DNA from: Gemmatimonadota bacterium
GTDB taxonomy: Bacteria > Gemmatimonadota > Gemmatimonadetes > Gemmatimonadales > Gemmatimonadaceae
Assembly (NCBI GenBank): GCA_027307165.1
Contig: DAHUXM010000016.1
Span: 246,874 to 310,873, forward strand
Direction: 5' to 3'
DNA length: 64,000 bases
The position numbers and the translations under genes are program-made. A model generated the notes under the pieces. The model searched no databases and was not told the origin of the DNA. It saw only the letters and a program-made list of their open reading frames with translations. Shown here piece after piece: positions 1 through 64,000 of this stretch. Numbering within the stretch: the stretch's first letter is position 1; every line of letters begins with the position of its first letter.

Positions 1-285
1 CGAAAGCATCCTGCACGCGTCGTCTTCTGTACGCGGCTTACCCATCACCCTTCCATCCAGAACCACAATCGTATCCGCGGCTATGACCAACGCGCCGGGA
101 TGCCGCGCCGCGATCTTGGACGCCTTCTGCCGCGCAAGACGCTCGACGTGCGCCGCGGGCCGTTCGCCGCCGTGCATCGATTCGTCGATGTCGGCGGGAT
201 CGACCGTGTGCTGAATGCCAATCAGGTCCAACAGCTCGCGCCGGCGCGGTGACGCAGACGCGAGAACGAAGCGGGGCTCATTCAT
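1..285 (-). CDS. maf: Maf-like nucleotide pyrophosphatase (partial, C-terminus outside window)
   Basis: The first 95 codons are present and the gene runs off the left edge. The N-terminus reads FVLASASPRRRELL, the Maf signature with the substrate-binding SxSPRR loop, followed by an AADTIVVLDG motif holding the metal-binding aspartate and by MGKPRTEDDA. Maf proteins hydrolyse non-canonical or modified nucleoside triphosphates in the cytoplasm and have been linked to septum inhibition. The ATG lies immediately after the stop codon of the upstream amidohydrolase on the same strand, so the two are probably co-transcribed. Family assignment is secure. Subfamily (dTTP/UTP or m7GTP type) cannot be decided from this half. 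Confidence 0.93.
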   Translation of the reverse strand, partial: MNEPRFVLASASPRRRELLDLIGIQHTVDPADIDESMHGGERPAAHVERLARQKASKIAARHPGALVIAADTIVVLDGRVMGKPRTEDDACRMLS

Positions 286-1740
286 CTAGAAAAGCCCCAC
301 TTGTCCTTTGACCGACGCGATCAATTTGGCCGGGTCGTATCCGACGCCCTGTCTGAAGACCAATTCGACCTTTCTGATGTCAGAGACGTTCGTGGCCGGG
401 TCGCCGTTAATGACGACCAGATCCGCCTGCTTGCCCGTGACAATCGAACCGATCTCGCTCGCTCGCCCCAGATACGTCGCGCCGTTCAGTGTGCAGATCT
501 TTATCGCTTCGAGAGGCGTGAACCCGCTTCCCACGAGCAACTCGACCTCCCGCTGGTCCGAGTAGCCGGGAATGACCCCGCCCGCTCCGGTCGGATCGGT
601 GCCCGCTATCAACAGGCCGCCCGCGCGCGCGAACTGAAGCTCCATCGCACGGTCCTTCGCGAACAGCGTCGAATAGATGGAATGCTCGTTCCCCTGCACC
701 GTCGCGTAGAACTTCTCGAATCGCTGCTTGAGTATTGGGTCCAATACATCCAGACCGGGCGGCATCGGCTGGCCGGGAGTGAACGTCTCGAATACCGTGA
801 GGGTGGACGTTATCGCAACGTGATGCGCGATCAGGTCGGCGATCAGCGATTTGAATTGTGCACCATTCGGATCGACAGCGGCCATCGACGCCATTCCGGC
901 GGCCTGTCCGGGGCAGACGTCAGGTTTCTTCGACGTATCAAAATCCGTTGATACAAAGAAGCCGTGCTCCAGATCGTCGATCCCTGCCGCAATCGCTTCA
1001 CGATAAGTCACCGAGCAGAGATGTCCGGTGATCTTGAACCCGCGCTTGTGCACCTCGTCCACCGCGGCCGCAAGCTCTGCGCGCGTGATGTTCATGTACG
1101 CCTTGAACGACGTCGCCCCCGCGTCGGCCCAGAAATCCACCATGCGACGCGCGTCGTTCGCATCCTTGAGCTCGTACATCTGGCCGATGCCGAGCCCCGG
1201 CCCCTGCAGATACGGCGCGCTCGCATCTATCCACGGGCCAGGTTTCTCTCCATTCCTTATCGCGCGCGCAATGTTGATCTCGCCATAGCCGTTCACGTTG
1301 CCACCAGTGCGCATTGACGTCACACCACCGGCGAGATACAGACGCGTGAAACTCTCCGCCACATTGCCGTACACACCCGGACCCGTCGGATAGAACAGAT
1401 GCTCGTGCATCATCACGAGACCGGGAATTACCGACTTTCCTGTAAGATCGAGTACCAGCGCGTTCGCCGGTGGCTTGATCGCCGCGCTGTTCCCCAGCTC
1501 GGCGATCTTCCCATCACGCAGAATCAGCGTCTGGTCGACACGCGGTTGGGCGCCGGTTCCGTCGATCACGCGCACGTGAGTCAGCGCAACTACCGATGTG
1601 TCGACCGTCACGTACTGCCGGACGTTGCGTGACAGTACGGGCCGCTGCGCAGCCATCACACTCGGCGCAGCAAAGAGCGGCGCCGCCAGCGCCAGCACCA
1701 GCGCGCACGTCGCCATCGGAGGATGTTTCGAAGTCTTCAT
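286..1740 (-). CDS. Secreted metal-dependent amidohydrolase (imidazolonepropionase-like)
   Basis: A 484-residue amidohydrolase-superfamily protein. The N-terminus has a positively charged start and a hydrophobic core ending AAPSVMAAQ near residue 32, a typical Sec signal, so the enzyme should act in the periplasm. The first metal motif HEH is at 112-114. Further candidate metal ligands are K213 (carboxylated lysine position, SFKAYMN), H240, H259 and D382 (AGTDPTG). The N- and C-terminal strands (VIDGTGAQP, ADLVVINGDP) form the small beta-sandwich usual in this family. Related secreted enzymes act as dipeptidases or on cyclic amides, but the substrate cannot be named here. The stop directly abuts the Maf start. 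Start choice is the first ATG, in front of the signal peptide. Confidence 0.88.
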   Translation of the reverse strand: MKTSKHPPMATCALVLALAAPLFAAPSVMAAQRPVLSRNVRQYVTVDTSVVALTHVRVIDGTGAQPRVDQTLILRDGKIAELGNSAAIKPPANALVLDLTGKSVIPGLVMMHEHLFYPTGPGVYGNVAESFTRLYLAGGVTSMRTGGNVNGYGEINIARAIRNGEKPGPWIDASAPYLQGPGLGIGQMYELKDANDARRMVDFWADAGATSFKAYMNITRAELAAAVDEVHKRGFKITGHLCSVTYREAIAAGIDDLEHGFFVSTDFDTSKKPDVCPGQAAGMASMAAVDPNGAQFKSLIADLIAHHVAITSTLTVFETFTPGQPMPPGLDVLDPILKQRFEKFYATVQGNEHSIYSTLFAKDRAMELQFARAGGLLIAGTDPTGAGGVIPGYSDQREVELLVGSGFTPLEAIKICTLNGATYLGRASEIGSIVTGKQADLVVINGDPATNVSDIRKVELVFRQGVGYDPAKLIASVKGQVGLF

Positions 1741-1831
1741 GCACGGACATTACGCTGTCACATGACCGGCGTCCACCGGCGCGCCGTTCTGGAACGGCTC
1801 TGCGGCGGGTCGAGCGCCTCCGTGTGCGCCG

Positions 1832-2287
1832 CTACCCGGCTACAACCGCAGACCGCTCCAGCAGCAACGTCACGGGACCATCGTTCACCAGCTCGACCAG
1901 CATGTCGGCACCGAACTCGCCCGCGGCTACGGGAAGGCCGCTGTTGGCCAGCGTGACGAGGAATTCCTGATACAACGGAATCGCGACCTCGGGCCGCGCC
2001 GCGTCCACGAATGATGGGCGGCGGCCCTTTCGAGCATCGCCGTACAGCGTGAACTGCGAGACGACCAGAACCGACCCGCCAACCTCCGCGACCGACCGGT
2101 TCATCTTCCCCTCGTCGTCCCCGAAGATGCGGAGGCCGAGCAGCTTCTCGGCCATCCAGTCGACCTCGCGGCTCGTGTCGTCGTGCGTGAAGCCGACGAG
2201 GAGCATTAGCCCATTGCCAATCTCTCCGATCACTCTACCGCCAACGCGCACCGAGGCGCGCGACACCCTCTGAACGACCACTCGCAT
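1832..2287 (-). CDS. dtd: D-aminoacyl-tRNA deacylase
   Basis: At 151 residues it matches the family's usual 145-150. It begins MRVVVQRVSRASV and holds the two conserved motifs of Dtd: SQFTLYGD in the middle and the NDGPVT segment near the C-terminus, which carries the Gly-cisPro dipeptide that excludes L-aminoacyl substrates. Dtd removes D-amino acids (and glycine from tRNA-Ala) from mischarged tRNAs in the cytoplasm. A 91-base gap separates it from the amidohydrolase downstream, and nothing clear is visible in that gap. Confidence 0.95.
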   Translation of the reverse strand: MRVVVQRVSRASVRVGGRVIGEIGNGLMLLVGFTHDDTSREVDWMAEKLLGLRIFGDDEGKMNRSVAEVGGSVLVVSQFTLYGDARKGRRPSFVDAARPEVAIPLYQEFLVTLANSGLPVAAGEFGADMLVELVNDGPVTLLLERSAVVAG

Positions 2288-2430
2288 TGGTCAAATCTGG
2301 CCGGTCACGGTCAACTGCGGCAATGGGGCTAGGATCCGCGACACTTCTTCTACATTACGGGAGAGACCATACCGAACGTCTGAGTATCGAACCGTGCCTC
2401 GCAGTTGTCTGCATCTCAACCCCGAATGTC

Positions 2431-2751
2431 ATGACTACCTCACCCATCGCCTGCACGCTCGCCTCGGAAGACTACGCGGACAGGTTGGCCTGGATCGGCC
2501 GACTGAATAGAGAGTCGCTGCGCACCCATCGTCTGGACGGTGTGACCTTGGAATTGGTGTACGATCGCACTGCCAGCGACCAGGTCCGCGAGCTGGTGCG
2601 GCGAGAAGAGAGGTGCTGCGCGTTTCTGCGCTTCAGCGTGGATGAGACTGGAGGCGCGATTCGTTTGCTTATCGAGGCCCCGGCCGAAGCCTGCGATTCG
2701 ACAGGCACAATGACGAGTACGCTATTCGCGCCTTTTCTGGCCGGTTCTTGA
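2431..2751 (+). CDS. Small vicinal-cysteine protein of ars/mer gene neighbourhoods
   Basis: Starting at ATG 2431 gives 106 residues beginning MTTSPIACTL. An upstream in-frame extension exists but its sequence is unlike the family. The pattern IACTL at the N-terminus, a charged helix, and REERCCAFLRFSV with adjacent cysteines C62-C63 matches a family of small uncharacterised proteins that I recall being encoded beside arsenic and mercury resistance genes. Other cysteines are C8 and C88. The stop codon overlaps the -35 box of the ACR3 promoter, so this gene precedes the arsenite exporter in the same direction but is transcribed from elsewhere. The vicinal thiols could bind a soft metal or metalloid such as As(III). 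That role is inference. Confidence 0.75.
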   Translation: MTTSPIACTLASEDYADRLAWIGRLNRESLRTHRLDGVTLELVYDRTASDQVRELVRREERCCAFLRFSVDETGGAIRLLIEAPAEACDSTGTMTSTLFAPFLAGS

Positions 2752-2777
2752 CACATCAACATTTCTTGATGTATCAT
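2748..2777 (+). promoter_or_regulatory. Sigma70-type promoter with ArsR-type operator between -35 and -10
   Basis: TTGACA at 2748-2753 and TATCAT at 2772-2777 are separated by 18 bp. The spacer holds a perfect inverted repeat, ACATCAA / TTGATGT with a 6-nt spacer (2753-2772). Its core, ATCAA-N6-TTGAT, matches the pattern I recall for ArsR operators of ars operons. A repressor bound here would block RNA polymerase directly. The expected start of transcription is near 2784, giving a leader of about 50 nt before acr3. Confidence 0.75.
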
Positions 2778-2819
2778 TCGGTGATCCACTTGCCGTCCTG
2801 TTCTTTATTTACGCGATAT

Positions 2820-2835
2820 ATCAACCAAACTTGAT
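2820..2835 (+). promoter_or_regulatory. Second ArsR-type operator overlapping the acr3 start codon
   Basis: A second perfect ATCAA-N6-TTGAT lies at 2820-2835, centred 65 bp from the first, about six helical turns, so the two sites would face the same side of the DNA. It overlaps the ATG of acr3 at 2834. No Shine-Dalgarno sequence is seen in front of that ATG. The site also overlaps a CGATATATC word (2814-2822) that recurs before padR. Confidence 0.65.
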
Positions 2836-3934
2836 GGACGCAAATACCTCAGGCTGGTCGCCGACGTCCGCCCTGGACGCGCCCGTCCTCCGGCGCCTGT
2901 CCAGGCTGGATCGCTTCCTCCCGCTCTGGATATTCGCAGCCATGGCGAGCGGTATCGCGCTCGGACGAGCGTTCCCTGGATTGGGCGCGCTGCTCGACCG
3001 GGTGCAGGTGGCCGGCGTGTCGGTGCCAATCGGCATCGGACTGCTCTGGATGATGTATCCGGTGCTCGCCAAGGTGCGCTACGAGAGCATCGGTGCGCAC
3101 GTGGCCGATCGCAAACTGCTGGGCACTTCCCTGGTGCTGAACTGGGTGATCGGCCCCGTCGTCATGTTCGCGCTGGCGTGGCTGCTGCTTCCGGATCTGC
3201 CGCATTATCGCGACGGACTCGTTCTGATCGGGCTCGCACGGTGCATCGCGATGGTCCTGATCTGGAACTCGCTTGCGTGCGGCTCTGCAGAGCTTGCCGC
3301 TGTCCTCGTCGCACTCAACTCCGTCTTCCAGATTCTCACCTACTCTTTTCTGGGATGGCTCTTTCTCACGGTCGTCCCGCACTGGTTGGGAGCTGACACG
3401 ACTGCGCTTCACGTGTCGATGTGGCAGATCGCAAGGAGCGTTCTGATCTTCCTCGGAATCCCACTCCTCGCCGGATATCTCACGCGGCGGACGATGGTGG
3501 CGAAACGCGGTGAGACATGGTACAACGAGAGCTTCATCCCGCGCATCGGTCCGACTGCATTGCTGGGATTGCTGTACACCATCGTGCTGATGTTCGCGAT
3601 GCAGGGAACGCGCATCCTTCAGCTTCCAGTGGACGTCCTGCGAATCGCGATCCCGCTGGTCGTGTACTTTTGCATAATGTTCGGGCTTGCCTTCGTGCTC
3701 TCGATGAAGCTTGGGTTCAGCTACGCCGAAACGGCGTCTCTCTCCTTCACGGCGGCTGGCAACAACTTCGAGCTTGCGATTGCCGTGGCTATCGCGACAT
3801 TCGGCATTGCCTCCGGTGAAGCGCTCGCTGCGGTGGTGGGTCCGCTGATCGAAGTGCCTGCGCTGGTCGGTCTGGTTTACGTGTCGCTCTGGGCCGGAAG
3901 GCGTTATTTCCAGACGTCGCCCGCAGCGACGTAG
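2834..3934 (+). CDS. acr3: ACR3-family arsenite efflux permease
   Basis: A 366-residue polytopic membrane protein with about ten hydrophobic segments. It carries the ACR3 hallmark GLARCIAMVLIWNSLACG with the conserved thiol C137, and the late motif FTAAGNNFELAIAVAIA with E313. The C137-E313 spacing (176) equals that of the essential Cys129/Glu305 pair reported for the Alkaliphilus ACR3. The protein exports As(III) across the inner membrane using the proton gradient. A TTG three bases upstream is in frame, but the ATG at 2834 is preferred. The gene sits behind an ArsR-type promoter and is followed 12 bp later by a phosphoesterase gene. No arsR or arsC is found within the window. Confidence 0.92.
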   Translation: MDANTSGWSPTSALDAPVLRRLSRLDRFLPLWIFAAMASGIALGRAFPGLGALLDRVQVAGVSVPIGIGLLWMMYPVLAKVRYESIGAHVADRKLLGTSLVLNWVIGPVVMFALAWLLLPDLPHYRDGLVLIGLARCIAMVLIWNSLACGSAELAAVLVALNSVFQILTYSFLGWLFLTVVPHWLGADTTALHVSMWQIARSVLIFLGIPLLAGYLTRRTMVAKRGETWYNESFIPRIGPTALLGLLYTIVLMFAMQGTRILQLPVDVLRIAIPLVVYFCIMFGLAFVLSMKLGFSYAETASLSFTAAGNNFELAIAVAIATFGIASGEALAAVVGPLIEVPALVGLVYVSLWAGRRYFQTSPAAT

Positions 3935-3946
3935 CCACGACGAATC

Positions 3947-4729
3947 ATGCGTTACGCGCTCATGTCAGACATCCATGGGAACCGGCCGGCGCTCGAAGCC
4001 GTGCTCGCCAGCATTCGCACGCGCGGCGACGTTGATGGCACGTACCATCTTGGCGACCTGGTTGGATACGCGCCCTGGCCAAACGAAGTCTGCGAGATCA
4101 TCGCCCGCGAAGGAATTCCCGGCGTCGCCGGCAATTACGACTCGACAGTCGCGAATGACTACACGCACTGCGGCTGCAGGGCCGAGGACCAGCATCAGGA
4201 AGAACTTGCACACCAGAGTTACGAGTGGACACGGGAACACGTCAACGCAACGACCAAGGCGTTTCTTCGCGCACTCCCCTTCCGCATCGACATTCGTCCA
4301 GAGGGGGGACATGTCGCTGGTCCGACGGTGACGCTGGTGCACGCAACGCCACTCAACAACCTGATCTACGTCGATGAGAGCCGGCCGGACGCGTTCCTGA
4401 CGAAGATGGCGGAGGTGGCCAAACTCAAAAGGGGCGATGTGCTTGCATTCGGGCATACACACAAGCCGTGGCGCCGCACGGTGGGAGGAGTGCATTTCAT
4501 CAATACGGGAAGCGTCGGACGGCCAAAGGATGGTGACTGGCGAGCCGCCTACGTTCTGCTCGAGGTCGCCGCGACAACGGCGCGAGCGGAGGTAGTGCGC
4601 GTCGAATACGATGTCGACGAAGCGGTGCGCGGGATCCGCGACAGCATGCTTCCTTCGGAGTTTGCAGAATTTCTGGAAACGGGCGGTAAACCGCTCGCGG
4701 CTACGACTCCCCGCCCCGACGACTCATGA
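3947..4729 (+). CDS. Calcineurin-like metallophosphoesterase (YfcE/MJ0936-like)
   Basis: The 260-residue protein shows the full metal-binding set of the family: SDIHGN (D8, H10), GDLVGY (D37), GNYD (N63), VHATP (H132) and FGHTHKP (H170, H172). A CGC motif (C75, C77) after the GNYD block is typical of this bacterial subgroup. These enzymes are two-metal phosphodiesterases or phosphomonoesterases acting in the cytoplasm, and the substrate is unknown. It lies 12 bp after acr3 and its stop overlaps the start of the ABC exporter gene (ATGA), so all three are probably one transcript. A link to arsenic handling is suggested only by position. Confidence 0.88.
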   Translation: MRYALMSDIHGNRPALEAVLASIRTRGDVDGTYHLGDLVGYAPWPNEVCEIIAREGIPGVAGNYDSTVANDYTHCGCRAEDQHQEELAHQSYEWTREHVNATTKAFLRALPFRIDIRPEGGHVAGPTVTLVHATPLNNLIYVDESRPDAFLTKMAEVAKLKRGDVLAFGHTHKPWRRTVGGVHFINTGSVGRPKDGDWRAAYVLLEVAATTARAEVVRVEYDVDEAVRGIRDSMLPSEFAEFLETGGKPLAATTPRPDDS

Positions 4730-6516
4730 AACTTCTCGCCAAGTACCTCAAGCGCTACTGGCGCCTGGTCCTGCTGGCGCTGCTTCTCGCGGCCATCAAT
4801 CAGGTTTTCTCGCTGCTCGACCCGTTGATCTTCCGCTATGTAATCGACAACTACGCAACGAAATTCCGCCAGTACACCACCATGCAGTTCGTGCGGGGGG
4901 TCTCGATTCTGCTGGCAGCGGCGGTCGGCGTGGCGTTCGTGTCACGTGTAGCCAAGGCATTCCAGGATTATTTCGTCAACGTGGTCACGCAGCGCGTCGG
5001 TGTCGATCTCTACTCCGACGGAATTCGATACTCGCTCGAGTTGCCATATTCGCTGTTCGAGGATCAGCGCAGCGGTGAGACGCTCGGGAAGATCCAGCAG
5101 GCGCGACTCGACGCGCAGCGGTTCATAACGGCAGCCGTTAACGTTCTCTTCACGACTATCGTTGGCGTCGTCTTCGTGATGGTGTACGCGTACAAGGTTC
5201 ACTGGTCCATCGCACCGGCGTTTCTGCTCACGGTTCCGCTGCTTGGCCTGCTCAGCTCGGTGCTGAGCCGTAGAATCAAGCGCGTGCAGGAAGTCATCGT
5301 CGCCGAGACGACCGCGCTCGCCGGCGCAACGACGGAATCGCTCCGGAACATCGAGCTGGTCAAGAGCCTCGGCCTGACAGAGCAGGAGGTTACGCGCCTC
5401 AATTCAACGACCGAGAAGATCCTCAAGCTCGAGCTGAAGAAGGTGCGCTATCTCCGCAGCCTCAGCTTCATTCAGGGAACGTGCGTGAATCTGTTGCGAA
5501 CGTCGATCCTGTTCCTGATGTTGTACCTCATCTTTGCACAACAGATATCGGTCGGCCAGTTCTTCGCATTGCTCATCTACTCGTTCTTCATATTCGGCCC
5601 CTTGCAGGAGCTGGGGAACGTGATCAACACCTACCGCGAGACCGAAGCGTCCATGGCGAATCTCGAAACGGTATTCGCGATACCGCCGGATCCGCGTCCG
5701 GCGCATCCAGTGGAGATCGGCCCGCTCACCAGTCTTGCATTCGATCACGTAACCTTCCAGCATCGCTCGGCGAATACGCCAGCGCTCGTCGACGTCTCGT
5801 TCCAGACGGAGCGCGGGCAGACCATTGCCTTCGTCGGTCCGTCCGGCGCGGGGAAGTCGACGCTCGTGAAGCTTCTCCTCGGCCTGTATCACCCGCTGGA
5901 AGGCCGGATACTATATAACGGCACATTGGGCACCGAGGTCGAGCTGGATGCGCTGCGAACGCGCATCGGCCTCGTAGCGCAGGACGCGCAGCTGTTTTCC
6001 GGAACGATAGCCGAGAATCTGCGATTCGTGAGACCCGATGCTACTGATGCCGATTGCATGCGTGTGCTCCACGAGGCCGCTGCGGACAGCCTGCTCGCAC
6101 GCGCAGATAGGGGCCTCGACACGATGATCGGCGAAGGTGGCGTGAAGGTGTCGGGCGGCGAGCGCCAGCGGCTCGCCATTGCGCGTGCTCTGCTGCGACG
6201 CCCATCGCTGCTCATCTTCGATGAAGCGACGTCGGCGCTCGACTCGATCACCGAAGAGGAGGTGAGCCGCACGATCCGCGACGTCGCGACGCGACGCGAG
6301 ACGATCGCCATACTCATCGCGCACCGGCTGTCCACGATCATGCACGCAGATACGATCTACGTGCTCGAGCGCGGACGCATCATCGAGTCGGGACGGCATG
6401 CGGATCTGCTGGAGCAGAAGGGATTGTACCACGCGATGTGGCGTCAGCAAGTCGGAGAGCGGCGCTGGCCTTCGGGTACGCCCGCGCCACACCTGCAGCC
6501 CGCACTGACCACCTAG
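4726..6516 (+). CDS. ABC exporter, fused permease and ATPase (MsbA-like half-transporter)
   Basis: A 596-residue protein. Residues 1-320 form a six-helix type-1 exporter membrane domain. Residues 336-575 are the ATPase, with Walker A GPSGAGKS at 371-378, Q-loop Q419, signature VSGGE at 475-479, Walker B LLIFDE at 495-500 and switch histidine H533. It should work as a homodimer in the inner membrane exporting a lipid, drug, peptide or conjugate. The start overlaps the phosphoesterase stop by four bases, which implies translational coupling. Position in an ArsR-type operon could suggest export of a metalloid conjugate, but the sequence does not show this. Confidence 0.9.
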   Translation: MKLLAKYLKRYWRLVLLALLLAAINQVFSLLDPLIFRYVIDNYATKFRQYTTMQFVRGVSILLAAAVGVAFVSRVAKAFQDYFVNVVTQRVGVDLYSDGIRYSLELPYSLFEDQRSGETLGKIQQARLDAQRFITAAVNVLFTTIVGVVFVMVYAYKVHWSIAPAFLLTVPLLGLLSSVLSRRIKRVQEVIVAETTALAGATTESLRNIELVKSLGLTEQEVTRLNSTTEKILKLELKKVRYLRSLSFIQGTCVNLLRTSILFLMLYLIFAQQISVGQFFALLIYSFFIFGPLQELGNVINTYRETEASMANLETVFAIPPDPRPAHPVEIGPLTSLAFDHVTFQHRSANTPALVDVSFQTERGQTIAFVGPSGAGKSTLVKLLLGLYHPLEGRILYNGTLGTEVELDALRTRIGLVAQDAQLFSGTIAENLRFVRPDATDADCMRVLHEAAADSLLARADRGLDTMIGEGGVKVSGGERQRLAIARALLRRPSLLIFDEATSALDSITEEEVSRTIRDVATRRETIAILIAHRLSTIMHADTIYVLERGRIIESGRHADLLEQKGLYHAMWRQQVGERRWPSGTPAPHLQPALTT

Positions 6517-6581
6517 CGGCGCGCAGCCAGGCCCTCCGCGCGGGTACGTTTTGGCGGCGTACCATGCATGTTGTTTCGCGC

Positions 6582-6609
6582 TTGACATGCCAGTGCGCGG
6601 CCCTAGCTT
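6582..6609 (+). promoter_or_regulatory. Probable sigma70 promoter for the cupredoxin-like lipoprotein
   Basis: TTGACA at 6582-6587 is followed after 16 bp by TAGCTT at 6604-6609. The start codon is at 6640 with a strong GGAGAGGAA ribosome binding site at 6628-6636. The -35 is a perfect consensus and the -10 is weak. Confidence 0.5.
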
Positions 6610-6639
6610 CTCCGCCAAGTCCACAATGGAGAGGAAATC

Positions 6640-7521
6640 ATGCGCACCCGGCTAGCCCTGGCTGGAACGTTCGTGTTAGTTATTGCTGCCTGTACACCGA
6701 AGGATAAGGCGTCGGTCGCGAAGACCGATTCGACCACCGCTGCTACAGTTGCAACAGCCGCACCCGCGACGGCGACCGCGCCCAATGTGGTCACGGTTCA
6801 GGCCAAGGATTTCTCGTACGATGGTCCGTCGGAGATTCCCGCAGGCATGACGACATTCAAGCTCGTCAACGACGGCAAGGACCTGCACCATCTCAGCATC
6901 ATCCGACTGGATAGCGGGAAGACGTTGAAGGATCTCGAGGCTGCGCTTGCGCTTCCGGCCGCCCCGCCGACGTGGGCAGTGCCGATGGGCGGTCCTAACG
7001 CCCCGGACCCGACCAAGCAGTCCAACGCGACGCTCGACCTCACTCCCGGCAACTACGCGATGGTCTGCTTCGTGGACGTCCCGGGCGGCGTACCTCATTT
7101 CGCGAAGGGAATGATCAAGGCCTTTACCGTCGGAGCCGCGCCCGCAGGCGCAGCCGCGACTGCGCCTGTCGCCGATGTGGCCATCAAGCTCGTCGACTAC
7201 GGATTCGATCTCTCAAAGCCGCTGACGGCTGGCACACACACTTTCGCCGTGACCAACGGCGCATCTCAGCCGCACGAGGTGGAGCTGGTCAAGCTCGCAC
7301 CCGGCAAGACTGTGGAGCAACTGCTCGGATGGATGCAGAAGCCGGCCGGTCCGCCACCGGCGTCCGCCATTGGCGGCGTCGCCGGCTTCATTGGAGACAC
7401 GAACTACTTCACCGCCGATATCACCCCCGGACAGTATGCGCTGATCTGTTTCCTCCCGGACGCAAAGGACGGGAAGCCGCACTTCATGCACGGCATGACC
7501 AAGACGATCACGGTCATGTGA
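6640..7521 (+). CDS. Lipoprotein with two cupredoxin-like repeats
   Basis: The 293-residue protein has a lipobox ending at C18 (VIAAC), then an Ala/Thr-rich linker and two similar domains, about 48-165 and 178-293. Each repeat has His on an early strand (H83/H84 and H212), then a Cys, His and Met near its end: C143-H153-M158 in FVDVPGGVPHFAKGM, and C270-H281-M286 in FLPDAKDGKPHFMHGM. This order is that of type-1 copper sites, with a longer Cys-His loop. The protein is likely anchored in the periplasm-facing membrane and may carry copper or electrons. The fold and metal are inferred from motif order only. Its promoter is at 6582-6609 and a strong hairpin follows the stop. Confidence 0.72.
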   Translation: MRTRLALAGTFVLVIAACTPKDKASVAKTDSTTAATVATAAPATATAPNVVTVQAKDFSYDGPSEIPAGMTTFKLVNDGKDLHHLSIIRLDSGKTLKDLEAALALPAAPPTWAVPMGGPNAPDPTKQSNATLDLTPGNYAMVCFVDVPGGVPHFAKGMIKAFTVGAAPAGAAATAPVADVAIKLVDYGFDLSKPLTAGTHTFAVTNGASQPHEVELVKLAPGKTVEQLLGWMQKPAGPPPASAIGGVAGFIGDTNYFTADITPGQYALICFLPDAKDGKPHFMHGMTKTITVM

Positions 7522-7539
7522 TATCCGGCCAGGATGCGA

Positions 7540-7563
7540 GCGGTCAGTCGTTCGACTGACCGC
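7540..7563 (+). terminator. Perfect 11-bp hairpin after the lipoprotein gene
   Basis: GCGGTCAGTCG at 7540-7550 pairs exactly with 7553-7563 across a TT centre, 18 bases after the stop at 7521. There is no T-tract. It probably ends or stabilises the lipoprotein mRNA. Confidence 0.5.
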
Positions 7564-7653
7564 CGAATCGGCACCGATACGCGCTGGCGGACACTCCGTG
7601 GGCGCGTATCTTCTTTTTTGAGTCCTGTTCACCCTCTTGCGGGAGATCTGCCG

Positions 7654-8103
7654 ATGTGGAGTGACTTCAAGGCATTCATCATGCGCGGCAACGTACTTGA
7701 CCTGGCCGTTGCGGTAGTGATCGGAGCGGCGTTCGGCGTTGTGGTAAAGTCTCTCGTCGACGACGTGATCATGCCACCCATCGGCCTCCTGCTGGGCCAC
7801 GTTGACTTCTCCAACCTGTACGTGATCCTGAAGGATGGCGTAAAGTCAGCTCCGCCGTACGCCTCGCTCGCTGATGCGAAAACCGCCGGCGCAGTGACAC
7901 TGAACTACGGGATATTCGTCAACAACATCATCACGTTCCTCATCGTCGCACTCGCAATCTTTCTGGTCGTGCGCTCGGCAAACAAGGTTTACAAGAAGCC
8001 CGCAGCGGCCGTCACCACCAAGCCGTGCCTGTTCTGCGCGATGGACATCCCGATCGCGGCAACCCGGTGCCCGCACTGCACGTCGGAGCTGAAAGCCGCG
8101 TAG
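7654..8103 (+). CDS. mscL: Large-conductance mechanosensitive channel with C-terminal zinc ribbon
   Basis: Starting at ATG 7654, preceded by GGGAG at 7641-7645, gives 149 residues beginning MWSDFKAFIMRGNVLDLAV, the MscL signature. An in-frame upstream extension is not MscL-like and is rejected. TM1 is about 16-40 and TM2 about 82-108. The usual short cytoplasmic tail is replaced by a zinc ribbon with C125-x2-C128 and C139-x2-C142. MscL opens under membrane tension to release solutes on hypo-osmotic shock. The ribbon would sit at the cytoplasmic helix bundle, and its role is unknown. I recall similar tails in other MscL sequences. Confidence 0.93.
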   Translation: MWSDFKAFIMRGNVLDLAVAVVIGAAFGVVVKSLVDDVIMPPIGLLLGHVDFSNLYVILKDGVKSAPPYASLADAKTAGAVTLNYGIFVNNIITFLIVALAIFLVVRSANKVYKKPAAAVTTKPCLFCAMDIPIAATRCPHCTSELKAA

Positions 8104-8148
8104 ATCGCTGCGACCATCGTCATCATCCGTCGTCGTCGCAAACGACAG

Positions 8149-8186
8149 AGTGCCGCGTTTCCACCCGGAACGCGGCACTTCGTTTG
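8149..8186 (+). terminator. Hairpin terminator after mscL
   Basis: An 11-bp stem (AGTGCCGCGTT, 8149-8159, with 8169-8179) and a 9-nt loop are followed by a T-rich TCGTTTG. It lies 46 bases after the mscL stop. The rest of 8187-8325 is the leader of the next gene, with no clear promoter. Confidence 0.75.
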
Positions 8187-8325
8187 TACCCCTCACACAT
8201 AGGACAGCAAGAATTTATAAAGATTCCCGTACGCGATAACGACCACGATCTGCGTCCCTGTCGCGTATCCATAACGTAAAGTATGCTTACACGCCACAAT
8301 TCCTCACCCTTGCCAGGACCGCTGC

Positions 8326-11300
8326 ATGAAACGGGGTCGTCTGACCATTGCATTGATTTCGGGAGCTTCGCTGCTCCTCACCGGACTCATCACCATCGCC
8401 GCGGTTCCTCCGCGTCACATAACGCCCGCGCCGATAAAATCCGATCTGTTCGCCGGTCTCGTCTGGCGTAACCTCGGCCCCTTCCGTGGCGGACGCGTCT
8501 CCGCAGTCTCCGGCGCGATCGGTGAACCCGGCGTCTTCTACGCCGGCTATCCACTTGGCGGAGTCTGGAAGACAACCAACGACGGCCATACCTGGTTTCC
8601 GATCTTCGACGGCATCAAGGAAGCTTCGTCGGTGGGCGCGATCGAAGTCGCTCCATCGGACACGAACGTGATCTACGTCGGAATGGGCGACATGATTACC
8701 GGCGGCGGAATCAATGAGGGTAACGGCGTCTACAAGTCCACGGATGCTGGCAAGACCTGGACGCACCTGGGACTCGACGCGACCAAACAGATTCCATCGA
8801 TCATCGTCGATCCGCACGACCCCAATACCGTGATGATCGCGGCGCAGGGTAACGTCCACGCCCATTCCGACATGCGCGGCGTATTCCGCAGCACCGACGG
8901 CGGCAGGACGTGGACGAAGACCTTGTACGTCGACGACTCCACTGGCATTCAGAAGCTGGCGCGCGCGTACGATCAGCCCAACGTCATACTCGCAACCACA
9001 GTGCGGCACTACATCGCTCCCGGAATACCGAGCGCGAGCACGCCGCGCCCTGCCGGCGGCACCGCGCTGTACAAGTCGACCGATGACGGATTGACCTGGA
9101 AGGAGATCAAGGGCGGCGGCCTTCCCGCACTGTCGGGCCGCACCTCGGTTGCGATCGCGATGCACACCAATGCGCAGCGCATGTATTTGGTCGAGAACTC
9201 CGGACTCTATCGCTCCGATGATGGCGGCACGAACTGGCGCCAGATGGACTCGACCGACAAGCGGATCGCCAACGGACAGGGCGGCTACAACTGCGGCGTG
9301 TACGTCAACTCGCAGAACCCGGACATCGTCTACGTGGTAAGCACGTCGAGCTACATCTCCACAGATGGCGGAAATACATTCACCGGTTTCAAGGGCGCGC
9401 CGGGCGGCGACGATCCGCAGCAGATGTGGGTCGATCCCACCAACGGCCAGCGTCTCTTCTTCGGCGAAGACCAGGGCGCAACGGTATCACTGGACGGCGG
9501 ACTCACATGGAGCCCGTGGTACAATCAGTCCACCGAGCAGGTCTACCACATATCGACGGACAATTCATATCCGTACTGGGTCTACGCGACGCAGCAGGAC
9601 GCAGGCGCCGTTCGCACTCTTTCGCGCGGCAACCTGGGCGAGATCACAAGTCTCGACTGGAGCCCCGTACCAGGATGGGAATGGGGCACCATCGTCCCGG
9701 ATCCACTCAACCCGAAGATCGTCTACGCAAGCGGATCCGGCATCGTCAAGATCAGCTACCCCAGCGAGCAGTGGATCAACGTCAGCCCCGCCGCCGACCC
9801 CAACACGGAATCACGCACGACGTCGTCGCAACCGATCATGTTCTCGCCGCTGAATCAGCACGAGCTCTTTGCCGCATTCCAGTACGTCGCGTCGACTACC
9901 GATGGAGGCGTAACGTGGAGGAAGCTGAGCCCCGACCTGACCTATGCCAAGGGAGAAACGCCGCCAGCAGCGGGCGCAACCCCGCGCGAAGGCGCAGCAG
10001 CACCAAATCGCAGCGCGATCGAATCCATATCGGTTTCGGGCGCGGCCGCCGGAATGATCTGGGTCGGCACCAATAACGGACTCATCAAGCTGACCCGCAA
10101 TCATGGCGCGACGTGGGAAGACGTCAGCGTCGCGAATCTCCCGAATCGCGCTCGTGCAGACATCTCTGGAATCGATGCGTCGCATCAGGATCCGGCAACC
10201 GCGTACGTCGCAATCGATTATCACACGATCGGCGACTACAAGCCATACTTCTACCGCACGCACGATTACGGCAAGACGTGGACGCAGATCGTGAACGGAA
10301 TGGCGACGGATCAGTCAAACGGCAGCTTCGCGCGCGTCATTCGCAGCGATCCGAAGAAGCCCGGTCTGCTCTTCGCAGGTACCGAGAGCTCCATCTACGT
10401 CTCGTTCGATGACGGCGACAACTGGCAGTCGCTGATGCTGAACCTGCCCAATACGTCCTACCGCGACATCACGTTCCACGGCAACGATCTCATCGCCGGC
10501 ACTTACGGCCGCGGAATCTGGGTGCTCGACGACTACACGGTGCTTCGCCAGATAACGCCAGCGATTGCCGCCGAGCCGGTGCACTTCTTCAAGCCGGATG
10601 AGACGATTCGCGTTCGGCGCAATGTGAACGCCGACACTCCGTTCCCACCGGAAGTCCCGCACGCTCTGAATCCACCCGATGGAGTCGTCTTCTACTACTC
10701 GCTCGCGTCCACCCCGTCGTCACCGGTGACGCTCGAAGTGCTCGACGCATCCGGAAAGGTGGTTCGGCACATGTCGAGTGTTCCGGACAAGCCGGTGAAG
10801 GAAGCCGCCGTGCCGCCAGAGCCCAATTTCTGGATCGCACCGCCCCAGGCGCTCTCTGCGAACGCGGGCACCAATCGCGGCAACTGGGATCTGCGTCACG
10901 ATGCCCCGCCAGCCTTCACGCACAGCTTCGAGATCAACGCAAACCCGGGCCTCACGCCCGCATCTCCCGAGGGGCCCCTGGCTCCCCCGGGGACATACAC
11001 CCTCAGACTGAACGTGGACGGCAAGACGTACACGCAGACTGTGACGGTCAAGAACGATCCGCGCTCACCCGCGACCGTCGCAGCTGTAGTTGCTCAGCAC
11101 GACCTGCTGATGAAGCTCGACGCCGGCGCGAAGGCATCGTGGGACGGATACAATCAGGTCGAAGCAATGCGTACTGCCGTCGCGGCCGTGGCCAGCGCCA
11201 ATCCGCCCGCGGAAGCAGCGTCGGCGCTCAAGGCGTTCGACGCGAAGCTCGAGACGGTTGCGGGCTCGACGACCGGCGGCCGCGGTTTCTCGCGCGGCGG

Positions 11301-11673
11301 CCCACCGCCACCGCCAAATTTCGTCCGCGTCAACGGAGTAATGGGACGAGAGCTGACAGCGCTCGACAACGGCGACATGGCCCCCACGCCTGCCACGCTT
11401 CGTGGATACGCCGCGGACTGCGCACAGTTGGCGACAGTGCTCAGGAACTGGCAGGCCGTGAACAGCAAGGACCTGCCTGCGCTCAATGCAACTCTCGCAA
11501 AGAGCAACATCGCGCCGGTGCATGCCGCATCTTCACCGCCGTCGATCCAGGCCTGTGGTGCCGGTCTTTCCGCACACGATAAACGAAGGGTGGAAACCCA
11601 CACCGGCACTACGGTGTCTCACTCAAAGGCCGATGAAGATGGGGACGGCGATGAGGGACCAGATCCGGCATAG
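8326..11673 (+). CDS. Secreted sortilin/VPS10-like Asp-box beta-propeller protein
   Basis: A 1115-residue exported protein. A signal peptide (MKRGRLTIALISGASLLLTG...) is followed by WRNLGPFRGGRV, the usual start of this bacterial family. At least nine Asp-box motifs follow (for example STDAGKTW, STDGGRTW, STDDGLTW, SDDGGTNW, SLDGGLTW, TTDGGVTW), marking two seven-bladed-type propellers to about residue 740. The C-terminal third has an Ig-like stretch and a glycine/proline-rich loop, ending in an acidic tail. Such proteins are often annotated as glycosyl hydrolase or VPS10-domain protein, but no catalytic residues are evident. Likely extracellular or outer-surface binding or peptidase-associated role. 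AGGA seven bases before the ATG supports the start. Confidence 0.85.
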   Translation: MKRGRLTIALISGASLLLTGLITIAAVPPRHITPAPIKSDLFAGLVWRNLGPFRGGRVSAVSGAIGEPGVFYAGYPLGGVWKTTNDGHTWFPIFDGIKEASSVGAIEVAPSDTNVIYVGMGDMITGGGINEGNGVYKSTDAGKTWTHLGLDATKQIPSIIVDPHDPNTVMIAAQGNVHAHSDMRGVFRSTDGGRTWTKTLYVDDSTGIQKLARAYDQPNVILATTVRHYIAPGIPSASTPRPAGGTALYKSTDDGLTWKEIKGGGLPALSGRTSVAIAMHTNAQRMYLVENSGLYRSDDGGTNWRQMDSTDKRIANGQGGYNCGVYVNSQNPDIVYVVSTSSYISTDGGNTFTGFKGAPGGDDPQQMWVDPTNGQRLFFGEDQGATVSLDGGLTWSPWYNQSTEQVYHISTDNSYPYWVYATQQDAGAVRTLSRGNLGEITSLDWSPVPGWEWGTIVPDPLNPKIVYASGSGIVKISYPSEQWINVSPAADPNTESRTTSSQPIMFSPLNQHELFAAFQYVASTTDGGVTWRKLSPDLTYAKGETPPAAGATPREGAAAPNRSAIESISVSGAAAGMIWVGTNNGLIKLTRNHGATWEDVSVANLPNRARADISGIDASHQDPATAYVAIDYHTIGDYKPYFYRTHDYGKTWTQIVNGMATDQSNGSFARVIRSDPKKPGLLFAGTESSIYVSFDDGDNWQSLMLNLPNTSYRDITFHGNDLIAGTYGRGIWVLDDYTVLRQITPAIAAEPVHFFKPDETIRVRRNVNADTPFPPEVPHALNPPDGVVFYYSLASTPSSPVTLEVLDASGKVVRHMSSVPDKPVKEAAVPPEPNFWIAPPQALSANAGTNRGNWDLRHDAPPAFTHSFEINANPGLTPASPEGPLAPPGTYTLRLNVDGKTYTQTVTVKNDPRSPATVAAVVAQHDLLMKLDAGAKASWDGYNQVEAMRTAVAAVASANPPAEAASALKAFDAKLETVAGSTTGGRGFSRGGPPPPPNFVRVNGVMGRELTALDNGDMAPTPATLRGYAADCAQLATVLRNWQAVNSKDLPALNATLAKSNIAPVHAASSPPSIQACGAGLSAHDKRRVETHTGTTVSHSKADEDGDGDEGPDPA

Positions 11674-11732
11674 GACACGCTCAGGATCCATACGCAGTAT
11701 TCGGCACTGCTTCCGTCAACGGAGGGAATCCC

Positions 11733-12011
11733 ATGGATCCTGATGTAGTGAACTTTGCGTTCGTGATGATCGTCTGTGTGCTCTCGCTCGGCTGCCTTGC
11801 GGTCATCGGAACGTGGACGTTCCGCGCGTTCCGTGGCCACAAGGATCCTGAGCGTCTTCCGCAGGAGAATTACGACGAGCGATTCGCTCAGCTTCAACAG
11901 TCGGTCGATGCGATCGCCGTCGAGGTTGAGCGAATCGCTGAAGCGCAACGCTTCAGCACGAAGCTGCTCAGCGATGGTGCACGCGTACCCGTCGAAATGG
12001 AGGATAGATGA
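11733..12011 (+). CDS. Small single-span membrane protein with coiled-coil tail
   Basis: The 92-residue protein has one membrane helix at about 6-30 followed by a charged, heptad-like region (YDERFAQLQQSVDAIAVEVERIAEAQRF) that should form a cytoplasmic coiled coil. GGAGGG eight bases ahead of the ATG is a good ribosome binding site. Its stop overlaps the start of the next small gene (ATGA). I do not recognise a named family. A helper or shock-type membrane protein is possible. Confidence 0.7.
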   Translation: MDPDVVNFAFVMIVCVLSLGCLAVIGTWTFRAFRGHKDPERLPQENYDERFAQLQQSVDAIAVEVERIAEAQRFSTKLLSDGARVPVEMEDR

Positions 12012-12214
12012 GCTATAGCGGAGACGTTTACGACAACGAGCCCCGCCGCCGCGGACCCGTCAACCGAACGATGCAGGCAGCCAAGGCGGGAGCGAGCTTC
12101 GGCTCCGCCCTGGCGATCGCCATCTCATGGAGTGAGCACCACTCCATTATCTGGGCCATCATCCAGGGATTCTTCTCCTGGTTCTACGTCGCTTATTACG
12201 CATTGACGCGTTAG
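12008..12214 (+). CDS. Small membrane protein of unknown function
   Basis: The 68-residue protein has a basic N-terminus (NEPRRRGPVNRTMQAAK) and two short hydrophobic segments at about 28-42 and 47-66. It overlaps the upstream coiled-coil gene by four bases and is probably translated with it. Its last 90 bases run antisense to the end of the convergent PEP-mutase-family gene. No function can be assigned. Confidence 0.6.
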   Translation: MSYSGDVYDNEPRRRGPVNRTMQAAKAGASFGSALAIAISWSEHHSIIWAIIQGFFSWFYVAYYALTR

Positions 12215-13054
12215 CTCCTCGGTGAAGAGCGAGTCCATCTCCGCGTAATCGGCTGCACCGGCCAGGAATTCGGCGAAGCTCCCACACGATAATGCCCGGG
12301 CGGCGCGCTGCACCGCAGCAGCAGCCGCTCGGGCGACTCCGGATCCCACACTCACGCGCGCGACACCCAACTTCTCGAGAGCACGAACGTCAGACCCGGT
12401 CGCGCTCGCAAGCACATTGAGTGGCAAACCCGCGTGTTTCACAATGTCCCTTACGACGTCCGGACTCTGCACGCGTGGCACGAACACACAATCCGCACCG
12501 GCAGCACGAAACGCATCCAACCGCTCGAGACAACGCTCCAACCGCGTCTCTTCATGACCGACGGAGAGCCAGAACACGTCAGTTCGTGCGTTCACGACCG
12601 CGCCGTCACGGAGACCTGCGCCGGCGTCCGCTGCCTCTCGCGCAGCAGCTATCCGCTCGCGTTGCAGCGATATTTCGAACAGCGGTGAGTCGCCGCCATC
12701 GCCAGTTGCATCCTCGATGTTCACGCCAACAGCACCGGCGTCGATCGCCAGCCGTACCGTTTCCGCGACAGACGCCGGCGAAACACCGTACCCCGCTTCG
12801 ATGTCGGCCGTTACAGGCAGGCTCGTAGCAGACGCGATTCGCTCGACCGCCGCAAGCATCTCATCGCGCGGAATCTTCTGTCCGTCGGGATATCCGAGCG
12901 ACCACGCGATCCCGGCGCTCGTCGTCCCGACACAGTCGAATCCAGCCATCTCAAACAGACGCGCGCTGACCGCGTCCCATGCGTTTGGAACCACGAGAAT
13001 GGTTGGACCGTGATGTAGAGCGCGGAAAGCCGCGGCGCGGGAGTGAGATGTCAT
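12125..13054 (-). CDS. Isocitrate lyase/PEP mutase superfamily enzyme
   Basis: The 309-residue protein has the superfamily barrel motifs: VVPNAWDAVSARLFE near the N-terminus, TTSAGIAWSLGYPDG, the metal-binding DIEAGYG, GVNIEDATG and VNARTD. The KKCGH motif of true isocitrate and methylisocitrate lyases is absent, so it is better described as a PEP mutase/oxaloacetate-hydrolase-like enzyme of unknown substrate. The last ~30 residues extend past the expected end and overlap the convergent 68-residue gene. It is divergent from an ArsR-family regulator with 53 bp between the starts, a layout that suggests the regulator controls it. Confidence 0.85.
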   Translation of the reverse strand: MTSHSRAAAFRALHHGPTILVVPNAWDAVSARLFEMAGFDCVGTTSAGIAWSLGYPDGQKIPRDEMLAAVERIASATSLPVTADIEAGYGVSPASVAETVRLAIDAGAVGVNIEDATGDGGDSPLFEISLQRERIAAAREAADAGAGLRDGAVVNARTDVFWLSVGHEETRLERCLERLDAFRAAGADCVFVPRVQSPDVVRDIVKHAGLPLNVLASATGSDVRALEKLGVARVSVGSGVARAAAAAVQRAARALSCGSFAEFLAGAADYAEMDSLFTEELTRQCVISDVEPGEESLDDGPDNGVVLTP

Positions 13055-13107
13055 CGTCCGGGAAGATTAGCCTTCCGCCGCAACCATGCTTCGGTTACCA
13101 TCGAAGT

Positions 13108-13812
13108 ATGCCCGACACGCCCGACATGGCCTTCGTGGCCGGTGCAATCGCTGACCCCACCCGGGGCCGCATGCTGATGTCCCTCATGCGCGGCCAGGCT
13201 CTCACAGCCACGGAACTGGCCCTGGATGGCGGCGTGACAGCATCGACAGCCAGCAGCCACCTCGGCCGCCTGATGGACGCCGGACTCGTCTCAGTGACAC
13301 GCCAGGGCCGCCACCGCTACTTCCGGATTGCGCGCCCCGAAGTCGCCGAGATGCTCGAAGGGATGGCCAACCTGGCCAGTTCGAGCGGCTCCAGGATCAC
13401 GACCGGCCCGCGGGATCCCGCCCTCCGCCACGCCCGCGTCTGTTATGACCATCTTGCCGGCGAGACTGCCGTCCGGCTTCTCGTGCGCCTCAGAGAGCAC
13501 GAGCTGCTGATCGGCGACGAGGACTCGCTCGCGCTCAGCCCGCGTGGCGAGACATGGGCGGCCGCACTTGGAATCGATCTCCCCGCCCTGCGCACCAGAC
13601 GAAGGATCCTGTGTCGTCCATGCCTCGACTGGAGCGAGCGACGCAGTCATCTCGCCGGCTCACTGGGCGCCGCGATCCTCGAGCGCATGGTAGCGCTACG
13701 TTACGTGCGCCGAACGTCCGGTCGCGCGATTGCGTTTTCCGAGAATGGTGCGCGCCTCATCGACCGCCCCGATACCTTCATTCGCGACAAACTCGTGTGT
13801 CGCGCGGTGTGA
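13108..13812 (+). CDS. ArsR-family regulator with cysteine-containing C-terminal domain
   Basis: ATG 13108 (MPDTPDMAFVAGAIADPTRG) is chosen over a longer frame, because the winged helix starts at once. Residues 8-88 form the ArsR HTH, with recognition helix ASTASSHLGRLMDAGLV and wing RQGRHRYF. Residues 100-234 form an extension with VCYDHLAGE and CLDWSERRSHLAGSLGAA, seen in a large ArsR subgroup of unknown ligand. The classical metal-binding CVC box is missing. Divergent placement from the PEP-mutase-family gene, with a small CTTCG/CGAAG inverted repeat at 13089-13106, suggests local and auto-regulation. It is not a convincing arsenic sensor. Confidence 0.85.
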   Translation: MPDTPDMAFVAGAIADPTRGRMLMSLMRGQALTATELALDGGVTASTASSHLGRLMDAGLVSVTRQGRHRYFRIARPEVAEMLEGMANLASSSGSRITTGPRDPALRHARVCYDHLAGETAVRLLVRLREHELLIGDEDSLALSPRGETWAAALGIDLPALRTRRRILCRPCLDWSERRSHLAGSLGAAILERMVALRYVRRTSGRAIAFSENGARLIDRPDTFIRDKLVCRAV

Positions 13813-13818
13813 TGGCCG

Positions 13819-15645
<1,827 letters not shown>

Positions 15646-15750
15646 GAATATTTGTGTCTTGTTTGGGAAACGCCACCCGAATCCGGGGGGCTGGGACATC
15701 CTGCCCAATTTAGAGGCCGCGCGCATGGGTTGCTACGCCAGGACGCTGGA

Positions 15751-15786
15751 CGGGCGGATGATCGATTGGGACCGATCATCCGCCCG
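15751..15786 (-). terminator. Perfect 14-bp hairpin between glmS and the upstream gene
   Basis: CGGGCGGATGATCG (15751-15764) pairs exactly with 15773-15786 around an 8-nt loop. It lies 23 bases past the stop (15809) of the leftward secreted-protein gene and ahead of glmS. No T-tract follows on either strand. It is most likely the end of the upstream transcript. Confidence 0.6.
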
Positions 15787-15808
15787 CTGGTAATCAATTA
15801 CACCGTTC

Positions 15809-17125
15809 CTAGTGGTCCTGTTGCGCTGGCATGCTGCTTCCCTTGCTTGGTGCCGGCAGCTGGCCGACCGAGGGGGCGCTACGGACCGGCGGCGGACTCG
15901 AGCCCATGGGCCGAGGCGCCTCGAATCTCGGCGTCGCCCGCTGATGTTCGCCCATGCCAGGGTTGGGGGAGAATCCGGGGTTGGGCGAAAGGCCGGGGTT
16001 GGGCGAAAGCCGCGGGTTTGGCGAAAGTCCGGGGTTGGGCGAAAGCCGCGGGTTCGGCGCCAGCGTCGGCGATCCGCCAACACGCGCGTCCGGGTGCTGA
16101 TGCCGCCACTCCTGTCTCTGCTCGGGCGAATATGGCGTGCGCATACCGTTGTCTTCGCGCCGCGCACGATCGTGCGCTCGTCCGGACCCCTCGAACAACT
16201 CCACCTGAGAGCCCACCGCCGCAGCTGACGGAGCGGCCTGCGCCACCGCCTCATCACCATTGGCGGCGGTGATGATCATCGGTCCCTGCCCTTCACCTGC
16301 CCGCGCCCGTGCAGCACGTTGCTCCGCGGCGGCTGCGCGATCACCGACGATCGTTGGAAGAACGGTCGGCGCGTTGGCGAAGGAGGGCGACGCGGACTGC
16401 GCATTCGCCGCTGCCGTGCGCTGCACTGGACGCAGTACTTGCGCGACCGGAAGAACGTGCTGCTGGCCCGGACACCCAGCGAACGGGTAGTCGATCGGAA
16501 CCTCGCGAGCCGTGCCATCCGCGCACAGAACGCGGGCGAGTTGCGTCCGTCCACGCGCACTGCCATCGACGCTCGGCCACAGGATGTACACGTCGGAATC
16601 CCACGAGTCGTCGCCACCCAGCGAGACCGCATTGTTGAGCAGAGCGTCGAATGCGACGTCGGAATAGAATGACCGCGATTCCTTTTCGCCGACTGCGGAT
16701 GCGAGAGTCATCGGCTTGTGCACGTAACGCGCTACATCGAGCGGGCGCCTCGATGCGACCATGTAGAGATACACTGGTCCATTGCCGTGGGCGCGTGGCC
16801 CGAGAACGACTTTGTAGATGTCGTTGTCGAACGACGCGTCGATCAACTCGTCGCTGTTGTATCCGGCCCTGTGCAGTTTTTCACGTTGATCAACCAGCGG
16901 ATAGAGCAGCCGCACACCTGCGCCCGGATAAACGAGGAACGCAGCAACGTATGCAGGTTCGCTCAGCACGTAACGTATCGGCTGATGTGTCTCCGGCGAC
17001 GGCGGCAGCAGCATCAGCGTGAGACCCTGCCCTCCCTGACCCGGCAACCGGTCGCTGGTGGTGACCTGCGCACCAAGCGCGCCGGCCAGCAGTGGGACGC
17101 AAGCAATGAGTGCTGTCATCCTCAT
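15809..17125 (-). CDS. Secreted protein with DUF4384-like N-terminus and PNP hexapeptide repeats
   Basis: The start at 17125 has GAGGTGG just upstream and gives a clean signal peptide, MRMTALIACVPLLAGALGAQ. A start 11 codons earlier is possible but less likely. The protein is 438 residues. The part to about 220 resembles envelope proteins with a DUF4384-like beta domain (EPAYVAAFLVYPGAGVRLLYP). The second half is low-complexity, Ala/Pro-rich, and includes six L-S-P-N-P-x hexapeptide repeats encoded by an 18-bp tandem repeat. It lies between glmM and glmS, both on the same strand, so a cell-wall role is plausible. Function unknown. Confidence 0.65.
   Translation of the reverse strand: MRMTALIACVPLLAGALGAQVTTSDRLPGQGGQGLTLMLLPPSPETHQPIRYVLSEPAYVAAFLVYPGAGVRLLYPLVDQREKLHRAGYNSDELIDASFDNDIYKVVLGPRAHGNGPVYLYMVASRRPLDVARYVHKPMTLASAVGEKESRSFYSDVAFDALLNNAVSLGGDDSWDSDVYILWPSVDGSARGRTQLARVLCADGTAREVPIDYPFAGCPGQQHVLPVAQVLRPVQRTAAANAQSASPSFANAPTVLPTIVGDRAAAAEQRAARARAGEGQGPMIITAANGDEAVAQAAPSAAAVGSQVELFEGSGRAHDRARREDNGMRTPYSPEQRQEWRHQHPDARVGGSPTLAPNPRLSPNPGLSPNPRLSPNPGLSPNPGFSPNPGMGEHQRATPRFEAPRPMGSSPPPVRSAPSVGQLPAPSKGSSMPAQQDH
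15960..16067. repeat. Six-unit 18-bp in-frame minisatellite
   Basis: Six consecutive 18-bp units, each starting GGGTT on the + strand, occupy 15960-15977, 15978-15995, 15996-16013, 16014-16031, 16032-16049 and 16050-16067. The inner four differ at a few bases and the outer two are more diverged. On the minus strand they encode the hexapeptide LSPNPG/R. Copy-number change would keep the frame. Confidence 0.9.
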
Positions 17126-17232
17126 AACCACCTCGTGGGTAGATCCATCTGTCCCCAACTCAGGGCAATCTGCGTGCCCCGCGCCATAATCGTTCTATTG
17201 AATAGTACGCGCGAAATGTGAAAATGCTACAC

Positions 17233-17251
17233 GAAATCCCGCTCGGATTTC
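17233..17251 (-). terminator. Short hairpin after glmM
   Basis: GAAATCC (17233-17239) and GGATTTC (17245-17251) pair around a 5-nt loop, four bases past the glmM stop. The T-run on the minus strand begins only about a dozen bases later, so termination is weakly supported. Confidence 0.35.
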
Positions 17252-17254
17252 AAC

Positions 17255-18634
17255 TCACGAATTTGACAGCTTCTCGACAGCTTCTCTACCCGCACGAATG
17301 AGCGCTTGCGCCTCGACTTGCGTCGGCGCTTCAGCTATGACGCGCACGATCGGCTCCGTTCCCGATGGCCTTACGTGAACCCATCGATCACGCCACGACA
17401 GTCGCATTCCGTCCTGCGTATCGATGTTCGCATCCGGAAATGCGGCGCGCAGACTCTTGTATACGGAATCCAGAGGAGCCGACGGAAGATCCAGCTTGTC
17501 CTTCACGATCGAGTAACGCGGATAGTCGCTCACGATCGCGGAGAGCGGACGGTTTTCCTGATGCAGCAACTGCAGGATCAATGCGACCCCGACCGGTGCG
17601 TCACGTCCGAGATGCATCTCGGTGAGAATGACTCCGCCGTTTCCTTCGCCCCCGATGGCCGCCTTCTCACTCCGCATGCGTGTCGCGACGTTCACTTCTC
17701 CAACGGGCGCGCGCACAACAGTGCGTCCCGCACGCTCGGCTACATCGTCGACGATTCTGCTGGTCGAGAGATTGGTTACAACGGGACCGTCGCGATGTCC
17801 GAGCACCACACTCGCGGCCAGTGCGAGCGTGTAGTCCTCACCGATCGCCTTGCCATCGTTCGACACGAGCGCGAGGCGGTCGACGTCCGGATCGACCGCG
17901 AATCCCACCACTGCGCCGCTGCTGCGCACCAGCGCCTCGAGCTCGCCGAGGTTCTCGGCAACCGGTTCCGGTGGACGTGGGAAGCGGCCATCGACTTCCA
18001 TGTTGATCGACGATACCCGGCAACCGAGTCTGTCGAGCAGATTCGGCATGAAACGACCACCCGCGCCGCGCACGCAATCGAGCGCGACGTGAAAATTGCG
18101 TCCGCGAATGCCTTCGACGTCGATGAATGGCAGAGCCAGGATCGCGCTGATGTGTCGCTCGATCGCCGCGTCATCACGCTCGATGGTGCCGAGTGTGTCC
18201 CATGTTGCACGTGGGAAACTGCTCTCGACCACTGCACGCATCTCGCGCGCTTCATCACCGTCGAGAAACAGCCCGGAAGATCCGATGAACTTGAGTGCGT
18301 TCCACTCTATCGGGTTGTGGCTCGCCGTAATGCCGAGTCCGCCGGCTGCGTGGTGATGCTCGACCGCGAGCTGAATTGTAGGGGTCGGCACGATGCCGAT
18401 GTCGATGATCCGGGCGCCCACACTTTCCAGCGCAGCGATCACCGCGTGATGAAACATCGGTCCGCTCACCCGGCTGTCGCGGCCGAGTACGATCGTTTTT
18501 TTCGATGGGTCGCGCGAAAGCGCCCAACTGCCGAATCCGGCGGCGAATCTGGATACGATCTCCGGAGTCAACGCCTCGCCGACGCGCCCGCGCACACCGG
18601 ACACGCTTACCATCAGCCCTGGATAGGATGTCAT
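17255..18634 (-). CDS. glmM: Phosphoglucosamine mutase
   Basis: A phosphohexomutase with the active-site serine loop GITASHNPIEWNALKF, the metal loop DPDVDRLALVS, the sugar-specificity loop GEGNGGVI and the phosphate loop RPSGTEPIVRV, in the usual order. An in-frame ATG at 18682 lies inside a terminator stem, so the start is at 18634 (459 residues) or possibly 18613. GlmM converts glucosamine-6-phosphate to glucosamine-1-phosphate. The nearby glmS supports this call over phosphomannomutase or phosphoglucomutase, which cannot be excluded from motifs alone. Confidence 0.87.
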   Translation of the reverse strand: MTSYPGLMVSVSGVRGRVGEALTPEIVSRFAAGFGSWALSRDPSKKTIVLGRDSRVSGPMFHHAVIAALESVGARIIDIGIVPTPTIQLAVEHHHAAGGLGITASHNPIEWNALKFIGSSGLFLDGDEAREMRAVVESSFPRATWDTLGTIERDDAAIERHISAILALPFIDVEGIRGRNFHVALDCVRGAGGRFMPNLLDRLGCRVSSINMEVDGRFPRPPEPVAENLGELEALVRSSGAVVGFAVDPDVDRLALVSNDGKAIGEDYTLALAASVVLGHRDGPVVTNLSTSRIVDDVAERAGRTVVRAPVGEVNVATRMRSEKAAIGGEGNGGVILTEMHLGRDAPVGVALILQLLHQENRPLSAIVSDYPRYSIVKDKLDLPSAPLDSVYKSLRAAFPDANIDTQDGMRLSWRDRWVHVRPSGTEPIVRVIAEAPTQVEAQALIRAGREAVEKLSNS

Positions 18635-18640
18635 GTCTGT

Positions 18641-18678
18641 GAAAAAGCTGATGCCCGCGCGAAAAGCACGGGCATCAG
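18641..18678 (-). terminator. Rho-independent terminator of the PEP-CTERM gene
   Basis: On the minus strand, a 10-bp perfect stem (CTGATGCCCG / CGGGCATCAG, 18669-18678 with 18648-18657) and 11-nt loop is followed by GCTTTTT. It lies 60 bases after the stop of the PEP-CTERM gene and just before glmM. Confidence 0.88.
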
Positions 18679-18738
18679 TCAAATCTACGTCGTATGGCGA
18701 AGAACCGAACCCATACGCTTATGGTTCACGCGATCGAT

Positions 18739-19335
18739 CTACTTGCGACGACGCACCGTTGGCACGAGGCCCATGAGGCCGGTCGCGAGGAGAGCCATGG
18801 AGCCTGGCTCGGGCGCGGACGTGATGCTTCCCGCCGTGTAGAGCAATGTTCCCTGCAGCTGTGCCGAGCCTGCGCCCGGGAACACGTGATCGGCGACCGA
18901 GAGCTGCAACGTGCCACCATCACCATACGTGAACACGTTCTGCAGTCCGTTGTTGGTGAAGTCGAGCGTCACGTTGTTGGCGCCCTGAAGCTTGCCCGAG
19001 ACAGTCGCGGCATCGTTCTGAGTCACGCCAGGCGGATTGGTAAACGCCAGCCACAGGTTGAAGTTGTCGTTGACACCCGGCCCCGTGTTTGGTCCCGTTA
19101 CCCCGAAGAGACCGAGGTTCACAGTCTGGGCAACTCCACTGGTCAGACTGTGGGAGCTGCTTCCCGCACCGGTGAAGCTGAAGAAGCCGTCAGCGGACGA
19201 GTGCGTGCAGCCGCTCGTCGGAGTGCCGGCAAAACAGCCGGTGGTGCTGAACGTTACCGACTGCTGGGCGCTGGCGGACGCAGCGGTCATGACAGCAAAG
19301 GCTGCAGCGGTGGCGATCTTGGTGGCAAAGCCCAT
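18739..19335 (-). CDS. PEP-CTERM sorted surface protein
   Basis: The start at 19335 has GGAG eight bases upstream and opens a signal peptide, MGFATKIATAAAFAVMTAASASAQ. A longer frame upstream is not signal-like. The 198-residue product ends with APEPGSMALLATGLMGLVPTVRRRK: the PEP motif, a hydrophobic helix and a basic tail that define exosortase substrates. The mature part is Gly/Ser/Thr/Asn-rich beta-type sequence. Exosortase would cleave and release or anchor it at the cell surface, often in exopolysaccharide-linked extracellular matrix. No exosortase gene is in the window. A terminator follows. Confidence 0.87.
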   Translation of the reverse strand: MGFATKIATAAAFAVMTAASASAQQSVTFSTTGCFAGTPTSGCTHSSADGFFSFTGAGSSSHSLTSGVAQTVNLGLFGVTGPNTGPGVNDNFNLWLAFTNPPGVTQNDAATVSGKLQGANNVTLDFTNNGLQNVFTYGDGGTLQLSVADHVFPGAGSAQLQGTLLYTAGSITSAPEPGSMALLATGLMGLVPTVRRRK

Positions 19336-19437
19336 CTGGTCGCTCCATTGGAGTTCGAATTTGTGTCGCCTGCAAATCCAGGTGACACACACATGCTGTA
19401 GCCCTGCTGCAACGGACGTGTCGCGCACGAACAACAA

Positions 19438-19454
19438 ATTGTGTCCTTCACAAT
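19438..19454. promoter_or_regulatory. Inverted repeat upstream of the PEP-CTERM gene
   Basis: ATTGTG (19438-19443) and CACAAT (19449-19454) form a perfect 6-bp inverted repeat with a 5-nt spacer, about 100 bases ahead of the PEP-CTERM start. It could be an operator. No matching -35/-10 pair is clear. The remainder of 19336-19605 holds only weak hairpins. Confidence 0.3.
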
Positions 19455-19605
19455 CGCCGGCATTTTCGCGTTTTCCCTACGAGAAACGCCGATATCGTCT
19501 TGTGTCGTGATGTACGCTATCGCACTAACGATGCCAGGCTGACGATGGCCGTTATTGGTGTGAAGGCGGCAATGCTTGCCGTGGGGGAACGGCTTTAAGA
19601 AGGCT

Positions 19606-20634
19606 CTAGCTCGCCAGCTTTTCGCGCCGAATCACTCTGATGAACGCCGGCGCAAGCTCGGGATCGAACTGCGTCCCTGAGCAGCGCGTGATCTCGGCGA
19701 CAGCATCCTCAGCGGACATGTAGCGGCCGCGGCGATATGCGCGCCCGCTCGTCATTGCATCGAAGGCGTCGGCGATGCCGGCGATTCGCGCTTCCATCGG
19801 AATGTCCATTCCGGCAAGTTTGTCCGGAATGCCGCGTCCGTCGAACCGCTCATGATGCGAGCGCACGATGGTGAGCGCGACGGGTTCCTCGCCGAGCAAC
19901 GGCGAGAGAATCTGCCAGCCCAGCATCGGATGCGTCATGATGTGCTGGTACTCCTCGTCCGTGAGCGGGCCTTCCTTGTTCAGCACGGCCTCGCGCACTC
20001 CGATCTTGCCTATGTCGTGCACCTGGCCGCCGAGCTCGATCTGCCGGACCATAGACTCCGAAAGCCCGATCTCACGCGCCAGAAGCGACGAATACTGGCT
20101 CACGCGAATCGAGTGCCCCCGGGTGTACTGATCCTTGACCTCCAGCGCCTGCACCAGCGCCTGAACGCCACCCAGGAACAGTTCCTCCAGGCGGCGGGCC
20201 TGGGTCGCAACCAGCCGCTCCAGCCCGTTCTGGTAATCTCGATTCTCCAGAATGAGCCGACGCTTCTCCATCGCCTGCCCCACCCGGGCCAGCACTTCCT
20301 CGAGGTGGAACGGCTTGGTGAGATAATCCATCGCCCCGCTGGCAAGGCAGCTCAGGGCGAGCTCGACGTCGGCGACGGCGGTGATGAGAATCACGGCCAG
20401 GTCGGGGTATTTCGCCCGAGCCTGACGCAGCAGCTCGATGCCGTCCATCCGCGGCATGCGAAGATCGCTGAGCAGGAGGGCCGCCGGCACGGAGTCCAGC
20501 CGCTCCAGCGCCTCGACGCCATCCGCCGCTTCGAGGCACGTGAAGCCGTCGCTGGTCATCAGACGGACGAGGACCTGCCGGAGGCGAGGCTCATCGTCCG
20601 CGATGACACAAAACATCGGCTCAGGCGCCGTCAC
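19606..20634 (-). CDS. Response regulator with HD-GYP domain (c-di-GMP phosphodiesterase type)
   Basis: A 342-residue protein with a receiver domain at 8-122: acidic pair D13-D14, phospho-acceptor D57 (SDLRMPRMDG) and K107. A linker helix follows, then an HD-GYP domain at 150-340: HD at H206-D207 (HDIGKIG), HIMTHP and HHERFDGRGIP at 260-270. HD-GYP proteins hydrolyse cyclic di-GMP. The eponymous GYP reads GIP here, a tolerated but uncommon change. The start is GTG at 20634 behind a full-length Shine-Dalgarno. The gene is divergent from the trans-sulfuration gene, and no partner kinase is nearby. Confidence 0.9.
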   Translation of the reverse strand: MTAPEPMFCVIADDEPRLRQVLVRLMTSDGFTCLEAADGVEALERLDSVPAALLLSDLRMPRMDGIELLRQARAKYPDLAVILITAVADVELALSCLASGAMDYLTKPFHLEEVLARVGQAMEKRRLILENRDYQNGLERLVATQARRLEELFLGGVQALVQALEVKDQYTRGHSIRVSQYSSLLAREIGLSESMVRQIELGGQVHDIGKIGVREAVLNKEGPLTDEEYQHIMTHPMLGWQILSPLLGEEPVALTIVRSHHERFDGRGIPDKLAGMDIPMEARIAGIADAFDAMTSGRAYRRGRYMSAEDAVAEITRCSGTQFDPELAPAFIRVIRREKLAS

Positions 20635-20637
20635 GTC

Positions 20638-20648
20638 ATCACCTCCTT
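20638..20648 (-). promoter_or_regulatory. Full-length 11-nt Shine-Dalgarno sequence
   Basis: On the minus strand AAGGAGGTGAT is fully complementary to the 3' end of 16S rRNA. It is followed by GAC and the GTG start at 20634. It fixes the start of the HD-GYP regulator and implies strong initiation despite the GTG codon. Confidence 0.85.
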
Positions 20649-20692
20649 CATATTTCTAAGAGGTATTCTAGCTTCCGATCCAACCCCCTGCC

Positions 20693-21856
20693 ATGACGAA
20701 GATCTTCGACGAGGACATGTCCGCCGCCTTTGGGACCCGAGCCATCCACGCCGGCCAGCGCCCTGACCCGCTTTCCGGCGCGATCATGACGCCCATCTAC
20801 CAGACCTCCACCTATGTCCAGGAGGCACTCGGCGTCAACAAGGGCTACGAGTACGCGCGCGGTCGCAATCCCACGCGTGAAGCACTGGAGCGCAACGTCG
20901 CCGCACTCGAAGGCGCGAAATACGGCTTCGCGTTCTCGAGCGGTATGGGCTGCCTCGATTCCATCATGAAGCTGTTCAAGTCCGGTGATCATTTCGTCGT
21001 GGGCGAGAATGTCTACGGCGGTACATACAGACTGTTCGACAAGATCCTGCGCAACTACGGCATGACATTCTCGTACGTGGACACTCGCGATCCGCAATTG
21101 ATCGCGGATGCGTGTACCAGCAGTACCGCTGCAATAATCATCGAGACGCCGACCAACCCGCTCATGCGTCTCACCGACATCCAGGCCGCCGCCGACGTCG
21201 CGCACTCGCACAAGGCGCTGCTCGTCGTCGATAACACGTTCGCATCGCCATACCTGCAGCAACCGTTCACGCTCGGTGCGGATATCGTCTGGCACTCATC
21301 GACCAAGTATCTCAATGGTCACAGCGACATGATCGGCGGAATCGCGCTCGTCGATGACGACGACCTCGCAGCGCGCCTGCAGTTTGTTCTCAACGCCTCT
21401 GGCGCGGTGCCCGGACCGATGGATGCGTGGCTCGTCCTGCGCGGGACAAAGACGCTGCACCTGCGCATGGAGCGGCACGACAGCAACGGTCGCGCGATCG
21501 CTGCATGGCTGGCGAAGCGCATGGGTGAGGACAGAGTCTTCTATCCGGGGCTCGACTCCCATCCACAGCACGCGCTGGCAATAAAGCAGATGAACGGATT
21601 TGGTGGGATGATCTCCGTCGAAACGGGGAGCCGCGCGGCGGCTGCGCGCATGCTCGGACGAGTGCACGTGTTCTCGCTCGCCGAATCGCTCGGTGGCGTG
21701 GAGAGCCTCATCAATCACCCTGCCGAGATGACTCACGCATCGGTCGAACCGGCACGCCGCGCCCAGCTTGGAATTACAGACGGACTTGTACGACTGTCGT
21801 GCGGAGTGGAAGATATCGGTGACCTCATCGCCGACCTGGACCAGGCGCTCAGATGA
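20693..21856 (+). CDS. Trans-sulfuration PLP enzyme (cystathionine gamma-synthase/lyase family)
   Basis: The 387-residue protein has the Cys/Met metabolism PLP fold. It shows YARGRNPTREALERNVAALEG, FSSGMG for phosphate binding, ETPTNPLM, VVDNTFASPYLQQP with the cofactor-binding aspartate, and the PLP lysine K205 in SSTKYLNGHSD. The family includes cystathionine gamma-synthase, beta-lyase, gamma-lyase and methionine gamma-lyase, and motifs do not separate these reliably. It acts in the cytoplasm in methionine/cysteine interconversion. Its stop overlaps the following M48 gene (ATGA). Confidence 0.87.
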   Translation: MTKIFDEDMSAAFGTRAIHAGQRPDPLSGAIMTPIYQTSTYVQEALGVNKGYEYARGRNPTREALERNVAALEGAKYGFAFSSGMGCLDSIMKLFKSGDHFVVGENVYGGTYRLFDKILRNYGMTFSYVDTRDPQLIADACTSSTAAIIIETPTNPLMRLTDIQAAADVAHSHKALLVVDNTFASPYLQQPFTLGADIVWHSSTKYLNGHSDMIGGIALVDDDDLAARLQFVLNASGAVPGPMDAWLVLRGTKTLHLRMERHDSNGRAIAAWLAKRMGEDRVFYPGLDSHPQHALAIKQMNGFGGMISVETGSRAAAARMLGRVHVFSLAESLGGVESLINHPAEMTHASVEPARRAQLGITDGLVRLSCGVEDIGDLIADLDQALR

Positions 21857-22854
21857 CAGCCGGGCTGCCAGTTCCCGCTCCGTCGCCACGACGCACGCTG
21901 GCTGCCATCGCGCCCGTAGCGTGGGAACATCCGGCCGACCGCGCAGCGCTGCAGACGTTGCGCGCGATCCCCGGACTCGACGAGCTCGTGCGCAGGGTGA
22001 TGAGCTTCCTGGGCGAGCGCGGAGTGCGGCAGCTGTTCACGGCGGATTCCGTGCGCGTCAACGAACGCCAGCGGCCCAGGCTCCATGCGTTGTACATGGA
22101 AGTCCTGGAAACACTCGACTGGCCGGAACGTCCGGATCTGTTCGTTACACAAACTCCGTTCGTCAACGCGATGGCGGTCGGCTTCGAAAAACCGTTCATA
22201 GTCGTACACACCGGCGCACTCGGAATTCTGGATGAGCCGCAGCAGCGCGTGTTGCTCGGCCACGAAGTCGGTCACGTGATGAGCGGACATTCAACGTACT
22301 CGACGCTCGCACTGCTGTTTCTGTCGTTCGGCTTCAACGCGATTCCCGGACTCGGCCTCATTGCTCTTCCAATCCAGCTTGCCTTGCTTGAGTGGTATCG
22401 CAAGGCCGAGTTCTCGGCGGATCGCGCAGGGCTGCTTGCATCGCAGGATCCGATTCAGGCCATGCGCATGTTCCTCCTGTTCGCCGGTGGCAAGGGCGAC
22501 GCGACCGAGACCAATCTCGACGAGTTTCTCGCGCAGGCGCAGGAGTACGAAAGCGATAGCGGTGCGATCGATCTTCTCTTCAAGCTTCTCAACGTTTCCG
22601 GCCGCACCCACCCGTTCAACACAGTCCGGGCCGCCGAGCTCCAGCGCTGGATCCAGGCGGGCGGCTACGATGCGATTATCAATGGCGAATACGCGAGGCG
22701 AGGGGCACCGAACGAGCGGCCGCTGACGGACGATTATGCCGATGCTGCCGGATATTACGGCGAGAAGATGAAGGGAATGATGAATCAGGTCGCCGATGCG
22801 GCGCGACGTGCGACCGATACGATGAACAACGTGTTCCGCGACGAGGACGAGTGA
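21853..22854 (+). CDS. M48-family zinc metallopeptidase
   Basis: The 333-residue protein has the zinc motif HEVGH (H137, E138, H141) followed by MSGHSTYS, and a downstream EFSADRAG supplying the third ligand E. A hydrophobic hairpin (about 147-178, LALLFLSFGFNAIPGLGLIALP) suggests membrane association on the cytoplasmic side, as in HtpX/M48B-like proteins. No signal peptide is seen. It overlaps the upstream PLP enzyme by four bases and purD downstream by four bases (GTGA). Likely a membrane protein quality-control protease. Confidence 0.87.
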   Translation: MTAGLPVPAPSPRRTLAAIAPVAWEHPADRAALQTLRAIPGLDELVRRVMSFLGERGVRQLFTADSVRVNERQRPRLHALYMEVLETLDWPERPDLFVTQTPFVNAMAVGFEKPFIVVHTGALGILDEPQQRVLLGHEVGHVMSGHSTYSTLALLFLSFGFNAIPGLGLIALPIQLALLEWYRKAEFSADRAGLLASQDPIQAMRMFLLFAGGKGDATETNLDEFLAQAQEYESDSGAIDLLFKLLNVSGRTHPFNTVRAAELQRWIQAGGYDAIINGEYARRGAPNERPLTDDYADAAGYYGEKMKGMMNQVADAARRATDTMNNVFRDEDE

Positions 22855-24179
22855 AGGTTCTGATAGTTGGCGGTGGCGCGCGCGAGCACGCAATCGCATG
22901 GAAGCTGTTGCAGGACGATCCGACGCTCGATTTGATTGCCGCACCCGGAAATCCCGGGATCGCCACCCTTGCGCGCTGCGTCGCGATTCCCGCGGACGAC
23001 ATAGTTGCGTTGTTGGCGCTCGCGCGCGCCGAGCAACCCGATCTCACCGTCGTCGGCCCCGAAGCTCCGCTGGACGCCGGAATCGCGGACGCATTCCACG
23101 CCGAAGGCCTGCCTCTCTTCGGACCGACGCGCGCCGCGGCGCGCATCGAGACTTCCAAGCGATTCGCGAAGGAGCTGATGCTGCGCGCCGGCGTTCCCAC
23201 GGCGCGAGCGAGTCACCATACGTCCGTCGATACCGCGCTACGCGCCGCACATGCGATTGGCGCGCCGGTCGTGATCAAGGCGTCGGGACTCGCTGCAGGA
23301 AAGGGTGTCATCATCGCTGAAACAATGGCGGAAGCGGAACGCGCGATCACGGAGATGCTCCAGACCGGCGCGTTTGGCGATGCCGGCAAGGAGATTCTGG
23401 TCGAGGAGTTCATGTCTGGCGAGGAGATCTCCGTCTTCGCCGTCTGTGATGGCCAGCATTCGCGACTGATGATCGGCGCGCAGGATCACAAGCGTCTCGA
23501 AGATGGAGACATGGGACCCAATACCGGCGGGATGGGCGCGTATGCGCCCGTATCGCTGGATACCGCATCTCTGCAGGCGCTCGTCAAGGTGACGATCATC
23601 GACCGCGTACTCGCTGCGATGCGCGACGACCACTCGCCATTTTCGGGCCTGTTGTACGCCGGACTGATGCTCACGGCTACTGGAGTAAAGGTCGTCGAAT
23701 TCAACTGTCGCTTCGGCGATCCGGAAACGCAGGCATTGTTGCCGCTCATGTCGAGCTCGCTGTTGCAACCAATGCTCACAGTCGCTCGCGGCGAATCACT
23801 TGTCGATACACCGGAGTTCGAGTGGCACGCCGGCTTCAGCGTGACTACTGTTCTGGCGGCCGCGGGCTATCCGGGAAGAGTTCGGAAGGGTGACCCGATC
23901 TCCTTCCCCGAGCCGGAGGACGGCGTTTACGTTTTTCACGCCGGTACGAGAGTGGCGGACCGGATGAAAGCACAGCGTTCCGACGAGCCGCCAGTCGTCA
24001 CGGACGGCGGACGCGTGCTGTCGGTGACCGCTGTCGCGCCGACACTCCATGCAGCGAGCAACCACAGCCGGCGCTACGCGGAGCGCATCCGGTTCGCGGG
24101 CAAACAGATGCGACGTGACATAGCATGGAGGGAGCTCGCGAGAGAGATGCAGCTGTCCGACCACAGGACGAATGCCTGA
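22851..24179 (+). CDS. purD: Phosphoribosylamine--glycine ligase
   Basis: Starts with GTG at 22851, overlapping the M48 stop, and encodes 442 residues. MKVLIVGGGAREHAIAWKL is the PurD N-terminus. VIKASGLAAGKGV and the GDMGPNTGGMGAYAP motif near residue 219-232 belong to the ATP-grasp fold. EFNCRFGDPETQ carries the metal ligands. PurD makes glycinamide ribonucleotide, step two of purine synthesis. It is the only purine de novo gene in this run, though guaB lies 14 kb away. The end overlaps mutM by eight bases. Confidence 0.96.
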   Translation: MKVLIVGGGAREHAIAWKLLQDDPTLDLIAAPGNPGIATLARCVAIPADDIVALLALARAEQPDLTVVGPEAPLDAGIADAFHAEGLPLFGPTRAAARIETSKRFAKELMLRAGVPTARASHHTSVDTALRAAHAIGAPVVIKASGLAAGKGVIIAETMAEAERAITEMLQTGAFGDAGKEILVEEFMSGEEISVFAVCDGQHSRLMIGAQDHKRLEDGDMGPNTGGMGAYAPVSLDTASLQALVKVTIIDRVLAAMRDDHSPFSGLLYAGLMLTATGVKVVEFNCRFGDPETQALLPLMSSSLLQPMLTVARGESLVDTPEFEWHAGFSVTTVLAAAGYPGRVRKGDPISFPEPEDGVYVFHAGTRVADRMKAQRSDEPPVVTDGGRVLSVTAVAPTLHAASNHSRRYAERIRFAGKQMRRDIAWRELAREMQLSDHRTNA

Positions 24180-25002
24180 GCTGCCCGAAGTCGAGACGAT
24201 CGCGCGAGGTGTGAACGAAGCGGTCGCCGGCCGCACCATCGAAGCGGTGGGGCTGCCGCGCCCCGACGTATTGCGCGAGGTGACGGCGCGCACCTTCGCC
24301 AAACGTGTACGCGGCACGCGGATTACGGGCGCGAAGCGACGAGCCAAACACGTCGTCATTTCCCTCGACACCGGGGACTCGCTGGTAGTGCAGCCACGGT
24401 TCACCGGCGCTCTGCTCGCCACGCGAGGCAGCGAGCTCACCGATTACGACCGCACGTACATCGCCGTCCTGCTGGGTCTCGACTCAGGCTTCGTTCTGGC
24501 CTATCGCGACGTCCGGCGGCTGGGAACGGTCGCGTTGATGGATCCGGAGCGCCTTGGTGACTATTTCGGCGAGCTGGGGGAGGAACCGCTGGAGGAGGGA
24601 TTTACGGCGGAGCGTCTTTCCGCTATTCTTCGCGCGTCACGGCAGCCCGTCAAGAAGGTGATCATGGATCAGTACAAGGTCGTTGGCGTCGGCAACATCT
24701 ACGCGAACGAAGCGCTCTGGCGCGCCGGAATCGATCCGTCACGAATGGCAAAGGACGTTACGCCGGCGGAAGCTGCCGACCTGCGCAACGCAATAGTGTC
24801 CGTGCTGCGCGAGGCGATCGTGGCGGGAGGATCCAGCATCCGCGATTACCGAAACGCGAATGGCGAGGCTGGCGAGTTCGTGCAATTCCTGTCGGCGTAC
24901 GGCCGCGCCGGAGAACCGTGCCACCGCTGTGGCGCGAGACTGATCGGAACACACGCGATCGATGGCCGCCAGACAGTGCTCTGCGCGCACTGCCAGCACT
25001 GA
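24172..25002 (+). CDS. mutM: Formamidopyrimidine-DNA glycosylase
   Basis: The 276-residue protein begins MPELPEVETIARGV. After Met removal, Pro1 is the catalytic amine and Glu2 follows. K59 sits at the conserved beta-strand lysine position, and the helix-two-turn-helix VGVGNIYANEALW is present. A C-terminal zinc finger has C250, C253, C271 and C274. MutM excises 8-oxoguanine and other oxidised purines, then cleaves the abasic site. It overlaps purD and is followed 15 bp after the stop by a UvrC-like nuclease, making a small DNA-repair pair. Confidence 0.96.
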   Translation: MPELPEVETIARGVNEAVAGRTIEAVGLPRPDVLREVTARTFAKRVRGTRITGAKRRAKHVVISLDTGDSLVVQPRFTGALLATRGSELTDYDRTYIAVLLGLDSGFVLAYRDVRRLGTVALMDPERLGDYFGELGEEPLEEGFTAERLSAILRASRQPVKKVIMDQYKVVGVGNIYANEALWRAGIDPSRMAKDVTPAEAADLRNAIVSVLREAIVAGGSSIRDYRNANGEAGEFVQFLSAYGRAGEPCHRCGARLIGTHAIDGRQTVLCAHCQH

Positions 25003-25016
25003 CGACGCGCATCCCG

Positions 25017-26120
25017 ATGGCAAAGAACTCACGCGCGTACACCTTCAAGGAACCGACGAGCGACGAGCAGCTCGCCGCGATGCGCGCTGTAGTTCGCGAA
25101 TCTGCCCGCAACGAACCAGGCGTCTATCGTATGATCGCCGAGAACGGCGAGATCGTGTACGTCGGCAAGTCCAAGCAGATTCGCTCCCGTCTGATGAGCT
25201 ACTTCCGTGCAGCGTATCCGGAAGACAAGGGCGCGCGCATCCTGCGTGACGCAACCCGCATCGAATGGGACTACGAGCCGAGTGAATTTGCCGCACTGTT
25301 GCGCGAGTTGAGACTGATCAAGCAATACCGCCCAAGATTCAATGTGGCGATGAAGCGCGACGCCAGGCACTACTCGTTCATCAAGATCTCGCGCGGCGCG
25401 GCTCCAAAGCTCAACGTCGTACGCGGCGCCGGTCCCGATGACGCAGCGGTGTATTACGGCCCATTCGTCGGCGCACAGCGCGTGAGCGAGGCGGTGCGCG
25501 AGCTGAATGACGTGCTGGGACTTCGCGATTGCCGGAGCGACATGCCGATCTACTTCGCCGATCAGCGCGAGCTCTTCCAGCTGGGGCGCACGCCTGGATG
25601 CATACGGCACGAGATCCGAAAGTGCCTCGGACCCTGTGTCGGTGGATGCACGGTCGCGGAGTACGATCATCAGCTGGCGCTTGCACGTGCATTTCTCGAT
25701 GGCTCCGATGCCGGACCGGCGGACACGCTCCGTCGTCAGATGGAGGCGGCGAGCAACGCACTGGAATTCGAGCGCGCCGCGATCTTCCGCGACAAACTGT
25801 CGCGCCTCGAAGCTCTGCGCGAGCAGTTCGACCGGCTACGCTTCGCCGTGGAGTCGCTGTCTTTCGTTTACAACGTGGAAGGCTTCGACGGCCGCGATCG
25901 GACGTACGTAATTCGCCGCGGCATCGTACGAGCGGAGCTGGACAGCCCTAAAACGCGTCGCGACAAGGCCGCAATGCGCCGGCTGGTGGACGACATATTC
26001 GGAGAAAAGCCGACAACCGGCTCGTCCATCCCGACTCATGAGGTAGACGAGCTGCTGCTACTGTCGAGTTGGTTCAGAAAATTTCCTCAGGAGATGCAAC
26101 GCGCCAGCCGCGTTGCCTGA
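25017..26120 (+). CDS. Short UvrC-like GIY-YIG nuclease lacking the C-terminal nuclease half
   Basis: The frame extends into mutM, but the ATG at 25017 (MAKNSRAYTF) starts just after the mutM stop and is preferred, giving 367 residues. Residues 32-110 form a GIY-YIG domain: GVY (35-37), YVG (48-50), R57 and E97 in ELRLIKQYRPRFN. Residues 140-215 carry YGPF and the UvrC-type cysteine cluster KCLGPCVGGC (202-210), then a UVR motif at 237-271. The RNase-H-like nuclease and HhH domains of full UvrC are absent. It resembles Cho or the UvrC-like half of DnaQ-UvrC fusions, so it may make one incision 3' of lesions. Confidence 0.85.
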   Translation: MAKNSRAYTFKEPTSDEQLAAMRAVVRESARNEPGVYRMIAENGEIVYVGKSKQIRSRLMSYFRAAYPEDKGARILRDATRIEWDYEPSEFAALLRELRLIKQYRPRFNVAMKRDARHYSFIKISRGAAPKLNVVRGAGPDDAAVYYGPFVGAQRVSEAVRELNDVLGLRDCRSDMPIYFADQRELFQLGRTPGCIRHEIRKCLGPCVGGCTVAEYDHQLALARAFLDGSDAGPADTLRRQMEAASNALEFERAAIFRDKLSRLEALREQFDRLRFAVESLSFVYNVEGFDGRDRTYVIRRGIVRAELDSPKTRRDKAAMRRLVDDIFGEKPTTGSSIPTHEVDELLLLSSWFRKFPQEMQRASRVA

Positions 26121-26126
26121 GAGAGA

Positions 26127-26336
26127 CTACTTCTTTCCGGAGTGCCCGTCGCTGTCCCTCTTCTCCGTCGCCCGGGGATCAGGCTCGCCGGTGCTCGCAT
26201 CCAGTACCGCTTCTGTAGAGTCGGGCGAGTCCATGCCACGACCTACCGTACGGCTGCCAAACTTCTCCGCTCTTTTTTCCGCGGACGACTCGTCGTGACC
26301 ACCGGCGTGAGATTTGCTTTTGTCCCTGTCGTTCAT
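26127..26336 (-). CDS. Small, highly charged hydrophilic protein
   Basis: The 69-residue product starts MNDRDKSKSHAGGHDESSAEK and ends RATEKRDSDGHSGKK. It is almost free of hydrophobic residues, so probably disordered. GGAG with good spacing precedes the ATG at 26336. It occupies the otherwise empty gap between the convergent-side UvrC-like gene and the DUF4403 gene. I recognise no family. Its composition resembles stress-related hydrophilins, but that is only a resemblance. Confidence 0.45.
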   Translation of the reverse strand: MNDRDKSKSHAGGHDESSAEKRAEKFGSRTVGRGMDSPDSTEAVLDASTGEPDPRATEKRDSDGHSGKK

Positions 26337-26451
26337 TCGAATCTCCGTAAAATTTCCGTCTAACCAGAAAACCGTGGATGTGCATTCATCATGCCCGGAT
26401 GGATCGCCCGCTGAGCACCTCGTTCGTCGCGGCTCGCAAACCTGAACGCCG

Positions 26452-27876
26452 ATGACGCCGGGTCGGAGGCGCGCTGCACTGTTCGTGCTCTTCTGCCTGG
26501 CCCTCGCCCAGGCCTGCCGGCGCGAGAAGCCTGCCACAATAACCACAGCTCAGCTCGATTCACTCCCTGCACCGCCGCCGCTCCCGCTGTCCCACTTCAA
26601 TATTCCGCTGGTGTATGACTATACACCGGTGCTGGCGGTCGTCGAGCGGGCAGTTCCCAGGAAATTCGGATCGATCGATAGCGTCCGCATGGTCGGGGAC
26701 GATCCTAACCGGCATTACGCGTACGAGGCTGTACGCGGCCCGTTCACAACGTTCGTGAGCGACAGCGAAGTGCATCTACGCGCGACGCTTACGTACGCAG
26801 CCCGCGGATACTTCAAGCCGCGTTTCGGCCCCACGATCAGTGCAGGCTGCGGTGGCGATTCGGCGGCGGACCGTCCGCGTGTAACCGTCGAACTCATCAC
26901 GCCGTTGACGCTGACGTCCGACTGGCATCTGTCCTCGCGTGCGCGCATCGGTCGACTTGGCCCGGCATCCAGCGCCGACAGAGACCGGTGTACGGTGAGC
27001 ATAATCCGCTATGACGTCACGCAACGTGTGATAGATGCCGCACGCGATGCACTCGACTCGCACCTGCCGGACATCGACCGAAAGATCTCACGCGTCGATC
27101 TTGGCAGTCATTTCGAGGAGTGGTGGGGCCTTCTCAACAAACCGATTCGCCTCACCGATAACGTCTGGCTGCTGCTCGGACCGGAACGACTCCGCATGGG
27201 TGAGGTGAGCGGCGCAGGCGACGACCTGATAGTCGACGCAGGCCTCGACGCACGCCCCCGAATCGTCACCGGTACCGAGCCGCATGTGAACGTTCCGCCT
27301 CTCCCCCCACTCGCGCGCGACACCGCGGCAACGGGATTCCACATAGTGCTCGGCGGCCTCATGAGTTACGCCGACGCGTCGAAGACGATCACGGATGCGC
27401 TGAGGGGAAAGCCAATCACGGAAGAAGGCCGAACGGTGACGGTGCAGAGTGCACGCGTGTCGCCGCTGCCTCAGGGTCGTCTCGCGCTTGCGGTCACCTT
27501 CACGGGCGATGCCAATGGAACACTGGTCTTCGCCGGCAAGCCCGCCTACGATCGGAATGCGGGCGAATTGCGCGTGCCGGATCTCGATTACGATCTCAAC
27601 ACCGACAGTGAGATCATCAGTGCGTACAGCTGGCTCCGGTCCGACGCGCTGCGCGAGCTGTTCAGAGAGAAGGCCCGGATCCCGGCCGATCTTCTGATCG
27701 CCAAGGGACGATCGCTTCTCACTGATGGACTCAACCGCAAACTCGGCGAGTCGGTAACGCTATCGGCGCAGGTGGACTCGGTGGACGTCGCGGGGATATA
27801 CGTAGCCGCGCCGGGCATCGCTGTTCGCGCGGTCGCAAGCGGCAGCGCCGGAATGAAGGTGAAGCAGAAGAAATAA
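26452..27876 (+). CDS. DUF4403 family lipoprotein
   Basis: The 474-residue protein has a short signal peptide and lipobox ending at C22 (ALAQAC). It matches DUF4403 proteins in layout: an N-terminal SHFNIPLVYDYTPVLAVVERAVP segment, a beta-rich middle (FEEWWGLLNKPIRLTDNVWLLLGPE) and a second copy-like half (IVLGGLMSYADASKTITDALRGK) reminiscent of BPI/SMP-type lipid-binding folds. It is probably anchored in the periplasm, facing either membrane. Function is unknown. The stop is at the left edge of a 20-bp palindrome shared with the convergent ubiX end. Confidence 0.75.
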   Translation: MTPGRRRAALFVLFCLALAQACRREKPATITTAQLDSLPAPPPLPLSHFNIPLVYDYTPVLAVVERAVPRKFGSIDSVRMVGDDPNRHYAYEAVRGPFTTFVSDSEVHLRATLTYAARGYFKPRFGPTISAGCGGDSAADRPRVTVELITPLTLTSDWHLSSRARIGRLGPASSADRDRCTVSIIRYDVTQRVIDAARDALDSHLPDIDRKISRVDLGSHFEEWWGLLNKPIRLTDNVWLLLGPERLRMGEVSGAGDDLIVDAGLDARPRIVTGTEPHVNVPPLPPLARDTAATGFHIVLGGLMSYADASKTITDALRGKPITEEGRTVTVQSARVSPLPQGRLALAVTFTGDANGTLVFAGKPAYDRNAGELRVPDLDYDLNTDSEIISAYSWLRSDALRELFREKARIPADLLIAKGRSLLTDGLNRKLGESVTLSAQVDSVDVAGIYVAAPGIAVRAVASGSAGMKVKQKK

Positions 27877-27895
27877 CGTAACCATATGGTTACGT
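27876..27895. terminator. 20-bp perfect palindrome between convergent DUF4403 and ubiX genes
   Basis: ACGTAACCATATGGTTACGT is its own reverse complement. It begins at the last base of the DUF4403 stop and contains the ubiX stop (27890-27892). No T-tract flanks it. It could act as a two-way terminator or 3'-end stabiliser. Confidence 0.45.
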
Positions 27896-28504
27896 ATCCT
27901 GTTCGGCTCCCCAGCGCTGGCCGAGCGAATGCTCGACGCCCATCTGGTCCAGGATCCGGGCGACGACGAAATCCACCAACTCCGGTATCGACCTGGGTTG
28001 ATGATAGAAACCCGGCGCCGCAGGAAGAATGACAACGCCCGCCCTGCTCAGCTTCAACATGTTCTCGAGATGAATGCTCGAAAGCGGCGTTTCACGCGGC
28101 ACCAGAATGAGCTTGCGTCGTTCCTTGAGCGTCACGTCCGCGGCGCGCTCGACGAGTGACCGTGACGAGCCGGCAGCGATCGCGCTCAGCGTTCCCATCG
28201 AGCACGGACAGATAACCATGCCCGCGCTGCGTGCAGATCCGGATGCCGGAGCCGCACCACGATCCGCGTCGTCGTAAACGGTGATGAGGTCATCCCAGGC
28301 GCGGCCACCGACGGCCTCGCGAAGCGCGCCAATGGATTGGATTCCGGTCTCCGTCGCCAGCAGCCGGTATCCGTGACTCGAGACTAGCAGCGATACGCGT
28401 TGACCGGCAACGCATAATTGCTCCAGCAACCGCACTGCGTACGGCGCTCCGGATGCGCCTGTGATCGCAATCGTGAAAGGAATGCGCGGCTCGACGCCAC
28501 TCAT
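27890..28504 (-). CDS. ubiX: Flavin prenyltransferase (UbiX/MqnM-type)
   Basis: The 204-residue protein begins TIAITGASGAPYAVRLLEQL, the UbiX/Pad1 flavin-binding start, and has VICPCSMGTLSAIAAGSS and VPRETPLSSIHLENMLKLSRAG. UbiX makes prenylated FMN, the cofactor required by UbiD-type decarboxylases. Its start overlaps the ubiA stop (ATGA), and ubiD lies one gene upstream, so cofactor supply and user are co-expressed. In this menaquinone setting it corresponds to MqnM. Confidence 0.94.
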   Translation of the reverse strand: MSGVEPRIPFTIAITGASGAPYAVRLLEQLCVAGQRVSLLVSSHGYRLLATETGIQSIGALREAVGGRAWDDLITVYDDADRGAAPASGSARSAGMVICPCSMGTLSAIAAGSSRSLVERAADVTLKERRKLILVPRETPLSSIHLENMLKLSRAGVVILPAAPGFYHQPRSIPELVDFVVARILDQMGVEHSLGQRWGAEQDT

Positions 28505-29397
28505 GATGCAACCCGCTCGGCGAACACGAACCCGAAGTACACGATGCTGATGATGCCGTTCATCGTGAAGAATGCCGCGTCGAGCCGACTGATGTCACCA
28601 GGCTTCACGAGCGTGTGCTCGTACAGAAGGAGGCCGGCCGCGACGACGACACCGGCGGTGTAGATCGCGCCGCCGCCCACCGCGAATCCGACCGACGCAA
28701 GCGCGATGATCGTGATCGCGTGCAGAACACGCGCGGCCACCAGGGAACCGCGCTCACCCCAGCGGACAGGAATCGAGTGCAATGCGTTGCCGCGATCGAA
28801 TTCGACGTCCTGAAGCGCGTAGAGAATGTCGAAACCCGCCACCCACGTCGCGACGGCAATGGCTAGCACACACAACATCCACCACGGACTGGCCCACGTC
28901 CCCGTTACCGCCAGGTAGCCGCCGACTGGCGCGATCGAGAGTCCCACACCAAGCACAACGTGCGACCAGCGAGTGAATCGCTTTGTGAAGCTGTAGAAGA
29001 AGATCCAGGCCAGCGCGATCGGTGCCAGAAGAAAGCAGACGTGATTGAGCTCGAATGCGGCGAACAGGAATACGCCGCAGGCGACCGCGACCGCGATCAT
29101 CGCCTCGGTAACGCCGAGCGCTCCCGACGGCAGCTCACGCATCTGCGTTCGTGGATTAAGCGCATCGATTTCCCGATCCGCTATGCGGTTGAATCCCATC
29201 GCGGCGAAGCGTGCCGCGGTGAACGCAATCACGACCCAGCCGACCTCCCGCAGCGTCACTGGCGTGTGATAGCTCGCAAGCACGACGCCGACGAGCGCGA
29301 ACGGCAACGCGAAAAGCGTGTGTGGAAGCTTCACGAAGTTCACGTACCTGATCACCCGCGATACACCATGAAATGTCTGCCCTTCACGTGCTGTCAT
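28501..29397 (-). CDS. UbiA-family prenyltransferase (probably MqnP)
   Basis: The start at 29397 overlaps the ubiD stop by four bases and gives 298 residues. About nine membrane helices are visible. The first prenyl-diphosphate motif is NRIADREID and the second is DILYALQDVEFD. It transfers a polyprenyl chain onto an aromatic acid in the inner membrane. Because UbiD and UbiX flank it in one operon, and Gemmatimonadota use menaquinone, the likely substrate is 1,4-dihydroxy-6-naphthoate of the futalosine pathway. A 4-hydroxybenzoate prenyltransferase cannot be excluded from sequence alone. Confidence 0.88.
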   Translation of the reverse strand: MTAREGQTFHGVSRVIRYVNFVKLPHTLFALPFALVGVVLASYHTPVTLREVGWVVIAFTAARFAAMGFNRIADREIDALNPRTQMRELPSGALGVTEAMIAVAVACGVFLFAAFELNHVCFLLAPIALAWIFFYSFTKRFTRWSHVVLGVGLSIAPVGGYLAVTGTWASPWWMLCVLAIAVATWVAGFDILYALQDVEFDRGNALHSIPVRWGERGSLVAARVLHAITIIALASVGFAVGGGAIYTAGVVVAAGLLLYEHTLVKPGDISRLDAAFFTMNGIISIVYFGFVFAERVAS

Positions 29398-30866
29398 AGC
29401 CCGAGCTCGCTCCACATGGCGTCCACCCGCGCTTTCGTGGCGTCGTCCATCGCAATTCGGGTCGGCCAGTTGCGCGTGAATCCTTCCTCGGGAAACTTGC
29501 GCGTCGCGTCTATCCCCATCTTGGATCCATATGTGAATGCTCTGCTCGAATGATCCAGAACGTCCATCGGCCCCATTGTAAAGCGAGTATCGCGCTCAGG
29601 ATCGATGTTGTTCAGCGCAACCCACCATGCCTCGAACGGGTTGCGAACGTCCACGTCCTTGTCCACGATCACGAGCACCTTCGCGAGTGACATGAGTCCC
29701 TGTCCCCACATTGCGTTCATCACCTTGTACGCCTGGCCCGGGTACTGCTTGTCGATCGAGACGAAGACGAGATTGTGGAATATCCCTTCCGCGGGCATGT
29801 GGTAGTCCACTATTTCCGGGGTCGTCAGCTTTAGCAGCGGCAGGAAGATCCGCTCGGTCGCATGGCCGAGGTAATAGTCCTCCATCGGCGGCACGCCTAC
29901 AATGGTCGTTGAATAGACCGCATCTCTGCGCATAGTCACGGCTGTGACGTGAACGCGCGGATAGTAATCGGCCTCGCTGTAGAATCCGGTATGGTCTCCG
30001 AAAGGCCCCTCGATCACGAGATCTTCGGACGGATCGATGTATCCCTCGAACACAAAATCCGCCGCGGCAGGTACTTCCAGGTCGCATGTAACAGCTTTTA
30101 CGAGCGACACTGGCTCCTTGCGAAGGAATCCTGCGAAGATGAACTCATCCACCGTGGGTGGCAGCGGAGCGGACGCTGAGTAGATCGACGCCGGATCGGC
30201 GCCAACCGCAATGCACACAGGCATTCTCTCCCCGCGCGCGGCCATCTCGCGCCAGTGCGCAGCGCCGACCTTGTGGCGCTGCCAGTGCATCTTGAGCGTG
30301 TTGGGCGAGTCATACTGAACGCGATACATGCCGACGTTGCGTATTCCGCGCCTGGGGTCCCGGGAAATCACCATCGGCAGCGTGACGTACGGACCGCCGT
30401 CTTCGGGCCAGCAGGTAATGATCGGAATGTCGCGCAGATCTATCCTGTCGCCCTGGAGCACGATTTCCTGACAGTGCGCCGCACCGGAGCGAATGCGGGG
30501 AGGAAACTTAGCCACCTCCATCAACCGCGGAATCAGCGACAACTTGGCGATGATCCCCTCGGGAACTTTGAGGTCCATCAATGCCGTGATGCGTGCACCG
30601 ATGTCGTCCAGGTCCGTGACACCCAGCGCCATCGCCATCCGGCGCATCGATCCGAAGAGATTGATGGCAACCGGATACGCCGATCTGCGGCCGTCGTCCA
30701 GGATGACATTCTCGAACAGGAGTGCCTTTCCGCCACCCGCCTGTTTCATAACTCTGTCGCTGATCTCGCACAGCTCGAGCTTCGCCTTCACCGCATGACG
30801 GATTCGCACAAGCTCACCCGCTCGCTCCAGCTCAGCAACGAAGTCGGCGACCGAGTCGAGCGTCAT
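29394..30866 (-). CDS. UbiD-family decarboxylase (probably MqnL, menaquinone synthesis)
   Basis: The 490-residue length is typical of UbiD. Conserved segments include RNVGMYRVQYD, the IEGPFGDHTGFYS motif that carries acidic active-site residues, and TIVGVPPMEDYYLG. The enzyme uses prenylated FMN from UbiX to decarboxylate the prenylated aromatic acid. The order ubiE-ubiD-ubiA-ubiX on one strand matches the last steps of the futalosine menaquinone route (MqnP, MqnL/M, then methylation). The classical MenA route needs no decarboxylase. Confidence 0.9.
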   Translation of the reverse strand: MTLDSVADFVAELERAGELVRIRHAVKAKLELCEISDRVMKQAGGGKALLFENVILDDGRRSAYPVAINLFGSMRRMAMALGVTDLDDIGARITALMDLKVPEGIIAKLSLIPRLMEVAKFPPRIRSGAAHCQEIVLQGDRIDLRDIPIITCWPEDGGPYVTLPMVISRDPRRGIRNVGMYRVQYDSPNTLKMHWQRHKVGAAHWREMAARGERMPVCIAVGADPASIYSASAPLPPTVDEFIFAGFLRKEPVSLVKAVTCDLEVPAAADFVFEGYIDPSEDLVIEGPFGDHTGFYSEADYYPRVHVTAVTMRRDAVYSTTIVGVPPMEDYYLGHATERIFLPLLKLTTPEIVDYHMPAEGIFHNLVFVSIDKQYPGQAYKVMNAMWGQGLMSLAKVLVIVDKDVDVRNPFEAWWVALNNIDPERDTRFTMGPMDVLDHSSRAFTYGSKMGIDATRKFPEEGFTRNWPTRIAMDDATKARVDAMWSELGL

Positions 30867-30869
30867 CGG

Positions 30870-31619
30870 TTAGTGTTTCTCACCGATGTGGATTGCGACG
30901 ACGCCGAAAGTGTACGAGCGCCAGCGCACGGATTCAAAGCCTGCGTCGCGCATGCGCTGCGCAAGATCGCTTTCCGAGGGAAAGTGTGCAACGGATTTTG
31001 GAAGGTAGTTGTACGCACTGTGATGCCGCGCCACGGCGTTGCCGATGAGCGGGCAGAGATGATTGAAGTAAAGCCGATAGATCCAACCGACCAGCGGGTT
31101 CTGTGTAACACCGAATTCGAGAATGACAAAACGTGCGCCGGGCCGCAACACGCGATAGACCTCGCGCAGCGCCGCATCGAGATCCACCACGTTGCGGATT
31201 CCAAAAACGACGATTGCACCGGCCGCGAACCCGTCGATGAACGGGAGGTCCAGTGCATCGGCCGTGACGGGCCGTACGACGTCGCGCGACACCTTTCGCA
31301 ATCCCGCGCGCAGCATCGGCTCGGCGAAATCGGCTGCGATGACGGAGCCGTGGAAGTTCGCGAGCGACGCGATCTGTGACGAGATATCGAGCGTTCCCGC
31401 GCAGAGATCCAGATATGTCGCACCAGGATCGCGCGCGATATTGAGATCGCGTATCGCCTTCCGGCGCCACCACTGATCCAGCCTGAAGCTGATGATCCGA
31501 TTCACGCGATCGTAATGCGGGGCTATGTCTGAAAACATCTGCTTGACATAGCCCCTCTTCACCGCGGCACCGGTCGCAGCGGCGTCCGCGGTCGCGCGTT
31601 CGGTTTCCAGTGCCGTCAT
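30870..31619 (-). CDS. menG: Demethylmenaquinone methyltransferase (UbiE/MenG)
   Basis: The start is taken at ATG 31619, because the alternative 12 codons upstream is a TTG with no ribosome site. This gives 249 residues. YVKQMFSDIAPHYDRVN and the SAM-binding loop YLDLCAGTLDISSQIA are characteristic of UbiE/MenG, with VVFGIRNVVDLDAALREVYRVL as the post-motif. It methylates the demethylmenaquinone ring using S-adenosylmethionine. It lies three bases upstream of ubiD and 48 bp after mrp in the same direction. Confidence 0.93.
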   Translation of the reverse strand: MTALETERATADAAATGAAVKRGYVKQMFSDIAPHYDRVNRIISFRLDQWWRRKAIRDLNIARDPGATYLDLCAGTLDISSQIASLANFHGSVIAADFAEPMLRAGLRKVSRDVVRPVTADALDLPFIDGFAAGAIVVFGIRNVVDLDAALREVYRVLRPGARFVILEFGVTQNPLVGWIYRLYFNHLCPLIGNAVARHHSAYNYLPKSVAHFPSESDLAQRMRDAGFESVRWRSYTFGVVAIHIGEKH

Positions 31620-31667
31620 GTCACCAAAGTTGCCCGCCGCGCCAGATACAGGCAAGCGGATGATGTC

Positions 31668-32549
31668 TCAACTCGCGAATGACTGCCGCACGAGTCCAGC
31701 GAGCTGCGCCAGCGCCTTTGCCGCACCCGAGTCCGGCTCGGCGACGACGATCGGACGTCCCGAGTCGCCGCCCTCCAGCACGCGCGGATACAGCGGAATC
31801 TGAGCCAGCAGTGGCAGTCCGAGCGAGTCCGCCAACTTCTGGCCTCCCCCTGACCCGAACAACGCACTTGGTTTTCCACAGTGCGGGCACTCGAAATACG
31901 ACATGTTTTCCACGATGCCGATTATCGGAACGCCCACACGCTCGAACATCTTTGCGCCACGCAGCGCGTCGCCGGCCGCCACATCCTGTGGAGTGGTAAC
32001 GATCAGCGACCCATGTACGTGAGTCGCCTGCACGAGAGATAGCTGTGCGTCACCGGTACCCGGAGGCATATCGACGATGAGATAGTCCAGCTTGCCCCAC
32101 GCCACGTCCCGAAGGAATTGATTGATCACCTTCATGATGATTGGTCCACGCCAGATGGCCGGCTGGTCCGGGGGGACGAGAAACCCGAGTGATACGACGC
32201 GGACGCCGAAGGCTTCGTGCGGCACCATCCTGTCGTGATTGTCGAGCCGCGGCGGGCCGTCCAGTCCCAGCATGCGGGGCACGTTTGGCCCGTAGATGTC
32301 TGCGTCCATGATTCCCACGCGAGCGCCATCCCTTGCCAGCGCGACCGCGAGATTCACTGCGACGGTGGACTTGCCCACACCGCCCTTCCCGCTCGAAACG
32401 GCAATGATGTTGCCGAGGTCAGGGAAGGCAACCGGACTCGGCGGTGCGACCGTTTTCGGGGTTGGAGCCTGATCCATTACCGGAAGCGCGCGGCCCCGGG
32501 GAGTGTCTTCTGTCATACCCAAATGTAAATGCTGAATATCGTCATTCAC
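31668..32549 (-). CDS. mrp: Mrp/ApbC-family iron-sulfur carrier ATPase
   Basis: The 293-residue protein has the deviant Walker [41 protein letters not shown], and the C-terminal [12 protein letters not shown] with the CxxC that bridges a 4Fe-4S cluster between two subunits. The N-terminal FSCA/DUF59 domain of many Mrp proteins is missing. It carries or inserts Fe-S clusters in the cytoplasm. The start is GTG at 32549 behind GAGGG. An ATG at 32516 is the alternative. It heads the menaquinone operon. Confidence 0.92.
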
Positions 32550-32587
32550 CCTTCCCTCGTCGTCCGCGCCAAAGCAGCGCAGTAGCT

Positions 32588-32724
32588 GTCATCCCGCGAA
32601 AGCGAGAATCCCGGAACCACTCGTCATTCCCGCGAAAGCGGGAATCCATGGTATGGACCTTTGGCGGCGACGACAGCAGGAGGCTTCTCCTCAGCAGGTG
32701 GATTTCCGCTTTCGCGGGAATGAC
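32588..32724. repeat. REP-like palindromic repeats: one single copy plus a 102-bp inverted pair
   Basis: A degenerate 24-bp copy lies at 32588-32611. A full 26-bp copy (GTCATTCC...ATCCA, itself a hairpin around CGCGAAAGCG) is at 32623-32648, and its inverted partner at 32699-32724, 50 bp apart. The same 26-50-26 layout recurs at 58677-58778. The rest of the 309-base gap 32550-32858 is the padR promoter region. Confidence 0.88.
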
Positions 32725-32790
32725 GCGTCCTATAGCTCCCCAGTTCACGGGGGATGACGACGGGACCTGCCCCTTGACCCGATATAACAT

Positions 32791-32830
32791 CGATATATCT
32801 TAGATCTAACGATATATCGGGCGATATATC
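32791..32830 (+). promoter_or_regulatory. Triple CGATATATC operator array before padR
   Basis: CGATATATC occurs at 32791-32799, 32810-32818 and 32822-32830. Its core GATATATC is a self-complementary octamer. Degenerate versions flank it (GATATAAC at 32781-32788, ACTATATC at 32833-32840), and the palindrome TTAGATCTAA sits between copies one and two. The array lies 28-68 bases before the padR start, where an autorepressor would bind. The same word plus AA occurs in the acr3 leader at 2814-2824. Confidence 0.6.
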
Positions 32831-32858
32831 AAACTATATCTTCGGGAGGAAGTCAGTC

Positions 32859-33437
32859 ATGCCAGGATTTGATTGCGGCGCGGGCTGGATGCGCAGAGGG
32901 ATGTGGAAGGGAAACTGGGGCTTCGATGGCTCCCAGTTCTGGGGAGCCGGCCCGTGGCGTCCACGCGGTGGACCGCGTAGCGCTCGCGTGTTCGACCAGG
33001 GCGACCTCAAGTACGTGATCCTGCAATTGCTGGTCGAGAAGCCGCGCCACGGCTACGAGATCATCAAGGCGATCGAGGAGCGGTTTGGCGGTGCGTACTC
33101 GCCGAGCCCGGGGACCGTATACCCCACGCTCACGATGCTGGAAGACATGGGCTACGCCCGCGTGACGCCCGAAGAGAGCGGCAAGAAGGTGTACGAGATA
33201 ACTGACGAAGGTCGCAAGTATCTCGAAGAGAATCGCTCGGCAGTCGATGACATCTTCTCGCGGATCACCGAGTTCGCGCAGAGCATCTTTGGTGAGCCGA
33301 TGATGCAGGTACATCGCGCGATGAAGGATGTGGGTCGCGCCGTGTACGTTCAGAATGCTAAGCGGACTCCGGAGCAGCTCAAGCGCATCTCGGACATCCT
33401 CGAGCGTGCTGCTGCCGAAATCTCAACGGTCGTGTAG
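32859..33437 (+). CDS. PadR-family transcriptional regulator
   Basis: The 192-residue protein has a Gly/Trp/Arg-rich disordered N-terminus of about 45 residues, then a PadR winged helix at 47-125 (DLKYVILQLLVEKPRHGYEIIKAIEERF, SPGTVYPTLTMLEDMGYARV, GKKVYEITDEGRKYL) and a C-terminal dimerisation helix. PadR proteins usually repress their own gene and neighbouring transporters or detoxification genes. GGGAGGAAG before the ATG is strong. The gene stands alone between a triple operator array and a terminator, so its targets may be elsewhere. Confidence 0.92.
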   Translation: MPGFDCGAGWMRRGMWKGNWGFDGSQFWGAGPWRPRGGPRSARVFDQGDLKYVILQLLVEKPRHGYEIIKAIEERFGGAYSPSPGTVYPTLTMLEDMGYARVTPEESGKKVYEITDEGRKYLEENRSAVDDIFSRITEFAQSIFGEPMMQVHRAMKDVGRAVYVQNAKRTPEQLKRISDILERAAAEISTVV

Positions 33438-33466
33438 CCACACAACCGATCGCTGTCAGCAGACAG

Positions 33467-33502
33467 AAAAGCCCGTGCAATCGATGCACGGGCTTTTTCT
33501 TT
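33467..33502 (+). terminator. Rho-independent terminator of padR
   Basis: A 13-bp stem, AAAAGCCCGTGCA (33467-33479) with 33485-33497, and a 5-nt loop lead directly into TTTTTCTTT. It starts 30 bases after the padR stop. The A-run on the other side could also serve the convergent gene. Confidence 0.93.
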
Positions 33503-33564
33503 GGTCTCGGGAAGACGCGGCTCTGCAAACGTCGGCCACGGGCGAACGCGCGCGACCGCGACAA

Positions 33565-35076
33565 CTAGCGACGCGGAGTTGCGTTGCTGCTCAATAGCCG
33601 ATCCGTTATCATGTCCGCGATGCGTGCCGCGTCCGCCGTCGGGTCGTTCGTCAGCACGATCACCACGGCGTGCTTGTCCGGAATACGTACGAACGCATTG
33701 CGCTTGCCATCGGCTCCGCCGAACGCGGAAAGCCGCTGCACGCCGTGGTAGGTGTCTGGTTGCCAACCCTTCGCATGGTCCGCACCGGCGTAGGTCCGTG
33801 GGTCTTCGAGTCCGAGCGCGAGTCGATAAAGTTCGTCCACATCGGATTCCACTCTCCCGTCCGCTGCCGCAACAGTTCGATGCAGGCCGATCGGCACACC
33901 CAGCTGCCGGGTGACGCACGCCTGAAGCGGCATCGAGGGTGCGGCCGCTCGCGCACCCGCGCCATTTTCACCAGCCTGCGCACGACCGGCATTGGCCGCT
34001 GGCAGTTGCGCGCACAGAGCGGAAAATACCGCTGACATCTCGCCAAGTTGAAACTGAGGAAGCGTCGTGGTCGGCATGTACTTCGTCTGCGGTGGCACAC
34101 CGTAGGACCGATCGACGAACACCTCGCCGTTCTGCGCGACGAGCACCGTTGCGCCGCCTGCGGTCGGATCATCGTATTTCCGGAAGAGCGAATCGACGAA
34201 CGCACCACTTACGCGCGAATCGTCGGGAGCACGGTGCAGTACGTGGCGAACGCCAAGGTCATACCTGTCACCTGGATGCAACGTGAGAAACGGCTTGCCG
34301 GAATCGGTCGCGTCCCTGCCGCCATACACGAATGCCTTGTCGCGGCCGATGATAGTCGCCGTATCACCGCGCACTACCCACGCCGTTCCTTCGTCCTCGG
34401 AAATCCCGAGCAGATTCGGATGCGAGGTCATGATCGAGTCTGCGAGATCGGCCAGGCGCTCTCGCGCGACGACGTGCTGGTCGATTCCAACGTTGCGCAG
34501 ATACGCGAATCCCTTCTCATAGCCTGGGTAGGCCATGATCCGGTTGTCGTTCGACGGCGCACCACGAATGAGGAAGTCGCCGAGTATCGACGCGCCAGCC
34601 GACGATCCGCCGACGACGCCACCGCGGGCGAGTACGTCTCTGAATGCCTGCTCCGTCTTCGTACCAGCGTATGCATCGACGAGATGAAACTGTCGTCCAC
34701 CCTCGAACCAGACGCCGCCAGCGTGCTCGAGCACCGCTGCGAACGAATCCGCGTCTGCAAGCTTCCGGTCTGTCGTGAAGAGAACGTGCACGTTCCTGGC
34801 GCCAGCGTTCTTCCACATGCGCGCTCCAGGCGCGTCCTGTCCGTACGATGCGGCGCCGCCAGCGTTCGGCACGTCGATGATCAGCGCATCCGGCCCGCCT
34901 GCGGCCTTGATGAAGGCGTCAGTTATCTCCGGGCCGAGCGCGCCGCCGCCAACCACGATCACTGTTCCGTGCGGAGGGCCGACTGTCGTTGCCGTTGATG
35001 TCTGAGCCTGCATGACGCCCGAGACGACAACTGCCGCGACGATTGCGCGATGAACGATGAACAAACGCCCTCCCAT
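33565..35076 (-). CDS. Secreted cyanophycinase-like (S51) protein fused to a degenerate beta-lactamase-like domain
   Basis: A 503-residue exported protein. After a signal peptide (to about residue 25), residues 35-290 match peptidase S51/cyanophycinase: VIVVGGGALG, WFEGGRQ, and nucleophile S159 in GGSSAGASILG (numbering from the ATG at 35076). Residues ~305-503 resemble a class-C beta-lactamase/serine-hydrolase domain: VLVAQNGEVFVDRSYG at its start and FVRIPDKHAVVIVLTND at its end. The SxxK position reads GEMSA, so the nucleophile is lost and the middle is shortened. The S51 half probably cleaves beta-linked or acidic peptides. The second domain may bind substrate. Confidence 0.78.
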   Translation of the reverse strand: MGGRLFIVHRAIVAAVVVSGVMQAQTSTATTVGPPHGTVIVVGGGALGPEITDAFIKAAGGPDALIIDVPNAGGAASYGQDAPGARMWKNAGARNVHVLFTTDRKLADADSFAAVLEHAGGVWFEGGRQFHLVDAYAGTKTEQAFRDVLARGGVVGGSSAGASILGDFLIRGAPSNDNRIMAYPGYEKGFAYLRNVGIDQHVVARERLADLADSIMTSHPNLLGISEDEGTAWVVRGDTATIIGRDKAFVYGGRDATDSGKPFLTLHPGDRYDLGVRHVLHRAPDDSRVSGAFVDSLFRKYDDPTAGGATVLVAQNGEVFVDRSYGVPPQTKYMPTTTLPQFQLGEMSAVFSALCAQLPAANAGRAQAGENGAGARAAAPSMPLQACVTRQLGVPIGLHRTVAAADGRVESDVDELYRLALGLEDPRTYAGADHAKGWQPDTYHGVQRLSAFGGADGKRNAFVRIPDKHAVVIVLTNDPTADAARIADMITDRLLSSNATPRR

Positions 35077-35113
35077 CAAGGAAGTAATGCCGGAACGTTG
35101 GCGATGGGCGCCG

Positions 35114-36145
35114 CTAACCCGCCGTGGCCGGCTCCAGATACACTCGCGCCGCGGCGATCACGCGCTTCTGCACGTCGTGTAGGCTGCCCTCTACCATTGC
35201 ACCCGACGCCTTCACGTGGCCGCCCCCGCCAAATCGATGCGCAAACTCGTTCGCGTCCACACCACGTGTGGTGCGAAATGAAATCTTCACGCGATTGTGG
35301 CCGAGGTCGCGAAAGAAGATCGCCATGCGCGTTCCGGCGACAGACCGCGCATGCTCGGCGATCCCTTCGAGGTCCTCCGGCCGTACGTTGTGCTTCTCCG
35401 TCGCGCCAGCTGGAACCGATATCCACGTCAGACCGTAGGTCGGATCGACCTCGAGCGTCGCAAGCGCTTCGCGGAGCAACGTGAGACGGCCCACCGGCAT
35501 CGACGCATAAATGCGCTGGTACATCTCTTCCGGCTCGACACCTTCGGCGAGCAACTGCGCGGCCACAGCGTGACACCGCGGCGACGTATTGCTGAAACGG
35601 AAGCCGCCGGTGTCCGTAACGAGCGCCACGTACAGTGAATTTGCAATCGCGGGCGTCATGTCGAAGCCGAGCACGAGTGCAACGTCGTACACGAGCTCGC
35701 CGGTCGCGCACGCGGTCGTATCCGACAGTATCTCCTCACTCGGCGGGTCATCGCTCGGGACATGGTGATCGATCACCAGCTTCGGCACCTGAAGCTCGCG
35801 GACGACATCAGCGAGTTTCCCAAGTCTGCGAAGGTCGGCTATGTCGAGCACGATGACGACGTCCGCCTTGCGCATGACGTCCGCGCCACGGTCGCTCAGC
35901 TCGACCATGCGTACGTCGTCGCCGAGCAGAAAGCGAAACATCTCGGGCCATGGCGTCGGATTGACGATGGTGACCGTCATCCCGCGCTGCGCCAGCATCC
36001 GCGCAAGCGCGGTTTCCGAGCCGCAGCCGTCGCCGTCGGAGTTGATGTGGGTGGATAAAACAATCGAGCGTCCCGCGCGCAGCTCGCGCGCGAGACGCTC
36101 GATAGCCGTCCGGCGGGCGGCCGGAACGACTAGAAGATCACGCAC
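35114..36145 (-). CDS. nrnA: NanoRNase/pAp phosphatase (DHH/DHHA1)
   Basis: The 343-residue protein has the DHH-family motifs: LSTHINSDGDGCGSE, VLDIADLRRLGKL, the DHH at VIDHHVPSDDP, and TDTGGFRFSN. The C-terminal DHHA1 domain has FGGGGHVKASGAMVEGS, which binds the nucleotide end. It degrades 2-5-mer RNA and may dephosphorylate pAp, with two Mn ions, in the cytoplasm. The start is taken as GTG 36145, whose frame overlaps the end of the permease gene by eight bases. Confidence 0.9.
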   Translation of the reverse strand: MRDLLVVPAARRTAIERLARELRAGRSIVLSTHINSDGDGCGSETALARMLAQRGMTVTIVNPTPWPEMFRFLLGDDVRMVELSDRGADVMRKADVVIVLDIADLRRLGKLADVVRELQVPKLVIDHHVPSDDPPSEEILSDTTACATGELVYDVALVLGFDMTPAIANSLYVALVTDTGGFRFSNTSPRCHAVAAQLLAEGVEPEEMYQRIYASMPVGRLTLLREALATLEVDPTYGLTWISVPAGATEKHNVRPEDLEGIAEHARSVAGTRMAIFFRDLGHNRVKISFRTTRGVDANEFAHRFGGGGHVKASGAMVEGSLHDVQKRVIAAARVYLEPATAG

Positions 36146-37682
36146 CAACCTTTTCGGCCCGCCCGAGCTTCGAATGACTCTTCCCGTAGAGGAAGTAAAT
36201 CAGGAGACCAAGTACCATCCATACGATCAGACGGATCCACGTATCACTCGGAAGCGATCCCATGAGCGCGCCGCAGCTGATGATGCCGAGGATCGGAACG
36301 AGTGGAACGAGCGGCGTACGAAACGGACGCTCGAGGTTCGGCTGACGATACCGCAACACGATCACGCCAGCGCAGACGATGACGAACGCGAGCAGTGTGC
36401 CGATCGAGACGAGCTCTCCGAGAAGACCGATCGGAAAGTAGCCGGCGATGACCGCCGCGACGACGCCTGTGAGGATCGTCGTGACGTATGGCGTCTGGAA
36501 CTTCGGGTGAACCTTGCCGAACACGGGTGGGAGCAGACCATCGCGTGCCATCGAGAAGAAGATGCGCGGCTGTCCCATGAGCATCACGAGCACGACCGAT
36601 GCAAGACCGGCGATCGCGCCGATGTTGACGATCGGGCGCATCCACGCGAGCGCGGGGCCGGCGGCGGCAATTGCGACGAACACCGGATGCGGCACGTCCA
36701 GAGTCTTGTAGTTGGCAAGGCCTGTCATGACGAGCGACATGAGGATGTACAGCACGGTGCAGATCGCGAGCGACGCGAGAATGCCTATAGGCATGTCGCG
36801 TTGTGGATTCTTCGCCTCCTGCGCAGCCGTGGACACCGCGTCGAAGCCTATGTAGGAGAAGAATACGACACCCGCCGCACGCGCAACGCCACTCCATCCA
36901 AAGTCACCGAAGTGGCCCGTGTTGGCCGGTATGAACGGATGCCAGTTCGCCTTGTTCACGTATGCGAAACCGAAGGCGATGACAAGCAGTACGATCGCGA
37001 CCTTAACGATCACGATGATGTTGTTGAAGTTCGCCGATTCCTTGATGCCCACTACCAGCAGTACCGTCATGAGCAGCGTGAGCACGATCGCCGGAACGTT
37101 GATGACGCCCTGCACGGCAGTCAGACCCGGAGCGCAGGTGGCGAGCGTGTCGGTGACGATCTGGTTGGTCGTCGGTGATATACACAACGTCGACTGCACG
37201 AGATGGTGCGTCCCAACCACTCGCAGCGGAGCCTGGGCATACTGATACGGAATGTGAAGCCCGATCTCGTTCATGAACGCCGTGAAGTACCCGCTCCAGC
37301 CTACAGCGACAGTTGCGGCTCCGAACAGATACTCGAGGATCAGATCCCAGCCAATGATCCACGCGATGAACTCGCCAAGTGTTGCATAACCATAGGTGTA
37401 CGCGCTTCCGGCGATGGGAATCATCGCCGCGAATTCGGCGTAGCACAGGCCGGCGAAGAGACAGCCTATTCCAGCCAGGATGAATGAGTAGACGACTCCC
37501 GGACCGGCGTGTTGCGCTGCTGCGGTTCCGGTAAGGACGAAAATTCCTGCGCCGATGATGGCGCCAATGCCGAGAGTTGTAAGGTTGAGCGCGCCAAGCG
37601 CGCGGCGCAACGTTCGCTCCTCTCCCTCCCCACTCGCTTCAGCCTGAAGCAGCGCGATGCTCTTCCGCGACCCAAGTCCCAT
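36138..37682 (-). CDS. APC-family amino acid permease (cationic amino acid transporter-like)
   Basis: The start at 37682 has GAGGGG upstream and the typical cytoplasmic N-terminus (LRRALGALNLTTLGIGAIIGAGIFVLTG). A longer frame is rejected. The 514-residue protein has about 14 membrane helices and the consensus GxG(I/V)xxG of APC carriers in helix 1, with EYLFGAATVAVGWSGY further on. A ~50-residue loop between helices 5 and 6 contains paired cysteines. It imports amino acids by proton or exchange coupling. nrnA follows with a short overlap. Confidence 0.9.
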   Translation of the reverse strand: MGLGSRKSIALLQAEASGEGEERTLRRALGALNLTTLGIGAIIGAGIFVLTGTAAAQHAGPGVVYSFILAGIGCLFAGLCYAEFAAMIPIAGSAYTYGYATLGEFIAWIIGWDLILEYLFGAATVAVGWSGYFTAFMNEIGLHIPYQYAQAPLRVVGTHHLVQSTLCISPTTNQIVTDTLATCAPGLTAVQGVINVPAIVLTLLMTVLLVVGIKESANFNNIIVIVKVAIVLLVIAFGFAYVNKANWHPFIPANTGHFGDFGWSGVARAAGVVFFSYIGFDAVSTAAQEAKNPQRDMPIGILASLAICTVLYILMSLVMTGLANYKTLDVPHPVFVAIAAAGPALAWMRPIVNIGAIAGLASVVLVMLMGQPRIFFSMARDGLLPPVFGKVHPKFQTPYVTTILTGVVAAVIAGYFPIGLLGELVSIGTLLAFVIVCAGVIVLRYRQPNLERPFRTPLVPLVPILGIISCGALMGSLPSDTWIRLIVWMVLGLLIYFLYGKSHSKLGRAEKVGA

Positions 37683-37885
37683 GTAATCCCCTCGACGAGT
37701 TCCTGCATCCGGGGCCCGCACGCGAACAGACGCGGCGGCACCCCGGATCGTGTGTGGCACAATCCAGAGCCCTGCCTGCAACAAACTACCACTACGATGT
37801 CTTACTACGGTGAACGGGTGCCGTGCGTTGGTGGCGCCCCTGCTCAGTCACACTGGAGAAGGCGACAGCCGAGCGCTATCGTCCG

Positions 37886-39439
<1,554 letters not shown>

Positions 39440-39447
39440 CTAATGTA

Positions 39448-39882
39448 TCACACTCGACCAATCGTCCGCAAACGCCGGCGAACCCGTCGCGGAAGGAAAA
39501 ATGAAGCCGCACCCAGCACCCGCTCGAGGTTGAGCTCGTCCAGCTCGTCCGGATCGCCCATCCAATGCTCCAGAATCACCTCGCGGCCCGCGCTTTTCAG
39601 CAGTTGCCGGATCGCCAGCACCAGAACGAAAACGTCGTCCACCTCTCCGATCAGCGGGATGAAGTCCGGAAACACATCCTCGGGAATCATCACGTAAGCC
39701 ACGGCTCCGGCAACTAGCAGCTTGTCCAGCAGCTCGACCCGGGGGTCCATTATCAGACCGTATAAAAGCCGAAGGAAGTTCGGTAGCTCGCGAACGGCGT
39801 CGATAACGGTGCGCTTGTGGCCTGCGGCGGGCCGTGCGGCGCTGGGCCGGCGACGGCGCGATCTCGGGGTTGTCGTTTCCAT
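39448..39882 (-). CDS. YkvA/DUF1232 membrane protein
   Basis: The 144-residue protein has a basic N-terminus, then LPNFLRLLYGLIMDPRVELLDKLLVAGAVAYVMIPEDVFPDFIPLIGEVDDVFVLVLAI, the DUF1232 core with its DxxPDFIPxxGxxDD signature. It is a short inner-membrane protein of unknown function. It follows the L,D-transpeptidase gene by 36 bp and is probably the last gene of that envelope operon. Confidence 0.88.
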   Translation of the reverse strand: METTTPRSRRRRPSAARPAAGHKRTVIDAVRELPNFLRLLYGLIMDPRVELLDKLLVAGAVAYVMIPEDVFPDFIPLIGEVDDVFVLVLAIRQLLKSAGREVILEHWMGDPDELDELNLERVLGAASFFLPRRVRRRLRTIGRV

Positions 39883-39918
39883 TGGTTCCTCAGGCGATGC
39901 GAGAGCTGTGCCGTACGC

Positions 39919-40743
39919 TCAGTAGATGTAAACGGGCGTCCCGACCGCCACCATCGGGTAGAGCGTCTCGACGTCCTGGTTCAACATTCGCACGCAGCCG
40001 TGACTTACGGAATGGCCCACCGAGCTTGGCTCGTCGGTTCCGTGAATCCCGTACCCGTCGCCCAGATCGAGTCGCCTTGTGCCGAGCGTGCCCAGATAAC
40101 GGCGCTGGACGGTGCCGAACGGTGGGACGATGAGGTTTCCCTTGGCAATGAGCTCATGGCCTTCCTTGGGCGCCGGTGCCGGCTGGCCGTCCGGCATGAT
40201 GACCTCGGATCCCTGCACTGTGTAGCCGTCGTAATTCTGGCCACGCTCCAGATGCACCAGCCCGACGCCGCGCGCGCGTGCCTGCTCGACGTAATGCCAG
40301 TCCGGTGGCACCCACGCCGGATTGGAGTCCTTTGACTGTACCACCAGGCGCCCACGGGGTGTCTCGAAACGCCAGTGTTGCCCGCTGCTGCCGCCGACGA
40401 GCTCCTTGCCGCTCGCAGTTGCGACGGGCGCGGTGAACAGCACGCTGTCACCCTGCTTGTACCACAATCTGTGGTCGGCAATGCTGATGACGATGTACGG
40501 CGAATTCGCGTTGGGCGCAGGCGCCTCCACCAGCTTGCGCATGCTGTCTGATTCAACGCCGGCCTGCGCGCGCAGTGCGCTCAGCAGATCGAGATTGTCG
40601 TTGAATACCATGCGGTTGACGTCGCGCTCGAATCTCAGTTCCGCGGTATCGTGCAGCAGCTTTACACTCAGCAGGATGGCGACGCCGATGCCGAGTATGA
40701 GCAGCCACGCGATCGCCACCCCGTGTCGCAGGAATTTCAGCAT
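39919..40743 (-). CDS. L,D-transpeptidase (YkuD), membrane-anchored
   Basis: The 274-residue protein has one N-terminal membrane helix (about 8-30), a helical linker and a C-terminal YkuD domain. The catalytic motif HSVSHGCVRM holds C250 with H248 and R252, and the upstream IHGTDEP supplies the usual histidine. It forms 3-3 peptidoglycan cross-links or attaches proteins to the wall in the periplasm. Its start shares one base with the stop of a paralogous but catalytically empty protein, so both are translated together. Confidence 0.93.
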   Translation of the reverse strand: MLKFLRHGVAIAWLLILGIGVAILLSVKLLHDTAELRFERDVNRMVFNDNLDLLSALRAQAGVESDSMRKLVEAPAPNANSPYIVISIADHRLWYKQGDSVLFTAPVATASGKELVGGSSGQHWRFETPRGRLVVQSKDSNPAWVPPDWHYVEQARARGVGLVHLERGQNYDGYTVQGSEVIMPDGQPAPAPKEGHELIAKGNLIVPPFGTVQRRYLGTLGTRRLDLGDGYGIHGTDEPSSVGHSVSHGCVRMLNQDVETLYPMVAVGTPVYIY

Positions 40744-41402
40744 CAGTAGAAGTACACGCTCATTCCAGCGCTGACATTCGGCAGAATTGCGCGAAGATCA
40801 GCGGGATCCACGCGAACGTTGCCGGCGGCGACCGAATCGGAGTCCGCACCTGCATAGATGCGCGCATCACCGTTGAGCACGAGGGCCGGAGCGTCGCCGG
40901 CTATCACCTGCTGCACCGTACGTTGGCCGCGCGGCAGAGTCATGGCCGTGGTGTCGCCGCTACTTGTCTTGAATCCCGGCACCTTCGCAGGAGCGAGCGC
41001 TACACGCATCACACGCAGCAGTGCACCGTCTCGCTCGAGATACATGACGCCGCTGTCCACTGCGATCGACAGATGCAATCGCGGATCGAAGTGCGCCTGG
41101 CGCTTGGCGAGCTCGATTGCAAGCCGCACCTTGTCCTGCTCCTGCTGCACGACGACATCGCTCTTTTTTCGCTCGGCATCCGTCATGCCGGAACGGAGTC
41201 GCGCGATCTCCTGCCCATAGGCGGCGCGTCTGTAGAACAGCCACATATCGCCCGCGACGAGGAAGAGAAACACGAGCGCAATGATCTTGAGGAATGTCGG
41301 ATATGCTTCCCTGAATCCCTGCCAACCTTCACGCCGTCGGTCGCCGCCACGTGACGTGGCGCGGCGGTCGCCGGGGTCCTGCAGATCGTGCGAATCGGTC
41401 AT
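40743..41402 (-). CDS. Membrane-anchored L,D-transpeptidase-like protein lacking the catalytic motif
   Basis: The 219-residue protein has a charged N-terminus, one membrane helix at about 37-56 (FLKIIALVFLFLVAGDMWLF), a coiled coil to ~105 and a beta-rich C-terminal domain. It ends AGMSVYFY, the counterpart of GTPVYIY at the end of the neighbouring transpeptidase. The HGC motif is absent, so no cross-linking activity is expected. It probably partners or regulates the active enzyme. It overlaps its neighbours by one and four bases. Confidence 0.7.
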   Translation of the reverse strand: MTDSHDLQDPGDRRATSRGGDRRREGWQGFREAYPTFLKIIALVFLFLVAGDMWLFYRRAAYGQEIARLRSGMTDAERKKSDVVVQQEQDKVRLAIELAKRQAHFDPRLHLSIAVDSGVMYLERDGALLRVMRVALAPAKVPGFKTSSGDTTAMTLPRGQRTVQQVIAGDAPALVLNGDARIYAGADSDSVAAGNVRVDPADLRAILPNVSAGMSVYFY

Positions 41403-42082
41403 CTAATTCGGCGAAGGGTCTGAATGTCGAGGATGGGAATCCCGACGGGATCGCTGCGTCCATCGCGCACTCGCGCAGTGACTGTGATCCTCGCAAGAGG
41501 CTGTAATGCACGAGCCGTGCCCATCAGCGAAGGCGGCACTACAAGATACAGCAATGCATTCTCCGAATTGGGCCCCCGCGCGAGGATGTACGGCTCCTCG
41601 TCCGCCATTCCATGGCGCAGTGGATCCGCCGTTTGCAGCGCAAGGAACTCCACGTTCCACATCACCATCTTTCCACGCGTGCCCACGGGATCCGCTCTCA
41701 TATCCGCCGCGCTCAAGTTTGCGCGAAATGCGGTGTCGGCGGGAACCAGCACAGAATCCGGCACCCATCCCTCGATGCGCACACGCGACCAGCCGCGATC
41801 GCGAGCAATCACTTCGACGTTCGCACTCTTCTGCAATTGTCCGATCGCAGCAGACGACGGCGCATCGCGCAGCACTGATGGAACCGCAAGGTTGTATGAA
41901 TCGTTGCTGACCGCCGGTGCGGCGGCGGCGGATGCGGCAGCGGGTGTGGGCGATGGCGATGGCGACTTCGCGCGCGAAGCCGCCTGGGCGCCGAGCGGAG
42001 CGCCAGAGGGAATCGCAGCCGCAACGGCCAACGCCGCAAATGCGACGCGCACCGCGCGACCGATCGTCTCGTTTCGCACCAT
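41399..42082 (-). CDS. Secreted SH3-like domain protein
   Basis: The start is taken at 42082, where MVRNETIGRAVRVAFAALAVAAAIPSGAPLGAQA forms a signal peptide. A start at 42151 would precede it with an unlikely leader. The 227-residue product has a Ser/Pro/Ala-rich linker and a bacterial SH3-like segment, LQKSANVEVIARDRGWSRVRIEGWVPDSVL, near its centre. SH3b domains often bind peptidoglycan. The stop overlaps the next gene (ATGA), making it the first gene of the transpeptidase operon. Confidence 0.72.
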   Translation of the reverse strand: MVRNETIGRAVRVAFAALAVAAAIPSGAPLGAQAASRAKSPSPSPTPAAASAAAAPAVSNDSYNLAVPSVLRDAPSSAAIGQLQKSANVEVIARDRGWSRVRIEGWVPDSVLVPADTAFRANLSAADMRADPVGTRGKMVMWNVEFLALQTADPLRHGMADEEPYILARGPNSENALLYLVVPPSLMGTARALQPLARITVTARVRDGRSDPVGIPILDIQTLRRIR

Positions 42083-42216
42083 TGTCAAATCGGACTCGCA
42101 CGGCACGAATCCACCGCCGTTCTGGTGCACATTCACATACAGGTGACGCATGGGGGGAGGACGCGTAGATTAGACGGTTTCGTGGTTCTTTCCTTCATTA
42201 CACCCAACGAGCGAAC

Positions 42217-43794
42217 ATGGCAACGACCGGGCAGCCCCGAAAGGCTGGAGAAGCTGAGCAATCCGGCGGTCAGGTCGCCCTCATCGTGCTCGACGGGTGG
42301 GGCTTCCGCGCTCAACGCGAAGGCAACGCGATCGCACTGGCTCAGACGCCCACGTGGGATACGCTCTGGAGCCTGCGCTCGCGCTCTCTGCTGGAAGCGT
42401 CCGGCCTACGAGTGGGACTGCCCGCGGGACAGATGGGTAACAGCGAGGTCGGTCACCTGAACCTCGGTGCGGGCCGCGTCGTCATGCAGGATCTGGTTCG
42501 CATCTCTGCCGCCGTCGCCGACGGGTCGTTCTTCCGGAACCCGGCGCTCGTCGCCGCTTGCGACGCAGCGAGGCGTGGTCACACGCTCCACGTCATGGGG
42601 CTGCTCGGCGGTGGCGGCGTGCACGCAATCGATGCGCACCTCCGTGCCGTGATCGACATGGCGGAGCGGCTCAAGGTACCGCGCGTTGCACTTCACCTGC
42701 TGACCGACGGACGCGATACCCTTCCCCAGTCCGCGCTCGGATACCTGCGTGAGCTGCTCGAGTACGCAAACGGCCGCGCACAGGTTGCCAGCATTGGCGG
42801 GCGGTACTACGGGATGGATCGGGACAAGCGCTGGCAGCGCACCGAGCTGTTCTATCGCGCGGCCGTCGATGGTGTTGGTCCGTCTGCAACGGACCCGATC
42901 GCTGCGGTGAAACATGCCTACGACGACGGCGTGACCGACGAGTTCATCCTGCCCGTCGTAATCACGCACGACGGCGCACCTGTTGCACCGATGCGCGACG
43001 GCGACGCCGTCATCTGCTTCAACTACCGGTCCGATCGCATGCGCCAGATCGTTCGCGCGATGACCGACCCCGGCTTCGACGGGTTCGACATTTCGAAGCG
43101 TCCCTCGCTCACGGTCACGACCATGACGCAGTACGATGCGACGTTCGACGTGAACGTTGCGTTCGCACCGTTCTCGATGTCGCGCATAGTCGCCGAAGTT
43201 GTTTCGGAAGCGGGCAAGTCGATGTTGAAGACCGCCGAGACGGAGAAATATCCGCACGTGACGTATTTCTTCAATGGCGGCGTGGAACCGCCATATCCCG
43301 GCGAGGACCGACGCCTCGTTCCCAGTCAGAAGGTTGCAACGTACGATCTCGCACCGGAGATGAGCGCGCGCGGAGTAGCCGATGTGCTTTGCGCCTCGAT
43401 CGATAAACGCGAGCACGACTTCACTCTGTGCAACTTCGCCAACGCCGATATGGTCGGGCACACCGGCTCGATGCCGGCGACGATCGCCGCTGTCGAAACG
43501 GTCGACAGCTGTCTCGAGCGGATCATCCGAAGTGCACGCAAATCAGGAACGCGCCTCGTCATAACCGCCGACCACGGCAACGCGGAGATGATGATCGACC
43601 CCGAGACCGGTGGCCCGCACACGGCACACACGAGCAATCCGGTGCCAATCGTATTCTTCAACCCCCACGGAGACGAGCCAGCCCTCCGCGGCGGCGGCGC
43701 GCTCTGCGACGTCGGACCCACGATCCTCGGTATGCTGGGCATCGAGGCACCACCGGAAATGACCGGGGTAGATCTTTTCCGCCTCGAGTCGTGA
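42217..43794 (+). CDS. gpmI: 2,3-bisphosphoglycerate-independent phosphoglycerate mutase
   Basis: The 525-residue protein has VLDGWGFR with the first metal aspartate and MGNSEVGHLNLGAG with the phosphorylated S76. Further family motifs are LTDGRDTLP, GRYYGMDRDKRW, and NFANADMVGHTG with TADHGNAE near the end. It interconverts 3- and 2-phosphoglycerate in glycolysis with two Mn ions. The gene is divergent from the SH3/transpeptidase operon and followed closely by a secreted-protein gene. Confidence 0.96.
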   Translation: MATTGQPRKAGEAEQSGGQVALIVLDGWGFRAQREGNAIALAQTPTWDTLWSLRSRSLLEASGLRVGLPAGQMGNSEVGHLNLGAGRVVMQDLVRISAAVADGSFFRNPALVAACDAARRGHTLHVMGLLGGGGVHAIDAHLRAVIDMAERLKVPRVALHLLTDGRDTLPQSALGYLRELLEYANGRAQVASIGGRYYGMDRDKRWQRTELFYRAAVDGVGPSATDPIAAVKHAYDDGVTDEFILPVVITHDGAPVAPMRDGDAVICFNYRSDRMRQIVRAMTDPGFDGFDISKRPSLTVTTMTQYDATFDVNVAFAPFSMSRIVAEVVSEAGKSMLKTAETEKYPHVTYFFNGGVEPPYPGEDRRLVPSQKVATYDLAPEMSARGVADVLCASIDKREHDFTLCNFANADMVGHTGSMPATIAAVETVDSCLERIIRSARKSGTRLVITADHGNAEMMIDPETGGPHTAHTSNPVPIVFFNPHGDEPALRGGGALCDVGPTILGMLGIEAPPEMTGVDLFRLES

Positions 43795-43814
43795 AGCCTA
43801 CTAAAATTACGTAC

Positions 43815-44516
43815 ATGTCAAAGATTCTCCGCGCTATCGCTCTCCTCTCGCTGGTCGCCGGCCCGTCGGGACTCGCCGCCCAGGTAGTGGTGGGTCACAC
43901 GCCCGAGACGAGCCCATACCGCGACATCACCGCTTCACAGCGCTTGACGATATTCGGCGGCCATTTCAACGTGCAGAAGGACGAGGTCGGCGCCACGCCG
44001 CAAAGTGGCACCAGCATCGGTCTGCGCTACTCCATACCCGTGGCGGGTCCGGCGGATTTCTACGCCCGTTTCGAGCGCGTCAGCTCGCATCGCGACGCGT
44101 TCAATCCCACAAAGCCCGCTGAAACGCGCTCCCTCGGGACGCAGAACCTGGGATTGTTCATCGCCGACCTCGGCTTCGACTTCAATCTGACGGGCCGGCG
44201 GACCTGGCATGGAGTGGTGCCGCTGCTCGGCTTCGGGCTCGGTATCACCAGCGCGCCAACCACGACCAAGGACGACCCGTACGACTTCGGAACTCAGTTC
44301 TCCTTTTCCCTCGAAGGAGGCGTCCGCATCAATCCTACAAATTCCTGGGAAATCAGGTTGAACGCCAAGCCGACGTTCTATCAGAATCACTACCCGACGC
44401 AATATTATGCCACGCCGACGGGTGGCACCCCGCTGCTGGACAAGTCCACGGCTCGCAGCGGCTTCAGGCACGGTATCGATTACACCGCCGGTTTGTCGTT
44501 CCCGCTGTTCCGCTAG
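43815..44516 (+). CDS. Secreted beta-rich protein, possible outer-membrane barrel
   Basis: ATG 43815 gives 233 residues with a signal peptide, MSKILRAIALLSLVAGPSGLAAQ. The same frame is open far upstream inside gpmI, but that part is an antisense-like artefact. The mature part has alternating polar/hydrophobic strands with Gly and aromatic residues, and ends in SFPLFR-like aromatic sequence typical of small barrels (TAGLSFPLF). No named family is recognised. Its start is 20 bases after the gpmI stop. Confidence 0.6.
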   Translation: MSKILRAIALLSLVAGPSGLAAQVVVGHTPETSPYRDITASQRLTIFGGHFNVQKDEVGATPQSGTSIGLRYSIPVAGPADFYARFERVSSHRDAFNPTKPAETRSLGTQNLGLFIADLGFDFNLTGRRTWHGVVPLLGFGLGITSAPTTTKDDPYDFGTQFSFSLEGGVRINPTNSWEIRLNAKPTFYQNHYPTQYYATPTGGTPLLDKSTARSGFRHGIDYTAGLSFPLFR

Positions 44517-44540
44517 CGTCGCGGGCATCCGGCTTGCACG

Positions 44541-44561
44541 GTGAGCTTTCAGGAGGCTCAC
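44541..44561 (+). promoter_or_regulatory. Hairpin presenting the BON gene ribosome binding site in its loop
   Basis: GTGAGC (44541-44546) pairs with GCTCAC (44556-44561). The loop and the stem edge hold AGGAGG (44551-44556), and the ATG is at 44563. The structure could control access of ribosomes. Confidence 0.4.
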
Positions 44562-44562
44562 A

Positions 44563-45081
44563 ATGCCACGCGATTTTGAAGATATTTTTGACACCGAAGA
44601 CATGGACCCGGATGAGCTCAGGCGCCTCGTGCGCGAGACACTCCGGGAAAATCGATCAATCGACCCGTTGGACATCACTGTCCATGTCCGCCACGGAAGG
44701 GTCATACTCGTCGGCCGCGTCGGGACCGACACGGAGAAGCGGATCGCCGAGCGTGTGGTCGGCGACCGGATAGGACTGACCAACGTTGAAAGCCAGCTCG
44801 TTGTCGACCCGATCCGCCGCGCCACGAGTCCGGAGGCGGCCGACGAAAACGTCAACGATGAGGAGGCGCACGAAGGGCTGCTGCTCGGCGACGCACCTCG
44901 CTCCCATTCCGACAGCAGCGAGCATCTGGCGGAGCACGCCGAGGACGAGCTGCTCGGAACCGTGGACAGGACGGAAGCGATAGAGGACGGCATCCCCTGG
45001 ATACCGCCTGAGAGCCCCACTCCGGAAGGCGCGGACGAAGCAGGCTTCCCCCCACGCGACGCGAATCTGGATTCGTTTTAA
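44563..45081 (+). CDS. BON-domain protein
   Basis: The 172-residue acidic protein has one BON domain at about 18-85, with the DITVHVRHGRVILVGRV and RIAERVVGDRIGLTNVESQLVV blocks. A long disordered acidic tail follows (EEAHEGLL, EHAEDELLGTVDRTEA). BON domains bind phospholipid or connect envelope proteins, but no signal peptide is present here. A hairpin overlaps its AGGAGG ribosome site. Function unknown. Confidence 0.85.
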   Translation: MPRDFEDIFDTEDMDPDELRRLVRETLRENRSIDPLDITVHVRHGRVILVGRVGTDTEKRIAERVVGDRIGLTNVESQLVVDPIRRATSPEAADENVNDEEAHEGLLLGDAPRSHSDSSEHLAEHAEDELLGTVDRTEAIEDGIPWIPPESPTPEGADEAGFPPRDANLDSF

Positions 45082-45088
45082 TCGCGCA

Positions 45089-45128
45089 CAGGGTGCAGAT
45101 TTGATGGCGTATGTCTACCTGCACCCTG
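45089..45128 (+). promoter_or_regulatory. 10-bp inverted repeat bracketing the queD start codon
   Basis: CAGGGTGCAG (45089-45098) is exactly repeated in inverted form at 45119-45128, inside the first codons of queD. The 20-nt loop holds the ATG at 45111. It may form an mRNA hairpin around the start site, or serve as an operator. Confidence 0.45.
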
Positions 45129-45533
45129 ACACGCCGCGTGAAATTTGCCGCGGCACATCGGTACCGCCGCCCCGAATGGGACGACGCGCGCAATGAAGCG
45201 ACTTTCGGCGCCTGCGCTTGGCCCAGCTATCACGGCCACAGCTACACCTGCGACGTCACAGTGGCCGGCCAAATCGACCCCCTCACCGGATTTATCGTGG
45301 ATCTCGGAAAACTCGATGCGATTCTCAGGCGCGAGATTGTCCAGAGGTTCGACCATCGCAACATCAACGTGGACGTCCCCGAGTTTGGCGACGGACGACT
45401 GGTCCCCTCCGGCGAGAACCTTGCACGCTTCATTCTGGATCGCGTGCAGACGTCGTTGAAGACCGATGCACGCGTCGTTTCGGTCACCATTGCAGAGGAC
45501 GACACGCTGTCGGCGACATATGCAGCGGATTGA
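45111..45533 (+). CDS. queD: 6-pyruvoyl-tetrahydropterin synthase/QueD family protein
   Basis: The 140-residue protein has the zinc-binding histidines H16 (AAHRY), H41 and H43 (YHGHSY), and C35 six residues before H41, the spacing of PTPS-type active sites. GENLARFI supplies the conserved glutamate. In bacteria the family mostly makes 6-carboxytetrahydropterin from dihydroneopterin triphosphate for queuosine, but folate or pterin side roles occur. queC and queE are not in the window, so the exact product is open. Its end overlaps the next gene by 14 bases. Confidence 0.87.
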   Translation: MSTCTLTRRVKFAAAHRYRRPEWDDARNEATFGACAWPSYHGHSYTCDVTVAGQIDPLTGFIVDLGKLDAILRREIVQRFDHRNINVDVPEFGDGRLVPSGENLARFILDRVQTSLKTDARVVSVTIAEDDTLSATYAAD

Positions 45534-46890
45534 CGGCGTGCGGATCGTGGCAGTGTCGCGCGTACGCCTGCGCGCGCTCGCAGCGTGGCTGGCGCCCGTT
45601 TCACTCGCCGCGTTAGCTGCGTGCGCACCAGCTCCACGCACCAGCGCGACACCTGCAACGGCACACGGGCGAGCCGCTCTCGGAGCGCGGATCAACACGT
45701 GGATTGGGAATCCGATTTTCCGAACGGCCGAATGGGCAATTCTCGTCGTGAATCCGCAGAGTGGTGACACCATCTACGCGCACGATCCCGCGCTGCTGAT
45801 GGTCCCTGCATCCAACATGAAGATCATCACGTCTTCCGTCGCTCTCACTCTGCTCGGCCCGGACTTTCGTTTTTCCACGACGTTTGCAAGACACGGCTCG
45901 CTCGCCAACGGCGTCCTGAATGGTGATCTGGTAGTGTCCGGCCGCGGAGATCCGACCCTGAGCGACCACATGCGCGGCAGCGCGAGCGCGGCCATGGACA
46001 CGCTCGCAGATTCGATCGTCGCGCATGGCATTCGCGAGATCACGGGACACATCTATTCGGGCGCCGACAACTTCCCCGGTCCTGCAGTCGGCGCAGGCTG
46101 GGACTGGGACGATCTCGATACATCGGACGGAGCCGGTGTCGACGAGCTGCTCTTCAACGAAGGAATGTCACGCGTGGTTGTGCACGGACCAGCAGGTGAC
46201 AGCACCGTGAAATCGGCCCCCGCGGCAAACCCCACCCAGGACTATCTCCGCGAGTTGCAACTCGCACTCGAAAGGCGTGGTGTGCACACGACGCTCGGTG
46301 TCGGGGAAAGCGTCGTTCCGCGCGATGCGGTTCCGCTCGACACTCTGTTCGTCGTCCAGTCTGTGCCGCTGAGTCAGATTCTTCCGTTCTTCCTCAAGCC
46401 ATCGCAGAATCAGATGGGCGAGGTCCTCATGCGCACGCTCGGCCTCGAACGGACCGGCGTCGGTATCGCCGACAGCGGAATCGCCGTAGCTGGCCGCCAA
46501 CTCTCGGCGTGGGGAATTCCGCGCGACGGTTACCAGCTGCATGACGGAAGCGGCATGGCACGCGCCGATCTGATATCTCCGGAAACGATCGTGCGCATAC
46601 TCGACCGGATGCAGGCAAACCCCAACTTCGCAACGTTCTACAACGCACTCCCGATCGCAGGAGTCGACGGCACGATTGCCCGCCGCATGATCGGAACAGC
46701 TGCGGCGAACAACGTACACGCGAAGACCGGCTCCCTGCACTGGGTCCGCTCACTATCAGGCTACGTAACCGACGCCGATGGTGAACGGCTCATCTTCAGC
46801 GTTCTCGCCAACAAGTGGACCACACCGCCTTCCGCGGTAACGATGACGGCCGACTCGATCGCAGCGGCGCTGGCGTCGTACCGCAAATGA
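45520..46890 (+). CDS. dacB: D-alanyl-D-alanine carboxypeptidase/endopeptidase (PBP4, S13)
   Basis: Taking ATG 45520 gives 456 residues. GTG codons at 45538 or 45547 are alternatives. A hydrophobic segment ends LAALAAC, a possible lipobox. The S13 motifs follow in order: S98-x-x-K101 (PASNMK), S295-x-N297 (SQN), and K402-T-G. The wide gap between the first two motifs holds the extra domain typical of PBP4. It trims or cleaves peptidoglycan cross-links in the periplasm. The start lies inside the end of queD. Confidence 0.92.
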   Translation: MQRIDGVRIVAVSRVRLRALAAWLAPVSLAALAACAPAPRTSATPATAHGRAALGARINTWIGNPIFRTAEWAILVVNPQSGDTIYAHDPALLMVPASNMKIITSSVALTLLGPDFRFSTTFARHGSLANGVLNGDLVVSGRGDPTLSDHMRGSASAAMDTLADSIVAHGIREITGHIYSGADNFPGPAVGAGWDWDDLDTSDGAGVDELLFNEGMSRVVVHGPAGDSTVKSAPAANPTQDYLRELQLALERRGVHTTLGVGESVVPRDAVPLDTLFVVQSVPLSQILPFFLKPSQNQMGEVLMRTLGLERTGVGIADSGIAVAGRQLSAWGIPRDGYQLHDGSGMARADLISPETIVRILDRMQANPNFATFYNALPIAGVDGTIARRMIGTAAANNVHAKTGSLHWVRSLSGYVTDADGERLIFSVLANKWTTPPSAVTMTADSIAAALASYRK

Positions 46891-46897
46891 GTAGCAG

Positions 46898-48145
46898 TTG
46901 AGTCGGGGAGCGGTCAGCGCCGCCGAGGCATCGGAACAGATTCTCGCGTCGGTCGAGCGAATGCCAGTCGAGTGCGTTCCACTCTCATCCGCGCTCGGCG
47001 CCGTGCTCGCCGAACCAGTCGCCGCACGTGCCAGCATTCCTCCATGGCGCGCGTCATCGATGGACGGATATGCGGTGAGAGCGAGCGACATCGCCCGCGT
47101 CCCGTGCACGTTGCGCGTCATCGGCGAGGTTGCAGCTGGCAGCGAAGCGCCGGTATCGATGAAGACCGGGGAAGCCGTCAGGATCATGACCGGCGCCCCC
47201 GTTCCAGCAGTCGCCGACACTGTTGTGCGCGTCGAAGACACCGATGCGGGATCGGAACTCGTAGAGATCCGCAATTCGCGCGATGCAGGACGCAACGTGC
47301 GTCCGCTCGGCGAGGACTTCCTCAAGGGAAATGTGATCCTGAGGGCGGGCGAGTATGTGAGTCCGGCGGCGATCGGCGTGCTCGCGTCCTCCGGTATCGC
47401 GACCGTCGCAACCTACCGCCAGCCTACCGTATCGATCGTTTCGTCAGGCGACGAGCTGGTTCGCGTCGAGGGTTTCGACGCGGTGATGAGCGGCAACCGC
47501 ATCGTATCGTCGAACAGTTATTCCCTCCCGGCAATGGTGCGCGAATCCGGCGGACGGCCCCGCGATGGCGGCATCACGCGCGATGATCCGCTTGCACTGC
47601 GCAATGCGATCGAGGGTGCGATGGCCTGCGATCTTCTGATCACGAGTGGCGGCGTTTCCGTCGGTGATCATGACTTCACACGCACCGTCATGAAGGATAT
47701 GGGTGTCGACATCAAGTTCTGGCGCGCGCGTATCCGGCCGGGTGGCCCTGTAGTGTTCGGTATAATCGATGGCCGCCCCTGGATCGGACTGCCTGGCAAC
47801 CCCGTGTCAGCAATGGTTACGTTCGAGCTCTTTGTGCGGCCGGCGATTCTCAAGATGCTTGGCGAGACGCTGATATTCCCCGCAACACGAATGGTGACAC
47901 TCGACGAACGCATCTCACTGACTGGCGACCTGACACACTACCTGCGCGTAGTGCTGACCCAGTGCGACGGCGTGGATCACGCGCGCCTCACTGGTACACA
48001 GAGCTCCGGAGCGCTGACTTCCATGTTGCGCGCCAACGCGCTGCTCATCGTTCCCGAGGGCCGGCATGAGTGTCATCCGGGCGAGCAGTTCCGCGCGATT
48101 CCCCTGCGGAACTCGGTGTTTCGGTCAGCAGTCTTCCCCGCGTGA
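46898..48145 (+). CDS. moeA: Molybdopterin molybdenumtransferase
   Basis: The start is a TTG at 46898, placing AVSAAEASEQILASV where MoeA proteins normally begin. No ATG fits. The 415-residue protein has PPWRASSMDGYAVRASD, MTGAPVPAVADTVVRVED, the MoCF-binding TSGGVSVGDHDFT and GLPGNPVSAMVTFELF. MoeA inserts molybdate into molybdopterin-AMP. Other moco genes are not in the window. The end overlaps the following methyltransferase by four bases (GTGA). Confidence 0.92.
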   Translation: MSRGAVSAAEASEQILASVERMPVECVPLSSALGAVLAEPVAARASIPPWRASSMDGYAVRASDIARVPCTLRVIGEVAAGSEAPVSMKTGEAVRIMTGAPVPAVADTVVRVEDTDAGSELVEIRNSRDAGRNVRPLGEDFLKGNVILRAGEYVSPAAIGVLASSGIATVATYRQPTVSIVSSGDELVRVEGFDAVMSGNRIVSSNSYSLPAMVRESGGRPRDGGITRDDPLALRNAIEGAMACDLLITSGGVSVGDHDFTRTVMKDMGVDIKFWRARIRPGGPVVFGIIDGRPWIGLPGNPVSAMVTFELFVRPAILKMLGETLIFPATRMVTLDERISLTGDLTHYLRVVLTQCDGVDHARLTGTQSSGALTSMLRANALLIVPEGRHECHPGEQFRAIPLRNSVFRSAVFPA

Positions 48146-48822
48146 CGCGAGCGCTGGCAGGCGCCGAGCTTGTCGCCGATCTCGAGCGACGCTTCGTGAC
48201 CGTCAACGACGACGTCCGCGTGGGCGCCCGGGACATCAACATTCTGCGGCCGCGCAGTGCGGAGGACCTCATCAGCGAAAGCGATTTCGATCGGGATGAG
48301 CGATTGCCGTACTGGGCCGAGCTGTGGCCATCATCGACCATTCTGGCCAATTTCATCGCCGCCGACAAGAGACCCCGCGGCAGTGCCATCGAGATTGGCG
48401 CGGGCGTCGGGCTTGTGAGCATCGCCGCCGCGATCGCAGGCCACGCGATCACAGCGAGCGATTACTATGACGACGCCCTGGCATTTGCGCGCGCGAATGC
48501 GTTTCGCAATCTCGGTCGGGAGATCGACACCGCTCTCATCGACTGGCGCCATGTGTCACCGGACGTCGCGCGGTTCGATTTCGTGTTCGCCTCCGACGTG
48601 CTTTACGAATCGCGCTACGCACCACTCGTCGCGAGCGTAGTCGACCGGTTGTTGGCCGCGAGTGGCGTCGCCTACGTGGCCGATCCTGGCCGCGTTGCCG
48701 CGAACGCGTTTGCCGATGCGTGCGTGGACCTCGGACTTGCGATACGCACCACCGCTACCCGGCCATATCAGGCCGGGGATGTGCGGCAGACCATTACAGT
48801 GTATGAGGTAACGCGACCGTAA
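48142..48822 (+). CDS. Class I SAM-dependent methyltransferase (METTL21/NNT1-like)
   Basis: A GTG at 48142 overlapping the moeA stop gives 226 residues. Longer starts inside moeA are unlikely. PYWAELWPSSTILANFI, the SAM loop IEIGAGVGLVSIAAAIAG, ASDYYDDALAFARAN and FDFVFASDVLYESRYAPLV match the protein-lysine/nicotinamide methyltransferase-like group. Those enzymes often modify lysines of translation factors, but the substrate here is unknown. Confidence 0.82.
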   Translation: MTRALAGAELVADLERRFVTVNDDVRVGARDINILRPRSAEDLISESDFDRDERLPYWAELWPSSTILANFIAADKRPRGSAIEIGAGVGLVSIAAAIAGHAITASDYYDDALAFARANAFRNLGREIDTALIDWRHVSPDVARFDFVFASDVLYESRYAPLVASVVDRLLAASGVAYVADPGRVAANAFADACVDLGLAIRTTATRPYQAGDVRQTITVYEVTRP

Positions 48823-48831
48823 CGCCTCGTT

Positions 48832-50904
48832 CTAAAGCAGTTGCTGTGCAACGACCTCGGAGATGTCGTACACCGGAACGTCAGAATCCTGACCCTTCAC
48901 CCCGTCGCCGATCATGGTCATGCAGAAGGGGCATGCAACGGCGAGAACGTCTGCACCGGTAGCGAGAAGTTCTTCGGTGCGTTCGGCGTTGATGCGCTTG
49001 CCGACGGTCTCTTCCATCCACATTCTTCCACCGCCGGCGCCGCAGCAGAGTGCCTTGCTGCGCGTGCGGGGCGGCTCTACGAGTGTCATCATCGGCAGCG
49101 AGCGTCGCAGCGTCTCGCGCGGTGCCTCGTACACGTCATTGTAGCGGCCGAGGTAGCAGGAATCGTGATATGCCACGGTCAGCTGCTTGCCCTCGCCGTT
49201 GAGCGGAAGGCGGTTCTCCTCCAGCAGCTTCTCGATGTAGGTCGAGTGGTGGATGACTTCATAGTTGCCACCGAGCTGCGGATACTCGTTGCCGATCTGA
49301 TGGAAGCAGTGCGGACAGTTGGTGACGATCGTCTCGACGCCGTAGCGGTCCAGCGTCTCGATGTTGTCACGCGCCAGCATCTGGTACAGGTATTCGTTGC
49401 CCATGCGGCGCGCAGGATCACCGTTGCACTTCTCTTCCTGACCGAGAATCGCGAAGCGCACGTGTGCCGCCTGAAGCACTCGGGCAAACGCGACCGCAAT
49501 CTTCTTCGCGCGATCGTCGAACGACCCCATGCATCCCACCCAGAAGAGCACCTCCGGGCGTTCGCCGCGCTCTATCATCTCGGCCATCGTGGGGATGTCC
49601 ATTCCTTCGGCCCACTTGCCTCTGTCTCCTGGATTGAACGCCCACGGCGATCCGTTGCGCTCCATCGACTCGAACGCCGGCTGAATCTCCGGCGGAAAAC
49701 GCGACTCCATCAACACCAGGCTCCGCCGAAGCTCGTTGATGATGTCGAGCTGGTCGATCGATACCGGGCACTCCTGAACGCATGCACGGCAGCTGGTGCA
49801 CGCCCACAACTCCTCTTCCGTGATGTAGTTGTCCAGCAGCGTATTCTGCAGAGCAGCCGTGGCGGTCGCGTCCCCTGCATCCCCGCCCTCGCCAGCGGAC
49901 AACTGCGGATGCTCGAATTCGCCGAAATCACCCGTCGCAAGCGGCGCAAGCTCCATCAGGCGCTGACGCGTGTTGATCATGATCTTGCGCGGGCTCAACA
50001 GCTTGCCCGTGATGTGCGCTGGACATGCAGCCGTGCAGCGTCCGCACTCCGTGCAGGAATAGCTGTCCAGCAGGTTCTTCCATCCAAGCTGCGTCACGTC
50101 CGAAGCGCCGAAGTGCTCGACACCCTCAGCTTCGAGATCCATGTAGCTCATCGCTCCCTTCACCCCGGGTCCACTAGTGTTGGACAGGTAGGTGTTGGGC
50201 AGCGACGTGAGAACGTGAAGATGCTTGGAGTACGGCAGATAATTCAGGAAGATCAGAATCAGTAACGCGTGGAACCACCAGCTCGTCGCGCGGCCAGCTT
50301 CCAGGCCCCATGTTGGCAGGCCCGTGAGTGCGTGCGACAGCGCAAGCGAGATCGGTTGAAATATCGTGCCGCTACCGGGATGCAGCGCGAACTCGAACGC
50401 ACCCAGCGACAGCAGACTCACCATCAGCGCGCCGATCATGGATAGAATCAGGATCGCGTCGCCCGAGTGAACCTTGTCACCCTGAAGCCTTGCCGGCTTG
50501 ACGACTATGCGTCGATACAGCAGCACGGTAACGGCCGCGAGCACGAGCAGCGCAAATAATTCCTGCGACAGGGTGTACAGCGCATAGATGGGCCCTGGCA
50601 GAATCATCGCGTAGCTGAAACCGGGAAACAGCCCGCTGATTATTATCTCGCCGGTGCCGATCGTCAGCACCACGAAGCCCCAGAACACCAACGCGTGCAG
50701 CGAGCCGGCAACTGGATCGCGCAGAATCTTAGTCTGACCGAATCCGATCAGGATGAGATTACGGATCCTCGTGACAGGATTATCGCTGCGGTCGTCCGGA
50801 CGGCCGACCGTGCGCATGTACCGTACGAGGCGCTGTGCGTTGTAGGAAAAGAACGCCAGCGTGACCACCACCACAAATATGAATACGCCGCGTCCAATGG
50901 TCAT
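48832..50904 (-). CDS. etfD: EtfD-type membrane iron-sulfur reductase (ETF:menaquinone oxidoreductase)
   Basis: The 690-residue protein has an N-terminal membrane domain with about six helices (to ~225) and histidines such as H70 and H211 placed for haem. Two 4Fe-4S motifs follow, C284-C287-C290-C294 and C369-C372-C375-C379. Two CCG domains follow: C458, C493, C530-C533, and then C583, C620-C621-G, C658-C661. This is the HdrD/GlpC-like layout seen in EtfD (mycobacterial Rv0338c type), which passes electrons from ETF to menaquinone. etfA and etfB lie directly upstream on the same strand, 37 bp away. Confidence 0.92.
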   Translation of the reverse strand: MTIGRGVFIFVVVVTLAFFSYNAQRLVRYMRTVGRPDDRSDNPVTRIRNLILIGFGQTKILRDPVAGSLHALVFWGFVVLTIGTGEIIISGLFPGFSYAMILPGPIYALYTLSQELFALLVLAAVTVLLYRRIVVKPARLQGDKVHSGDAILILSMIGALMVSLLSLGAFEFALHPGSGTIFQPISLALSHALTGLPTWGLEAGRATSWWFHALLILIFLNYLPYSKHLHVLTSLPNTYLSNTSGPGVKGAMSYMDLEAEGVEHFGASDVTQLGWKNLLDSYSCTECGRCTAACPAHITGKLLSPRKIMINTRQRLMELAPLATGDFGEFEHPQLSAGEGGDAGDATATAALQNTLLDNYITEEELWACTSCRACVQECPVSIDQLDIINELRRSLVLMESRFPPEIQPAFESMERNGSPWAFNPGDRGKWAEGMDIPTMAEMIERGERPEVLFWVGCMGSFDDRAKKIAVAFARVLQAAHVRFAILGQEEKCNGDPARRMGNEYLYQMLARDNIETLDRYGVETIVTNCPHCFHQIGNEYPQLGGNYEVIHHSTYIEKLLEENRLPLNGEGKQLTVAYHDSCYLGRYNDVYEAPRETLRRSLPMMTLVEPPRTRSKALCCGAGGGRMWMEETVGKRINAERTEELLATGADVLAVACPFCMTMIGDGVKGQDSDVPVYDISEVVAQQLL

Positions 50905-50941
50905 CGCGCGAGCCTCCTCGGTGCGTTCGGCTTGTTACGGT

Positions 50942-51928
50942 TCACCCGCGGGCCCTGGCCTCCTTGACCGCTGCTGTGAGCGCGGGAACGATCTCGAAGA
51001 GGTCACCGACGATTCCGTAATCGGCGATCTTGAAGATCGGTGCTTCCTTGTCCTTGTTGATCGCGACGATCGTCCTGGATGTGCGCATTCCCGCGAGATG
51101 CTGGATCGCGCCCGATATGCCGACCGCGACATAAAGATCCGGACTCACCAGTCTCCCCGTCTGCCCGATCTGATCGCTGTGTGGACGCCAACCTTCGTCG
51201 GTCACGACACGCGTCGCACCGACAGCAGCATTACCGAAAGCGGCTGCAAGATCTTCCACCAGCTGGAAATTCTCGGGTCCCTTGAGTCCGCGGCCACCGC
51301 TGACGATTACCGGCGCCTCGCCAAGGTCGAGTTTCGTGCCACCACCGAGCTTCACTTCCTTCACCACCACACGCGATGCGTCAGGATCACCGACCGGAGC
51401 GGCGCGCTGAATCGTGCCTGCACGCGGATTCTCCACCGGAGTGAACATGTTCGCCCGTATGGCCACAAGCGCGGGATTGGATGCGATCTTCACCGTCGCG
51501 AGAACCTTGCCGATGTTCACCGGATGCTTCACGATTACCGCGTCACCGTCCAGCTTGATGTCCGTAACGTCGGTGACGAGCCCCACGCCGAGCTTTGCCG
51601 CCACGCGCGGTGCGAGATCGCTTCCGAGCGCGGACGTTGGAAAGATCGCGACGCGATATCCGCCAGTGCGCACACGCTCGGCGACGATCGCTGCAACGGC
51701 TTCCGGATTGTACTTCGAGAATGCACCATGTTCGGCGACGACCACCTCGTCCGCTCCGTACTTCGCGAGCTGCGCCGCGCAGTGCTCGATACCCGTCGCG
51801 CCGGCGACGAACGCATGGACCTGACCACCAGTGGCGTCGGCTACCGAACGTGCCGCGGTTACGGCCTCGAGCGCTATCTTGCGAAGCTCGCCGTTACGGG
51901 TCTCCGCGAATGCAAATACGTTTGCCAT
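50942..51928 (-). CDS. etfA: Electron transfer flavoprotein, alpha subunit
   Basis: The 328-residue protein has the alpha-subunit N-domain and the C-terminal FAD domain with [49 protein letters not shown]-type sequence ([15 protein letters not shown]) and [25 protein letters not shown]. With EtfB it carries electrons from acyl-CoA and other dehydrogenases in the cytoplasm. It starts two bases after the etfB stop. Confidence 0.96.
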
Positions 51929-51930
51929 GA

Positions 51931-52683
51931 TTATAGAACCTTCGCTTCAGTCTGGAGCAGTCTCACGAGTTCCGGTACCGCCGCGACACCTTCGCCGATG
52001 ATGCGCCCTGGCGCGCGCTCGGGGGGTAGCTCCATCTGCGTCACGGTGACGGTCTGCGCACCCAGCTGCGCTGGCTTTACTTCGAGCGGCTTTTTCTTTG
52101 CGGCCATGATCCCCTTGAGCGCGGGATAGCGCGCAATGTTCAATCCCTGATCGATCGTCAGGACTGCCGGCAATGGAAACTCGACGAACTCCTGCCCGCC
52201 CTCGATCTCGCGCTTGGCAGATCCCTTCTGTCCGGATATTTCCAGTTTGGAGATCGCCGTGACCAGGGGCAGTCCCAATAGCTCGCCAACCATGGCGCCC
52301 ACGACTCCATTGGAAGAATCGGCCGATTGCTTGCCGAACAGAACCAGATCATAACCGCCGTCCTTGAGCTCAGCCGCCAACGCACGTGCAATTGCCAGCC
52401 CATCGAACGGAATGTGATCGGTCTTGAGCTCGACGCCGCGGTCGGCGCCCATCGCGAGTGCCTTGCGGATCGTCTCCTGAACCGCGTCGGTCCCCAGCGA
52501 TACAATGACCACTTCGGTGGCGGCGTCCCGGTCCTTGATCTGTAGTGCCGCCTCGACTGCCCATGAGTCGAAGTCGTTCATGTCGAACTTGAGACCTGCC
52601 TCGTCCACCGCGTTTCCGATGGCGGCAATCTTGAAGCGAACGTCCATGTCCGGGACGCGCTTGATGCACACGGCAATTTTCAC
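51931..52683 (-). CDS. etfB: Electron transfer flavoprotein, beta subunit
   Basis: The start is a GTG at 52683, with AGGAG nine bases upstream. It opens MKIAVCIKRVPDMDVRFK, the EtfB beginning. The upstream in-frame extension is rejected. The 250 residues include the AMP-binding loop region, LFGKQSADSSNGVVGAMVGELLGLPLVT, and the recognition-loop-like ALTIDQGLNIARYPALKGIMAAKKK. It pairs with EtfA and heads the etfB-etfA-etfD operon. Confidence 0.95.
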   Translation of the reverse strand: MKIAVCIKRVPDMDVRFKIAAIGNAVDEAGLKFDMNDFDSWAVEAALQIKDRDAATEVVIVSLGTDAVQETIRKALAMGADRGVELKTDHIPFDGLAIARALAAELKDGGYDLVLFGKQSADSSNGVVGAMVGELLGLPLVTAISKLEISGQKGSAKREIEGGQEFVEFPLPAVLTIDQGLNIARYPALKGIMAAKKKPLEVKPAQLGAQTVTVTQMELPPERAPGRIIGEGVAAVPELVRLLQTEAKVL

Positions 52684-52777
52684 CGCGGATATTCTCCTGG
52701 ATGAATCAGTATTGAAGATATTTCCACTGCATGGCCCCGTAAGGACCTGACTTAATGTAACGGGCACGGGCGCGGGT

Positions 52778-52800
52778 CGGGGGGCCTGGCCATCCCCCCG
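52778..52800. other. GC-only 7-bp hairpin upstream of etfB
   Basis: CGGGGGG (52778-52784) pairs with CCCCCCG (52794-52800) around a 9-nt loop. It lies between the SusD hairpin and the etfB leader, perhaps as a second stage of the same transcript end. Confidence 0.35.
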
Positions 52801-52833
52801 CAACCGGGTTCCATCCGGCGCCAGGGCCAGATG

Positions 52834-52875
52834 CACCAGAGCCCCGCGAATCAGCTGATTCGCGGGGCTCTGGTG
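52834..52875 (-). terminator. 42-bp perfect palindrome, probable end of the susCD transcript
   Basis: Two 21-bp arms meet without a spacer at CAG|CTG (52854/52855) and are exact reverse complements. It lies 22 bases past the susD stop. There is no T-tract. A strong cruciform/hairpin stop or mRNA 3'-end barrier is the simplest reading. Confidence 0.7.
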
Positions 52876-52896
52876 TACTACTCCGGATGAGCCGGA

Positions 52897-54210
52897 TCAG
52901 GCTCCCGTCTTGTTGATGTTCGGGTTGTTGTTCCTCTCCACGTCTGGCAGTGGCAGGCACATCTCCGTGCCGTACGTTCCGCCATGCAAATAGGCCACGC
53001 CAGCGGCCGGAACCTGTGGAAGGTTGAGCCGGCGGATGTCGTAGGCGCGCGTTCCCTGAAGGAATAGCTCGCGGGACCGTTCGTCGATCACCTGGTTCTT
53101 GATCGCCGTCGCATCTGTGCTCTGGAATGCGCCGGGCAGCCCCGCCGCGATCCGAAGATTGTTGATGATGTTGACTGCGACCTGCCCTCCCTCCGCCTCG
53201 GCGATGATCAGCTGCGCCTCCTCGTAGCTGCCGATGCGGATCGGTGCATCGCCCGTGCGATACTTGTTGCTCACGATCAACGGCGTATGATTGTCCGCCC
53301 CATTCTTCCCCGTGGTTGAATCCGCGATGCGGGTATCAGGCACCGTACCACCGCTTGCCGTCGGAACCGTCAGACCGATGAACTGCGGCGTTACCGAGGC
53401 AAGTTTGGAGTTGAATTGAGCGTACACGCGGTTCGTCCGCACGCTGCTCGTGATGTCAGCCGTCGCATTGTAAACGAATCCGGGCGGCACCTGCTTGGCA
53501 TCTGCATCCGCACCGGTCAGGTTTCCCTGATCCAGCCGCGCGCGCGCACGACCCATATATGCAAGCGCGGTGAGCGTCGGATCATTGGCAGCTTGAGCCG
53601 CAGTGAGGCCATCGCTGAACTTCTGCTCCGCCTGCGCAAGTACCTCGAGCGACGTAAGCTCCGGCCCGCGATCGATCGCCGCGCTGCAGAACAGCTCGCC
53701 GAGCATGATCCGGTCGTAGCCAGCGTAGATAAGGGCCTTCGCCAGAAGATCCTGGCGACCAGGTACCTGTTGATCCGTCCAGGTCTTCAGCAGCGCCGCC
53801 ACGGTGTCAGCCGTGTAACGTGCGGTCGAGATCGGCGTGTAAACGCCCGGGGTCGTGTTGTCGCACGTGTTCGTCGAGTATGCGCCGTCGCTCGTCTGCA
53901 CGTCGCGCCGATCGTACGGCCAGCGCGACGCGGTAATCCCTACGTCCACGAGCTCATCGCTCAGGAGTCCGCCAACGGCGACGAAAGCGCCGTAGCCGCA
54001 CTCGAAATTTCCAACCGTGCTGTTCACAAGCAACGTCGCGAACGCCGGGTCCTGAAGCGATTTCGCATCGATCTTGTCAGGTGCAGTAACGTGCAGCGCG
54101 TCATTGATCGAGTTGCAGGCAATGAACGTCGCTGATACCACAGCGACTGCCAACAACCCCGCGATTGACCGCGCGTCCCGCCGCAAGCGGCGAATATTTA
54201 TCGTCGTCAT
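52897..54210 (-). CDS. SusD/RagB-family nutrient-binding lipoprotein
   Basis: The start at 54210 comes two bases after the susC stop and opens a signal peptide with lipobox FIAC (C32). The longer frame is rejected. The 437 residues are alpha-rich with TPR-like pairs. SYEEAQLIIAEAEGG and IDERSRELFLQGTRAYDIRRLN near the C-terminus are the SusD-family landmarks. It sits on the outer surface and delivers a glycan, peptide or other oligomer to the SusC channel. The ligand is unknown. No glycoside hydrolase or regulator is adjacent. Confidence 0.9.
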   Translation of the reverse strand: MTTINIRRLRRDARSIAGLLAVAVVSATFIACNSINDALHVTAPDKIDAKSLQDPAFATLLVNSTVGNFECGYGAFVAVGGLLSDELVDVGITASRWPYDRRDVQTSDGAYSTNTCDNTTPGVYTPISTARYTADTVAALLKTWTDQQVPGRQDLLAKALIYAGYDRIMLGELFCSAAIDRGPELTSLEVLAQAEQKFSDGLTAAQAANDPTLTALAYMGRARARLDQGNLTGADADAKQVPPGFVYNATADITSSVRTNRVYAQFNSKLASVTPQFIGLTVPTASGGTVPDTRIADSTTGKNGADNHTPLIVSNKYRTGDAPIRIGSYEEAQLIIAEAEGGQVAVNIINNLRIAAGLPGAFQSTDATAIKNQVIDERSRELFLQGTRAYDIRRLNLPQVPAAGVAYLHGGTYGTEMCLPLPDVERNNNPNINKTGA

Positions 54211-54212
54211 TG

Positions 54213-57200
54213 TCAGAAGGTAAGGTTGAGGGTGGTCGTGTACTGACGGAGCTGTGGCAGCACAGCCTGATCCCACTGGCCTGCTCCACGCGAGCCGCCC
54301 TGGAACGAGGCCTCCGGATCGAGCCCCGGGTACTTGGTCCACGTATGCAGGTTGCGGCCTGCCACCGTCAACGAAGCTCCCCCGACTCGAAGATCCCTGA
54401 CCAGCATCTGCGGCAGCGTCCACGTGAGCGAGAGCTCGCGCAACTTCGCGAAGCTCGCATCCTGAATCACACCGCTCGGCGCATTTGTGCCGAGCGCGTA
54501 CGCACCTACGAGCGCCGGTGAGAATTCGGTTGGGTAGAAATTCGCACGGCACAGCCCGAAGATCTGGCAGCGCACGCGCTGATCACCGTTGAGTTTCTTG
54601 AATCCAGTCTTGTAGTCGAGAAGCGCAGACACCCGGAAATTCGTCAAGAACCGAACCGAGGTATTCACCGAGCCCTCCACCTTTGGAATCGTGCGCCCGA
54701 GATAGACGTTCGGAGCACTCGCGCAGGCGATCGTACCGCCCTTGCCGTCGGAGCAGAGAATGTTCGACACCTTTCCGGTAGTCGGATCTACCGTCGACGT
54801 TATGACGTTTCTCGCGAACCACGAGAATAACGGATAGCCGAGCCGGTTCTGGATATAGGTGGACGCCTGCAGGAACTGGTTCCCGCCGAGGTTGTCGACC
54901 TTGGAGTCATTGGTCGCCATGTTCCACGTGATGTCCCACGACGCCGTCTTGGTCTGAATCGGAGTTCCGCGCAGGGATAGCTCCAGACCGTGACGGAGAA
55001 TGCGACCGGCGTTGATGTACTGCGAGTTCAACCCAAAGCCAGTCGACGGTGCCACCGGAACCTGCAATATCTCGTTCTTGGTACCGCCCGTGTAGTACGT
55101 GAACTCGACTCCCGCACGATCGTGCAGGAACCCGGCGTCGAACCCAAGCTCGGTCTCGTAACCGCGCTCCGGCTGCAGATCCGGATTTCCAATCGTGCTC
55201 GGCGACACACCCGTGGGTGTGGTCGTGTAAGACTGGATGCTCACGAACAACGGCGGCGCCTCGCCCGACTGCCCGTATGCAGTACGCAGCTTGAGCGCCG
55301 ATACGAACGGAACCTTGAAGAATGGCTCGTCACTCAACACCCACGATGCGCTGAAGTGCGGATAGACGACGTTCTTGAAGTTCTTTCCGAACGAGCTGTT
55401 CTGATCTGACCGCACACCGGCCGAAAGGAAGAAACGATCGTTCCACGCGAGCTCTTCCTGGCCGAGAACACCGAGCGAGTTGTTGTCACGCGTGTATTCA
55501 TATGCGTCCTTCGCCGTCGTCGTCGAGCTGAGCGCCGAGAGGCCGGGTGCCGGAAAGTCGCTGCCCGATCCGCCGGCGAACCTCGCATTGCGAAGGTACA
55601 TGTCACCGCCGATCGTCGTGTTCGACATCAACGACGATGTGATCGGCGCCTTCAGCGTCGCATGGTAGCTCGTCGTCGTGATCGTATTGTCACGGAAGTC
55701 GACGGCCTTGTACCCCGAGTCCGCATCCGTCCCGAAGAAATACGACAGATCGTGATGCACCGTAGCGAGGTTGTCGTTCTGTTCGTGCGCGTAATCGGTG
55801 CCGACCGTGAGCTGCTGCGTGAACCACTTCGCTGGAGTGTGCGTTACCTGAACGCTCCCCGTGAAGCGGTTGTATAACTGATCGAAGTAGTACTCCTCGT
55901 AGTACGCTTCCGGGATTCCGCTATCGAACCCTGCATTCGGCAATCCGAGCGTCGCCGGAGTCGAGTAGAAGCCGGAGAACATCAGCCCACCGCAACCAGC
56001 TTCGCAATTCAGCTTGGTAGTGCCGCGTACGTAGCCGCCACTCCCGGAGATGTCGAGTGTGCTGGATGGAACCATCCGCACGTTGCCGCGTCCACCGTAC
56101 TGGATCTGCGAATTCGTCGGCTCGACACCCTGATCGCTGTGCACCTGCCCGCTGAGGTAGTACTGCACCGTCTGCGATCCGCCGCTCACCGCGAGCGAGC
56201 TCTCGTTGATGCGTCCGTCCCGGAAAAGCGGCTTCCCGGAATCGGCGCGGAACTGCGCGATGTTCTGGCTCACGATCGTACCGACCGGCTTTCCGGTGCA
56301 CAAGGGATTCCCACTCCCCGCTGCAACCATCTTGGCATTGCACGCGGCATAATTCGTCGGGAAACGGCCAATCACGTCGGCGAAGAATGCCTTGCCCTGC
56401 TTCGTCGTGAAATCCCAGCGCGGCTTGCCCTGCGCACCGCGCTTGGTGATGATCTGGATGACGCCGTTCACCGCGTCAGTTCCATACAACGCTGTCGCCG
56501 CTGCCCCGCGAACTATCTCTATGCTCTGTATGTCGTCCGGGTTGATGTCGTTCCACCGCGAAGTCGTGCTCGCGCCGAATGACTGGTTGGCAGGGCCTGT
56601 GCCCTGGGAATTGTCGACTCGTACACCATCGACGTAGATGAGTGGATCGTTTGATAGAGATAGACTCGATCCGCCGCGAATTCGAACCGTCGCGCCCGAA
56701 CCTACGGCACCTGAGTTCTCGAGGATCGTAACGCCCGGTGCTCGTCCATTGATCAGCCCCTGCATATCCTGAACAGGCGCTGTCTTGACGATGTCCGCGG
56801 CCTGAATCTGCGCGACGGAGACACCAACGGATCGCTTGGAAACCGCGCCCGGCGTTCCCGTCACGACCATGCTGTTCAGCTCGACGGCCCGCTCCCTCAT
56901 GCGCAGCACCAGGTCCGTCGCGCCCACACGCACGCGCTGCGTCAGCGGCGCAAATCCGATCCGTCGAAGCGTCAGCGTCACACTGTCGCCGCTGAGTTGC
57001 ATAATCCGGAACCGTCCCGAAACATCGGTGGAGGCGCCACGAGTGCCCGACAGGAGCTGCACGCCCGATATGGGAGTGCCAGTCCCTTCTGTAATCACCG
57101 TGCCCGCTACCGTACCGGCCTGGCCCAAAACAAGTTGCGGGGCAAGCACCGCGCAAAACGCGATACAGCCCCGCATCATCCAGCCTCTGGCGATTCGATT

Positions 57201-57242
57201 TGACCATGAAGTCACGTCGCTCGCATCGAAACGCAGTCCCAT
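54213..57242 (-). CDS. SusC/RagA-type TonB-dependent outer membrane transporter
   Basis: The 1009-residue protein starts at an ATG with GGAGGG five bases upstream. After the signal peptide (cleaved near LVLGQA), a CarboxypepD_reg-like domain (about 43-120) has GTVITEGTGTPISGVQL and DVSGRFRI. The plug follows with VSVAQIQAADIVKTAPVQDM, GRAPGV and RIRGGSSLSLSNDPLIYVDGVRV, then a 22-strand barrel ending LRQYTTTLNLTF. It imports an oligomeric nutrient across the outer membrane, powered by TonB. A 188-base upstream region contains an inverted repeat in the leader. Confidence 0.94.
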   Translation of the reverse strand: MGLRFDASDVTSWSNRIARGWMMRGCIAFCAVLAPQLVLGQAGTVAGTVITEGTGTPISGVQLLSGTRGASTDVSGRFRIMQLSGDSVTLTLRRIGFAPLTQRVRVGATDLVLRMRERAVELNSMVVTGTPGAVSKRSVGVSVAQIQAADIVKTAPVQDMQGLINGRAPGVTILENSGAVGSGATVRIRGGSSLSLSNDPLIYVDGVRVDNSQGTGPANQSFGASTTSRWNDINPDDIQSIEIVRGAAATALYGTDAVNGVIQIITKRGAQGKPRWDFTTKQGKAFFADVIGRFPTNYAACNAKMVAAGSGNPLCTGKPVGTIVSQNIAQFRADSGKPLFRDGRINESSLAVSGGSQTVQYYLSGQVHSDQGVEPTNSQIQYGGRGNVRMVPSSTLDISGSGGYVRGTTKLNCEAGCGGLMFSGFYSTPATLGLPNAGFDSGIPEAYYEEYYFDQLYNRFTGSVQVTHTPAKWFTQQLTVGTDYAHEQNDNLATVHHDLSYFFGTDADSGYKAVDFRDNTITTTSYHATLKAPITSSLMSNTTIGGDMYLRNARFAGGSGSDFPAPGLSALSSTTTAKDAYEYTRDNNSLGVLGQEELAWNDRFFLSAGVRSDQNSSFGKNFKNVVYPHFSASWVLSDEPFFKVPFVSALKLRTAYGQSGEAPPLFVSIQSYTTTPTGVSPSTIGNPDLQPERGYETELGFDAGFLHDRAGVEFTYYTGGTKNEILQVPVAPSTGFGLNSQYINAGRILRHGLELSLRGTPIQTKTASWDITWNMATNDSKVDNLGGNQFLQASTYIQNRLGYPLFSWFARNVITSTVDPTTGKVSNILCSDGKGGTIACASAPNVYLGRTIPKVEGSVNTSVRFLTNFRVSALLDYKTGFKKLNGDQRVRCQIFGLCRANFYPTEFSPALVGAYALGTNAPSGVIQDASFAKLRELSLTWTLPQMLVRDLRVGGASLTVAGRNLHTWTKYPGLDPEASFQGGSRGAGQWDQAVLPQLRQYTTTLNLTF

Positions 57243-57252
57243 TTACCCTCCC

Positions 57253-57291
57253 GCATTGGTAATTTGGTGGCGCAACGCGCAACACCAATGC
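57253..57291 (-). promoter_or_regulatory. Inverted repeat in the susC leader
   Basis: GCATTGGT (57253-57260) and ACCAATGC (57284-57291) form a perfect 8-bp inverted repeat with a 23-nt centre, just ahead of the GGAGGG ribosome site. In mRNA it would be a hairpin immediately upstream of the initiation site. As DNA it could be an operator. Confidence 0.4.
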
Positions 57292-57367
57292 GCGCGCAAT
57301 TACACTCTCGCAGTACGCAACAACATGCACCGTGCTGCCGACCTGCGCCAGTGCGTATCGTTACGGC

Positions 57368-57400
57368 AAAAGGCCCCTTTACCGGGGTAAAAGGGCCTTT
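57368..57400 (-). terminator. Terminator of the acyl-CoA dehydrogenase gene
   Basis: A 15-bp stem with one mismatch (arms 57369-57383 and 57386-57400) is followed on the minus strand by a TTTT run. It lies about 30 bases after the dehydrogenase stop and before susC. Confidence 0.82.
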
Positions 57401-57430
57401 CGGCGGGGTTAATGGTTTCTTAGTGCGCCG

Positions 57431-58618
57431 CTACTCGAACGCAGATAACCCCGTCACCGCCTGTCCAATGATCAACGTGTGAATGTCGTGCGTGCCTTCG
57501 TACGTGTACACGCTCTCGAGATTCTCCATGTGTCGCATCGCGCCGTACTCCGTGAGGATACCGTTGCCACCCAACAGTCGCCGAGCCTCACGCGCAATGT
57601 CACAGGCAACGTTCACGTTGTTGCGCTTCGCAAGCGAAACCTGTTGCGGCGTGAGCCGCCCCGCATCCTTGAGTCGCCCGAGATGAAGCGCGAGCAATCG
57701 ACCCTTCGCGATCTCCGTCACCATCTCGGCAAGCCGCGCCTGCTGCAACTGAAAGCCACCTATCGCGCGACCGAACATCACTCTGTTGCCCGCGTACGAT
57801 AGTGCTTCTTCAAAACAGTACATCGCAGCGCCGATCGCACCCCACGCAATTCCATATCTTGCCTGAGTCAGGCACATCAGCGGACTCTTGAGACCGCCAG
57901 ACCTGGGAAGCAATGCGTCAGCAGGCACGTGCACATCCTGCAGCGACAGCTCCGACGTGTCCGACGCGCGCAACGAAAGCTTGCCCTTCTGATTCTTCGC
58001 GCTGAATCCTGGCGTCGATGTCGGAACCACGAATCCGCGAATCGAATGTCCATCGGCGTCGCCATCTTCAGTCTTTGCCCAGATGATCGCGACGTGCGCC
58101 GTGGATCCGTTCGTGATCCACATCTTCGCGCCATTGATGATCCAGCTCCCGTCTGCCTGCTCGCGCGCACGCGTTATCATTCCCGCCGGATTCGATCCAT
58201 AATCCGGCTCGGTCAGCCCAAAGCATCCGATCGTCTCGGCCTTTGCCATCGACGGAAGCAGCCTTGATTTCTGCTCGTCGGAACCGAACGCGAATATCGG
58301 ATACATCACCAGCGCGCCCTGCACCGACGCGAATGAGCGTATGCCCGAATCGCCACGCTCGAGCTCCTGCATGATCAGACCGTAGGCGACGTTGTTCAGT
58401 CCGGCACAGCCGTACTGCTCCGGCAGATTGGCGCCGAGCACGCCGAGCTCCGCCATTCCGGCGATGAGCTCCTTCGGAAAACGCCCTTCTACGTACGCGT
58501 CGCCGATGATGGGAAGGACTCTATCATCGACGAACGCGCGGACGGAGTCGCGTACCGCGCGTTCCTCTTCTGATAGAAAGGAGTCGATGTCACAGAGGTC
58601 GAGAGGGTTCGTAGGCAT
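57431..58618 (-). CDS. Acyl-CoA dehydrogenase, glutaryl-CoA dehydrogenase-like
   Basis: The start is set at 58618 (MPTNPLDLCDID), because the longer frame begins inside a REP repeat. The 395-residue protein has the FAD-binding CFGLTEPDYGSNPAGM, WITNGSTA, and the catalytic-base motif YEGTHDIHTLIIG with E374, as in glutaryl-CoA dehydrogenases. It would oxidise glutaryl-CoA (from lysine/tryptophan) to crotonyl-CoA, or a related acyl-CoA, and pass electrons to ETF. The etfBAD operon lies 4.7 kb away on the same strand. Confidence 0.9.
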   Translation of the reverse strand: MPTNPLDLCDIDSFLSEEERAVRDSVRAFVDDRVLPIIGDAYVEGRFPKELIAGMAELGVLGANLPEQYGCAGLNNVAYGLIMQELERGDSGIRSFASVQGALVMYPIFAFGSDEQKSRLLPSMAKAETIGCFGLTEPDYGSNPAGMITRAREQADGSWIINGAKMWITNGSTAHVAIIWAKTEDGDADGHSIRGFVVPTSTPGFSAKNQKGKLSLRASDTSELSLQDVHVPADALLPRSGGLKSPLMCLTQARYGIAWGAIGAAMYCFEEALSYAGNRVMFGRAIGGFQLQQARLAEMVTEIAKGRLLALHLGRLKDAGRLTPQQVSLAKRNNVNVACDIAREARRLLGGNGILTEYGAMRHMENLESVYTYEGTHDIHTLIIGQAVTGLSAFE

Positions 58619-58676
58619 CCCGAAAGATACCGCGACACTACCATTTCCCGCACCCGGGGTGCTGGAGACACACGTC

Positions 58677-58778
58677 GTCATCCCCGCGAAAGCGGGGATC
58701 CATCTGCTGCCTATCAGCTTTCGGCTATCGCCTCAATCGGAGATCGATAACATGGGTTCCCGCGTTCGCGGGAATGAC
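58677..58778. repeat. 102-bp inverted REP pair, second copy
   Basis: A 26-bp REP at 58677-58702 (GTCATCCCCGCGAAAGCGGGG...) and its inverted partner at 58753-58778 are separated by 50 bp, as at 32623-32724. When one element is reversed, both spacers begin with CTGCTG after one base. It lies between the acyl-CoA dehydrogenase and SprT-like genes. Confidence 0.88.
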
Positions 58779-58801
58779 AAGTCCGGTACTCCCGACCGCC
58801 T

Positions 58802-59362
58802 CTACTGCTTGCGCCGCTTCCCCGCTCGTGCCGCCAGCCGCGGCTGCGTTCCGCCGCCCGCCGGACGAGTCGCCCTCGCACTGATGCCGACTTCGATCGC
58901 CTTTTCGCGGAATGCCTGCCCGTGATCCAGCGCCATGCCGTTCTCATCCTGCCACTGGTGCACCATCTCGTGCACCAGCGTGTGCAGCACGTCATCCCAC
59001 GAATCCCGCTCGATGTGGCGCAGCGACATAGCGATCTCAGCCGGCTGCCCTCCGCCCGCAACCATATAATGGCCCAGCCGGTTCTTCATCCGCCGCGATA
59101 GACGGATCTTCACCGGCCCGAGCTTCGCATCGAACAGGGCAGCGTTGTACCCCGCGTGCTCGATCTGAAGCGCGCTGATCATCGCGACGTCATCCGCGCG
59201 CGATCGGCTCGACCGTCGCTTGCGATGGATCCGCACGACGTCCGGACGCGGCGGTGCAGGGCGCGCGATTTCCATTCGCGCCTCCTCCACCACCGTCACG
59301 CTGAACAGCTCGCACTGCATCCACAACTGCCGCAACCGCTCCAGCTTGAGCCGGCCGCTCAA
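58802..59362 (-). CDS. SprT-like zinc metalloprotease domain protein
   Basis: A TTG at 59362 overlaps the stop of the upstream phosphoesterase by four bases and gives 186 residues. An ATG at 59413 is the alternative. The zinc motif is H131-E132-x-x-H135 in LVHEMVHQWQ, with H147 in DHGQAF as the third ligand. A strongly basic C-terminus follows (RAGKRRKQ), suggesting DNA binding. SprT-like proteins in other organisms cleave DNA-protein crosslinks, but the bacterial role is little studied. Confidence 0.82.
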   Translation of the reverse strand: MSGRLKLERLRQLWMQCELFSVTVVEEARMEIARPAPPRPDVVRIHRKRRSSRSRADDVAMISALQIEHAGYNAALFDAKLGPVKIRLSRRMKNRLGHYMVAGGGQPAEIAMSLRHIERDSWDDVLHTLVHEMVHQWQDENGMALDHGQAFREKAIEVGISARATRPAGGGTQPRLAARAGKRRKQ

Positions 59363-60177
59363 CGTTCGAAGCAGCGCTGCGGTCCTGGAATGAACTCTCC
59401 TTCTCCGTCCCATATGAATGTCACAACCGTGATGCTTTGAGGTTCTATAGTAATGACGTTGTACGACGATGGACGCCCGCCCCGCGAACGGTTCGATACC
59501 GTCCCCGCAGTCGATACGACCACGCCCTTACGTGGATGCTCGATGAAGTTCACCGCTTCCTGATGATCGTGGCCGCACAGCACCAGCTCCACACCCATCT
59601 CCGCGAACTTGTTCAGGATGCGCGGCGTGTGCTTGAGGCCGTACCGTTGCGATAGCTCGCCCGCCACCGGGTTGTGATGCATGACTACGACCTTCGCGGC
59701 GCCAGGCGGCGCATGCTCGAACCTGTCTCTGGCCTTGCCGATCTGCGCCGGCGTAAGATCGCCGATTATCGAGATGTCGCGCGGGTTGAGAGTCAGAGTG
59801 CGCGCCGTCACCCCGTGCGCGGTGTTCAGTCCAACGAAGTACGCCCCGTCGATCCGGAGCGTCGGTTCGAGATCCCCCGAGATGTACTGACGGTAATTTG
59901 CATAAACCTTTGTTTCATCGCCGATGCCGACCGGCGCAAACCACCACGCAACATCATGATTCCCCGGGACCGTGATGACCGGGCAGAATTTTCGCGCATC
60001 CCTCAGGAATACAGCCGCACGCTGAAATTCCCCGGCCCTCGCCCGCTGCGAAAAATCACCCGATGCCGCTACGGCATCGAACGATCGTTCGGAAATCGCC
60101 CGCTCGATTGCATCGATCTGCTCCAGCACCGCCGGCCGGCCGAAATGCAGATCCGAAACGTGCAGAATCGTCGTCAT
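59359..60177 (-). CDS. Calcineurin-like metallophosphoesterase (cAMP phosphodiesterase-like)
   Basis: The 272-residue protein begins ILHVSDLHFG (D9, H11) and continues with AASGDFSQRA, VPGNHDVAWW, VVMHHNPVAGE and LCGHDHQEAV, the full class III phosphodiesterase set. It lacks a signal peptide and should act in the cytoplasm on cyclic nucleotides or other diesters. It differs clearly from the phosphoesterase at 3947-4729. The SprT-like gene follows with a four-base overlap (or 55 with the ATG start). Confidence 0.88.
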   Translation of the reverse strand: MTTILHVSDLHFGRPAVLEQIDAIERAISERSFDAVAASGDFSQRARAGEFQRAAVFLRDARKFCPVITVPGNHDVAWWFAPVGIGDETKVYANYRQYISGDLEPTLRIDGAYFVGLNTAHGVTARTLTLNPRDISIIGDLTPAQIGKARDRFEHAPPGAAKVVVMHHNPVAGELSQRYGLKHTPRILNKFAEMGVELVLCGHDHQEAVNFIEHPRKGVVVSTAGTVSNRSRGGRPSSYNVITIEPQSITVVTFIWDGEGEFIPGPQRCFER

Positions 60178-60192
60178 CCCGGCCCCAGCGAC

Positions 60193-60837
60193 CTAATTGA
60201 CTGGTGATGCGATCAGGTCTGCCAGGCGCGATGCTAGATCGGCCGCGATCGCCGGCGAAAACTTCGTCATCTCCGCTCCAGCGAGATCGCCGGACCACTG
60301 TACCTGCGACCGCCGTGCATCGATGATGACAAGGTGCAACATCGCATGACCGACACCTTTCGATCCCACAAATCGCATCTCTACCGGGAACAGCACGTAA
60401 CGAGCGTCCGTTAATGCGATAAGCGCCCGCAGTTGCGACGCCAACGGCTCCCGGAGCTGCCACTCCGCCGCCTTCTGCCCCGAGCGAACCTCCTCCGCGG
60501 CCAGCGACGTGGGATCGGGAGCGTAGCCCTGATTCCGCGCAACCGATCGGATCAGATCCGGTGCCATCGTCCAGTGCTGCTTGAGCCCCCGCTGCGTCAG
60601 CGCGAACGCGATCTCGTCATCCACCGTATGCAGGTAGGTCCGCGACGGCGGCGCCTGCTGAGACCAGCCGAGTGAATCGGCGAAGGTCAGATACTGCACC
60701 GGGAGGACCAGCATCTGCTCGGCGGCCAGTCGCTCCAGGGGACGATGCAGCGGAGGTGGCGTGCCGCCACGCGCCGCCTGAGCTGACAACGGTGACGCAC
60801 ATAGCATAGCGGCAAGCGTAGTGAGAGCTAGCTTCAT
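60193..60837 (-). CDS. Secreted protein of unknown function
   Basis: The 214-residue product has a clear signal peptide, MKLALTTLAAMLCASPLSAQA. The mature part begins with a proline-rich patch, then VLPVQYLTFADSLGW and an alpha/beta region (DARYVLFPVEMRFVGSKGVGHAMLHLVIIDARRSQVQWSG), which resembles periplasmic domains that measure or bind other proteins. No family is recognised. It starts 65 bases from the divergent S9 peptidase and 15 bases before the phosphoesterase start. Confidence 0.65.
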   Translation of the reverse strand: MKLALTTLAAMLCASPLSAQAARGGTPPPLHRPLERLAAEQMLVLPVQYLTFADSLGWSQQAPPSRTYLHTVDDEIAFALTQRGLKQHWTMAPDLIRSVARNQGYAPDPTSLAAEEVRSGQKAAEWQLREPLASQLRALIALTDARYVLFPVEMRFVGSKGVGHAMLHLVIIDARRSQVQWSGDLAGAEMTKFSPAIAADLASRLADLIASPVN

Positions 60838-60902
60838 TGCAGAAAAGTTAACCTGAGATCATTTTCACCGCGCCTCCAATTCACGCCGGATCAGCCCAAT
60901 AA

Positions 60903-63275
60903 ATGCGCAACTCCGCCCGACTGCTCTTCGCCCTCGCATTCGCGATTCCCGCCACACTCGCAAGCCAGGCGCCCACATCGGCTCCGGCATCATCCCCGGC
61001 CACCCAGTTCGACTTTTCGATCAGGAACATCATGCGCGGGCCGGAGCTGTACGGCACACCACCAACCGATGTCAACTGGTCAGCCGACAGTCGCTGGATC
61101 TATTTCAACTGGGTCGCGCCAGGCAGCAGTTGGCGCACTCCGCCCGCCACATATCGCGTCCGCGCCGTCGATGGTGCCAGGCCCGAGAAACTCACGCTGG
61201 CACAGCGTGACTCTGCGGGACCATACGCAGCACACGCAGTCGTATCCGCCGATCGGCACTACGGTGCAATAGAGTACGGCGGCGACATCTATCTCATGGA
61301 CTACCGCACTCACAACCTGCGGCGACTGACACACACACCGGCGCGCGAATCCAATCCGATCCTGAGCAGTGATTCCAAGCGCATGTACTTCGTACGCGAT
61401 GGCAACGCATTCTCGATCGATCTCGCCTCAGGCCTGACGACGCAACTGACCGATCTCAGGACCGGCACCGCGCCAAAAGATACCACGGCACCCACGACGC
61501 CACAGCGCAAACGGCTCGCACAGCAGCAGCGTGACTTGTTCAACGTGGTTCGCGACCAGATCGCGGACGACAGCATTGCGAAGGCCGAGCGGAACCGTGT
61601 CGATTCTTTGAGAAATCCGGAGACAGTTTATGTCGGAAGCGATCGCTCGATCCAGTCGCTGACCGTTGCACCCGACGGACGTGGCGTGCTGGTAATGCTG
61701 CGTACACCCGCCAAGAGCAGGCCTGTCGAAATTCCATACTGGGTTACGGAGAGCGGCTATACGGAACCACGCAAGGGACGCACCGTCGTCGGCGACGGCC
61801 AGACGCGCGTCGAGATGACGTATCTCTCGCTCCCCAGCGCAAAGCTCACCAGGCTGCATCTCTTCGCCAATGATTCGCTCGCGAGTTTCGTTGTCGTCAA
61901 CGGCTGGAATGCGAACGGAACCGACGTCCTGTTCTCGGCATTCAGACCCGACAACAAGCAACGCGTTCGTTATACTCTCTCATCCACGGATACGACCTTG
62001 CACGCAGTCGAGACGCTGGACGACACCGCCTGGGTGGGCGGCCCGTGCAGTGCGTGCGCCGGCTGGTACGACGGCGGCCGTCGTGTCTGGTACGTCTCCG
62101 AAGCGACTGGCTACGCACACCTGTACACAGCAGCCGCACACGGCGGCGATGTGCATCAGCTCACGGCCGGCAAGTGGGAAGTCCGCGACGTCGCACTATC
62201 ACCCGATGGCAGCACGTTCGATCTCATCACAAACGATCCGTCACCATTCGACGAGCACCTCTTTTCCCTTCCTGTAACCGGCGGAACGCTCACACGCATA
62301 ACGACGACACCGGGACGCCATGCGGCCGTAGTGTCGCCGGATCGCAAACTGGTCGCGGACGTTTACTCGTACGTGAATCGTCCGCCCGATCTGTATCTGA
62401 TGCCGAACAGGGCCAACGCGACCGAGCACCAACTGACCGTCTCGCCCACCGCAGAATTTCTTTCGCAGAAGTGGTTCGCACCACCTATCGTGATGGTTCC
62501 TGCATCCGACGGAGCCAGGGTACCAGCGCACCTGTACCGACCGGAAGACTTCGGCGTGAAACCCAATGGGGCGGCAGTGATCTTCGTGCACGGTGCGGGT
62601 TACCTCCACAACGTCGGTAACTTCTGGTCGGAATACCCGCGCGAATATCTCTTCAACATATTGCTCGCGCGCCACGGCTACGTTGTGATGGACGCCGACT
62701 ATCGGGCGTCAGAGGGATATGGTCGCGACTGGCGCACCGCGATCTATCGACACATGGGCGGCCGCGATCTTCAGGATGAAGTCGACGTCTCCAGGTACAT
62801 AACTGCAACGTACGGGATTCCGGCGAAGCGCATCGGCATCTACGGCGGTAGCTACGGCGGTTTCATGACGCTCATGGCGCTCTTCACCGCGCCGGATTAT
62901 TTCGGGGCCGGCGCGGCGCTCCGCAGCGTCACCGACTGGGCGCACTACAACAACGGGTACACCTCGGCGATCCTCAACCTGCCGCAAAACGACACGCTCG
63001 CCTACCGTCAGTCGTCGCCAATCTATTTCGCCGAGGGTCTCCGCGCGCCGTTGCTCATGGCGCACGGAATGGTCGACACCAACGTCAACTACGAGGATAT
63101 CGTCCGGCTCACGCAGCGCCTCATCGAGCTTGGCAAGACCGACTGGGAGCTCGCATCGTATCCCGTCGAGAGCCACGGATTCCTGCGCCCCGATTCATGG
63201 ACCGACGAATACACACGCATCTTCAAGCTGTTCGAGCGCACGATCGCCCAGCCGTCTACTTCGACGGTGCACTGA
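60903..63275 (+). CDS. Secreted S9 prolyl oligopeptidase/DPP-IV-type peptidase
   Basis: The 790-residue protein has a signal peptide (MRNSARLLFALAFAIPATLASQ), an eight-bladed-type propeller with repeated DxxRxYF/TPDG-like strands to about residue 540, and an alpha/beta hydrolase domain. The triad is S650 (GGSYGGFM), D725 (MVDTNVNYED) and H758 (SHGF). These enzymes remove dipeptides after Pro or Ala, or cleave short peptides, in the periplasm. The gene fits a peptide-using lifestyle alongside SusC/SusD. Its end overlaps the convergent MFS gene by 20 bases. Confidence 0.93.
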   Translation: MRNSARLLFALAFAIPATLASQAPTSAPASSPATQFDFSIRNIMRGPELYGTPPTDVNWSADSRWIYFNWVAPGSSWRTPPATYRVRAVDGARPEKLTLAQRDSAGPYAAHAVVSADRHYGAIEYGGDIYLMDYRTHNLRRLTHTPARESNPILSSDSKRMYFVRDGNAFSIDLASGLTTQLTDLRTGTAPKDTTAPTTPQRKRLAQQQRDLFNVVRDQIADDSIAKAERNRVDSLRNPETVYVGSDRSIQSLTVAPDGRGVLVMLRTPAKSRPVEIPYWVTESGYTEPRKGRTVVGDGQTRVEMTYLSLPSAKLTRLHLFANDSLASFVVVNGWNANGTDVLFSAFRPDNKQRVRYTLSSTDTTLHAVETLDDTAWVGGPCSACAGWYDGGRRVWYVSEATGYAHLYTAAAHGGDVHQLTAGKWEVRDVALSPDGSTFDLITNDPSPFDEHLFSLPVTGGTLTRITTTPGRHAAVVSPDRKLVADVYSYVNRPPDLYLMPNRANATEHQLTVSPTAEFLSQKWFAPPIVMVPASDGARVPAHLYRPEDFGVKPNGAAVIFVHGAGYLHNVGNFWSEYPREYLFNILLARHGYVVMDADYRASEGYGRDWRTAIYRHMGGRDLQDEVDVSRYITATYGIPAKRIGIYGGSYGGFMTLMALFTAPDYFGAGAALRSVTDWAHYNNGYTSAILNLPQNDTLAYRQSSPIYFAEGLRAPLLMAHGMVDTNVNYEDIVRLTQRLIELGKTDWELASYPVESHGFLRPDSWTDEYTRIFKLFERTIAQPSTSTVH

Positions 63276-64000
63276 CAGCAGGGTTCACGAACGCGATCCC
63301 CATCGATGCGATGAACGCCAGCGCCGCACCCAGCGCGAATGCCGCGGGTGCGCCTGCGCGGTCCCACACGGCGCCGAATATCAGCGACGCTGGAAGCGCG
63401 CCGATGCCGATCGCGAGATTGTACCAGCCAAGCGCTGTGCCCTTTCGCTGTGACGGCACCATGTCCACGACCATTGCCTTCTCCGTACCTTCTGTCATGC
63501 CATAGTACACGCCGTAGACCGCGAACAGCACCCATGCCTGCCACGCCGAGTGCGCCAGGCCAAACGCGAGATAAACGGCCGCGTACAGCAACCATCCCCC
63601 GATGATCAGTGGCTTGCGCCCGATCCTGTCCGACAGCCCGCCGCCATGCGTTCCAGTCGTCGATTTGATGAAGTTGAGCAAAGCCCAGAGCACCGGCGCC
63701 AGCGCTATCGGTACCCCCAGTTGACTCGCCCGCAGCAGCAGGAACGCATCGGTCGAGTTGCCTAGCGTGAATGTGAAGACGACTGCGAGATAACCCCAGA
63801 ATCGCGACGGAAGATCGGCGCCGAACATGTGCGGCCGATCGGAATGCGCGACCGGGTGCGGAACGTCGCGAACGAACACCCACAACACCAGCACTGCGAG
63901 CGCGCCCGGAATCGCGGTCAGCCAGAATACCGTTCGCAACGGTGTGTGCCATTCATACAACACGCCGAACGCAACGAGCGGTCCGACCACCGCACCGGCA
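63256..64000 (-). CDS. MFS transporter (partial, N-terminus outside window)
   Basis: The frame runs to the right edge. About 248 residues are visible, carrying seven or more membrane helices, a central cytoplasmic loop and the MFS motif GGGLSDRIGRKPLIIGGWLLY. VVDMVPSQRKGTALGWYNLAIGIGALPASL is typical of the C-half. The substrate is unknown. The stop lies within the end of the convergent S9 gene. Confidence 0.88.
   Translation of the reverse strand, partial: AGAVVGPLVAFGVLYEWHTPLRTVFWLTAIPGALAVLVLWVFVRDVPHPVAHSDRPHMFGADLPSRFWGYLAVVFTFTLGNSTDAFLLLRASQLGVPIALAPVLWALLNFIKSTTGTHGGGLSDRIGRKPLIIGGWLLYAAVYLAFGLAHSAWQAWVLFAVYGVYYGMTEGTEKAMVVDMVPSQRKGTALGWYNLAIGIGALPASLIFGAVWDRAGAPAAFALGAALAFIASMGIAFVNPAVSAPSK

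Follow-up and report, generated by a model that had tools for sequence, protein, structure and literature searches.

The window, by which we mean the whole 64,000-nucleotide stretch of Gemmatimonadota DNA that was analysed, carries a gene for an arsenite efflux transporter of the ACR3 family, its promoter and three perfect copies of the inverted repeat ATCAA-N6-TTGAT. The genome of the window is referred to as G000, its sister species as G002 and two congeners as G001 and G003. The features at the locus are as follows:

937..952, + strand: third perfect copy of the repeat, ATCAAAATCCGTTGAT, inside an amidohydrolase gene; perfect in G002, absent in the orthologues of G001, G003 and G004
2748..2753, + strand: -35 hexamer TTGACA of the acr3 promoter, from the promoter scan; the same TTGACA-N-operator arrangement stands before arsR
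2755..2770, + strand: operator 1, ATCAACATTTCTTGAT, in the promoter spacer; kept in G002 (N6 changed) and in G001
2772..2777, + strand: -10 hexamer TATCAT of the acr3 promoter, from the promoter scan
2820..2835, + strand: operator 2, ATCAACCAAACTTGAT, in the presumed transcribed leader; perfect in G002, absent in G001
2834..3934, + strand: acr3, ACR3-family arsenite efflux transporter, 366 aa (TIGR00832, PF01758)

The acr3 product scores 425.9 bits against TIGR00832 (cut-off 282.8), and its start can only be the ATG at 2834 or the TTG at 2831, because there is no other in-frame ATG, GTG or TTG before the conserved part. The promoter TTGACA/TATCAT matches the consensus at 11 of 12 positions and is the only sigma-70-like site that the scan found in 2600-4000; its 18-bp spacer consists of operator 1 plus one flanking base on each side, and the palindrome of operator 1 extends to 2753-2772 (ACATCAA..TTGATGT). 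Operator 2 begins 43 bp beyond the -10 hexamer, which by position only places it downstream of the expected transcription start, and covers the first two bases of the acr3 ATG. The first-pass annotation had reported both repeats, the one between -35 and -10 and the one over the start codon, at exactly these positions, and its observation that the start lacks a Shine-Dalgarno sequence holds as well, none being visible upstream. Its count of two repeats stands for acr3 but missed the copy at 937-952, which lies 1.8 kb upstream of operator 1 in the amidohydrolase gene (286-1740, - strand) and is a possible auxiliary operator. Dinucleotide shuffles yielded 0.03 motif matches per window, and none of 100 reached three. 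An ORF of 106 aa (2431-2751) containing RREERCCAFLRF, whose stop codon overlaps the -35 box, had no match in Pfam, NCBIfam or PHROGs.

The window was said to contain no arsR gene; this is correct as far as a metal-sensing ArsR is concerned, although the window has, at about 12970-13809, an HTH_5-domain ORF that lacks a CxC motif. The regulator had been predicted to act from elsewhere, and a search of the whole genome (3.7 Mb, 37 contigs) for the motif and for an ArsR with a CxC box recovered both. Fourteen proteins with an HTH_5 domain exceed the Pfam cut-off, two of them with CVC, one being encoded by an arsR gene on contig C37 (54743-55087). Its product of 115 aa contains ERCVCEL, i.e., a CxC in the metal-binding box, and belongs to the ArsR/SmtB winged-helix proteins (NF033788, 101.1 bits, cut-off 55; PF01022). 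A perfect operator lies 27 bp before the start of this gene in the context TTGACA-T-ATCAATAAATATTGAT, in agreement with the earlier reading of the repeats as ArsR-type operators, and a second operator is found just before the neighbouring arsM gene:

L010:4641-6035 (G000, contig C37): arsM (NF008823, 348 bits) fused C-terminally to ArsN2 (NF040501, 129 bits)

In the congener G003, arsM and arsN2 are separate, overlapping ORFs. The exact composite TTGACA-N-ATCAA-N6-TTGAT, with no mismatch allowed, occurs only twice in the genome, once before acr3 and once before arsR, and therefore ties acr3 to the ArsR of contig C37. The site before acr3 thus combines the core consensus ATCAAN6TTGAT with overlap of an ars gene promoter, as expected of an ArsR-type operator.

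With so many HTH_5 proteins, two of which have CVC, the sites might instead be bound by another ArsR/SmtB protein, or by two such proteins at once. The other HTH_5 proteins were rejected as candidates, all lacking CxC except one on contig C6, and that one lacks an upstream site: no ATCAA-N6-TTGAT with up to two mismatches was found in the 250 bp before its gene. Its recognition helix also differs from that of the C37 protein (KQPTVSHHLKLL vs AQSRLSFHLKVL), and the arsM-linked ArsR is the only one whose own promoter contains the motif, as it does in nearly all relatives. We therefore regard binding by another family member, alone or jointly, as very improbable. This second CxC protein (CVCDL; L020, contig C6, about 49276) is encoded beside a gene for a GNAT acetyltransferase resembling the ArsN1/phosphinothricin type.

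The C37 ArsR would not be assigned to the R773 type 1 As(III) site on its sequence, as CVCELQDTL lacks the third cysteine (residue C37 of R773). A comparison of 30 arsR loci, comprising that of this genome and those of its relatives (L093-L122), showed CVC in the ArsR of all 30, again without the third R773 cysteine, and a C-terminal pair of cysteines in 29, which is a possible arsenite site of a different kind. The promoter operator is present in 28 of these loci (expected about 0.03), usually between TTGAC and a TATA-like -10, and the arsM-proximal second operator in 21 (expected about 0.05), followed by the arsM start within a few tens of bases wherever that start is readable; the background was a single motif match in 89,259 positions. 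Both operators are found in 19 arsR-arsM operons, 368-452 bp apart. Across the phylum, the exact TTGAC composite occurs in 48 of 200 genomes (none for a reversed-pattern control), and 27 of 30 composites inspected precede a CVC ArsR.

Comparison of the acr3 promoter among relatives, which the first-pass annotation had also proposed, showed that G002, whose Acr3 is 98 percent identical, keeps both operators at a spacing of 64 bp with a different sequence between them, and that G001 (Acr3 90 percent identical) keeps operator 1 but has no operator 2. The genome thus encodes an ArsR, and the repeats were not both lost in close relatives, the two outcomes that had been named as counting against the original proposal. 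The small ORF upstream of acr3 is missing in G002. The closest named relative by Acr3 is the Gemmatimonadetes MAG fen_1247 (90 percent identical), and a contig search of 80 Acr3 homologue loci gave a perfect site at one, which matches G001. In G003 the gene order is arsR-arsM-arsN2-acr3, with acr3 directly after arsN2, and in G004 arsR-arsM-acr3. Because the operators are kept in relatives and the joined operon exists in G003, acr3 probably left an arsR-arsM-arsN2-acr3 operon while retaining control by ArsR in trans; the simplest history suggested by these gene orders is that the detachment took place in the lineage of G000, G001 and G002, a direction of change that we infer. The unlinked acr3 genes of G006, G007 and G009 have no operator, and trans control of acr3 is therefore not general in the family.

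We consider it very probable that the two palindromes are operators of the C37 ArsR, one occluding the promoter and the other acting as a roadblock, both released by arsenite. Binding of ArsR to the acr3 operators and their response to arsenite are what we infer from the arrangement. In the absence of arsenite, operator 1 would be occupied by an ArsR dimer that covers the promoter spacer and excludes RNA polymerase, since the site lies between -35 and -10, and another dimer, bound to operator 2 in the leader and over the start codon, would halt leaked transcripts and so lower the basal level. Arsenite bound by the cysteines of ArsR would release it, and arsR-arsM-arsN2 and acr3 would be induced together; acr3, probably once the last gene of the operon, would have gained its own operators on moving.

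Within this explanation we favour the roadblock for operator 2 with some reserve. It is the plainest reading because the site is downstream of the expected start, like the arsM-proximal sites, but it rests on analogy with them because operator 2 precedes acr3 only in the two sister species. In engineered E. coli circuits, ArsR bound downstream of a promoter is an established roadblock (PMC3918153, PMC10310618). The palindrome might also act as RNA, folding over the start codon and limiting translation: the predicted stem contains the AUG of a gene for which no Shine-Dalgarno sequence was seen, and the 77-nt leader folds better than its shuffles (z -2.2). However, the hairpin alone is predicted at -2.4 kcal/mol and is not unusual (z -1.1), the arsM leader has no such fold (z +1.0), and operators with identical arms are found in arsR promoters, ahead of where transcription begins. 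Control by an RNA hairpin is thus possible but weak as a candidate, and we deem it the least probable of the readings considered.

A further possibility is that operator 2 works together with operator 1, by looping or by cooperativity between ArsR dimers side by side, and does not form a roadblock. The first-pass annotation had assumed that both sites lie on one helical face; 65 bp corresponds to 6.19 turns, about 69 degrees off phase, so that this can be approximate only, and the 64 bp of G002 correspond to 6.10 turns (34 degrees off). The 19 arsR-arsM pairs likewise have no significant common phase (R 0.34, Rayleigh p about 0.12), which leaves looping by helical phase unsupported, and a loop of 65 bp would be short. 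We know of no bridging by ArsR dimers. The recurrence of an identical-core pair, 65 or 64 bp apart, in two species and the third copy 1.8 kb upstream do speak for cooperation, as does the Synechocystis precedent, in which a single promoter region likewise has two such repeats bound by ArsR (PMC4585019). Taken together we regard cooperation of the two sites in place of a roadblock as unlikely.

The motif itself is known: ATCAAN6TTGAT is the core ArsR consensus (PMC9137774), and in footprinting the unlinked Synechocystis ArsR bound ATCAA(N)6TTGAT (Lopez-Maury 2003, cited by PMC4585019); that ArsR controls an Acr3-type gene, the arsB of arsBHC (PMC4010505). The combination of this motif with an unlinked ArsR over an Acr3 gene is therefore already known, and the acr3 arrangement described here is close to it. 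In Synechocystis PCC 6803, too, ArsR is encoded apart from a target set that includes an Acr3-type gene, and two ATCAA(N)6TTGAT repeats lie in the promoter-operator region (PMC4585019). In contrast, the second site here lies 65 bp downstream, over the start codon, acr3 stands outside any arsBHC operon, and arsM has an operator, whereas the Synechocystis arsM has none. The ars operator of Paracoccus denitrificans shares ATCAAN6TTGAT-type sites just before a start codon, but its two sites overlap by 8 bp and precede the ars operon itself (PMC9137774). Thermus thermophilus has dispersed arsenic genes under trans control of the promoter-overlapping ArsR/SmtB repressor TtSmtB, whose operator (TTGCTCAA) and targets are different (PMC5658604). 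Engineered E. coli bioreporters carry a second ArsR site in the transcribed region, downstream of arsR, which lowers the background (Stocker 2003, as cited in PMC3918153 and PMC10310618); these are man-made with the E. coli operator, whereas the site before arsM in 21 of 30 arsR loci is natural. A limited search of the open-access literature turned up no account of an arsM-proximal operator that is natural and conserved across an order.

The motif with its 6-base spacer occurs 13 times in the G000 genome, against a mean of 1.6 when the spacer has any other length between 0 and 16. Four are the sites of acr3, arsR and arsM; the other nine are:

eight perfect intragenic copies: C7:70148, C7:167565, C28:214745, C28:271177, C30:247810 (= window 937-952), C35:1761, C37:64278, C37:241263
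one csoR-adjacent copy: L006:4190-4205 (C7:166689), ending 2 bp before the start codon of a CsoR-like gene

The latter gene follows copA, a heavy-metal P-type ATPase gene. csoR was rejected as a conserved member of the regulon, as its site is present in G000 and G002 and absent, with up to one mismatch, from the other 21 csoR loci examined. Head-to-tail repeats of ~40 bp (catgaccaccaattcggcgcgtgggtcggcgtcgtcgcg) lie between csoR and a hexosaminidase gene (L006:4680-4830).

The spacers of the intragenic copies have 25 percent G+C vs 62 percent for the window; three of the eight have a promoter or start-codon copy at a distance of 1-10 kb, and seven share one codon phase (a copy in phase 0 would introduce TGA). 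The copies arise partly through silent codon changes. The nine copies outside the ars genes are all perfect in G002, where, counted by eye, the arms differ at 0 of 90 bases and the flanks at 19 of 216. Spacers and flanks fit an ArsR-operator weight matrix from other genomes better than the non-ars copies of G001 do (p 0.0007, summed score). At alignable orthologous codons in G001, G003, G004 and G007 no intragenic site was found, in places despite unchanged amino acids; one site of G001 falls in a paralogous VPS10-type gene (alignment of 290 bp, 69 percent identity), but G001 shows no surplus of spacing-6 sites once its ars copies are set aside. Being post hoc, with small numbers and with G002 a close relative, these tests pose a question without settling it. 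We suggest only tentatively that the ArsR operator has spread beyond promoters, and that the intragenic copies could serve ArsR as auxiliary operators or as decoys that tune it, or belong to another protein with the same specificity. If they are bound, a new question arises concerning the role of a local metalloid repressor inside genes.

The conserved arsM-proximal operator would be, in nature, an equivalent of the roadblock site with which engineers equip arsenic biosensors. For the Gemmatimonadota, which are common soil bacteria, the analysis provides an arsenic regulon that has a defined operator and can be tested, and it shows how an efflux gene can quit its operon while staying under the same repressor.
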